From: a virus
Length of the DNA: 37,160 bases
Reading direction: 5' to 3' (one strand)
Virus record (IMG/VR): IMGVR_UViG_3300031576_000990
Location: 1 to 37,160 of that record
Part shown: one piece after another, positions 1-37,160 of the stretch
Position numbering within the stretch: position 1 is the first letter of the stretch
How the letters are laid out: the number at the start of each line of letters is the position of its first letter
Program-made: the position numbers and the translations under genes
Notes under the pieces: model-generated
The model's database searches: none
What the model saw: the letters and a program-made list of their open reading frames with translations, nothing else
Told to the model about the DNA's origin: nothing

Positions 1-127
1 CCGCCTCAGAGCGTTATATCAGCAATGAAAATTTACAGATACAGGGCAAACAAAACTTTATTTTAGAGCTCCGTTGGAGCGGCAGCGCTTTATTGCCCGT
101 AGCATTGCCAATTTTTATTGATACCGA
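1..127. repeat. Left copy of 127-bp terminal direct repeat (assembly overlap of a circular genome)
   Basis: Bases 1-127 are identical to 37034-37160. A tail gene reads through the joined ends in frame, so the repeat is the overlap left when a circular (or circularly permuted) molecule is assembled, not a biological terminal repeat. 127 is a common maximum k-mer size in short-read assemblers. The true unit is about 37,033 bp. Confidence 0.93.
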
Positions 128-152
128 GATTTATCCCGGTCGAGCGTCTTAA
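1..152 (+). CDS. 3' part of the tail protein that starts at 35623 (split by linearisation)
   Basis: This is the C-terminal end of the 520-residue tail protein whose 5' part lies at 35623-37160. The frame starts at base 3 (GCC TCA) and ends with TAA at 150-152. The last residues beyond the repeat read EIYPGRAS. The next gene starts 10 nt later at 163. It is not a separate gene. See the entry at 35623 for function. Confidence 0.9.
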   Translation, partial: ASERYISNENLQIQGKQNFILELRWSGSALLPVALPIFIDTEIYPGRAS

Positions 153-162
153 AAACTAAAAT

Positions 163-2733
163 ATGGGCAATAGCGCAAACAGCGTCAGCAAAATGTTTGA
201 CCAAAGATATTTGCCCGAGCCTTTACCTGAGACCGGTAATATTCAGAGCTTGGGCGATAGCTCCATTTTAACAAATGGGGTTTTTTCCTCGCCCAATTAT
301 GTGCCGCCGGCTCCGGGGAGCTCTAACACCGGCTCCGGCTGGAATATTGACGCTGACGGCACCGCAACTTTTTATAATATCGTGGCGCGCGGCAACATTA
401 CGGCGTTGACGGGGACAATCGGAGGCTGGGTTATTGCTGCAACCACTCTTTCCTCCTCCGGCAACGAGATTATTTTTGACTCGGCGAATAAGGTTATTAA
501 AGTCGGGACCGGGCCGGAAATTACCATTGACGGCGTTAATAAAAAAATAACGATCGGATCGCTTGGGCAAATTGTATTGGACGGCGCCAACAAGGTTATT
601 AACATTGGCTCCTCTAATGAAATTGTGTTGGACGCTTTAAATAAACGCATTAGCGTCGGCACCGCAAACGAAATTTTAATCGACGGAAACAATAAGCGGA
701 TCCGCTCAAGCAACTATTCCGCCGGCTTATCCGGTTTTACAATCGAGCCTGATTTGATCGAAGCGGAAAATTTATTTGCACGCGGCACTTTGCGCGGCGT
801 AACTTTTCAATATGATGTTATTTCAGCCGTCGGCGGTCAGCTGATCGTCGCTAATGCTGATACGCTCAATGTTGATATGAGCGCGCTGGACGCTTCGACC
901 CTGACGATTAAAGGTAATACCACTTTTGCCGTTAATGACATTTTATTGATTCGGGCGCAAAGTTCGCTTGGTATTGTCGAGGAATATTTGCGCGTAACCA
1001 ATATTGGCTCAGCTCCGACCTATACCGTGACGCGCGACTTGGCGGCTGCTTATGCTTCAAACTCCAATCCAGCTTGGAAGCTGGGAACGACTGTGGTTAA
1101 AGTGGGTAAAAGTGACGGCGCCTCAACCTACTCGGGCGGCTGGCTTCGTTTAATTGGCGAGGGATCTAACGCACCATTTTATTCAGTCTTTGCGCGGACA
1201 GGCGTAGCCTATAACGCTTACACGGAAGTCGTGCGCGTCGGTAATTTAAACGGAATTGGCGGAAATGTAACTGATACCTTTGGATTTTTTGCCGGCAACT
1301 ACTCAGCTGGGCAATATATGATGTATGACTCAGCTAATAATGTCTTAACTTTAATTGGTAGCTTTTCTATTAACTCAGCCTATACCGCCGCCTCCGCCAT
1401 AACAGCCGGTGATGTATGCGAACAGGGAACGAGTGCGAGCCAATGCCAAACACAAACGATTGACGATATTGCCTTGACCACCTTATTTGATATCTCAGCA
1501 CTTTCTTTGTGGTCCGCTCAATTTAAGATGTGCCAAATTAGCTCAATGACGTATGTGGGAGCTTACCAAACAAGCGCTAATAATATCGCGATTGTTACTT
1601 TTAGATACCAAAACGGCAAATTTATCCGCGGACCGGTCGACACTTCAACCATTACCGACGCCCGATCCCCCTATGACATTGTTGGTATTGTGCGCATTGC
1701 CTCAGACAAGGCTATGCTTATTTACAATTACAACAGCGGCGGCTCGTCCCTGCCGGCTTGCCGAGTTATTACTATCAACGCAGATTTTTCCACTACGATC
1801 ACAGCCAAGACGTCCTTTACCGGAATGAACGCCATGCAGACCAGTTATAAAGCGATCCGCATGGAGGATAATAAGGTAATGTTTATCCAGTCTCGAGCTG
1901 GTGACTTTGATATTGAAGCGGTTGTGATTACAGTTTCAGGCACAACGCCGACCGTCGGCACGCCTATTTCTTTTGCCGCTTCAAACCTTGGTGACGCAAT
2001 TTTAATTGATACGGACAAAGTGTTAGTCGTTTATGATAACTTAGCTCGAATTTTAAGCGTTTCTGGAACAACCATTACTGCAAACACGACTGCGACCGTT
2101 AAGTCTGATATTTATGGAAAACTAACTAAAGTTTCTACCACAAAAGCAGTTTATGCCTATGCTGATAACACGAATGTAGGCGCTAATGAAACAGGGCAGG
2201 CACGCGTCTTAAATGTCTCGGGAACAACCGTAACCGTCGGGACTGAATACCAATTTGTTAATAATGCGTTTGAAAATTCAGGAGAAAGCAGAGTGCGCAC
2301 CGCTTATTTTAGAAACAATCGAGGCTTTGTTTTATATCGGTTAGACAGTCCGGCCAACACAAATTTTTATGCTACTTATTATACAATCAGTTCATCTGAC
2401 GTTTTGAGTTATGACGCTAAAATTATTGCCGACTACGATATTGGATCAATTTATGAGGTTAATATTTTGGATAGCAACCTCGATTTCCAAACTGATTTTG
2501 ACGCCTTTTGGTTTACCCAAAATAAATATCTTGTTGGTATGTATTTCAGAGCTTCTAAAAAGTCGATTGGCGTTTCACCCTCGACCGTTGCCGCCGCAGC
2601 CAGCTTAAATCTTATTAACAAGGGTCTTGTTTCTGGCCTTTCGGGCTTTAGTGTTGGGCAAGAAATTCGAGATAAATTTGATAATAAAGTCATTGCAGTC
2701 GCTAAAACCACCACTTCGATTAATGTGGTATAA
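163..2733 (+). CDS. Large tail/baseplate protein with beta-repeat stem and propeller-like C-terminal half
   Basis: This is an 856-aa structural protein, probably a tail spike or tip component. After a short N-terminal segment, residues about 58-90 (ending TGTIGGWVI) resemble phage fibre attachment modules. Residues about 100-180 hold five tandem copies of an 18-residue unit of the form EIxIDGxNKxIxIG, as expected for an elongated beta-helical stem. The C-terminal half (about 430-800) contains repeated blocks such as KVLVVYDN..ARILSVSGTTIT and KAVYAYADN..ARVLNVSGTTVT, which look like beta-propeller blades. No signal peptide or membrane segment is seen. It lies between the 520-aa tail gene and the two very large late genes. 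There is no Shine-Dalgarno sequence; the leader is A-rich. Receptor or glycan binding is inference. Confidence 0.75.
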   Translation: MGNSANSVSKMFDQRYLPEPLPETGNIQSLGDSSILTNGVFSSPNYVPPAPGSSNTGSGWNIDADGTATFYNIVARGNITALTGTIGGWVIAATTLSSSGNEIIFDSANKVIKVGTGPEITIDGVNKKITIGSLGQIVLDGANKVINIGSSNEIVLDALNKRISVGTANEILIDGNNKRIRSSNYSAGLSGFTIEPDLIEAENLFARGTLRGVTFQYDVISAVGGQLIVANADTLNVDMSALDASTLTIKGNTTFAVNDILLIRAQSSLGIVEEYLRVTNIGSAPTYTVTRDLAAAYASNSNPAWKLGTTVVKVGKSDGASTYSGGWLRLIGEGSNAPFYSVFARTGVAYNAYTEVVRVGNLNGIGGNVTDTFGFFAGNYSAGQYMMYDSANNVLTLIGSFSINSAYTAASAITAGDVCEQGTSASQCQTQTIDDIALTTLFDISALSLWSAQFKMCQISSMTYVGAYQTSANNIAIVTFRYQNGKFIRGPVDTSTITDARSPYDIVGIVRIASDKAMLIYNYNSGGSSLPACRVITINADFSTTITAKTSFTGMNAMQTSYKAIRMEDNKVMFIQSRAGDFDIEAVVITVSGTTPTVGTPISFAASNLGDAILIDTDKVLVVYDNLARILSVSGTTITANTTATVKSDIYGKLTKVSTTKAVYAYADNTNVGANETGQARVLNVSGTTVTVGTEYQFVNNAFENSGESRVRTAYFRNNRGFVLYRLDSPANTNFYATYYTISSSDVLSYDAKIIADYDIGSIYEVNILDSNLDFQTDFDAFWFTQNKYLVGMYFRASKKSIGVSPSTVAAAASLNLINKGLVSGLSGFSVGQEIRDKFDNKVIAVAKTTTSINVV

Positions 2734-2766
2734 CAACTTTTCTAAATTTTAGTAGGATAAACCTAT

Positions 2767-5301
2767 ATGATTTCATGGTCCCAGTTACAGGGTGCAACCC
2801 TGCAAGATCTTCAAACAAAGCCGGAGCTTTTAAGCGCTTTGATTTCTGCCTATGGCGGTAGCGTCAATCCCCAGCAAATGCTTAGTTATTGGCAAAGCGG
2901 TTATCGCAACCTTGAGTCCGACAAAGGCTATGCCTTGCGCGGTATTGGTAATAGCGCTTATTTTGAGAGCGCCGCAGATAAATATACTAACTGGAATAAT
3001 CCGCAAAATCCGGCCGACCAAGCTGCGGCTTTTAAAGTCAGAGACGCGGCCTTAAAAGAATTGGACGATTATGTTAAAAACTGGCAGGCCAAAGGGATTG
3101 ATATTACTGACGACTCTAACTATAAAAATTATTATCGAATTTTTAACGGCAATATGACCGCACAAGAACGCGCGAGCCTTGACGCCTCAGGTAAGAACTT
3201 TTTAACCGGCCTTGGTCGTAACGGGCAAAATAATCCAGCTGGCAGTATCGTCTTGCCTAATGGTCAGACGATATCGCCTCTTGACCCAAATTATGGCCTC
3301 TACGCCAAACAAATGGGCATTACCCCCACAACTACCGCAAGTAAGCCAACCGGCTCTCCGGGGGCATATTATGGCCAAACACGAGATACTGCCTTAGAAC
3401 AGGAAAAAGCTAAGGAATTGGCCTCTTTTTTGGACTCTAAAAAAATTAATGGCAAAACTCTCAGACAGACAACTTCCGCAAAGGATTGGCCGACCTTGGT
3501 TAACGCCGTGACCTATGGCGGTTATTCAGCGCAAGATGTGGCCAATGATTTATTTAGCCGGGCAACCGGCAAGGGCGGCGGTATTGTTAATCCTAATTTG
3601 GCGCGTGATGTATGGATCCCTCAATATCAAAAATCACAGACGCCAACGCCAAAGTCGCCGACTGATGTTTCTACTTTTGGAAAAGGCTCAGCCTCTGATT
3701 TTAACTTGCCGTCAGGCGGAGCTGATAAAACAGGCAGCGCAACTTCGAGCTTCTTAGCCGGCTTAGATCCAATTTTAAAAAATCTTGATAGCTGGACGCA
3801 AGAATTAATCAAGGCGATTAACACGCCGACCGGTGCTGAGACTAACCAAAATGCGCTTTATAAACAGCTTTCAGACGCCATGGATACGCAGGCCACGAAA
3901 GGCGCCGCATTGTCAGCTGAGGAAAAGCGTTTAGGTATTGAGGCAAAAGTTAAGCAGCTCTCCGATCTTAATATTGAAATGGCAAGTAAAAAGGCTATGT
4001 ATGATCAGACGATCCAGTCGTTTGAAAATCAAGCCGCGCCTATGGGTTTCATTGTTGGCGAACAGCGCGAAACGCAGCGCACCGCTGCCATTGAGTTAGG
4101 CTCTCTTGCTTCTATGGCAACAGCTTTGCAGGGTAATATCACCATGGCCCAATCTTTGGCGCAGCACACGATTGATTTACAGTTTATGGATAATGAACAA
4201 AAAATTGAGAATCTAAAAACCTTGATTGATCTTAATAAAGATGTTTTGAGCCGTGAGGATAAGAAAAAAACCGACACTCTTAATTTGATTATTAAAGAGC
4301 ACGAAGCTCAACTTGAGGAAGATAAGACTAACAAAAAGAATGTTTACGATTTAATGATCGAAGCGGCACGCAACGGCGCTCCGGTTTCAACTTTGAAAGA
4401 AATGGTCGGTGCCAAAGACTCAATCGGCGCAATCGCTATTGGCGGTCGCTATTTGAAAGGTGCCTCAGGCAATTTGCCGGGTGCACAAGAATACAGCGAC
4501 TCAGAGGGTATGCGCACCGATCGTCATAATAATCCAACAGCTATGACAACGGCTGTGGCCGCCTCTCTTGGCTTAAAAGAGGGCGTTGATTATACAAAGG
4601 GCGATCCATTTACCAGTAGCGACGGAAAAACTTATTACACCGCTCGTTTTACAAATGACGGTGTTGCCACCACTATTAAGGCCCTTGATACTGCCGCCAC
4701 CGATCCTAAGCGCTCAGCGTTTTATACTGCCTCAGGCAAGCCGCGCTGGGCTTATACTGCTATTTCTGACGCTGATTGGTTAAAACTCAGCCCGGACCAA
4801 AAGAGCGATTATGTAAAAGCCATGTATAAGCAAGAGGGCGGAAATGGTAGCTTATTTGGCGAGAGTAATAACACCGGCACGACGATTGACTGGTCAACTA
4901 TTCCTGATTACACAACGGCGGCCGGAAAGAAAGAAAAATCAAAGCGCGAAACCGCTATCTTAAATAATTTGACCGCTCAGCGCGGCGAGGATAATTTTGT
5001 CAGCCCGGACGATTATAAAGCGGCTAAAACTGACTGGATTAATTCCGGCCTTGCTGCTGCCGGATCTGATTTTGATAAAGCAGCCGCTTACTTACGCAAC
5101 CCGAATAATAAAAGTTATCCTCTTGGCGGATCAGCTCCTAAAAAAGCCAAAACTGAAATGAGCAATGTTGAACTCTTACAAGAAAATAAAGATCAGGGAA
5201 TTTCGCGCGCTGACTCTAAAAAAGCCGGCTTTACCGACGCCGATTTGGATCAAGTCTATGGCAAAGAAGTAAAGAAGTGGTATCAGTTTTGGAAGAAATA
5301 G
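2767..5301 (+). CDS. Large virion protein, coiled-coil rich, possible ejection (internal core) protein
   Basis: This is an 844-aa soluble protein with no family I recognise. The N-terminal third is Q/N/Y rich, residues about 290-320 are low complexity (T/P/S/G), and residues about 340-530 are rich in K/E/Q/L and likely form a long alpha-helical coiled coil (segments such as EAKVKQLSDLNIEMASKK and IIKEHEAQLEEDKTNKK). The C-terminal half is polar and ends WYQFWKK. There are no membrane spans or catalytic motifs. It precedes the 1529-aa gene at a 22-nt gap. In podovirus-type genomes, pairs of large late proteins after the tail genes are often internal or ejection proteins, so that is the best guess. 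A tail-fibre or tape-measure role is less likely. Confidence 0.65.
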   Translation: MISWSQLQGATLQDLQTKPELLSALISAYGGSVNPQQMLSYWQSGYRNLESDKGYALRGIGNSAYFESAADKYTNWNNPQNPADQAAAFKVRDAALKELDDYVKNWQAKGIDITDDSNYKNYYRIFNGNMTAQERASLDASGKNFLTGLGRNGQNNPAGSIVLPNGQTISPLDPNYGLYAKQMGITPTTTASKPTGSPGAYYGQTRDTALEQEKAKELASFLDSKKINGKTLRQTTSAKDWPTLVNAVTYGGYSAQDVANDLFSRATGKGGGIVNPNLARDVWIPQYQKSQTPTPKSPTDVSTFGKGSASDFNLPSGGADKTGSATSSFLAGLDPILKNLDSWTQELIKAINTPTGAETNQNALYKQLSDAMDTQATKGAALSAEEKRLGIEAKVKQLSDLNIEMASKKAMYDQTIQSFENQAAPMGFIVGEQRETQRTAAIELGSLASMATALQGNITMAQSLAQHTIDLQFMDNEQKIENLKTLIDLNKDVLSREDKKKTDTLNLIIKEHEAQLEEDKTNKKNVYDLMIEAARNGAPVSTLKEMVGAKDSIGAIAIGGRYLKGASGNLPGAQEYSDSEGMRTDRHNNPTAMTTAVAASLGLKEGVDYTKGDPFTSSDGKTYYTARFTNDGVATTIKALDTAATDPKRSAFYTASGKPRWAYTAISDADWLKLSPDQKSDYVKAMYKQEGGNGSLFGESNNTGTTIDWSTIPDYTTAAGKKEKSKRETAILNNLTAQRGEDNFVSPDDYKAAKTDWINSGLAAAGSDFDKAAAYLRNPNNKSYPLGGSAPKKAKTEMSNVELLQENKDQGISRADSKKAGFTDADLDQVYGKEVKKWYQFWKK

Positions 5302-5323
5302 CTTTTACAAAAAAGGTTAATTT

Positions 5324-8300
5324 ATGGCATACCAGTCACTAATTCAAACCAAATTAAAAACCGCTACACCTCAGTTAAGTAGCCCTCGGAGCGGATCCCC
5401 CACCGGATACCGCTCGGTTTTTGGTGAGCAAAAAGAAACCCCGGCGCCCGTTGTTAATAAGCCAAAAACTTTTAAACTCTCCCCCACCTCCGGCGGCGGC
5501 GAATATTCAAAAATTAGTATTAATGTGCCAAATGTTGTGCCGCGCTCACAAGATGTTTTACCGGTTAAAGCCGGATATGAACGCGATCATATTCAACCGC
5601 ACGCTCTTGGCGGCACAAATAGCAAAGCCAATATTGAATATAAAGCCTCCCCTAAAGGCAAAAATGATTTAGAAACGCGCCAGCAGGGTAAAGTTAAAGT
5701 TGAGGACGAAGCAATCCGCTTATGGAAAGAGGGTAAGATTTCTTTGCCTCAGGCGCAATTAATGGTTATTCAAAAACAGCAAGATATTAAATTTCCCGAG
5801 CAGACAATCCGCGACTCGTGGGTTACTAAAGTCCCGGGTGGTGGTTTAGTTGATAAATTTACTAAGACGGTTACAAAAGCCGCTGACGCCGTGGTTACTA
5901 CTGCCAAAACTGTAGCGAATAAAGTTAAAGAAAAAGTGGCGCCGTCGCAGCCACTCTATGCTCCCCTCTCTACTGACCAAAAAGCGATTGAAACCGCAAT
6001 ACCGGGTCGCGTGATTGATAAGGGCCGTCCGATTTTACCCGGTCCGCGCGTTGATCCGCGAGAGGGTATCTCCGGCATGGCGACCGCAAAAAAAACTGGC
6101 GAGAAAGTCTTTAGCGGCACAAATGAAGATCTTGCTAAATATAATAAAGCGAAAGATACATTAACGTATGGACCGGTTGGTTTAGACGTTAAGATTCCAT
6201 TTATGCAAAAAGGCTTTACCTTACCGGAGGACTCCTTTAGCGAAATGGTTAAATCGACAATCGAGTTTCCTGAAAAAGGCTATAAGACCTTATCTGATAT
6301 TAACCTCCACTATGACAAATTCTTTAGTAAAGATATTGCCGGGCGCGAAGCCGAAAAAGAAAAGAAGCTCTATACCGTCGACACTTACCAGCAAGACCTT
6401 AAGCATTTAGTTGATCATGGGGTTAACCCTTTGGCTGCCGTGTTGCTTACAGCCTTTCAAGGTGCCGTTGATTTTTCAATTTTTGGAGATATTGCCGGCG
6501 CGCCATTAAAGCAGCTATCTAAACGCATTGCTGAAATTCCAGTCTCGCGTCAGCTGATCGCGTCGCTCACCTATAAAGATATTCAGGACATTACAGCCGG
6601 CAGAATTATTGACGAAGCTAAAATGGCTGCCTTTAAAAAACTTTCGCAAGACGGTGTCGATTGGGTGCCTTTGATTAAAAATGCCAAAAAGAACGGTGGC
6701 GAAATTATTGTTAACGGCGAGAAGCGAACCTTAGGAGATGTGTTGACCGAGCAATGGGGTCAGCTCAAAGAGACAGCTAAATTTGGAGCGGCTGATCAAA
6801 GCGGCTTTACTCGAAACCCTTTTTATAAAGACAGTCCGGTTGACGCAGGAAAAGAGGTTGTGCCTTACTCCCCGGCACGCTCGGGCATTGATACTGTTTA
6901 TCATGAAACAAGTGCACAATCAGCTCGTGATATTATTTTTGCTGGTATGGATAAAGCAGGTCTTAATGTAGCCTCAAACCCAGAGTTAGCTTTGGGTCAA
7001 GGTGGAAAAGGAGTAAAAATTGAAATTGATTCCTCACAAATAAATGCTCGAGGGATAAAAAAACCGGGGTCAGACTTTATTGCTTCACAGACAGGACAAT
7101 GGCCTGAATTTAGAGTTGATAGCGCACCTCATAACTTAGAGAATAGTGTAAAGAGCGTCACTTTTGATAATCCCCTCACGCCCAAAGGTGAACGAAGCTT
7201 TTTTGGATTACGAGAAAATTGGATCGCTACTAAAGAAGTTTTGCCTAATGGAAAAGTAAAATATAGTAATCCTAACCTTGTATCTAAGCCAGTTAAATTG
7301 ACGACCGACGGCCCTAACTTTGACGACCCAACTTCTCCACCGGCGCAACGCGCTCAGTATGAGCACTCAGTTTTGGACGAACTTGATCAGGCGGCTAAAG
7401 GCAAATTGCCAGCTGCCGTTAATTGGCTTCCTCGGGAAATTAGAAATAAGGCTGTGGCTGCCTCTGTGGGAGAACATTTAGTCAAAGGTGATATTCCTAC
7501 CAATCCAGCTGAAAAAGTCGCTTATGAGGCCGCACGGGCCGAAATTGAAGCCTTTAATGAGGGGGTTACAGCTGTTAGGGCTGATCTTGCCGAAGCTGGG
7601 GTTAATTTTGAGGATCCCCCTGAGGAAACTATCCAAAAAATTGATACACTAATAAATGAAACTATTAATGATCTAAAATCGTATGGTCAAACTTCCAAAG
7701 TTAACGCCGCTGAAACAAGCGTCGAGCAAGTCAAAGGTAAAAATCGTCAAGGAGCCGAAGCCAATAAAGACGGCAGTAGTATCGGCGAAATTATTAAACA
7801 GAAACACGGTGAGCTCCCAGCCGTTATTAAGAGCCAAATTGAGGCTGCTGGTCGGGTTAAGAAACAAGGTATCCCAACAGGCCCGGTAATGGCGCCACCA
7901 GCTCCTCCTACTCCGCCGGAAAATCCCGGTTGGTTTGCTGCAAAATTTGATAACCTTTCCCCGGATAAAAGAAAATTCGTTGAGCTTGCTAAAGCCGCTC
8001 GTAATCGGCTTCGTTTTGTATATGATATTAATTTTTTGGATCATTACGGGGAAGTAGGAAAAACGATTGCCAAGAAAGTAAGATCCGCCGAAAAATATGA
8101 GGCGATTGAAAGCTCTGCCGCGCTGGAAAAAGTTAATGTCGAATTAAGTAAGCTCGATCAAAACGATCTTGATAATTTTGCCAATTACGTTGAAAAGAAA
8201 AAAGACACGCCGGCGTCAGCCCAAGCAGCTGTGGACGCATGGCGCGAGGTTTCTAAAGAAATTGCTGATCAAGCACAGGAGCTTGGTATTAGAGTTTTTG

Positions 8301-9913
8301 ACGGATCTAATTATAGAGATTTTATCCCTCGTAAAAACTACTTCCCTGCCTTTTTAAAGCAAGACGAATTGGATCGTGTTTTATCTAATAGAGAAAATTT
8401 TGTTGATTTTATAAAAAAACAATCAGAGCTCACTGGTGAGGATCCGTGGGTTATTGAACGACGCCTATGGGATTTGCAAAGCAGCCGCAGCGATTTTTAC
8501 GGCCACCTTGAGCGTGCGCGCATGGCAAACTTGCCGGATCTGTTTTATGACCGTGATCCGCGCTCCGTGTTATCACAATATATTCCGGCCGCCTATCAGC
8601 GACTTGGAGAGTTTAAATATTTTGGTGAGGATAATAAAGATCTCGACAGACTGCTTTTCCAAGCCTCACTTGACGGCTATAAACACATTGAGGATCTTAA
8701 ACGCTTTGTGGATCGTATGAGTGGTCGCGAGCAGTTTTCTCCGTTAACTAAAAAGCTTTCCAATATTGCGCTGGCCTATAACAACGTCACCAAGCTTAGC
8801 CTTGTCGCCCTGACGAACCTTATGGATATTATGAAAGTATTTATCCGAACTAATATTTGGTCGACAATGAAAGGCGCGTATAAGGGTATGTTAACCAAGG
8901 AGGGCAAATCATTTTCTCGATCGGTTGGCATTGAGCAAAACTTAAAAGGCTATGCCGAGGAGCTTGGTTTAGGTGATAAATTCTACAAAATGACGGGCGC
9001 TAAATATGTTGAAACTTCATTGCGCCGCACTATGGCAAATGCTTCACGCAACTATGTGAAAATGTTGGCTAAAAACTTAAAGAAAAATCCGACCTCAGCA
9101 TTTTTGCGCCGTCGGCTCGAACAGTTTGGTCTTAACCCGGATAAAATTTTAGAAACCGGCCTAAAGGAAACTGATTTTATCGACGCCGCCTATCAGGCTA
9201 TTTCTGATACGCAGCCAATTAGCCGCCTTGATAAACCTTTTTATGCCATGTCTCCAAGTGGTAAGCTTCTTTACCAATTCAAAACTTATTTCTTTAAGCA
9301 GGGTCAATTTATTAGAAAATTTGTTTTGGGCGAAGCTCGGAAAGGTAATATGAAGCCGTTACTATTATTCTTAATTCTCGGTCAGGTAGCCGGCGAGGGC
9401 ATTGACGATCTTAAAGCATGGGTCCGTGGACGCCAACGCACGACCGACCTGTGGACTCGGGTAATCGAAAACTATATGTCCGGTATGGGCTTTGGTGTTA
9501 CGGCCGAGCTCTTTCAATCTATGTTGCAAGGGTCCTTTGGTGGAAATGTAGTTAGATTTTTGACCGGTCCGACTGTAAATGATTTTGAGAGCTGGACAAC
9601 CGGCATGATTGACGACGCTAAGAATTTATTAGATCCTAATAAACACCTTGTAGAAATAAAACACCCGATTAGCAAAGATACCTATCAGCCAAAAACATTG
9701 CGCCGCTTACTTGGTTATACGCCGTTTGTTGGTCCTTATATTGCAAACTATCTTTATCCGACTCGCGGCACTTATAGCACGCGCAAAATTCCGCTCGACG
9801 AGCAGCTGCTCTTACTTATGGACGAAGCTGGTCAGGAGAACTCGGCCAAAATTAATAAACCGGCCGCCAATAAGCCAAAGGCGAATAAGCCTAAATCAAA
9901 TACTCCTAATTAG
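5324..9913 (+). CDS. Giant multidomain virion/polyvalent protein (HNH-like and ART-like domains)
   Basis: This 1529-aa protein is the longest in the genome and probably enters the cell with the DNA (inference). Residues about 85-110 carry an HNH-like pattern (RDHIxPHALGGTNSxxN; D88, H89, N103). Residues about 520-640 start VYHETSAQSARDIIFAG and resemble ADP-ribosyltransferase-type toxin/effector domains (H/Y, then an NP..AL..GG segment and a KIEID strand). A proline-rich linker (PAPPTPPENPG, about 860) leads into a long helical region (880-1480) resembling domains of large phage polyvalent proteins, with a hydrophobic stretch near 1342-1356 that could cross a membrane. The tail is a low-complexity K/N/P run. 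The ART-like part has more AT-rich codons than its surroundings. The stop overlaps, tail to tail, the convergent gene at 9910. Confidence 0.7.
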   Translation: MAYQSLIQTKLKTATPQLSSPRSGSPTGYRSVFGEQKETPAPVVNKPKTFKLSPTSGGGEYSKISINVPNVVPRSQDVLPVKAGYERDHIQPHALGGTNSKANIEYKASPKGKNDLETRQQGKVKVEDEAIRLWKEGKISLPQAQLMVIQKQQDIKFPEQTIRDSWVTKVPGGGLVDKFTKTVTKAADAVVTTAKTVANKVKEKVAPSQPLYAPLSTDQKAIETAIPGRVIDKGRPILPGPRVDPREGISGMATAKKTGEKVFSGTNEDLAKYNKAKDTLTYGPVGLDVKIPFMQKGFTLPEDSFSEMVKSTIEFPEKGYKTLSDINLHYDKFFSKDIAGREAEKEKKLYTVDTYQQDLKHLVDHGVNPLAAVLLTAFQGAVDFSIFGDIAGAPLKQLSKRIAEIPVSRQLIASLTYKDIQDITAGRIIDEAKMAAFKKLSQDGVDWVPLIKNAKKNGGEIIVNGEKRTLGDVLTEQWGQLKETAKFGAADQSGFTRNPFYKDSPVDAGKEVVPYSPARSGIDTVYHETSAQSARDIIFAGMDKAGLNVASNPELALGQGGKGVKIEIDSSQINARGIKKPGSDFIASQTGQWPEFRVDSAPHNLENSVKSVTFDNPLTPKGERSFFGLRENWIATKEVLPNGKVKYSNPNLVSKPVKLTTDGPNFDDPTSPPAQRAQYEHSVLDELDQAAKGKLPAAVNWLPREIRNKAVAASVGEHLVKGDIPTNPAEKVAYEAARAEIEAFNEGVTAVRADLAEAGVNFEDPPEETIQKIDTLINETINDLKSYGQTSKVNAAETSVEQVKGKNRQGAEANKDGSSIGEIIKQKHGELPAVIKSQIEAAGRVKKQGIPTGPVMAPPAPPTPPENPGWFAAKFDNLSPDKRKFVELAKAARNRLRFVYDINFLDHYGEVGKTIAKKVRSAEKYEAIESSAALEKVNVELSKLDQNDLDNFANYVEKKKDTPASAQAAVDAWREVSKEIADQAQELGIRVFDGSNYRDFIPRKNYFPAFLKQDELDRVLSNRENFVDFIKKQSELTGEDPWVIERRLWDLQSSRSDFYGHLERARMANLPDLFYDRDPRSVLSQYIPAAYQRLGEFKYFGEDNKDLDRLLFQASLDGYKHIEDLKRFVDRMSGREQFSPLTKKLSNIALAYNNVTKLSLVALTNLMDIMKVFIRTNIWSTMKGAYKGMLTKEGKSFSRSVGIEQNLKGYAEELGLGDKFYKMTGAKYVETSLRRTMANASRNYVKMLAKNLKKNPTSAFLRRRLEQFGLNPDKILETGLKETDFIDAAYQAISDTQPISRLDKPFYAMSPSGKLLYQFKTYFFKQGQFIRKFVLGEARKGNMKPLLLFLILGQVAGEGIDDLKAWVRGRQRTTDLWTRVIENYMSGMGFGVTAELFQSMLQGSFGGNVVRFLTGPTVNDFESWTTGMIDDAKNLLDPNKHLVEIKHPISKDTYQPKTLRRLLGYTPFVGPYIANYLYPTRGTYSTRKIPLDEQLLLLMDEAGQENSAKINKPAANKPKANKPKSNTPN

Positions 9914-10239
9914 CCAAGTAAACCAATAAGATAGGCGAGTGAATAAAGTGTCAGGCCGGCCACTATGGCGTGAGCTTTTATAAGCTGGGCTTCATGCTCG
10001 GTATGGGTTTGACTGAGAGAGTGCATTAATAAATATCTTGCCGATTGATAAATCGAAAAGAAACAATAAGCAATTAGAATTATCTCAGCTGCTTTTATGA
10101 GACTAAGAAAATTATAGTTTGGAACTTCTTTTAAAATTATAGACACAAGCGTTAAGACGAAAAAGAGCAAAACTCTAATGATCACCTTAGGCGCCGTCAG
10201 GTTATTGTGAGGATTTTCCACACTATTGTTTTTCGACAT
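9910..10239 (-). CDS. Small membrane protein with three transmembrane segments
   Basis: A 109-aa hypothetical protein. Hydrophobic helices lie at residues about 18-38, 46-66 and 88-108, after a polar Asn-rich N terminus. No family is recognised. It is the last gene of the leftward arm but is separated from the operon above it by a bidirectional terminator (10318-10343) and has its own operator-like site (10281-10300), so it is probably expressed as an independent unit. Superinfection exclusion or another membrane role is possible but unproven. It overlaps the stop of the 1529-aa gene by 4 bp. Confidence 0.7.
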   Translation of the reverse strand: MSKNNSVENPHNNLTAPKVIIRVLLFFVLTLVSIILKEVPNYNFLSLIKAAEIILIAYCFFSIYQSARYLLMHSLSQTHTEHEAQLIKAHAIVAGLTLYSLAYLIGLLG

Positions 10240-10280
10240 ATTACTTAGATTGTGGGGGATAACTCCCCCTATGTTGTAGA

Positions 10281-10300
10281 GTATAGTGTATACACCACAA
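10281..10300. promoter_or_regulatory. Operator-like palindrome, copy 2
   Basis: The centre GTGTATACAC (10286-10295) is a perfect palindrome within TAGTGTATACAC, the same 12-mer found at 16204-16215 and 14834-14845. The outer positions are imperfect here. It sits 42 nt upstream of the start of the minus-strand membrane gene (10239) and just beyond a terminator, where a promoter is expected. The same DNA-binding protein probably acts here and at 16201-16220. Confidence 0.6.
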
Positions 10301-10317
10301 CTTAGTCAAGAGATCTA

Positions 10318-10343
10318 AAAAGAGCCCTGAAATGGGCTCTTTT
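10318..10343. terminator. Bidirectional intrinsic terminator
   Basis: A perfect 10-bp stem (AAAAGAGCCC at 10318-10327 with GGGCTCTTTT at 10334-10343) closes a 6-nt loop, giving a GC core with a U tract on either strand. It lies directly after the last gene of the leftward operon (stop at 10345) and before the promoter region of the 10239 gene. Confidence 0.88.
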
Positions 10344-10344
10344 G

Positions 10345-10584
10345 TTAGTGTTGTGAGTGGTGGCCAAATTCCCAGCCACAGCGGCAAATATAGACATCAT
10401 GAGTCACACAGTAATATTGCCGCAAAATGCTTTTCTGATTTTTATTATTCTTTTCACTAACCATTGGCGCGAATACGAGAAAACAGTTTTTTTCTTTGTG
10501 GTGAAACCGCTCGTGTTCGAGATATTTGTCTAATATATTCACCTCCTCGAGCAAGTGAGATAAGTGGCCCGGGTAATTTTCCAT
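10345..10584 (-). CDS. Small Cys/His-rich hypothetical protein overlapping the HNH gene
   Basis: A 79-aa reading frame of unknown function. The C terminus (YYCVTHDVYICRCGWEFGHH) has a Cys/His pattern that could bind zinc. It overlaps the 3' part of the HNH gene by 128 nt in the +1 frame and stops 2 nt before a strong terminator, which argues that this frame is used. A perfect Shine-Dalgarno-like AGGAGGTGA lies inside it (10539-10547), with no ATG, GTG or TTG at a normal distance. It could be an independent gene, or the C-terminal extension of the HNH protein reached by frameshift. Confidence 0.5.
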   Translation of the reverse strand: MENYPGHLSHLLEEVNILDKYLEHERFHHKEKNCFLVFAPMVSEKNNKNQKSILRQYYCVTHDVYICRCGWEFGHHSQH

Positions 10585-10900
10585 AGTGAGACGAAAGGTA
10601 AATTAGTTTTTGGCGCCAATCAGCGCGCGGCATACGCTTAACTAAATCCTCAATATTGGCCCGGGAGAGAGCCACCCACTCGTTAAAGCGTTTATCAAGT
10701 CCATTGCCTCGGTGGTGATAGCGGCAAAGGGGTATAATTGCCCACCACTCGTTTATTTGGCGCTTATAGCTCATTGCGTGCTCCCATTCTACTTTGCCCT
10801 CACAGAGGGCAGTATTAGGCCAAATTTGGCTATGGCAACATTTTAACATAAAAGGATCTAAAGCGATCCTTTTACGAAGCGATAGCGGTATTGGCCGCAT
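10457..10900 (-). CDS. HNH endonuclease-like protein
   Basis: A 147-aa protein with an HNH/zinc-finger nuclease layout: CC at 21-22, C33, the WEHA motif with H41, and LCRYHH with C59, H62 and H63. The recognisable domain ends near residue 108 (YLSSHYGKLPG). The remaining 40 residues are basic (ISRTRAVSPQRKKLFSRI) and overlap the 79-aa frame, so they may be an out-of-frame tail. HNH proteins near packaging genes can help terminase, but here the gene sits in the early leftward operon, so processing of host or phage DNA is equally possible. The start follows the upstream gene by 9 nt. Confidence 0.7.
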   Translation of the reverse strand: MRPIPLSLRKRIALDPFMLKCCHSQIWPNTALCEGKVEWEHAMSYKRQINEWWAIIPLCRYHHRGNGLDKRFNEWVALSRANIEDLVKRMPRADWRQKLIYLSSHYGKLPGPLISLARGGEYIRQISRTRAVSPQRKKLFSRIRANG

Positions 10901-10909
10901 ACATTAAAT

Positions 10910-11317
10910 TTAGACTTTTACGACCCAATCAAGGGGGGTAAAAGTGCTGGCCGGCAAATCAGGGACGGCCTCAAATTCTGTCATGTTAATATCAGGCAAA
11001 TCAATCTCAACTTCTTGATCGCGCATTTCAATAAGCTCCTGCTCCCACTTTGCTTGAAATTCCGGCTTAATATCATATTCCTCGCTTGGAATATCAGCAC
11101 CCGTTACTGGGTGTTTATTAAACACGGTTTTGGTTTTGCCGTCGCTATACTCTTTGCATTTTTCAAGGCGCAATTCTTCATACGGCTCAAGAGCTGTGGA
11201 AATATGGCGCATTAACTTAACGACCTTATAGCGCAGCGCCACCGGCAAATTGTGGGCGTTAGCCAGCTGGGCAAGTGCGCCCTGCGAATTAAGGATCTTT
11301 TTAATCTTGATTGTCAT
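10910..11317 (-). CDS. Hypothetical phage protein, DUF1617-like
   Basis: 135 aa from the ATG at 11317. I prefer this start because the family-like N terminus begins MTIKIKKILNSQGALAQLA, whereas the extra residues from an upstream ATG (11383) lie in a hairpin-rich leader. The middle (LRYKVVKLMRHISTALEPYEELR) is helical, and the second half is acidic and ends DWVVKV. The pattern recalls small phage proteins annotated DUF1617 (memory-based, weak). Function unknown. It precedes the HNH gene with a 9-nt gap. Confidence 0.6.
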   Translation of the reverse strand: MTIKIKKILNSQGALAQLANAHNLPVALRYKVVKLMRHISTALEPYEELRLEKCKEYSDGKTKTVFNKHPVTGADIPSEEYDIKPEFQAKWEQELIEMRDQEVEIDLPDINMTEFEAVPDLPASTFTPLDWVVKV

Positions 11318-11510
11318 AGGTGTAAAAGTGATTAAATTTTTTAAATTAAAATGGGACTTTTTTGACATAGCGTATTTTACCATGTTTTAAGCGCAGCCGA
11401 ACAGAGCGATCAAGCTTAAGTTTTCCACATTTACACTTAAACCAAAACATTACGCGCGTTCGCCGGTATCTGTGGATAAAGTGGAAAAGCATGGGGATAA
11501 CTTTTACCGG
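11318..11510 (-). other. Structured 193-nt gap with DnaA-box-like cluster (origin candidate or RNA leader)
   Basis: Two readings are possible. As DNA: TGTGGATAA (11471-11479, a perfect DnaA box), AGTGGAAAA (11480-11488) and TGGGGATAA (11492-11500) are packed together and flanked by a 6-bp inverted repeat CCGGTA/TACCGG (11463-11468 and 11505-11510), with TTTTCCACA at 11421-11429. As minus-strand RNA: the CCGGUA/UACCGG stem starts immediately after the upstream stop codon. It is followed by an 8-bp hairpin (11435-11442 with 11414-11421), whose single G-U is a C-A mismatch on the plus strand, and by an ACAUGG/CUAUGU hairpin near 11380. Confidence 0.45.
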
Positions 11511-11735
11511 TTAAGGCCGGTGAAACTGAATTTTATTAGCCTTGCGCTCAAGGTATTTAATATCCGATTTCCTCATTTTTTTGTATTTCTTTAAATATTG
11601 CTGCGCATTTGGTCCATAGAAAAATACCTCATCTATGGACCAATAGCAGGTTTTATTAGAGAGGTGCACAACCCCAATCCACCAACACTTAATCGTGGCA
11701 CAAGTATATAAAAACAGGTTTTTTATATATATCAT
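11511..11735 (-). CDS. Hypothetical small protein downstream of groEL
   Basis: A 74-aa frame starting 26 nt after the groEL stop. The first 24 residues are hydrophobic (FLYTCATIKCWWIGVVHL) and the C-terminal half is basic (KKYKKMRKSDIKYLERK). The sequence is AT-rich relative to groEL. No family recognised. It may be a small membrane-associated protein or a spurious frame. The stop codon is directly followed by a stem-forming sequence, as at other junctions in this genome, which slightly favours a real gene. Confidence 0.45.
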   Translation of the reverse strand: MIYIKNLFLYTCATIKCWWIGVVHLSNKTCYWSIDEVFFYGPNAQQYLKKYKKMRKSDIKYLERKANKIQFHRP

Positions 11736-11761
11736 AGGGTCGTGTATAAAGTTTATCGGTA

Positions 11762-13348
<1,587 letters not shown>

Positions 13349-13636
13349 TTAAATAATGAGTAAAACATCACTCTCGCGAATAACGAGGTAGGTTTCTCCC
13401 TCGACTTTAATTTCGTCGGGAGAGTATTTTCGAAACACTATTTTTTGTCCGACCTCAACCGTCATAGCGGCGATTTGGCCGTTATCTAATTGCCGGCCGG
13501 GGCCGATCGCAATTACTTCGCCGCGTTCAGGTTTTTCTTTATGCACGGTATCCGGTAAGACAATGCCGGAAGCTGAGGGCTCTTTCTCGTCGAGCGCTTT
13601 GACAACAAGGTTGTCTGATAATGGTCGTAGCGTCAT
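13349..13636 (-). CDS. groES: Co-chaperonin GroES (10 kDa subunit)
   Basis: A 95-aa complete GroES. The mobile loop is intact (SASGIVLPD, residues about 21-29, with the IVL tripeptide that docks on GroEL), followed by KPERGEVIAIGPG, VGQKIVFRKYSPDEI and the terminal strand ESDVLLII. The length is typical. It lies immediately upstream of groEL in the order usual for bacteria. One of the few Shine-Dalgarno-like sequences in the genome (AAGGAG) lies upstream, at long spacing, overlapping the stop of the small membrane gene. The wording is close to Patescibacteria GroES as I recall it (not searched). Confidence 0.96.
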   Translation of the reverse strand: MTLRPLSDNLVVKALDEKEPSASGIVLPDTVHKEKPERGEVIAIGPGRQLDNGQIAAMTVEVGQKIVFRKYSPDEIKVEGETYLVIRESDVLLII

Positions 13637-13647
13637 ATAATTGCCGC

Positions 13648-13791
13648 CTACTCCTTTTTAGTAACACCCATTGCGATAAAGCTGACACCGGATAGCAATG
13701 CCAAAATTCCGAGCACCATAGGCGGAATAGACATACCAAAATAAGTGAACGATAACGCTAAGAAAAACAAACCAGCTAATACAAATAACAT
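13648..13791 (-). CDS. 47-aa small membrane protein (two transmembrane helices)
   Basis: A short frame between khpA and groES: ATG at 13791, TAG at 13648-13650. The protein begins MLFVLAGLFFLALSFTYFG and continues with a second hydrophobic helix (PPMVLGILALLSGVSFIAMG) and a KKE tail, giving a clean two-helix hairpin. It fits tightly between its neighbours (17 nt after khpA, 11 nt before groES). No family recognised. A small regulator or pore-like membrane protein is possible. Confidence 0.65.
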   Translation of the reverse strand: MLFVLAGLFFLALSFTYFGMSIPPMVLGILALLSGVSFIAMGVTKKE

Positions 13792-13808
13792 AGGTTTAAA
13801 CTTAATTA

Positions 13809-14093
13809 TTAAGAAATTATTGGCTCTGACATAAAGCCACCAGCCGGGGCCTTATCAGGCTCGTAAATTTTAAGATTTACGCGCGCATTATTTTTAGCGC
13901 CAATGATTTTTAAAAGAGTTCGAATAGCTTGAGCCGTTTGGCCTTTGCGACCAATAACATAGCCCATATCCGCCGGATCAACTTTGAGCGTTAATAACAC
14001 GCCCATTTCGTCGGTGGTTCGTTCCGCGCTGACTTGGTCGGGCTGGCTGACAATTTGCTTAACGACCATTTCTAAAAATTCGATATCTGACAT
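13809..14093 (-). CDS. khpA: KH-domain RNA-binding protein, KhpA (YlqC) type
   Basis: A 94-aa single KH domain. The RNA-gripping GxxG loop is intact (VIGRKGQ, G48-G51), preceded by DEMGVLLTLKVDPADMG and followed by AIRTLLKIIGAKNNARVNL. Cellular KhpA proteins bind many RNAs, often with KhpB/Jag. The sequence strongly resembles KhpA of Patescibacteria as I remember it, and is the best single clue to the host. Such a gene is very unusual in a phage. It is placed just before groES/groEL, suggesting that a set of host housekeeping genes was acquired. Its presence alongside structured intergenic RNAs suggests a role on phage transcripts (inference). Confidence 0.9.
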   Translation of the reverse strand: MSDIEFLEMVVKQIVSQPDQVSAERTTDEMGVLLTLKVDPADMGYVIGRKGQTAQAIRTLLKIIGAKNNARVNLKIYEPDKAPAGGFMSEPIIS

Positions 14094-14118
14094 AGGTTTA
14101 TTATTTTAAGTTAATACA

Positions 14119-14159
14119 CTAATGGTTGAGCCAACCGCTACGGACGGCCCAACTATCAG
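14119..14159 (-). ncRNA. Intergenic RNA stem upstream of khpA
   Basis: In the minus-strand transcript, CUGAUAGUUGGG (14159-14148) pairs with CUCAACCAUUAG (14130-14119): 11 of 12 positions, including two G-U pairs that would be mismatches on the plus strand. An alternative hairpin GGUUG-gcu-CAACC competes for the 3' arm, so two states are possible. The stem starts 4 nt after the upstream stop and ends 25 nt before the khpA start. Confidence 0.5.
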
Positions 14160-14163
14160 AGGA

Positions 14164-14451
14164 CTAAGCGTTAGTTTCTTCTTCCCCAGTCTCTTCCTCT
14201 TCTGTTTCGCCCTCAATGCGATTAGGAAGATCGGCTTTGATTTCTTCAACCAAAGCTGCGACCTCGTCATGGTGATTGTCCGGGATTGCCGGTTCATTAC
14301 CATTTGCAACAGCTAATAACATATTATTCATGCTACCAACAGCTGCGTCGAGGGTCGGGCGATCCTCTTGGAAAATGTCAAGAAACTTAGTAACCAAAGA
14401 ATCCTCTTTAGTATACAGCTTAACATTTTCGGTCGTGTATTTGTCGCTCAT
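14164..14451 (-). CDS. Acidic hypothetical protein
   Basis: 95 aa from the ATG at 14451. A longer frame exists upstream but would overlap the dioxygenase gene and run through a structured gap, so the internal ATG is preferred. The N-terminal half is mixed helical (LVTKFLDIFQEDRPTLDAAVGSMNNMLLAVANG), and the C terminus is strongly acidic (EGETEEEETGEEETNA). No family recognised. The Asp/Glu-rich tail could mimic nucleic acid, or simply keep the protein soluble. Confidence 0.6.
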   Translation of the reverse strand: MSDKYTTENVKLYTKEDSLVTKFLDIFQEDRPTLDAAVGSMNNMLLAVANGNEPAIPDNHHDEVAALVEEIKADLPNRIEGETEEEETGEEETNA

Positions 14452-14481
14452 ACGATCGTTTATTAATAATAAGATATTGGC

Positions 14482-14537
14482 AGGCCAAGAGTCCCTATGC
14501 GTGCTCTCAACCTCCCCATAGCTTGTTATTTTAACAT
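14482..14537 (-). ncRNA. Intergenic pseudoknot RNA downstream of the dioxygenase gene
   Basis: In the minus-strand transcript CUAUG (14521-14517) pairs with CAUAG (14499-14495). The loop between them contains AGGUUGAGAG (14513-14504), which pairs over all ten positions with CUCUUGGCCU (14491-14482) beyond the hairpin. Three of these are G-U pairs that would be C-A mismatches on the plus strand. This is an H-type pseudoknot. An AU-rich stem (about 14525-14535 with 14462-14472) may enclose it. It fills the 88-nt gap between a stop and the next start. Confidence 0.6.
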
Positions 14538-14539
14538 AC

Positions 14540-15217
14540 TTAAACAGTATAATCTCTATACCACTTTTTGCAAAAGACGATATATAACATTTTTCTCTCA
14601 TTTTTTGAATAATTAGCGAGTCCACGGTGATACATCATGCCATTAAAAACTATCGCGTCGCCAGCTCTACACTCAGGAATATATCCCATTTTCCCCTCAA
14701 AGTTAGATTGAAAAAGCCTATGAGAGTTTTCGATAAACTCAGTCCCTCCAATATAATTATCTAAGTCCTGCAAGGGGATTAAAACAGTTATATAAAATGG
14801 CGGTAAATCTAATTGTAGATTTTCGTCATTAAATAGTGTATACACATCACGGTGCCACCCTCCGTTTTTTGCTCCGGGAAATGTTGGTAGAGCGCCTGCC
14901 TCAGCAAAAAAATCACTTTCTAATACTTCTTTTATTAACGAATAGAGTCTTTTTGGTTTAAGAAATTTATTAGACGAAAAAACACCCTCATTCATTTTCC
15001 AGTTAAAATCATAGCGGCCTTTTTCTAATTTCATTATTTCTGCATTTTCAAAATATTTAATTCCCTTTTTATCAGATTTCTTAGGAAGTTTCTTTTTAAC
15101 TACCCTCCACCTTTTTTCATATTCCTTGTTTAGCTGGTTAACAAAATCTTTAGGGTATATCTTTTTTAATACTACAAGCCCATTATTTTGAAGTTTTATT
15201 TTATCGTGCACTAACAT
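14540..15217 (-). CDS. Phytanoyl-CoA dioxygenase (PhyH)-type Fe(II)/2-oxoglutarate oxygenase
   Basis: A 225-aa protein. The metal triad of the family is visible as H122-R-D124 (GGWHRDVYTLF) and H197 (MMYHRGLANYS), with R208 as the likely 2-oxoglutarate ligand. The GGTEFIENSHR segment (157-167) is typical of PhyH-like enzymes. These enzymes hydroxylate diverse small molecules, and the substrate cannot be told from sequence. The gene is clearly more AT-rich than its neighbours, suggesting recent acquisition. It starts 1 nt after the upstream gene. A copy of the operator 12-mer lies inside it (14834-14845). It might modify nucleosides, lipids or sugars. Confidence 0.8.
   Translation of the reverse strand: MLVHDKIKLQNNGLVVLKKIYPKDFVNQLNKEYEKRWRVVKKKLPKKSDKKGIKYFENAEIMKLEKGRYDFNWKMNEGVFSSNKFLKPKRLYSLIKEVLESDFFAEAGALPTFPGAKNGGWHRDVYTLFNDENLQLDLPPFYITVLIPLQDLDNYIGGTEFIENSHRLFQSNFEGKMGYIPECRAGDAIVFNGMMYHRGLANYSKNERKMLYIVFCKKWYRDYTV
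14834..14845. promoter_or_regulatory. Operator-like 12-mer, copy 3 (inside dioxygenase gene)
   Basis: TAGTGTATACAC, identical to the 12-mer shared by the sites at 16201 and 10281. Here it falls in the Val-Tyr-Thr codons of the dioxygenase, close to the HRD motif, so coding constraint could explain it. It may alternatively control transcription of the downstream khpA-groESL part. Confidence 0.35.
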
Positions 15218-15218
15218 A

Positions 15219-15605
15219 CTATTTGGCGGCTTCGATTAAAACTTCATACAACCGGTTATAAATGTCGTGGATATCGTCAATAGCCTCACCTTTCCAATAA
15301 AACTTTCCGTCAGCAATTTTAATAATAGGCTCTTGACCCTCTCCCAAGAAAAAATTTATTGCGTTTTCGCTATCGGTTCGGCGTAAATCTAAAGTCGTAA
15401 GAGTAAAATCGCTTGGGAAAATCGTCGCCGTTCGATAGGTTAAATTGTTATATTTTTTTCTGATTGGAAAGTCAGTAAAAATATAAAGGACGCCCTCTTT
15501 TGTTTGTTCGAGCACCACGGCAGGAATATCTTGTTTTTTCCGGTCGTCTGACGCTGGGCAATGCCAAATTCCGCGATCACCAAATTTAAAAGTTTTTTCT
15601 TTCAT
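15219..15605 (-). CDS. Hypothetical protein
   Basis: A 128-aa protein of unknown family. It begins with a beta-rich segment (FGDRGIWHCPASDDRKKQDIPAVVLEQTKEGVLYIFTD broken by turns) and ends with an acidic helix (IDDIHDIYNRLYEVLIEAAK). No membrane span. It sits in the leftward early operon between a winged-helix gene and the dioxygenase (1-nt gap). Confidence 0.7.
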   Translation of the reverse strand: MKEKTFKFGDRGIWHCPASDDRKKQDIPAVVLEQTKEGVLYIFTDFPIRKKYNNLTYRTATIFPSDFTLTTLDLRRTDSENAINFFLGEGQEPIIKIADGKFYWKGEAIDDIHDIYNRLYEVLIEAAK

Positions 15606-15609
15606 AAAA

Positions 15610-15816
15610 CTACTTTAAAACTTTAATATTTTTTGTGTCCTTGGCACCTTTAATTAAAGGGATTTTAATATACCCTTTAGCTTGTAGGCTATCTAAGAGC
15701 GCCAAAATTTGTTTATTGGATCGTTTAACCTTAAGCGCAATACGATAAGCGCTGATTGTGCCTTTATTCGTCTTGATTATCTCCAAGACCTCTTTTTGTA
15801 GCGCGGTTAGTATCAT
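15610..15816 (-). CDS. Small winged-helix DNA-binding protein
   Basis: 68 aa, essentially one winged helix-turn-helix: LTALQKEVLEIIKTNKG, then SAYRIALKVKRSNKQILALLDSLQAKGYI (recognition helix and wing) and a basic C terminus. The fold resembles MarR/HTH_20-like regulators. It is near the divergent control region at 16148-16258, so it is one of two candidates for binding the TAGTGTATACAC sites. It is separated from the next gene by 4 nt. Confidence 0.7.
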   Translation of the reverse strand: MILTALQKEVLEIIKTNKGTISAYRIALKVKRSNKQILALLDSLQAKGYIKIPLIKGAKDTKNIKVLK

Positions 15817-15907
15817 AATAAATTTTTTTAGTTTCCCTCTTTTGGAGCCGGCGATCTCGCTTCATTCGTTGGTCGACTCGTTTTTTAATCTTGTGCATTA
15901 TGCCCAT
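15764..15907 (-). CDS. Very basic 47-aa hypothetical protein
   Basis: A short frame from the ATG at 15907 (an in-frame ATG also at 15898) to TAA at 15764-15766. The protein is dominated by Lys/Arg (MHKIKKRVDQRMKRDRRLQK and onward), as in nucleic-acid-binding peptides. It starts 6 nt after the stop of the 77-aa gene and overlaps the winged-helix gene by 53 nt in another frame. Tight packing supports it, but it could be a chance frame. Confidence 0.4.
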   Translation of the reverse strand: MGIMHKIKKRVDQRMKRDRRLQKRETKKIYYDTNRATKRGLGDNQDE

Positions 15908-15913
15908 ACTTAA

Positions 15914-16147
15914 TTATTTTACCCGTTCAAAAATTGGTCGCTTATAGCGCTTCTCCCAACTTTTAATAACCGACAAGCTAAAAGCGCTGTGATCCGTCAG
16001 GTTAAGAAAAATTGTTTTAACACCTTGGCGTGCACATAAAAAGATTTCTCCCTCTTTCCAATGCGACTCCTCGTCACCCTCAAAATGGATAATATCCAGC
16101 TTGAGCCGATAGCTCAGGCCCGGATAATATTCTTTAGCGTTGGTCAT
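15914..16147 (-). CDS. Hypothetical protein, first gene of leftward operon
   Basis: 77 aa, no family recognised. A beta-rich N terminus (LSYRLKLDIIHFEGDEESHWKEGEIFLCA) is followed by VKTIFLNLTDHSAF and a short basic helix. It is the promoter-proximal gene of the leftward arm, 53 nt from the palindrome at 16201-16220, so it would be among the first phage proteins made. Early takeover or anti-host functions are typical of this position (inference). Confidence 0.65.
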   Translation of the reverse strand: MTNAKEYYPGLSYRLKLDIIHFEGDEESHWKEGEIFLCARQGVKTIFLNLTDHSAFSLSVIKSWEKRYKRPIFERVK

Positions 16148-16200
16148 AAACCCACCCCTTTGTTTTATGTCCGGGGGCGCGGACTTTAGAATAAATCTAT

Positions 16201-16220
16201 ATGTAGTGTATACACTACAT
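16201..16220. promoter_or_regulatory. Operator palindrome in divergent control region, copy 1
   Basis: ATGTAGTGTATACACTACAT is a perfect 20-bp palindrome between the leftward operon (first start 16147) and the rightward HTH gene (start 16259). It shares TAGTGTATACAC with sites at 10284-10295 and 14834-14845. The placement suits a dimeric repressor controlling both directions, probably the HTH protein at 16259 or the winged-helix protein at 15610. Confidence 0.75.
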
Positions 16221-16237
16221 TAAAGTTTGTCAAATTG

Positions 16238-16246
16238 TGATATAGT
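16238..16246 (+). promoter_or_regulatory. Candidate extended -10 promoter for the HTH gene
   Basis: TGATATAGT fits an extended -10 (TGnTATAAT-like), 12 nt before the ATG at 16259. TTGTCA at 16227-16232 is too close to act as its -35. Initiation about 7 nt downstream would give a very short or nearly leaderless mRNA. The operator palindrome lies just upstream. Confidence 0.4.
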
Positions 16247-16258
16247 GAAAATATCCCT

Positions 16259-16537
16259 ATGAAGAAAACTGGCGCTTCGAGCGTATTAAAAGAGGGCTAT
16301 GGCCTTTTGCCTTTAGCCGTTTTACATGATCGGAGTTTGAGCCCCACGGCCAAGCTCATGTATGCTCTTATAAGCTCGCTGTGCGCCAAATTTGGCTACT
16401 GTAGCGCCGGCAACACATTCCTTGCGGAGAAGCTCCATATTTCAACCTCCCAAGCGTCACGGGTCATTTCCTCGCTCTCTCGGTATCTTGAAATTGAAGC
16501 CGCGCAGTCCAGCCGCAGGCGAATTTATTTAGCGTGA
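16259..16537 (+). CDS. HTH_36-type DNA-binding protein, possible replication initiator or repressor
   Basis: 92 aa. The helix-turn-helix reads LPLAVLHDRSLSPTAKLMYA (17-36), followed by TFLAEKLHISTSQASRVISSLSR (53-75), the arrangement seen in HTH_36/Rep-like proteins of plasmids and phages. The C terminus is a short basic wing (SSRRRIYLA). It is transcribed divergently from the leftward operon across a perfect palindrome, and is followed by an AT-rich region with DnaA-box-like sites and nested inverted repeats (16649-16747). It is therefore the only replication-initiator candidate I see. An autorepressor controlling early genes is an equal alternative. Confidence 0.75.
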   Translation: MKKTGASSVLKEGYGLLPLAVLHDRSLSPTAKLMYALISSLCAKFGYCSAGNTFLAEKLHISTSQASRVISSLSRYLEIEAAQSSRRRIYLA

Positions 16538-16552
16538 TTATTTATTTTTGTG

Positions 16553-16589
16553 GCGGTGTCTATACGAAAGTTAAATCTTTCGACGCCGC
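16553..16589 (+). ncRNA. Intergenic hairpin abutting the next start codon
   Basis: GCGGUGUC (16553-16560) pairs with GACGCCGC (16582-16589) with one G-U, and an inner CGAAAG/CUUUCG stem (16565-16570 with 16577-16582) closes a UUAAAU loop. The ATG of the next small frame (16590) follows with no gap. There is no U tract, so it is not an ordinary terminator. Confidence 0.5.
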
Positions 16590-16793
16590 ATGAGTAAAAA
16601 AGACGCTGTTTATATCCTGTGCATAGGGTGGGGATTAACCTCGAGCACTTTGCGCTTTTCCGCAAACTACTTTGCCCACAAGCGCAAACATATTAATATA
16701 GGTATAATAGATATTATAATAATAAGGGGTGTGGATAGAGTGGATAACTTTAAAAATCAATCACTTTTAGATTGTCTAATTGCCAACCTATGA
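16590..16793 (+). CDS. Doubtful small ORF across origin-like region
   Basis: A 67-aa frame. Its TGA overlaps the ATG of the next frame (ATGA at 16790-16793), a pattern of translational coupling, and its ATG follows a hairpin directly. However, its sequence (for example INIGIIDIIIIRG) looks like translated AT-rich, repeat-rich DNA, and the stretch it covers has a nested inverted repeat and DnaA-like boxes. It may be non-coding. Confidence 0.3.
   Translation: MSKKDAVYILCIGWGLTSSTLRFSANYFAHKRKHINIGIIDIIIIRGVDRVDNFKNQSLLDCLIANL
16649..16747. other. Candidate replication origin: nested inverted repeat, AT-rich tract and DnaA-like boxes
   Basis: TTTGCGCTT (16649-16657) and AAGCGCAAA (16680-16688) are perfect inverted arms around a second perfect pair, GCAAA/TTTGC (16662-16666 and 16671-16675). 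Next comes about 35 bp of nearly pure A/T (16690-16724), then two tandem DnaA-box-like 9-mers, TGTGGATAG (16730-16738) and AGTGGATAA (16739-16747). Inverted repeat, unwinding-type tract and boxes next to an HTH gene are what a small theta origin looks like. This is inference. Confidence 0.45.
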
Positions 16794-16927
16794 AAAAGAA
16801 CGGCAAGGCGTGCGGACCTATGGGTATGCCGCCAAAGAAAAAACCAGCGCCAAAAAAGCGTAAGAAACAGTTTTTAATTTGGAATAAAACAACCTCACAA
16901 TTATTTAGTGAGGTTGTTTTTTGTTAG
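16790..16927 (+). CDS. Very basic 45-aa hypothetical protein
   Basis: A frame from the ATG at 16790 to TAG at 16925-16927. The first 27 residues are rich in Lys/Pro (MKKNGKACGPMGMPPKKKPA, then PKKRKKQF), typical of small nucleic-acid-binding peptides. The last 15 residues read through the terminator hairpin, which is unusual and lowers confidence. It is coupled by ATGA to the preceding frame. Confidence 0.4.
   Translation: MKKNGKACGPMGMPPKKKPAPKKRKKQFLIWNKTTSQLFSEVVFC
16886..16920. terminator. Strong bidirectional intrinsic terminator
   Basis: A perfect 13-bp stem (16886-16898 AAAACAACCTCAC with 16908-16920 GTGAGGTTGTTTT) closes a 9-nt AU loop, with further T residues after it on the plus strand. 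It separates the short HTH transcript from the late region that starts at 17032. Confidence 0.9.
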
Positions 16928-16960
16928 CAAAAAATGCTATATTCTAAAACGACGCATTTT

Positions 16961-17017
16961 TGCACGATTTTGATTCATTTTGTATCGTTTTTTATTCAAA
17001 ATGGTATCTTTTGTGCA
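16961..17017. promoter_or_regulatory. AT-rich nested inverted repeat upstream of terS (late control or packaging site candidate)
   Basis: Nested inverted arms are TGCAC (16961-16965)/GTGCA (17013-17017), GAT (16966-16968)/ATC (17006-17008) and CATTTTG (16976-16982)/CAAAATG (16997-17003). The whole 16921-17031 gap is T-rich. TATATTCT at about 16938-16945 could be a -10, but no good -35 is seen. Being directly upstream of terS, it could be the late promoter/operator or a terminase recognition (pac) site. Confidence 0.4.
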
Positions 17018-17031
17018 TTTTTTAAACTTTT

Positions 17032-17592
17032 ATGTCAGAAAACGAAAATCAAAATAGCCAAGTAAATAAAGAGGAGCCTATTATTGGCGAGGTCGTAACT
17101 GATAAGAAACCACATTTGCCACAAATTCCCGGCAAGAACGGGGGAGTCCGTCCCGGATCAGGTCGACCCAAAAAACCAATGCTCAAAGAGGATAAACTCC
17201 GGCTTAAAGCTGAGCGTAAACTTAAGCGTAATATTTTTAAATCAGCCTCAGCCCTCTTAGCCTCACAACTCGCTTTAGCCCGGGGATCGTATGTTTTATT
17301 TTGCAAAGAGCAAAAAAAATCGGGTAAAAAAACTTATTTTGTTACCGAGAAAATAACCGACGAGGCCACGATTGAAGCCTATCTTAGGGGAGAGCTTGAT
17401 ACCAAGGGAGGGGAGCAATATTACTTTTTTGCCGTTGAGAAGCCGGATAATCGGGCAATCGACTCATTATTTGACCGAGCCTTTGGTAAGGCCGCGCAAA
17501 CAATCGCTTTCGATCAGGACAAAAATAACATCAATGTCCGTCTCCAACTCTTTGGTCCGGGTGATCCATTGGCTCAAAAAGCCGGCACTTAA
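17032..17592 (+). CDS. Putative terminase small subunit
   Basis: A 186-aa protein immediately upstream of the large terminase (5-nt gap). Residues about 34-49 read GKNGGVRPGSGRPKKP, a basic motif common at the N terminus of phage TerS-like and DNA-binding proteins. Helices follow (LKAERKLKRNIFKSASALLASQLALA), then a beta-rich segment and AIDSLFDRAFGKAAQ (143-157), which resembles the conserved C-terminal part of this class. TerS recognises phage DNA and regulates TerL. First gene of the late region. Confidence 0.7.
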   Translation: MSENENQNSQVNKEEPIIGEVVTDKKPHLPQIPGKNGGVRPGSGRPKKPMLKEDKLRLKAERKLKRNIFKSASALLASQLALARGSYVLFCKEQKKSGKKTYFVTEKITDEATIEAYLRGELDTKGGEQYYFFAVEKPDNRAIDSLFDRAFGKAAQTIAFDQDKNNINVRLQLFGPGDPLAQKAGT

Positions 17593-17597
17593 TCCTT

Positions 17598-18887
17598 ATG
17601 GATTTACATATCCCCTATAATTGGCAGCCGGAACCGCACCAGCTGAGCGTTATCTTAAACGGAGCGCGCTTTAAAGTCATTGTGTGGCACCGTAAGGCCC
17701 GAAAAACTACCTTAGCGATCAATGAACTGGTCCGCTGGGCGGCCGCCATTAAGGGCACCTACTGGTATGTGGCGCCTTTTTTATCTCAGGCCAAAAAGAT
17801 TGTGTGGCAGGATCCGGGTATGTTGCCTAACTATGTGCCGCCGGAAATTTGGGCAAAGCGCAATAATTCCGATCTCTATATTCCCTTTCCCAATGGCTCG
17901 ATTTTATATATTTTAGGCGCTGACCGCCCGGACTCGTTGCGCGGACCGAACCCAATGGGAGTATGTTTAGACGAATACGGCGACATGAAGCCGGAGATTT
18001 GGTCGGGTATTGTGCAGCCGATTATGATCGCGAACCCGGACGCGTGGACTTGGTTTTTAGGAACGCCTAAGGGTCGCAATGACTTTTATGTTAAATTTAG
18101 CTACGCGCAGGAAAACGCTAACTGGTTTTCCTCAATTCTACGAGCCTCTGAGTCGGGGATTATCGCGCCGGAGTGGCTTAACGAAGCGCGTAAAACATCA
18201 ACCGAGTCCTTTTTCCGCCAAGAGTATGAGTGCGACTTTTTGGATAATGCCAACTCATTCTTCCGCCGTATTAAGGAAAATGCCTATGATATCCAAGACA
18301 TACCGCTGACTATTTTTCCGGATCATAAATTTAATCTTGGCGTCGACTTAGCAAAATATAATGACTGGTCGGTTATTACGCCCTTTGACCTCCATACCTT
18401 TATCGCTCATATCCCGGACCGCTTTAACCAAGTGGATTATCCTATGCAAAAAGCCCGTATCGAAGCGGCTCATTTTCGCTATAACCGCGCGCGCTTACGC
18501 ATTGACGGCTCCCACGGCTCAGTAGGTGATCCGATTGTGGACGATTTGCGCCACGCTGGCATTACTATTTTAGACGACGACGCGGTCCAGTTTACAGGAG
18601 GGGAGTATGGCACACGCCGCAAGTTATTGGACGGACTGGCAATTAAATTGGAACAAGATAAAATAAAAATACCAAATGTTGAGTGGCTGATCCAAGAGCT
18701 TGAGTCTATGAGTTATCAGCTCTCAGACAAAGGACGCATTACCGTAAAAGTCCCCGAGGGTATGCACGACGACGGCATTATGAGCTTGGCCTTAGCCGTC
18801 TCAGGTATTGACTCACCGCTCAAAGTTAACAATGCGCTCAGGCAGCAGATTAATCGGAACCGCCAAGAGAATCGGTCCTTTAAATAA
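17598..18887 (+). CDS. terL: Terminase large subunit (ATPase and nuclease)
   Basis: A 429-aa packaging motor protein. The N-terminal ATPase has a divergent Walker A (HRKARKTT, 31-38, where the usual Gly before Lys is Arg), Walker B LDE (124-126, GVCLDEYGDM) and a coupling motif GTPKG (155-159). The C-terminal RNase H-like nuclease shows D250 (LGVDLAKYNDWS), D303 (RIDGSHG) and D391-D392 (MHDDGIMSLA). It is short for the family but has both domains. It packages DNA into the prohead through the portal encoded next. The gap to the portal gene is filled by a long RNA stem. Confidence 0.93.
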   Translation: MDLHIPYNWQPEPHQLSVILNGARFKVIVWHRKARKTTLAINELVRWAAAIKGTYWYVAPFLSQAKKIVWQDPGMLPNYVPPEIWAKRNNSDLYIPFPNGSILYILGADRPDSLRGPNPMGVCLDEYGDMKPEIWSGIVQPIMIANPDAWTWFLGTPKGRNDFYVKFSYAQENANWFSSILRASESGIIAPEWLNEARKTSTESFFRQEYECDFLDNANSFFRRIKENAYDIQDIPLTIFPDHKFNLGVDLAKYNDWSVITPFDLHTFIAHIPDRFNQVDYPMQKARIEAAHFRYNRARLRIDGSHGSVGDPIVDDLRHAGITILDDDAVQFTGGEYGTRRKLLDGLAIKLEQDKIKIPNVEWLIQELESMSYQLSDKGRITVKVPEGMHDDGIMSLALAVSGIDSPLKVNNALRQQINRNRQENRSFK

Positions 18888-19005
18888 TTGGCTGCTATTG
18901 CCCTTACCGGGGCCGCTCTTTTATTTCGTTATCATGCAAATAGCGTCGCATGAGTTTTTAATTAGGGGCCCCCTGTCTCGGCTGAGGCAGGGCGGTAGTA
19001 ACCAA
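18888..19005 (+). ncRNA. Long intergenic RNA stem between terL and portal
   Basis: 18888-18904 pairs with 18989-19005 over 16 of 17 positions (one C-A mismatch, three G-U). Inside are GGGGCC/GGCCCC (18909-18914 with 18967-18972) and UCAUGC/GCAUGA (18932-18937 with 18948-18953). A 9-bp hairpin (18971-18979 with 18984-18992, loop GGCU) competes with the base of the main stem, so two folds are possible. The stem begins at the first nucleotide after the terL stop and ends 12 nt before the portal ATG. Confidence 0.6.
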
Positions 19006-19017
19006 ATATTTTAATCT

Positions 19018-20904
19018 ATGAGTGATCTACTCAATATTTTCTCGCAAACCCGTCTCGAAATCAGGGACTTTTTGTATAACGACATTGAAGTTGTCCCGGG
19101 CTATTATTTCAATCAATACGAGACGATCAAGCGCTGCCACCTTTACGATAATTCCCAATTCCAATACAAGGGTCTTTATAACGGCCGGGAGCGTATGTTT
19201 TTCAATATCTGTAAATTTCGCCGCGAGGTTGCCTCGCGTGCGTTGCAGTTTCAAACATCAGATATCCGACTCTTACCGCTAAACCGAGAGTCACGCTTGG
19301 GCACTTTTCTCATGGAGAAAGAATTAAAGACCTATCTTAAGCGATCTAAATATGGGCAAATGCTCGAGGAGCTGCCGGACTGGATTGCCACTTTCGGAAC
19401 GGGCGTAGTTAGAAAAAATAAAAAGGGCTCAGTCATTGTTGACTTGCGCCGTATGTATAACGACTCCACCGTTAAAACTTTAAAGGGATCTCGCTTTTTG
19501 ACTTTTAAACATTATTTAACGCGCAAGCAGCTTTTGGATAAGGTTAAAGACGGCTGGGACGATAATGCCGTTAAAAAAGCTATTCGAACATTGGGAGGCA
19601 ACACGCCGGCCCCGACCTCTTACGAAGCCGAAAGTATGAGCGGCGCACAGGTTAATCAGATTGTTTCCTCGCCTTATTACAAAGCCTATGAGCGCTTTGG
19701 AGAGGCCCGTATGTGCGATTTAGACCCTAAGAGCCGATCCGAGGATCCGGTGTCAGCTTTGTTTATCATGACGGCCTCTGACTCCTTTATGGATCCAAAC
19801 TTTGGCTTACTGCCTGATCAAGTAGCACCAAACGAGGAGGGGATTGTCCTCTTTAAAGCGCGCTGGAATAAAGATTGGCCCGTCGACGAGTTTCACCTTG
19901 GCCGCACGCCGGGCCGTTGGTTGGGTATTGGCACGATTGAGGATTTATTTGTTCCTCAAGAACGCTTTAACGAAATTAAAAATCAGACGCGCGTATCAAT
20001 GGAAATTTCTGCGCTGCACCTTTTCCAATCTGACGACGAAACAATTATTAACTCTGTCCTCTCTGATCTTGAAACCGGCCAAGTCTTAAAGAAAGCTGTC
20101 GGCTCTGAGGGCTTGCGACCGGTTGATGTGGCCGAGCGCAACATGGCCGCGCAAGAAGCCGAGCTTAGAGATTACGACGCTTCGGCTGACCGGATTGCTT
20201 TTACTCCCGAATTGGCGCGCGGCGAAACGCCGCCGCCGTCTACGCCGGCCACCTCTGCCACTTTGGCCCAGCAAAATGTTAATTCAATTTCTGCCAAGCG
20301 TAAGCGCCGCATTGCGGAAGCCCTGCGTGCTCACTTTAACGAACAGGTGGCGCCTCAGCTTAAATCTGACTTGTCCTATGACCATGTAATCCGTTTTATG
20401 GGCTCTTTAGAGGACTTTACCGAGTTTGACGAATTGTGGGCTGATACCTTGGTCCGCCAAGAAATTATCGATCGTATTTTGGCCGGTAAAGTGGTAACCG
20501 CCGAGGAGCGCGATACCCTCATGCAAGAAATTAAAACAAAGATTAAAGCGATTGGCCCCTACCGTTGGCCTAAGATCAAAGAGAAGTTTTACTACGACAT
20601 GGAATTTGAGTTTGACTTTATCGTGGACGAGGAGCAGGAAAATCTAATGCAGGCCGCTAATAATATCTTTAGAATTTTGGCCGGCTTTATCCAAAACCCT
20701 CAAGTCTTAGACGATCCGCGCATTAAGGTCCTGTATTACAAGTATTGTGAAAAACTTGGTATCGATCCGTTGGAAATTGAAGCCGCCGAGCTAAAAGCCC
20801 CTAAACAGCCGGCCGGTATGCCTATGCCCGGCATGGGACCAATGGGTGCCAAGCAACCAGCACCGGCCGCTGCCGCTCAAATGGCCGCTAAACTTACTCA
20901 GTAA
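19018..20904 (+). CDS. Portal protein
   Basis: A 628-aa protein at the portal position between TerL and the scaffold/capsid genes, of a size typical for podovirus portals. The N-terminal and central region has mixed alpha/beta segments ending in WNKDWPVDEFHLGRTPGRWLGIG (about 280-302) and FVPQERFNEIKNQTRVSMEIS, typical of the wing-to-stem part. A P/T/S-rich linker (about 402-414) leads to a C-terminal helical domain and a Pro/Met/Ala-rich tail (PAGMPMPGMGPMGAKQP). It forms the dodecameric DNA channel and docking site for TerL. Assignment rests on position, length and these features. Confidence 0.85.
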   Translation: MSDLLNIFSQTRLEIRDFLYNDIEVVPGYYFNQYETIKRCHLYDNSQFQYKGLYNGRERMFFNICKFRREVASRALQFQTSDIRLLPLNRESRLGTFLMEKELKTYLKRSKYGQMLEELPDWIATFGTGVVRKNKKGSVIVDLRRMYNDSTVKTLKGSRFLTFKHYLTRKQLLDKVKDGWDDNAVKKAIRTLGGNTPAPTSYEAESMSGAQVNQIVSSPYYKAYERFGEARMCDLDPKSRSEDPVSALFIMTASDSFMDPNFGLLPDQVAPNEEGIVLFKARWNKDWPVDEFHLGRTPGRWLGIGTIEDLFVPQERFNEIKNQTRVSMEISALHLFQSDDETIINSVLSDLETGQVLKKAVGSEGLRPVDVAERNMAAQEAELRDYDASADRIAFTPELARGETPPPSTPATSATLAQQNVNSISAKRKRRIAEALRAHFNEQVAPQLKSDLSYDHVIRFMGSLEDFTEFDELWADTLVRQEIIDRILAGKVVTAEERDTLMQEIKTKIKAIGPYRWPKIKEKFYYDMEFEFDFIVDEEQENLMQAANNIFRILAGFIQNPQVLDDPRIKVLYYKYCEKLGIDPLEIEAAELKAPKQPAGMPMPGMGPMGAKQPAPAAAAQMAAKLTQ

Positions 20905-20917
20905 TTAAATTTTTTGT

Positions 20918-21202
20918 ATGCCTAAAGAAATGACCAAAGAGGCAATAGCTCAGTATCGCCAAGCGATTGCCAAGTTTGTAAATGACCCGGAGTGGTATTT
21001 GATTGAGGACCTGATTAGAGAAAAAATCGAACCCCTACAGTATTTGGCCTCGCTTGATGTTAAAGGCTCCCCGGAGGATATTAAGGCTCAGGTGCTGGCA
21101 AATAAATTATGTTATGACAAAATGACAAAGTGGCTTGTGCAAATGGGCGTTTTAAAGAAGCCATTGGTTGCTCCGAAAGCAGGGGACGATCCGCTGAGAT
21201 AA
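20918..21202 (+). CDS. Small helical protein between portal and scaffold
   Basis: 94 aa, all helical in appearance (KEAIAQYRQAIAKFVNDPEW, then DIKAQVLANKLCYDKMTKWLVQMG). Similar short proteins follow portal genes in many podoviruses, but their function is not established. It starts 13 nt after the portal stop. A structured 97-nt gap follows. Confidence 0.65.
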   Translation: MPKEMTKEAIAQYRQAIAKFVNDPEWYLIEDLIREKIEPLQYLASLDVKGSPEDIKAQVLANKLCYDKMTKWLVQMGVLKKPLVAPKAGDDPLR

Positions 21203-21296
21203 TTTTAAATAGTTCGGGCGTTTAGCCCTCTATGGGTTTCGTCTGCCACCCTTTAACAGGCAGCTTTACATTGTGGTCACATAAGACCCTTTAAAA
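21203..21296 (+). ncRNA. Intergenic multi-hairpin RNA upstream of the scaffold gene
   Basis: UUUUAAA (21203-21209, right after the stop) pairs with UUUAAAA (21290-21296, 3 nt before the next ATG). Within it are GGGC/GCCC (21216-21219 with 21225-21228), GGGUUU/AGACCC (21234-21239 with 21284-21289) and CUGCC/GGCAG (21243-21247 with 21259-21263). Individual stems are short, so confidence is lower than for the capsid-gene pseudoknot. Confidence 0.4.
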
Positions 21297-21299
21297 AAT

Positions 21300-21848
21300 A
21301 TGAGTGAACAAAACGAGCATATCGACTCTCCAACCGATACTGATATCGAGAATCAGGAAAATCTCGACGACCTTAAACCCGAGGACGAGCTCGATTTAGA
21401 GAGCATGACCGAGGAGGAAAAGGACGAGGCGCTTCTTAAGACGCATAAGCTCAATAAACGGATTTTTGCTCGCGCTAAAACCGCTGAGACAAAGCTTAAG
21501 GCAAGACCTAAAGCTGCCGTTGAACCGCCTGCGCCGGGGGCCGACCCACTTAAAAAACCTGAACAGATCTCTGACGCCGACTGGAGAGAGCGCGTGGAGC
21601 TCAAGACTGACGGTTATCTTGAGGAGGATGTTAATTTCATTATGAAAAATGGCGGCCGGTCCGCACTTTCCGATCCCTATGTTAAAGGCGCGCTCGAAAA
21701 GCGTGCTGAGGAAAGAAAAGCGGAAGCCGGAGCTATCGATCATGACGATACAGCAAAATCCGATATAGAGCGCCGCTACTCAGAAGCTGAACTCCGTGCC
21801 ATGCCAGTCGATAAATTAGAAAAAATCCTGCCGCATAGTCGAGGTTAG
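21300..21848 (+). CDS. Putative capsid scaffolding protein
   Basis: A 182-aa strongly acidic, charged helical protein directly upstream of the major capsid gene, the usual place of the scaffold. The first 50 residues are Glu/Asp rich (DLKPEDELDLESMTEEEKDE), a Pro-rich linker (about 72-86) follows, and the second half is helical and mixed in charge (KGALEKRAEERKAEAGAIDH), ending KLEKILPHSRG. There are no protease motifs. It is expected to fill the prohead during assembly and leave before packaging. Confidence 0.75.
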   Translation: MSEQNEHIDSPTDTDIENQENLDDLKPEDELDLESMTEEEKDEALLKTHKLNKRIFARAKTAETKLKARPKAAVEPPAPGADPLKKPEQISDADWRERVELKTDGYLEEDVNFIMKNGGRSALSDPYVKGALEKRAEERKAEAGAIDHDDTAKSDIERRYSEAELRAMPVDKLEKILPHSRG

Positions 21849-21893
21849 TATTTTTTCTGTCGCGAGTGATCCTGTTCTTTACACCCCTTAAAT

Positions 21894-22805
21894 ATGAGCT
21901 CAATCACTACTGGCCTGACTCAGTTGATGATGATCTTTTACAGCAAGGTGTTTTTGGCCCGTGCCGAAGCGGATCTCCGCTACGACTACGGTGCTCAGAA
22001 GCGTAAGCACCCAACCAACAGCGGTAAAACCGTTTACTTTAACCGGTTTTCTCCTTTGGCGGTTGCTACCACGCCATTAACGGAAGCGGCTATGCCGGGC
22101 GCCGTTGATATGACAAGTAATATTGTCAGCGCGGTCATTGCTGAATATGGAACATACACTAAAGTCGGCTCTCTCTTTGAGTTAACCTCTATCGACGAGA
22201 ACCTCAAAGAGCATGTTGAGACAATGGGTCAAAATGCCGCTGAAACCTTAGACACGCTTATTGCCGCCGAATTGTCAGCTAACGGAACCGTCGTTCTCGC
22301 AGGCGCAAAGTCTGCCTTAACTGCCGTTGCCGCTACTGACATTTTGTCGGGCGCCGAAGTTCGTAAGCAATTACGCACTTTGCGCCGTGCCAAGGCTAAG
22401 CCATTTGACGACGGAATGTTTCGAGCAATCGTCCCTGTGTCTGCTTCTTACGATTTGCGCGGTAACACGGAATGGGTTAACACCCAGTTGTATGTCAATC
22501 GAGACTCGATCTTGAAAGGCATTATCGGTCAATTCCACGGCTTTAACTTTGTTGAAACCAATAACGAATCAACCGAAGCTTCAACCGTAACCGTCTACCA
22601 CTCGTTCTTCTTCGGTGCTAACGCCTACGGGACCCTAAATCTCGAAGGACAGCCCGACTCAAGAATTTACGTTAAGAACCCGGGTGATAATGACACCTCT
22701 AACCCTTTGAATACTTGGTCTACTGTGGGTTGGAAAGCGTTTTTTGTTGCCAAGATCCTTAACTCGAGCTGGGTCAATGTTCTCAAGTCCGGCGCAACTG
22801 CTTAG
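21894..22805 (+). CDS. Major capsid protein, N4-gp56 family
   Basis: A 303-aa protein matching the N4-gp56 family of HK97-fold capsid proteins by pattern: YSKVFLARAEADLRYDYGAQKRKHPTNSGKTVYFNRFSPLA broken over 16-56, PLTEAAMPG, the EYGTYTKVGSLFELTSIDEN segment (84-104), and VPVSASYDLRGNTEW later. There is no obvious cleaved pro-domain. It builds the icosahedral shell. A 71-nt pseudoknot RNA follows its stop. Probably the most abundant phage protein, and a plausible client of the phage GroEL/ES (inference). Confidence 0.88.
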   Translation: MSSITTGLTQLMMIFYSKVFLARAEADLRYDYGAQKRKHPTNSGKTVYFNRFSPLAVATTPLTEAAMPGAVDMTSNIVSAVIAEYGTYTKVGSLFELTSIDENLKEHVETMGQNAAETLDTLIAAELSANGTVVLAGAKSALTAVAATDILSGAEVRKQLRTLRRAKAKPFDDGMFRAIVPVSASYDLRGNTEWVNTQLYVNRDSILKGIIGQFHGFNFVETNNESTEASTVTVYHSFFFGANAYGTLNLEGQPDSRIYVKNPGDNDTSNPLNTWSTVGWKAFFVAKILNSSWVNVLKSGATA

Positions 22806-22810
22806 TAGTT

Positions 22811-22881
22811 AGCGTTTGGAGTATCGCTTGAATGGCTTGGACTGCCACACCATTTAAGCGATTACAGTCCCTCTAAACGCT
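22811..22881 (+). ncRNA. Pseudoknot RNA downstream of the capsid gene
   Basis: P1 pairs 22811-22821 with 22871-22881 (11 bp, one G-U). P2 pairs 22823-22835 with 22850-22862 (13 bp, one G-U) and closes a 14-nt loop. Loop bases GGACUG (22839-22844) are fully complementary to CAGUCC (22865-22870), which lies between the 3' arms of P2 and P1. All 71 nt are used in an enclosed H-type pseudoknot. It begins 6 nt after the capsid stop and ends 33 nt before the next start. I do not recognise it as a known ribozyme or riboswitch class. Confidence 0.75.
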
Positions 22882-22914
22882 CCTCTTTGAGCTCATAGAA
22901 AATTAATTTATTCT

Positions 22915-23211
22915 ATGACAAGACTTGATTTTGAGAAAAAGATTAAAAAGGAAATTGACCAGCATTTAAATGTTAAGGTCCACCCCCAAAATCTTGATGT
23001 TGCCGGCGTGTATTACAATGATATTTATATCTGCGCAATTCCGTCCGGTGACATTTACGAGGAGCGAAACCCTAATTATCAAGACGCGGTGGGCAATGTG
23101 CACCGTCCAATTCCCGAAGCGATCGCTATGATCGGCGGCTTTATTCACCAAGTCAAAAACGACCCTGAGTTTTTGGAACTTATGACAGAAAAACCCGACG
23201 CGGTTGTTTAG
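22915..23211 (+). CDS. Hypothetical protein between capsid and glycan genes
   Basis: 98 aa, no family recognised. The N-terminal helix is charged (DFEKKIKKEIDQHLN), followed by a beta-rich middle (VAGVYYNDIYICAIPSGDIYEE) and a helix (PIPEAIAMIGGFIHQVKND). No membrane span. Its position suggests a head-completion or decoration role, but nothing in the sequence proves it. It ends 1 nt before the first glycosyltransferase start. Confidence 0.65.
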   Translation: MTRLDFEKKIKKEIDQHLNVKVHPQNLDVAGVYYNDIYICAIPSGDIYEERNPNYQDAVGNVHRPIPEAIAMIGGFIHQVKNDPEFLELMTEKPDAVV

Positions 23212-23212
23212 T

Positions 23213-24151
23213 ATGCGCGTCTTACTGCAAAACCGACCAGCTGAATTATGGACTGGCGGCGATCAGATCCAATTAGAACAAATCCAAAAGGCTTTAGTAA
23301 AAAAAGGGATAGGGGCTGACTATAATGGTCAGCCCGTTATCTCGCCGGCCTTTCTCATGAGCCAATACGATATCGTCCACCTCTTTAATTTCTCAATGCT
23401 GTGGACCAAGTATCAGCTATGGGTTGGGAAAAAATGGAAAAAGCCAGTTGTATGCTCTATGATTTACCATGAGTCTGACGCCTTTATCCCCTATGACCAG
23501 CAGCAAATTATGCTCGATAGCCTCGACGCGGCGCTCTTTTTGGCGCCGGGCGAGGTGGAGAGGGTGAGGCGTCATTTAATAATCCCCGACGAAAAGATAT
23601 TTTTTGTCCCTAATGGAATTGACCCCTTTTGGTTTAATCCGGTAACGGTCGACGAGGGTGTTATGCAGTCAGGCTTTATTCTGACGGTCGGCCGGATCGA
23701 GCCGTCAAAAGGGCAGCTCGCCGTAGCGAAAGCCTGTATTAAACTTAATGTCCCCTATATCTGTATTGGTGATGTGGTAGACAATAGCTATAGAGCGCTC
23801 TTAGACGGCCTTGGAGCGATTATATTGCCCCGAATGGGACCGGAGGACCTAATTAAGTTTTATGCCTCATGTGGGGTTTTCTGTTTGGCCTCACGGGCCG
23901 AAGTAATGCCACTCTCGGCAATGGAAGCCGGCGCGCAGGGAGCGCCGATCGTTCTAACCGACCATTGCGAGTATAAAGATATCCCGGGCGTGCATTGGGT
24001 CGAATTTGAGAATGTGGATAAGATTGTGGAAAAACTAAGGCTTGCTCTTTTGGGTGGAAAAAACTTACAATGGAGGGAACAGCTTAGATCAATGACATGG
24101 GACAAGGTCGCTGACCAGCTGATTACGATTTATGAATATTTTACTATATGA
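23213..24151 (+). CDS. Glycosyltransferase, GT4-like (GT-B fold)
   Basis: 312 aa from the ATG at 23213, preferred over an in-frame TTG at 23204 that would overlap the previous gene. The N-terminal half is a Rossmann domain (LLQNRPAELWTGGDQIQLEQ broken, YDIVHLFNFS), and the C-terminal half has the GT4 hallmarks FILTVGRIEPSKGQ, FVPNGID and the EX7E motif in EVMPLSAMEAGAQGAP. It transfers a sugar from a nucleotide sugar to an unknown acceptor. First gene of a seven-gene glycan block; its stop overlaps the next start (ATGA). Confidence 0.88.
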   Translation: MRVLLQNRPAELWTGGDQIQLEQIQKALVKKGIGADYNGQPVISPAFLMSQYDIVHLFNFSMLWTKYQLWVGKKWKKPVVCSMIYHESDAFIPYDQQQIMLDSLDAALFLAPGEVERVRRHLIIPDEKIFFVPNGIDPFWFNPVTVDEGVMQSGFILTVGRIEPSKGQLAVAKACIKLNVPYICIGDVVDNSYRALLDGLGAIILPRMGPEDLIKFYASCGVFCLASRAEVMPLSAMEAGAQGAPIVLTDHCEYKDIPGVHWVEFENVDKIVEKLRLALLGGKNLQWREQLRSMTWDKVADQLITIYEYFTI

Positions 24152-24843
24152 TTAAGCAAAAAAAGTCTGCCAAAAGTGCACAACCTGTTAACTCTGTGGA
24201 TAACGAGACTAAGCCGCCAAAGTTGTCCACAGCTCCTAAACAGGAAATCCCCAAAGAGTTAGACTCTAAACAAATTGCCGAGGTTGGATTTTGGAAAGGA
24301 CTGTATGCGCAGATACCGGACTATCGAACCTTTAGGCACGAGGACGGCCGCGCCAAAATGAAAATCTTTACTGATTTGCCTAATCGTGAGGGTCAAGGTT
24401 TAGATGTGGGCTGTGGCTTAATTTCAATATTTGAGCGCTTTTCCAATACCGTTGTGGCGATTGATCCCTTGGTGGCAGAATATCGAAAAATTGCCGATAT
24501 GCCGGACACCGAACGTGTCAAATATCTTTGTGCTTCGGGTGAGAATATTCCTTTTGAGGACAACCACTTTGATTATGTGTGTTGTGTTAACGTGATAGAT
24601 CATACCCCTCACCCTAAAAAAATGGCTGAGGAAATTGCGCGCGTTTTAAAGCCGGGCGGATTGCTCTTTTTTGAGGTTAATTTTGACGATAACTTGGCGC
24701 CGCCGCATTACTTCTTATGGGATCAGGATATAGTCGCCGAACATTTTAAAGATATTTTGACGCTCAAAAGCAAGCACACCGAGCGAAACAATGTAGATTT
24801 TCAATATCTCTTTCACGCGATCTATGAAAAACCAAACGCCTAA
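24148..24843 (+). CDS. SAM-dependent methyltransferase, class I (Methyltransf_11-like)
   Basis: A 231-aa protein with motif I LDVGCGLISIF, a post-I acidic end (VVAIDPLVAEY), ASGENIPFEDNHFDYVCC, and ARVLKPGGLLFFEVNF, all in the family order. The first 35 residues are low complexity (Lys/Ser/Pro/Thr), and the DNA encoding them holds two DnaA-box-like 9-mers. It probably methylates a sugar or carries out a related modification within the glycan block (inference). It overlaps both neighbours (4 and 20 nt). Confidence 0.85.
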   Translation: MIKQKKSAKSAQPVNSVDNETKPPKLSTAPKQEIPKELDSKQIAEVGFWKGLYAQIPDYRTFRHEDGRAKMKIFTDLPNREGQGLDVGCGLISIFERFSNTVVAIDPLVAEYRKIADMPDTERVKYLCASGENIPFEDNHFDYVCCVNVIDHTPHPKKMAEEIARVLKPGGLLFFEVNFDDNLAPPHYFLWDQDIVAEHFKDILTLKSKHTERNNVDFQYLFHAIYEKPNA

Positions 24844-25516
24844 TCCGGTTAGATCACATTTTCCTCGGTTTTCAATTTTAATGCCGACCTTTAATCGGCC
24901 GCAGTTTATTCAACAAGCCGTAGGCGCAATTTTAAACCAAGACTTTCAGGACTTTGAATTGATTATCAAGGACGGCGGCACCTCGATTGAGAATTTGTTG
25001 CCAAAAGACGATCGCATTATTTATATCCACGGCAAAGACTCAGGTATTACCGAGGCTATAAACCGCGCAGCTGCGGCAGCGTCCGGCGATATTCTTAACT
25101 GGTCCAATGACGACGATTTAATGGCGCCCGGAGCTCTTTTTATTGCGGATCATTTTTTTAAAAATGTCCCGAGTATAAAGTGGCTCTATGGATTAATCAC
25201 CATGAAAAATTTTGAAACCGGTGAGGAAATGACCTTTGGCAAACCATGGGATTATAACGAGCTTAAGCAGCACAATATCGTGCCGCAGCCCTCAGTCTTT
25301 TGGCGCTCTGATATCATGGACGAAGTCGGCCTCTTTTCTGAGGATCAGGATTTAACGAGTGATTATGAATTTTGGTTGAGGCTTGGTAAGCTCTATACTC
25401 CGGCTTTTTTAGATCGCATTATGGCAACCTACCGGATCCACCCGGGACAAATAACTATTGCACGCCAAGCTGAGCAGCTGGCTCAGGCGGAAAAAACTAA
25501 AGAGAAATATGCTTAA
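24824..25516 (+). CDS. Glycosyltransferase family 2 (GT-A fold)
   Basis: 230 aa. The GT2 start FSILMPTFNRPQFIQQAVGA (16-35), the DFELIIKDGG strand, HGKDSGITEAINRA, and the metal-binding DDD (96-98, in NWSNDDDLMAPG) are intact, as is the acceptor-side segment PQPSVFWRSDIMDEVGLF and the SDYEFWLRL motif. It transfers a sugar to a growing glycan at the cytoplasmic face. It overlaps the preceding methyltransferase by 20 nt and the next gene by 8 nt. Confidence 0.9.
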   Translation: MKNQTPNPVRSHFPRFSILMPTFNRPQFIQQAVGAILNQDFQDFELIIKDGGTSIENLLPKDDRIIYIHGKDSGITEAINRAAAAASGDILNWSNDDDLMAPGALFIADHFFKNVPSIKWLYGLITMKNFETGEEMTFGKPWDYNELKQHNIVPQPSVFWRSDIMDEVGLFSEDQDLTSDYEFWLRLGKLYTPAFLDRIMATYRIHPGQITIARQAEQLAQAEKTKEKYA

Positions 25517-26096
25517 GTTATCTCTTGATCAATTACCGGCCTTTGGTTTCTTTGTTGAAATTGGAGCGCATGACGGCGAGATTAATTCCTATACGTCTGA
25601 GCTGGCTGATAAAGGCTGGAAAGGCTTATACGTTGAGCCTATCCCTGAATTTTATGAGCGCTGCCGCGATAGGCATTTGCACAATAAAAATATCGAGGTT
25701 AAAAATTGTGCAGTCGGTCCAATCCACGGAAAGTTAAAGCTCTTTGAGAGTGGCCAAATTACGACAGCTCGCGAGGACGTTAAAGCGCTGTGGGAAAAAG
25801 AAAAAATGAGGGATTTTTGCCCAATGCCTGAATGGCGCGAGGTTATAGCTGATATGATTACTATGGACCAGCTTGTTGGTTTAGTGCCGATTGATTTACT
25901 GGTTATTGATACCGAGGGCATGGAGGCTGATGTGTTATCAACTCTAAAAACCAAACCTAAAATGGTTGTGATCGAGCTTCACGCCCAAAGCAAATTATGG
26001 GAGGAGATCACTTATTCCCCGTCTCTTTATGAGTTTTTTACCGACTATGATAAAGTGGCCGAGGACGATACTGATACACTTTTTGTTAGAAAATAA
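25509..26096 (+). CDS. FkbM-family methyltransferase
   Basis: 195 aa from the ATG at 25509. A longer frame from 25458 would intrude further into the GT2 gene. The family motifs are FVEIGAHDGEINSYT (motif I), LYVEPIPEFYERC, NIEVKNCAVGP, and LLVIDTEGMEADVLSTL near the C-terminal third. FkbM enzymes usually O-methylate sugars or polyketides; here a sugar hydroxyl is likely, given the neighbours. Methylated terminal sugars commonly cap glycan chains. Confidence 0.87.
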   Translation: MLKLSLDQLPAFGFFVEIGAHDGEINSYTSELADKGWKGLYVEPIPEFYERCRDRHLHNKNIEVKNCAVGPIHGKLKLFESGQITTAREDVKALWEKEKMRDFCPMPEWREVIADMITMDQLVGLVPIDLLVIDTEGMEADVLSTLKTKPKMVVIELHAQSKLWEEITYSPSLYEFFTDYDKVAEDDTDTLFVRK

Positions 26097-26099
26097 CCT

Positions 26100-26993
26100 A
26101 TGAAAATTTTAATCACCGGGAATAAAGGTTTTGTTGGTAGCCACTTTCAGAGATATCTTTTGGATCAAGGTCATGAAATTTTTGGCGTTGATATAAAAGA
26201 CAGCCACGAAAGATATCACGATTGCCGCGACTTTTTTCGCCATGATCCTAATAGCTTAATTGTTTGGGATATGGTTATTCATTGCGCCGCTATTGTTGGG
26301 GGTAGAACAAAAATAGAAAATGACCCAATCAGCGTGGCAACCGATCTTTCGATCGACGCCGAGATGTTTAACTGGGCGGTGCGCACCAAACAAAAGCGAA
26401 TTATTTATTTTTCCTCCTCGGCGGTGTATCCGGTAGAGCTACAACGCTTTAAGGTCCAGCTTAAAGAGGCTGATGTTAACTTCGAACGGATTAAGGCGCC
26501 GGATATGACCTATGGCTGGGCTAAACTGACCGGCGAATTTTTGGCGCAATTTGCGGAGCAAGCCGGCGTCCGGGTGCATATCTTTCGGCCGTTTTCCGGT
26601 TACGGTCCGGACCAAGATTTAGATTATCCTTTCCCGAGCTTTATTAAGCGCGGTGCCGAGCAAGCCGACCCCTTTGAGATTTGGGGAACGGGCGAACAGG
26701 TCCGGGACTTTATTCATATTGACGATATTATTGCCGCTGTTATGAAAGCCGTTGAAATTGACTTTAAAGGGGCAGTTAACCTTGGGACGGGTAAAGCGAC
26801 GAGTTTTGACGAATTAGCTCGTCTAGTGGCTTCTGTGGCCTCCTACGAGCCTAAGTTTAAGCGACTGCCCAGCAAGCCGGCAGGCGTAATGTATCGTGTG
26901 GCTGATACGACAAAAATGAGCCTATTTTATCAACCTAAAATTTCCCTTGAGGAGGGGATTAAAGAGGCTTTGCTATGGCGAAAAAACCAGTAA
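26100..26993 (+). CDS. NAD-dependent sugar epimerase/dehydratase (extended SDR)
   Basis: A 297-aa extended short-chain dehydrogenase. The nucleotide motif GNKGFVG (7-13) follows a leading beta strand. The catalytic Ser region FSSSAVYP (104-111), YxxxK (Y138-K142, YGWAKLTGE), RPFSGYGPDQD and the VRDFIHIDDI motif are intact. This pattern fits UDP-glucose 4-epimerase or GDP-fucose synthase-like enzymes; the exact substrate cannot be fixed. It makes an activated sugar for the neighbouring transferases. It overlaps the next gene by 19 nt. Confidence 0.88.
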   Translation: MKILITGNKGFVGSHFQRYLLDQGHEIFGVDIKDSHERYHDCRDFFRHDPNSLIVWDMVIHCAAIVGGRTKIENDPISVATDLSIDAEMFNWAVRTKQKRIIYFSSSAVYPVELQRFKVQLKEADVNFERIKAPDMTYGWAKLTGEFLAQFAEQAGVRVHIFRPFSGYGPDQDLDYPFPSFIKRGAEQADPFEIWGTGEQVRDFIHIDDIIAAVMKAVEIDFKGAVNLGTGKATSFDELARLVASVASYEPKFKRLPSKPAGVMYRVADTTKMSLFYQPKISLEEGIKEALLWRKNQ

Positions 26994-27385
26994 AAAATGA
27001 AAAACTAATCGAGTTAGAGCGTAAGCTTAAATTTTATGAGATTAATGACGAAATTTTTAAGTCCGGCTTAACTGTAATAACAGGCAAAGCCGAGGTTTAT
27101 CATGACTATATTTTAGAACGCTACGATCACGATTTTAAAGTAACAGGAACCGAGCAGGGCAGATATCATCATCTAACAAAAGAAAAAGATAATCTGAACC
27201 ATTTTATTATTTGGCTTCCTACCCTCAAGGTTAAAGATATGTTAACCTTAATTCATGAAGTCGGTCATTTTGTCTTTGACCTATTGGCTAATGAGAGAGG
27301 AGTGCCGCACACGAATGATACTGACGAAGTTTATGAATATTACCGAGAATATATTTTGAAATTAATTTTTGCAAAAGCCCCATGA
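26975..27385 (+). CDS. Small HExxH metalloprotein, zinc peptidase-like
   Basis: A 136-aa protein with a clear zinc motif HEVGH (94-98), followed by an acidic segment TNDTDEVYEYYREYI (113-127) that could supply the third ligand. Similar short HExxH proteins occur in many phages near head or tail genes and are of unknown function. Its reading frame is embedded in the glycan block (19-nt overlap before it, 4-nt overlap after it). Whether it cleaves protein is uncertain. Confidence 0.7.
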   Translation: MAKKPVKNEKLIELERKLKFYEINDEIFKSGLTVITGKAEVYHDYILERYDHDFKVTGTEQGRYHHLTKEKDNLNHFIIWLPTLKVKDMLTLIHEVGHFVFDLLANERGVPHTNDTDEVYEYYREYILKLIFAKAP

Positions 27386-28572
27386 AAAAACCAAGAATTG
27401 CCATGATCATGACTGATTGGGCACAAAACGAATATCGAAAAAAGAATAAAGCTTTTGGTGGTGTTAGTTATTACCGGATCGTGGCGCCGGCCAAGTTTTT
27501 AAATAAAGAAAAATACGATATTGATGTATTGGGAGCTGAGCTCTTAGAACAGGCCGAGGGTAAAGATATTGCCGGCTTTTATGTGGAGCTTGCTAAAAAA
27601 TATGATTTGATTTGGACGAAAGTTATTGATAATCCCCAAGCCGCCGCGGCTCTTTGTTTTGTTTGCGGTCATTATAAAATCCCCTTGGTGGTTGATGTGG
27701 ACGACAATTATTTTGAAACTCGGGCAGATCAACCGGGCCACCAAGTCTTTTCTATTGGCTCACAAAAACGCTCGATTGTGGGGGCTTTACTATCCTTAGC
27801 AAGCGCCATTTCCGTATCAACCGAACCGCTGCGTAAATTTTATTATGAGAGAATTTTAGCGGCGCACGGCGTTGAGAAAAAGTTTTTTGTTCTGCCAAAC
27901 TTGAATGATACCGAGGAGTTTAACTTTTTGCCGGTGCCTAAAAAAACTAATAAAATTGTGATTGGCTATGCCGGATCAATTACCCACTATAGCGATTTAA
28001 ATCTTGTCTTGCCGGTGTTGGCTAAGCTCATGAACCATTATATTAACCTTGAATTTGAGGTAATGGGTGCTGTGGAATTGGAAAAAATTAAGGAGCTCTT
28101 TGCCCCTCATGGTTTTAGTGCTGAGGCCCTTGATCGAGTCAAACTAAAAGGCGGATCTGAGGCGTGGGATAAATACCCGGAGCTTTTGGCTCAGCAAGAA
28201 TGGGATATTGGTATTGCGCCTTTAGTGGACGACGAATTTAACCGTGGTAAATCTCACATTAAATGGCTCGAATATGCTATGTATCGGATCCCGACCGTCG
28301 CCTCTAAGGTTTATCCCTATTACAAGCCAGTCGCCGGCCACGCGACAATCGAACACGGGAAAACAGGATTTTTAGCTGAGAGCCTTGACGACTGGTATAA
28401 ATCATTAACTGCTTTGATCGAGTCAAAAGCTTTACGAAAAGAGGTTGGTGATATGGCTTACAACTATATTGCGTCAACATTACAATATAAGGAGCACGCT
28501 TACCTTTGGGAGGCGGCAATAGACGACGTGCTCCTATGCAATTCAACGACACCACCCTTAAACAAGGATTGA
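27382..28572 (+). CDS. Glycosyltransferase, GT4-like (second copy, distinct)
   Basis: 396 aa. The N-terminal domain holds YDLIWTKVIDNP and LVVDVDDNYFE. The C-terminal domain begins IVIGYAGSITHYSDL, and contains NRGKSHIKWLEYAMYRIPTVASKV, TGFLAESLDDWYKSLTALIE and KALRKEVGDMA, the typical C-terminal signature of a GT4/GT1 subgroup frequent in Patescibacteria and phages. It is unlike the first GT4 gene in sequence and length, so it probably adds a different sugar or linkage. The 3' end overlaps the connector gene by 37 nt. Confidence 0.88.
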   Translation: MKKPRIAMIMTDWAQNEYRKKNKAFGGVSYYRIVAPAKFLNKEKYDIDVLGAELLEQAEGKDIAGFYVELAKKYDLIWTKVIDNPQAAAALCFVCGHYKIPLVVDVDDNYFETRADQPGHQVFSIGSQKRSIVGALLSLASAISVSTEPLRKFYYERILAAHGVEKKFFVLPNLNDTEEFNFLPVPKKTNKIVIGYAGSITHYSDLNLVLPVLAKLMNHYINLEFEVMGAVELEKIKELFAPHGFSAEALDRVKLKGGSEAWDKYPELLAQQEWDIGIAPLVDDEFNRGKSHIKWLEYAMYRIPTVASKVYPYYKPVAGHATIEHGKTGFLAESLDDWYKSLTALIESKALRKEVGDMAYNYIASTLQYKEHAYLWEAAIDDVLLCNSTTPPLNKD

Positions 28573-29270
28573 TCCAAGAGTGCGAGGAAATGTGTAATTT
28601 ATCCGACGGCGACATTTCCGGCGACGCGCTTTTGAAAGCTCAATTTGTCCGACATTTAAACGAAGCGAACCGAGAGGTTTGGTCCGTTATTTTTCACGCC
28701 TTTGAGGGCTGGCAGTATGACGACTCTAATTTCGCTGACTTGCCGCAGGCGACTATTAACTTAGTTTCAGGCACGCGCAAATATGCTATTCCGTCTGACG
28801 CGTTGACTATGAAGCGAGTAGAAATTTATACCTCCGCCGGAGCTGTGCAAACCCTTAAACCAACTACGCTTGACCAAATTAAAGACTTAGCGCCGGGCGT
28901 GGGTGTTGACGATTTTATGAAAAGTAACGGCACGCCGCTTTACTACCGTCTCTTGAATGGAATTATCGAGCTCTTTCCGGCGCCAAGTTATAGCTATACG
29001 GCCGGATTAAAGTTTTATTTTGATCGTGATATTTCTGAATTTGTTGCCGGTGATACAACTAAAAATCCGGGCTTTGCTTCAATTTTTCATATTACTTTGG
29101 CCCGTCGCGCTTCTGTCGCTTACCTAACTGCTCGCTTGCCTGATAACAAATCATTGCCGGTTTACATTGCTCAGATCAAAATCGACAATGATAATATTCG
29201 CCGCTTTTACGGCAAACGGTTTGAGGATTTAAAACCGAAAGTCGCAGGTAAGCGGAATATTATGAGATAA
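28536..29270 (+). CDS. Putative head-tail connector/adaptor protein
   Basis: 244 aa from the ATG at 28536; a TTG at 28506, inside the preceding gene, would add 10 residues. The N-terminal helical part (LLKAQFVRHLNEANREVW) is followed by a beta-rich centre with RKYAIPSDALTMKRVEIY, NGIIELFPAPSY and LKFYFDRDISEF, then a C-terminal helical part (ASIFHITLARRASVAYLTA). This is the layout of podoviral adaptor (gp11/gp4-like) proteins that sit under the portal. Assignment rests on position and pattern. It is the first structural gene after the glycan block. Confidence 0.7.
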   Translation: MQFNDTTLKQGLIQECEEMCNLSDGDISGDALLKAQFVRHLNEANREVWSVIFHAFEGWQYDDSNFADLPQATINLVSGTRKYAIPSDALTMKRVEIYTSAGAVQTLKPTTLDQIKDLAPGVGVDDFMKSNGTPLYYRLLNGIIELFPAPSYSYTAGLKFYFDRDISEFVAGDTTKNPGFASIFHITLARRASVAYLTARLPDNKSLPVYIAQIKIDNDNIRRFYGKRFEDLKPKVAGKRNIMR

Positions 29271-29274
29271 ACCT

Positions 29275-29709
29275 ATGCCGCATGATGTTAAGCCAACCGG
29301 CTCGGCTACCAAAGACGCCAAACCGACGGCTGTAGCATCACACGACACAAAACCGGCGTCCTCTCCGAGCCATGATACCAAGCCGTCGGGATCAGCCAGT
29401 CGTGACTCTAAACCAACTAACTCCCCGACGCATAATTCAAAGCCTACATTTATCACTTATTTGTTGGGCTTATGGGACGATAGCGTCGCAACGTGGGACG
29501 ATCCCCTCTATGGCTGGAGCGAGCAAACACCCTTTATTCATGATTTTAAAAGCGCCGCCGGATCGCCCTCGCATGATACAAAACCAAGCGGATCAGCTGT
29601 CCATGATAGCCGACCCTCGGGTTCTGCTACCCACGACACAAAACCCTCTGCTGTGGTTTCTCACGACTCTAAACCAAGTGGCGCCGCTACTCATGACGCC
29701 AAGCCTTAA
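29275..29709 (+). CDS. Decapeptide-repeat protein (HDxKPSGSAx repeats)
   Basis: A 144-aa protein made almost entirely of a 10-residue repeat with consensus HD(T/S)KP(S/T)GSA(T/S): six units before and six after a central non-repeat block of about 27 residues (TYLLGLWDDSVATWDDPLYG and onward). The DNA period is 30 bp. There is no signal peptide. Function unknown. Its place between the connector and the tail fibre suggests a virion component, perhaps a flexible or metal-binding appendage (His/Asp in each unit). Repeat number may vary between relatives. Confidence 0.75.
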   Translation: MPHDVKPTGSATKDAKPTAVASHDTKPASSPSHDTKPSGSASRDSKPTNSPTHNSKPTFITYLLGLWDDSVATWDDPLYGWSEQTPFIHDFKSAAGSPSHDTKPSGSAVHDSRPSGSATHDTKPSAVVSHDSKPSGAATHDAKP

Positions 29710-29711
29710 GT

Positions 29712-32700
29712 ATGTCAACAACATTTCCAACAACCATACAGGATCTCGACGCAACCCGGGGCTCAACCGGTCAGCCTTTGAATAATCCAAACCACATTAC
29801 GCACCACACCAATGAGGACGATACGATTGAAGCGCTGCAAAATAAAGTGGGTGTTAATGGATCAGCTGTTGCTACCTCGATTGATTACATTTTAAAAGAT
29901 ATTACCGGGGGACATAACCATGACGGTGTTAACAGCCGGAAAATCAGCGTCTTAAATTTAAGTGGTAATGCTGCTAAGGGCGATTTAATTGTAGGTTTAG
30001 GTGCAAACTCTTTAGGTATTTTGAGTGCCGGTGTTAATGGATACCTTTTAACGGCTGATTCAGGTTATCCGGGCGGTATGCGGTGGGGTCCGGCCGGCTC
30101 AGGCACCGTCACTTCGGTTGCAATAGCTGGCGCTGATGTTATTAGTGCCTCAGGATCCCCTATTACCGGCGCTGGAACGATCACGCTATCAATTCACGTG
30201 GCGGACGCTACCCATAACGGTTATCTCTCCGCCGTTGATTGGTTTACGTTTAATAGCAAACAAGCAGCGCTTGGCTTCACGCCGGAAAATGTAGCAAATA
30301 AAGCGACTAACTTTTCGACGCTCAACAATACAAAATATCCAAGCACGCTTGCCGTGGCCAATTATTTTGCCGCGTCTTTTATTCCGGCCGGCTCAAATAC
30401 TCAAGTTCAATTTAACGACGCCGGAGTATTCGGCGGATCGTCTTTATTTACGTTTGATAAATTAAGCGGTGTTGTCACAGCAGAAACCTTTAGAGTTAAC
30501 CAATATTCTGCAAACTTAGGAGCTGTGCTCTTTCTTACCAATAATGGTTTGGGTGAGATTTTTGCTGATGTTAACCGTCTTTTTTATGATGTAAGTTCAA
30601 ACTTTCTTGGTATTAATTTAGCTTCCCCAGCCTATACTCTCCATGTGGGCGGAGACGCTGCGCTTAACGGCAGTCTATTTTTATACTCGACGCTCAATCC
30701 GGCTTCTTACGGAAATTTTGATTTTGACGATTCTACCGGTCGAAGTCATTTTAGATTTTTTGACAATGCTTATTCCGGCGCCTTAAATTTTAATCTTAGA
30801 AACTTAAATGCTGAGCGTTCAGTTGATTGGCAGGATAAAGACGGGGTTGTTGCCTTTTTAGCTGACAATGTTTCTGAGTTTATTAATGACGCTAATTACA
30901 TAACGCTGGCCGGGGTATATCTTGGGCTTTCCGCTACTGCCCCAATCACCTATAACGGCGCCGGCACCTTTGGCTTTACCTACGTTTCGACTGATGTATA
31001 TTCCCAATATGCTTATCTTGCCGGACGTAGTGGAAATCAAACTTTAATTGGTGGCACGAGCGTCATCGGTATTTTGAAACTGCAAGGCACCTCCGGCAAC
31101 GGCACGCTGACAGCGGCCGCGGTTCAAGTATTAGTGGGAAATAACGGCGCCACAGTAGCCGCTACCTTTTTAAATAATGGTCACGCTGGGTTTGGCACAA
31201 CGGCGCCAAACGCCGCACAGGTCGAAATTCTTTCAACCTCTGCCACGCTTCCGGCGCAAGTGGTCCGAGGTCATGCCAGCGGATCAGTCAACATTGCCGA
31301 ATGGTATCGAGCCAATACCGCTCAGCTCGTCATGTATGTTAACCAATATGGAACTTTAACCGTTTATCAGCCGGCTAATGCAAACGGAGTCGCTGATTTT
31401 CAGGGTGACGGAAACTTAGGATTTTTAGTGCAGGTTAGAAATGTTAACGCCGGGGCCAATGCCGCTATGAATTTAGTGGTTTCAACCGCTGGCGGTGGCC
31501 AAGCTGTTATCACAATTCAAAGTGGTGGAGTTAACTATGTGCAGGGTGCCAACGTCAAAGCAAAATCAAACGGCTCGATCTTTATGCACGCCGGGGACGA
31601 CATTGGCAATATAAATACCAACTGGACCTATCACTCTCAAGGTGGTGGCAATGCTTATGAGTCAAGCGCTTATACCCGATTTAATAATTCCTTGGGAACG
31701 GGCCACTTTATGTCAGCGGACGCGTTGGGTGTCTTTGGTAATTTGGCAGTCTTTAATCCTAATGCTTTCGGTGGCGGTCTTGGCACAGAAATGTTATCAG
31801 AGCCAAGCCTGCCAGCTGGTATGACAAAATGGTCAGCGACCGGGGACTGTTCGGTTGTTGCTGGCGGAGGTTTATTATTTACTTATTCGGCAGGCACAGG
31901 AACATGGACGCAAACCGCGGCTAATTTTGCGGTTGCCGTTCAACCCGATACCTATTACGGCTTAACAATCACTTTTGCGAATGTCACCGGCGCTTGTTAT
32001 ATCCAAATTGGTGATCCAAACGGCACATTTTCTATTCCGGTTTCGATCCAACACCCTCAGACAGTCGCTGCAAAATTTGGTGGAACAGCCTACGGAGCAG
32101 TCGACGCCGGCACATATACATATTGGGTTAAAACCTCTCCAACCGCCGCCAGTCTTTCAGGTGTTGGTTTTGTTATCAAAGCTTATGGCGCAGCTGCCGG
32201 CGCTACTTTCAAAATTACAGCTATTTCATTTAAGCCGGCTTTGGGTGGTGATATTCAGTTTGGCGGCATTATTAAAGCCTTTGGTGGCACCACGGGCATT
32301 GCGGTTGACTCTACCGGCCGCGTAAAGCTTAATGCGGCTGTAAACGATACAATCACCGCATGGCTTTTATTGCCAGCTGGATCTACTGCCGCCAATAAAG
32401 CGCCGGTTAAATTCCAATCCGGCACACTTATGACTACAGCTGAGGCTGGGGCGTGGGAATTTAACGGAAATTTTTATTTAACCAAATCAAACGCCGTGCG
32501 CGTCGGTATTCCCGGAGGTGGCCGCTTTGATCACTTTGCCAATGTGGGAAACTCAGGCACGAGCGAAACAGATTTATATAGTGATACTCTTGACGCTAAT
32601 TTCTTTGACGTGAATGGCGCCAGCTGTGCGGCCAGTTATGGCGGCGTGTTTGTATCGTCTGCCACGGCCACGCGCCAAATTAAAATTTATTTTGCAGGAA

Positions 32701-32987
32701 CTGTCATTTTTGATACGGGCGCTTTAACCCTCAGCCTTTCCTCAGCGTGGACCGTTTACGTAGAGCTGATTCGGGTAAGCTCGACCGTCGTGCGTTATAT
32801 GGTCTCATTGACCACACAAGGGGCGTCAGCAGCCGCTTATACCTCGGTTGGGGAGTTAACAGGTTTGACGCTGACAGGCACTAATATCCTCAAAATTACG
32901 GGTCAAGCTGCAGGCGTTGGCGCGGCGACTAATGATATCGTCGCTCAAATGGGCAAAGTAAGGTATGAAGCGCCCGGACCGACTTAA
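29712..32987 (+). CDS. Tail fibre / receptor-binding protein
   Basis: A 1091-aa fibre. The N terminus (LNNPNHITHHTNEDDTIEAL, then QNKVGVNGSAVATSIDYIL) and GGHNHDGVNSRKI are typical virion-attachment modules of phage fibres. Next come GTVTSVAIAGADVISASG and TQVQFNDAGVFGGSSLFTF repeats of beta-rich shaft, long Gly/Ala/Asn/Thr-rich regions, and a C-terminal beta-sandwich-like head (about 930-1091: TSETDLYSDTLDANFFDVNG to AQMGKVRYEAPGPT). It should bind the host surface. It starts 2 nt after the repeat-protein stop. Confidence 0.85.
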   Translation: MSTTFPTTIQDLDATRGSTGQPLNNPNHITHHTNEDDTIEALQNKVGVNGSAVATSIDYILKDITGGHNHDGVNSRKISVLNLSGNAAKGDLIVGLGANSLGILSAGVNGYLLTADSGYPGGMRWGPAGSGTVTSVAIAGADVISASGSPITGAGTITLSIHVADATHNGYLSAVDWFTFNSKQAALGFTPENVANKATNFSTLNNTKYPSTLAVANYFAASFIPAGSNTQVQFNDAGVFGGSSLFTFDKLSGVVTAETFRVNQYSANLGAVLFLTNNGLGEIFADVNRLFYDVSSNFLGINLASPAYTLHVGGDAALNGSLFLYSTLNPASYGNFDFDDSTGRSHFRFFDNAYSGALNFNLRNLNAERSVDWQDKDGVVAFLADNVSEFINDANYITLAGVYLGLSATAPITYNGAGTFGFTYVSTDVYSQYAYLAGRSGNQTLIGGTSVIGILKLQGTSGNGTLTAAAVQVLVGNNGATVAATFLNNGHAGFGTTAPNAAQVEILSTSATLPAQVVRGHASGSVNIAEWYRANTAQLVMYVNQYGTLTVYQPANANGVADFQGDGNLGFLVQVRNVNAGANAAMNLVVSTAGGGQAVITIQSGGVNYVQGANVKAKSNGSIFMHAGDDIGNINTNWTYHSQGGGNAYESSAYTRFNNSLGTGHFMSADALGVFGNLAVFNPNAFGGGLGTEMLSEPSLPAGMTKWSATGDCSVVAGGGLLFTYSAGTGTWTQTAANFAVAVQPDTYYGLTITFANVTGACYIQIGDPNGTFSIPVSIQHPQTVAAKFGGTAYGAVDAGTYTYWVKTSPTAASLSGVGFVIKAYGAAAGATFKITAISFKPALGGDIQFGGIIKAFGGTTGIAVDSTGRVKLNAAVNDTITAWLLLPAGSTAANKAPVKFQSGTLMTTAEAGAWEFNGNFYLTKSNAVRVGIPGGGRFDHFANVGNSGTSETDLYSDTLDANFFDVNGASCAASYGGVFVSSATATRQIKIYFAGTVIFDTGALTLSLSSAWTVYVELIRVSSTVVRYMVSLTTQGASAAAYTSVGELTGLTLTGTNILKITGQAAGVGAATNDIVAQMGKVRYEAPGPT

Positions 32988-33003
32988 TTCTTAAATTAAT
33001 TAT

Positions 33004-33204
33004 ATGTTTTTAGATAAACTTAAAAAAAATCTGAACAATGACAAATTCTCTGTCTTTTGTCCCAAGCCCGGCGTAGCCGATAATGGTGAGCCAACGACTG
33101 TTTATTCCAAAGAGCAAGAGCTCTCAATCCCTGAAATGCAGGAAATGGAGCGTTTTCACGAGCAAGAAGAAATCAATCATAAAAATAAAAAAGTATACTA
33201 TTAG
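33004..33204 (+). CDS. Small hypothetical protein
   Basis: 66 aa, charged, no membrane span (DKLKKNLNNDKFSVFCPKPG; ending INHKNKKVYY). No family recognised. It opens the lysis/membrane block, 17 nt after the fibre gene and 3 nt before the Excalibur gene. Confidence 0.6.
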   Translation: MFLDKLKKNLNNDKFSVFCPKPGVADNGEPTTVYSKEQELSIPEMQEMERFHEQEEINHKNKKVYY

Positions 33205-33207
33205 GAA

Positions 33208-33420
33208 ATGCGCCAAAATGCGCAACAGCTTTTGGTTATTGTTGCTCTTTTAGTGGCAGCTGTAATTGGTTTTTATTTTTTCCGCAATACTGTAACCGCT
33301 GGACGCTTTAATTGTTCGATATTCAAAACACAGGCCGAAGCACAGCGTTATTTTGATAGGACACACGATCGTCGTCTTGATCGAGATAATGACAGCGAAG
33401 CGTGCGAACAGCTGCCTTAA
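33208..33420 (+). CDS. Membrane-anchored Excalibur calcium-binding domain protein
   Basis: 70 aa. One N-terminal transmembrane helix (LLVIVALLVAAVIGFYFF, residues 8-25) is followed by a compact Excalibur domain: FNCSIFKTQAEAQRYFDRT with Cys36, then the calcium loop DRDNDSEACE (58-67), ending QLP. The usual DxDxDGxxCExLP is kept except for Gly to Ser. The domain should face outside the membrane. Excalibur modules occur in bacterial cell-wall proteins and nucleases; a free, anchored domain next to lysis genes is unusual. Confidence 0.85.
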   Translation: MRQNAQQLLVIVALLVAAVIGFYFFRNTVTAGRFNCSIFKTQAEAQRYFDRTHDRRLDRDNDSEACEQLP

Positions 33421-33437
33421 TTACTAAGCAAAAATAT

Positions 33438-33842
33438 ATGAAAAAAATTGCCCGAAGCCTTTACGACCTTATATTTTTCTATGATTGGGTTGTAGTGGAG
33501 CTGATCGCGTCACTTATGGCAATGACGTGGGGAGCATGGTTTTTATATGCTGTTTCCAGCTTTTCTACCTCAGCCGTTTTTTCGGTCCTTGAATCTTTTA
33601 TCACGCAGACTCAGCTCGGCACTATTATGGTGAGCGTGGGTCTTGCACAATTTGTTGCGGTATATGCGCGGGTTTATTGGTTGCGAAAATATATGACGCT
33701 GACGGCTATGTTTTTGTGGTGTGCCATGGGGGTAATGTTTGCGCTCGGATCAACGGCCAGCGTCGGAATACCGACTATGGCAATACTGACCTTTTTCTTA
33801 GTTATTAATTATATTCGGATTACTCCGTCTCTTTATTACTAA
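33438..33842 (+). CDS. Four-helix membrane protein
   Basis: 134 aa from the ATG at 33438; an upstream in-frame start would overlap the Excalibur gene. Four hydrophobic helices are visible (VVVELIASLMAMTWGAWFLY; IMVSVGLAQFVAVYARVYW; TLTAMFLWCAMGVMFALGS; GIPTMAILTFFLVINYIRI). No family recognised. Its position among holin and endolysin genes suggests a role in lysis timing or the host membrane. It ends 1 nt before the next gene. Confidence 0.7.
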   Translation: MKKIARSLYDLIFFYDWVVVELIASLMAMTWGAWFLYAVSSFSTSAVFSVLESFITQTQLGTIMVSVGLAQFVAVYARVYWLRKYMTLTAMFLWCAMGVMFALGSTASVGIPTMAILTFFLVINYIRITPSLYY

Positions 33843-33843
33843 A

Positions 33844-34140
33844 ATGTTTCATTTTTTCCAAACTGATTTTGGCAAGGCATTTATCGGATTTCTTTCAGCC
33901 GCTGTTTTGGTTGTTTTAGCTCAGATTTTACGAAAATGGTTTATACCCAAAGAAAATGAAATGGACGGGTTGCGGCAGGATCGGATTTTTTATAGAGACG
34001 AGGTAATTAGATTACGCTCGGAAGTTTCTAATTTGACAGTTAAGGTTAATGCTGTGATTGCCAATAACAAAATGCTTGAAAGAATTATTACTGATCAGGG
34101 TATAGAGCTTCCTGAACAATATAACAAGGATATTGAGTAG
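33844..34140 (+). CDS. Membrane protein with coiled coil (spanin-like?)
   Basis: 98 aa. A single N-terminal transmembrane helix (AFIGFLSAAVLVVLAQIL) is followed by a charged coiled coil (DEVIRLRSEVSNLTVKVNAV) to the C terminus, the topology of an inner-membrane spanin or a coiled-coil holin accessory. There is no lipobox. It precedes a 179-nt structured gap. Confidence 0.6.
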   Translation: MFHFFQTDFGKAFIGFLSAAVLVVLAQILRKWFIPKENEMDGLRQDRIFYRDEVIRLRSEVSNLTVKVNAVIANNKMLERIITDQGIELPEQYNKDIE

Positions 34141-34171
34141 CTACTTTTTGGCCGAGTTATATAATTCAAGC

Positions 34172-34295
34172 AGGTGGAAAAATAGGAGAGGTGCGCTTAG
34201 TTCATTAGAAAGGTCGTTTTAAACTGCTCCTTTTCCCGCGGCAAACCGCGTCGAATATCCTCACAAGGGGAGCCCTAAAACTCCCCTTCCCACCT
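34172..34295 (+). ncRNA. Multi-hairpin intergenic RNA upstream of the holin gene
   Basis: The 34141-34319 gap (179 nt) has no gene. AGGUGG (34172-34177) pairs with CCACCU (34290-34295). Inside are GGAG.../CUCC (34185-34188 with 34227-34230, extended by A-U pairs), CGCGG-caaa-CCGCG (34237-34250) and a perfect 8-bp AAGGGGAG/CUCCCCUU hairpin (34265-34272 with 34281-34288). The last hairpin plus the later U5 (34295-34299) could also act as a terminator. It may be a small RNA or a processed leader for the lysis genes. Confidence 0.5.
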
Positions 34296-34319
34296 TTTTA
34301 TTCTTAACCTTAATTTAGT

Positions 34320-34553
34320 ATGAAAGATTTATTTTATTTCTTAAAAGGCAAAAAAACCTATATTTTGGGCGTCATTTTAGCTGCCCTTGATGTATGTTTT
34401 ATGTTTCATATTTTGGTGTGGACTCCTGAGCAGACTATGGCGGTCAACGGATTTTTAGTAACTCTTATGGGTATGACCGGTCGGGCTGCTATTACTGATG
34501 TTAAAGAAAAAATGGTTAAAATGGCTGGTGAGACCAATCCTGTTAATGAATAA
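34320..34553 (+). CDS. Putative holin
   Basis: 77 aa, of holin size. It begins MKDLFYFLKGKKTYILGVIL; the first membrane helix spans about 13-33 and a second, weaker one about 41-59 (VNGFLVTLMGMTGRAAI), with a charged C terminus. The GKKTYI...EQ...LGMTGLRA-like layout recurs in small phage holins. Three genes upstream of the endolysin. It would open the membrane to release the endolysin. Confidence 0.65.
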   Translation: MKDLFYFLKGKKTYILGVILAALDVCFMFHILVWTPEQTMAVNGFLVTLMGMTGRAAITDVKEKMVKMAGETNPVNE

Positions 34554-34574
34554 TTTATTAATTAATTTACGCCT

Positions 34575-34856
34575 ATGGCAGAGGAAATAGTGTCAATCGA
34601 AGCTACTCCGGCCGCGCAGGGACTGCCGGACGGTGATAAGCCCGTTAAAGTTGTCACCGAAGTTTCTAAATCAAGCGAACAGACCGTAACTGTGTCCAGT
34701 TTGCGTCAAAGCGCTAAGGGTTTTTTGCAAGAAGCCGAGCGATATTTGGCCGAGTATAACAAACAAGTCGACTTGCATAATCAGATTACGACCGAACTTA
34801 ATTTAGACGTGGAGGGTGCCGACGAATTTAAAACCAAGAAATTGGTTGACGCATAG
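34575..34856 (+). CDS. Small soluble hypothetical protein
   Basis: 93 aa. An acidic, unstructured N terminus is followed by a helical segment (LRQSAKGFLQEAERYLAEYN) that could oligomerise. No family recognised. It lies between the holin and the 32-aa membrane peptide; its TAG stop lies inside the first of three GCATAG repeats. Confidence 0.6.
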   Translation: MAEEIVSIEATPAAQGLPDGDKPVKVVTEVSKSSEQTVTVSSLRQSAKGFLQEAERYLAEYNKQVDLHNQITTELNLDVEGADEFKTKKLVDA

Positions 34857-34890
34857 GTTTGCATAGCTTTGATCACTTTTGCATAGTTTT
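34851..34890 (+). repeat. Three GCATAGnTTT direct repeats
   Basis: GCATAGGTTT (34851-34860), GCATAGCTTT (34861-34870) and GCATAGTTTT (34881-34890): two in tandem, then one 10 nt further on, ending exactly at the ATG of the 32-aa frame. Each contains an in-frame-capable TAG. It could be an operator, a translational control element, or decayed duplication. Confidence 0.6.
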
Positions 34891-34989
34891 ATGACTTACG
34901 GCAAAGCCGTTATCGTTGGGATTGTGTGGGGAGTTATCGGCTTAATTTTGCTGATATTTTTTACAACTAAATTTCATATACAATTATAA
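34891..34989 (+). CDS. 32-aa single-helix membrane peptide
   Basis: A short frame, ATG 34891 to TAA 34987-34989. The peptide is MTYGKAVIVGIVWGVIGLIL followed by a hydrophobic continuation and a short basic tail: one transmembrane helix. It ends 4 nt before the endolysin start. Tiny membrane peptides in this place are often holins, antiholins or pinholins. Supported by position and hydrophobicity only. Confidence 0.6.
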   Translation: MTYGKAVIVGIVWGVIGLILLIFFTTKFHIQL

Positions 34990-34993
34990 AAAT

Positions 34994-35608
34994 ATGGCCG
35001 CTAATTTAGATTTACTCCACCCCGAGCTTAAAAAAAAGGCGCTTCAACTCATTAATGAAGCAGCCAAGTCTAAGCTATATATCAAAATTACTCAGGGTTT
35101 GCGCACAATCGCCGAGCAAAACGCATTATATGCGCAAGGCCGCGGCGGATCGGGTAAAATTGTTACCAATGCTAAAGGCGGTCAGAGTTATCACAACTAC
35201 GGACTGGCTTTTGATTTTGCTTTTACCGGAGCAGACCCATATAAAGGAAATTTTGCTGCGGTTGGTGCGATTGGTAAACGTCTTGGATTAGAATGGGGTG
35301 GTGACTGGCCGATCGGCAAAAAGGATATGCCGCACTTTCAATTAACTTTTGGCCTTTCAATTAAGCAGTTACTCGCCGGCGCACGACCGCCAAAAATTCA
35401 ACAGCCTATTATTAATTTTGACACTATGCTTGTAAAATCTCCCGGCAACCCGGCAATTTACGCGGTGGTTGGCAATACGCTCGTTCCGTTCGCGACTGAT
35501 TATGCGACTTTTCAAAAAGATTTTAGCGTTGCCAAGGTGCAAGATCTTACGTCCGCTCAGTTTGCAAACTTTAAAATTGCGAGCGCGGTTCAGATCACTA
35601 AGAAATAG
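34994..35608 (+). CDS. Endolysin, M15-family peptidase (L-Ala-D-Glu/D-Ala-D-Ala type)
   Basis: A 204-aa peptidoglycan peptidase. The M15 zinc site is complete: SYHNYGLAFD (H67 and D74 of SxHxxGxAxD) and PHF (H114), with EWGGDW (100-105) in the expected place. The first 120 residues form the catalytic domain. Residues about 135-204 form a C-terminal domain (MLVKSPGNPAIYAVVGNTLV and onward) that may bind the cell wall. There is no signal peptide, so it depends on a holin. It cuts peptide stems, so the host must have peptidoglycan. Confidence 0.92.
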   Translation: MAANLDLLHPELKKKALQLINEAAKSKLYIKITQGLRTIAEQNALYAQGRGGSGKIVTNAKGGQSYHNYGLAFDFAFTGADPYKGNFAAVGAIGKRLGLEWGGDWPIGKKDMPHFQLTFGLSIKQLLAGARPPKIQQPIINFDTMLVKSPGNPAIYAVVGNTLVPFATDYATFQKDFSVAKVQDLTSAQFANFKIASAVQITKK

Positions 35609-35622
35609 AAAATAAATAGAAA

Positions 35623-37160
35623 ATGAAAAAAATCTATGTCATTGACTCAATCTTGCCCGGCTGGTCCAGTCTTAAGCAAATAGGACGGAAAGGCCAGTTT
35701 ATTGCGTCTATTGGCATTGATCCTGATATGCCGATCGCCGACTCAGGCGAACTTGGCACCTCAGGGGTTTTACGCCCGACCGCAGCGACTAAAATTTCCG
35801 GATCAGAAGTCACCGGCATTATTAAGTGGCTTGTTTCTAATCCGAAAGATACAAATGTTTATGGCTATGCCAATGACGGTAAGATCCATGTTGTGCAATC
35901 GAACTTAACTATGGCCTCTCAGCTGACGCAGCTGACTAACGCGCAGGGACAAGGTAGCGCCTATTACGACAACTATATTTATTTCAGAAAAAATATTGAT
36001 GTCGCGCGCTATGGTCCCTTAAACGGCGTGGCCGCTATGACACAAAGTTATTGGGTGGGCACGCTTGGGAAAACAGCGCTTTCAAATACAACTTATCCCT
36101 CAATTCGAGGTGTGCAAATGCCTAATGGTAAAATGCTACGTTCCGCTTTTGCCAATAACAATCTTTATTTTTGTGATGTTAACTCCTCAGGCGAGGGGAT
36201 TATTAACTATATCGCCACGAAAAAAACGACCGTCGAGGGAGATACTAATAACGGCTCAACCTATAATGCACTTAATCTTGGCGTGGGCCGTTATCCGACC
36301 GATATTGAAAATTACGGCACGGAATTGGCAATCTCGGTTATTGAGGGCGTTGACACTACCGCTAAACAGACAAGGGCAAAGATTATTTTTTGGGATTATA
36401 CCTCAGCTTCGTTTGCAAAAATTATCGAGCGCGAATTAGCTGACCCAATTATTACGGCGCTGCGCAACATTAATGGAATTTTGTTTGTCTTTTCAGGTAA
36501 TGCCAATGGCGGTTTCCGAGTTGGTTATTTCGTCGGTGGTTATACTTATAAGCAAATTTATTTCTGTGCCGATTCTATGCCGCCGTTAGCCGGTGCGATT
36601 GATCACATGATTACGCGCTTTATTTGGGGTGGTTATACAACCTACCCGGAAGCCTCAGCCTCAGTCTTTGCGCGCGGCTCAAAGCACGAGGACGTGCCTA
36701 TGGGTATTCACAATATTTTAAAAACGACCAGCGCCGGGGCCAATGGTCTTGTAACTGCCTTAGCCTACGTGCAAAATAACTCCTTTGCTTTGCAGGAGCC
36801 GTTAGTGGCATGGTCAGACGACAGCGCTAAGGGTATTGATAAACTGGGGACAAGTTACGGCGTTAATGTGTGGCGCTCAGAAATGTTTAGAATTGGCCGC
36901 AACTTTAAAATTACCGGGCTTCATATTCCCCTTTCCAAGGCTGTGGCGGCTAACATGACACTAATACCTAAATTTTATATTGACGACGAGAGCTCGAATA
37001 AAGCGGTTAAAACAATCAATAATACGAATTACGCCGCCTCAGAGCGTTATATCAGCAATGAAAATTTACAGATACAGGGCAAACAAAACTTTATTTTAGA
37101 GCTCCGTTGGAGCGGCAGCGCTTTATTGCCCGTAGCATTGCCAATTTTTATTGATACCGA
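35623..37160 (+). CDS. Tail protein, 5' part (nozzle/propeller-like), continues at base 1
   Basis: The open frame runs off the right end and continues at base 1 to the stop at 150-152, giving 520 aa in all. It starts MKKIYVIDSILPGWSSLKQI. The sequence is beta-rich throughout with blade-like stretches (NVYGYANDGKIHVVQSN; ANNNLYFCDVNSSGEG; INGILFVFSGNANGGFRVGY), and the last 100 residues resemble a beta-sandwich (FKITGLHIPLS). No membrane span or enzyme motif. By size, fold impression and place next to tail proteins, it may be the podoviral tail nozzle/hub. No significant family memory, so inference. Confidence 0.7.
   Translation, partial: MKKIYVIDSILPGWSSLKQIGRKGQFIASIGIDPDMPIADSGELGTSGVLRPTAATKISGSEVTGIIKWLVSNPKDTNVYGYANDGKIHVVQSNLTMASQLTQLTNAQGQGSAYYDNYIYFRKNIDVARYGPLNGVAAMTQSYWVGTLGKTALSNTTYPSIRGVQMPNGKMLRSAFANNNLYFCDVNSSGEGIINYIATKKTTVEGDTNNGSTYNALNLGVGRYPTDIENYGTELAISVIEGVDTTAKQTRAKIIFWDYTSASFAKIIERELADPIITALRNINGILFVFSGNANGGFRVGYFVGGYTYKQIYFCADSMPPLAGAIDHMITRFIWGGYTTYPEASASVFARGSKHEDVPMGIHNILKTTSAGANGLVTALAYVQNNSFALQEPLVAWSDDSAKGIDKLGTSYGVNVWRSEMFRIGRNFKITGLHIPLSKAVAANMTLIPKFYIDDESSNKAVKTINNTNYAASERYISNENLQIQGKQNFILELRWSGSALLPVALPIFIDT
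37034..37160. repeat. Right copy of 127-bp terminal direct repeat
   Basis: Exact copy of bases 1-127. Joining the two copies restores a complete 520-aa reading frame (35623 to the stop at 150-152), which supports circularity. Confidence 0.93.

Follow-up and report, generated by a model that had tools for sequence, protein, structure and literature searches.

What structure stands between the capsid gene of an uncultured phage and the gene that follows, and what might it do for the capsid message? The question is raised by the record IMGVR_UViG_3300031576_000990, the whole 37,160 nt of which were analysed here and are called the window. Behind its major capsid gene, which ends with a tandem TAG TAG, lies a short RNA of three interlocking helices. 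Here, we compare that RNA with the corresponding region of related phages and weigh the roles that it could have.

A pseudoknot behind the capsid gene

The element occupies positions 22811-22881 (+) and consists of an outer stem, P1, enclosing a hairpin, S1, whose loop pairs with the 3′ junction as a third helix, S2 (Table 1). P1 has 11 bp and S1 has 13 bp, each with one G-U pair, and S2 joins the S1 loop to the bases separating the two 3′ arms through 6/6 Watson-Crick pairs. Only 5 nt separate the capsid stop from P1, and a further 33 nt lie between P1 and the ATG at 22915. The initial annotation had described this geometry (calling S1 P2, and noting the full complementarity of GGACTG and CAGTCC) accurately to the base, and its placement between the two genes agreed with our re-reading of the coordinates.

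Table 1. Features of the capsid gene region, in coordinates of the window
Feature	Positions	Strand	Sequence or support
Major capsid protein gene, 303 aa, ending in TAG at 22803-22805	21894..22805	+	phrog_1357 major head protein, E 7.8e-57
P1, 5′ strand	22811..22821	+	AGCGTTTGGAG
S1, 5′ strand	22823..22835	+	ATCGCTTGAATGG
S2 (pseudoknot), 5′ strand, inside S1 loop	22839..22844	+	GGACTG
S1, 3′ strand	22850..22862	+	CCATTTAAGCGAT
S2, 3′ strand, in 3′ junction	22865..22870	+	CAGTCC
P1, 3′ strand	22871..22881	+	CTCTAAACGCT
Separate 8-bp AT-rich hairpin, downstream start codon in 3′ arm	22893..22918	+	Fold; TCATAGAA/TTCTATGA
Downstream gene, 98 aa, class A	22915..23211	+	Start codon 33 nt past P1

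The nested part of the structure (P1 and S1, folded within 22795-22925) had a minimum free energy of -47.5 kcal/mol and a z-score of -7.5, with 0/200 shuffles as low. A scanner purpose-written to find an H-type pseudoknot within an outer stem, in which energy is stacking in kcal/mol, scored the whole element at -52.5, against -26.4 for the best dinucleotide shuffle (0/200 reaching the native value). When P1 and S1 were held fixed and the loop was shuffled, the loop-junction match that forms S2 had a p value of 0.001. Both strands of the whole window were scanned, and no second site came near this structure in quality. The separate hairpin over the downstream start codon was absent from the start regions of relatives, and so was excluded from the conserved element.

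Elsewhere in the window, a phage-encoded GroEL chaperonin of 526 aa is found at 11762-13342 (-; Cpn60, E 2e-71), for which no match was present among 20 related records searched, several being fragments. Three very large ORFs of 856, 844 and 1529 aa, without Pfam or PHROG match, lie within 163-9913, and a cluster of glycosyltransferases, a methyltransferase and a nucleotide-sugar epimerase occupies 23204-28572, just past the capsid region.

One architecture with divergent sequences

Relatives were collected from IMG/VR via the window capsid protein, and the DNA 3′ of each capsid stop was read; most of these sequences are metagenomic fragments. Counting the window, 28 distinct loci have the same architecture behind the capsid stop, built from stems of unrelated sequence. 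Copies measure 55-74 nt in total, with median P1/S1/S2 lengths of 8/9/8 bp and median L1, L2, L3 and outer gaps of 4, 3, 1 and 0 nt (L3 ranging over 0-3 nt, the outer gaps mostly 0-1). GATTGT/..AATC is frequent in P1, as in the copy at L137 (P1 GATTGTT/AATAATC; S1 TGTCACCC/GGGTGACA; S2 CTCGTTATG/CATAACGAG), and S1 and S2 are almost without sequence conservation. The element occurs once per genome, at the capsid gene, in the window, in eight pseudoknot genomes that are whole or nearly so, and in two shorter contigs, the copy of G012 being counted through locus L140.

The genes that follow are of two main classes, A and B, which profile comparison showed to be mutually unrelated. The class A protein found no family match, and a fold search with both classes returned nothing significant. 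Since the pseudoknot is kept across these unrelated downstream classes, it is tied to the capsid gene's end.

As the stems share little sequence, whole-element MAFFT alignments and automatic pairwise mapping gave unreliable results and were dropped; support for the pairing therefore comes from per-locus shuffles, conditional tests of S2 and a few gap-free comparisons. All 15 of the 15 copies tested beat every one of their 200 dinucleotide shuffles. Because P1 and S1 could bias the structure search, S2 was also tested alone, with P1 and S1 fixed and the loop shuffled, and p fell below 0.05 in 26/27 loci (combined p 1.9e-41, which is not a strict probability, the loci being related by descent). 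Loops paired with the junction of their own locus at a mean energy of -13.2 kcal/mol, compared with -5.4 across loci. Where the strands of a locus differed in folding, the mRNA strand folded better in 22 loci and the minus strand in 3. A pattern search of IMG/VR with the letters of P1 and S1 yielded 119 unrelated chance loci, and in the resulting 1.9 Mb of unrelated viral background (counted as strand-bases) hits of comparable energy turned up sporadically, for the most part where the sequence was GC-rich or repetitive.

Compensatory changes, which the initial annotation had predicted, were found in two comparisons: the S2 helices of L239 (TTCACTCC/GGAGTGAA) and L243 (TTCGCTCC/GGAGCGAA) differ by one compensated pair, and L142 and L143 differ at two stem positions with pairing retained at both. 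Pairing maintained despite sequence change identifies the element as a conserved structural RNA. The pseudoknot structure computed at 22811-22881 is real, and its shape is kept.

How the three helices sit together in space is less straightforward. L3 spans only 0-3 nt and S1 has 7-13 bp, dimensions that make a classical coaxial pseudoknot look sterically unlikely; the helices must therefore be arranged otherwise, or not all be fully formed simultaneously. S1 may fray, or S2 may form only transiently, above all in the window copy.

The dimensions of the helices also bear on whether the element is a processing site, at which an RNase III-like enzyme would cut the long stacked helices, split the messages and leave a structured capsid 3′ end. 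T7 has intercistronic sites of RNase III-type processing. P1 and S1 together make about 14-27 bp of near-continuous duplex, and a site separating a gene of presumably high expression from its neighbour suits such cleavage; however, single helices are short for RNase III (P1 down to 6 bp, S1 to 7 bp), a plain hairpin would suffice for cleavage, and the conserved S2 would need some other reason. We consider a processing site improbable.

Exchange with intrinsic terminators

Of the 58 capsid genes that form a well-supported clade, 28 are followed by the pseudoknot, 1 by a weak pseudoknot (L241, energy -30.5, kept as uncertain), 29 by an intrinsic terminator and 0 by neither, with the pseudoknot of L219 (which has a G.G mismatch in P1) and the terminators of L151, L169, L173 and L212 assigned by eye. 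The initial annotation had named homologous phages with the same capsid gene and no conserved pairing as evidence against the element. Such phages were found in part: about half of the relatives lack the pseudoknot, and every one of them carries an intrinsic terminator in its place, which fits a role at the capsid 3′ end or as a boundary.

On a careful tree, a minimum of about 8 switches between the two states is required, and 6 independent pairs differing in state survive on well-supported branches. The pseudoknot is probably the older state, because it is carried by the deepest lineages (L239, L243, L245 and L249) and by the window's own group, on a tree whose root was placed for drawing only. 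Beyond the clade, relatives of the capsid among cultured phages were distant only, and the regions read showed terminators, other hairpins or none; terminators are annotated after the capsid gene of Bacillus phage poppyseed and Paenibacillus phage API480. A search of genome contigs for capsid relatives found only one, distant, in a Christensenella MAG.

A TTATCCACAG-like sequence, resembling a DnaA box, stands just past the capsid stop in 14/29 terminator loci (for example L134, L150, L158, L166, L186 and L139) and in 1/28 pseudoknot loci, and TTATCCACA is over-represented in the window, G001, G003 and G004, with 3-4 occurrences against about 0.4 expected. Additionally, a tRNA with anticodon TCA (UGA-reading) is predicted at L192:13349-13420 (+), in the L129 phage genome.

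Transcription and translation across the element

At terminator loci, a TATAAT-like -10 commonly lies 6-9 bases before the next start, as in a leaderless promoter. Such a -10 ahead of the next gene was seen in 14/25 terminator loci versus 1/21 pseudoknot loci (Fisher p 3e-4), an association that was not significant once corrected for descent (median p 0.25, with 2.8 pairs in favour and 0.1 against). An exception, recognized by eye, is L231, where TATAAT falls between the pseudoknot and the start. At five other loci (L146, L153, L154, L172 and L219), a -10-like sequence sits just 5′ of the pseudoknot, and polymerase must therefore cross the pseudoknot to reach the next gene. The capsid gene and its neighbour share a strand, are separated by short gaps and, judged by sequence, mostly have no promoter before the second gene. 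The simplest reading is that RNA polymerase transcribes through the pseudoknot, which would act in the RNA.

Termination of the transcript was among the functions first proposed for the element. No U-tract follows P1 or S1 in the window, where P1 is followed by CCTCTTTGAG, or at the other pseudoknot loci, so that an intrinsic terminator, a GC-rich hairpin with a U-tract, is rejected as its identity. A non-canonical terminator or attenuator is a different matter: the knot would pause polymerase and cause partial or factor-dependent termination, giving a high ratio of capsid to downstream message. The roughly 8 exchanges with intrinsic terminators at the same place speak for such a device, as does L231, where pseudoknot, -10 and start succeed one another exactly as at terminator loci. 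Against it stand the lack of a U-tract after P1, the promoter-like -10 just 5′ of the pseudoknot in at least 5 loci, the lack of an alternative promoter for the next gene at most of the others, and the ordinary intrinsic terminators used elsewhere in the same genomes. Termination is disfavoured on these grounds, and we regard a non-canonical terminator or attenuator as rather unlikely. The other functions first proposed, namely protection of the capsid mRNA 3′ end, processing of the transcript and control of the capsid/downstream ratio, are plausible.

The strongest rival to a barrier against mRNA decay is translational: the knot could insulate or repress, stopping ribosomes that have finished the heavily translated capsid gene from scanning on and re-initiating at the next start, or masking that start until the knot is unfolded. 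Distances from the pseudoknot run from -1 to 53 nt to the capsid stop and roughly from -4 to 48 nt to the next start, and in many loci no more than about 10 nt separate that start from P1, or P1 contains it. P1 reaches the next start, overlapping or abutting it, in L131, L144, L239, L243, L137, L140 and L236, and overlaps the capsid stop in L225. Shine-Dalgarno motifs are near background in the window, G001-G006, G008 and G009 (0-18 percent, versus 82 percent in Pagevirus); with no usage above background, initiation must therefore rely on open starts or re-initiation. Together with the leaderless TATAAT promoters past capsid terminators, these background-level motifs also suggest a host without Shine-Dalgarno use. 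The same distances, however, vary widely for a translational device, the element is common to unrelated downstream genes, and a terminator takes its place. Insulation or repression accordingly seems doubtful to us, for all that it is the best of the alternatives.

Comparison with known RNA classes

The initial annotation recognized no known class in the element, and the Rfam search that it called for bears this out: with 4227 models at the gathering cut-off, no match was obtained in the window or in 14 relatives, and a permissive scan of the element gave only a chance snoRNA match (E 2.6). A literature search, with most subscription journals outside its coverage, found no description. A -1 frameshifting pseudoknot, which calls for a slippery heptamer within the ORF 5-9 nt upstream, is rejected, as the element lies past the capsid stop and no such heptamer was seen in the window; stop-codon readthrough, as the stops are tandem in the window and the distance is variable elsewhere; and a ribozyme or riboswitch, as there is no conserved core.

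Several described systems resemble it in part. The Mu-gpT-DE motif (Rfam RF03012) is a structured RNA associated with the Mu-like major head gene and so, like the present element, is tied to a phage major head gene, but its model did not match. In T7, the terminator T-phi follows gene 10. An intrinsic terminator after the capsid gene shares the position of the pseudoknot, is interchanged with it in the clade and likewise structures the 3′ end of the capsid RNA. The pseudoknot differs in its three helices, in its lack of a U-tract and in apparently being read through. The stabilizing stem-loops between cistrons of malE-malF (REP) and of the puf operon are closest to the behaviour that we propose for the pseudoknot, a read-through element whose upstream part outlives the downstream part, but they are plain hairpins rather than a conserved phage pseudoknot. 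Phage T4 has another mRNA pseudoknot, the autoregulatory one of gene 32, which is likewise untranslated and close to a start codon. That knot precedes the gene it regulates and is a binding site of gp32, whereas the present knot is 3′ of the capsid gene and precedes unrelated genes. The mRNA targets of gp32 have been treated elsewhere (PMC535899).

Flaviviral xrRNAs are compact viral folds whose hairpin loop pairs with bases beyond the 3′ side of the stem, and folds of this type are able to halt bacterial RNase J1 in vitro (PMC5760640). The likeness is one of principle only, in that the loop pairs with bases immediately 3′ of its own stem. xrRNAs require conserved core nucleotides and a ring, whereas the phage copies have no invariant loop or junction nucleotides, hence no xrRNA-type core, and have an enclosing outer stem.

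A candidate decay barrier

A terminator hairpin and a read-through pseudoknot both close the capsid cistron with a stable structure, and for this reason a barrier to decay is our best-supported guess. We propose, tentatively and at somewhat less than an even chance, that the element is a post-transcriptional RNA boundary at the capsid cistron 3′ end, most likely of this kind. RNA polymerase would transcribe through it, and in the mRNA the H-type pseudoknot closed by its outer stem would form a mechanically stable knot. The knot would stop ribonucleases, mainly 3′-to-5′ exonucleases coming in from the downstream side and perhaps 5′-to-3′ enzymes too, so that the capsid and following messages would decay independently and the capsid segment persist. 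An intrinsic terminator, which likewise leaves a hairpin at the capsid mRNA 3′ end, could substitute, the next gene then usually having its own promoter. Structure, its comparative support, position, uniqueness and terminator exchange are computed; the nuclease barrier and its direction are what we infer. Several points weigh against the decay barrier. Where a promoter precedes the pseudoknot, the element would double as the 5′ leader for the gene behind it, and this, like the start codons near or inside P1, would suit a translational role equally well. The promoter-terminator association lost its significance on correction for descent, and the short L3 is hard to square with a classical fold.

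A bolder version would make the element the DNA-phage counterpart of xrRNAs, a sequence-free knot defined by shape only, blocking bacterial exonucleases from one or both sides, demarcating the capsid mRNA and evolutionarily interchangeable with a terminator plus promoter. This is an unlikely extension of the decay-barrier proposal.

Significance

The element is probably a previously undescribed device marking the end of the capsid message, and apparently represents a family of structured RNAs not described before. Within a large clade of uncultured phages, it is present in every sampled member that has no terminator behind its capsid gene. Its repeated exchange with terminators amounts to a natural experiment on the requirements of a capsid message at its 3′ end. 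If the knot does block ribonucleases, it would offer a stability part for bacterial mRNA that is compact and independent of sequence, and would be the phage parallel of the xrRNAs of eukaryotic viruses.
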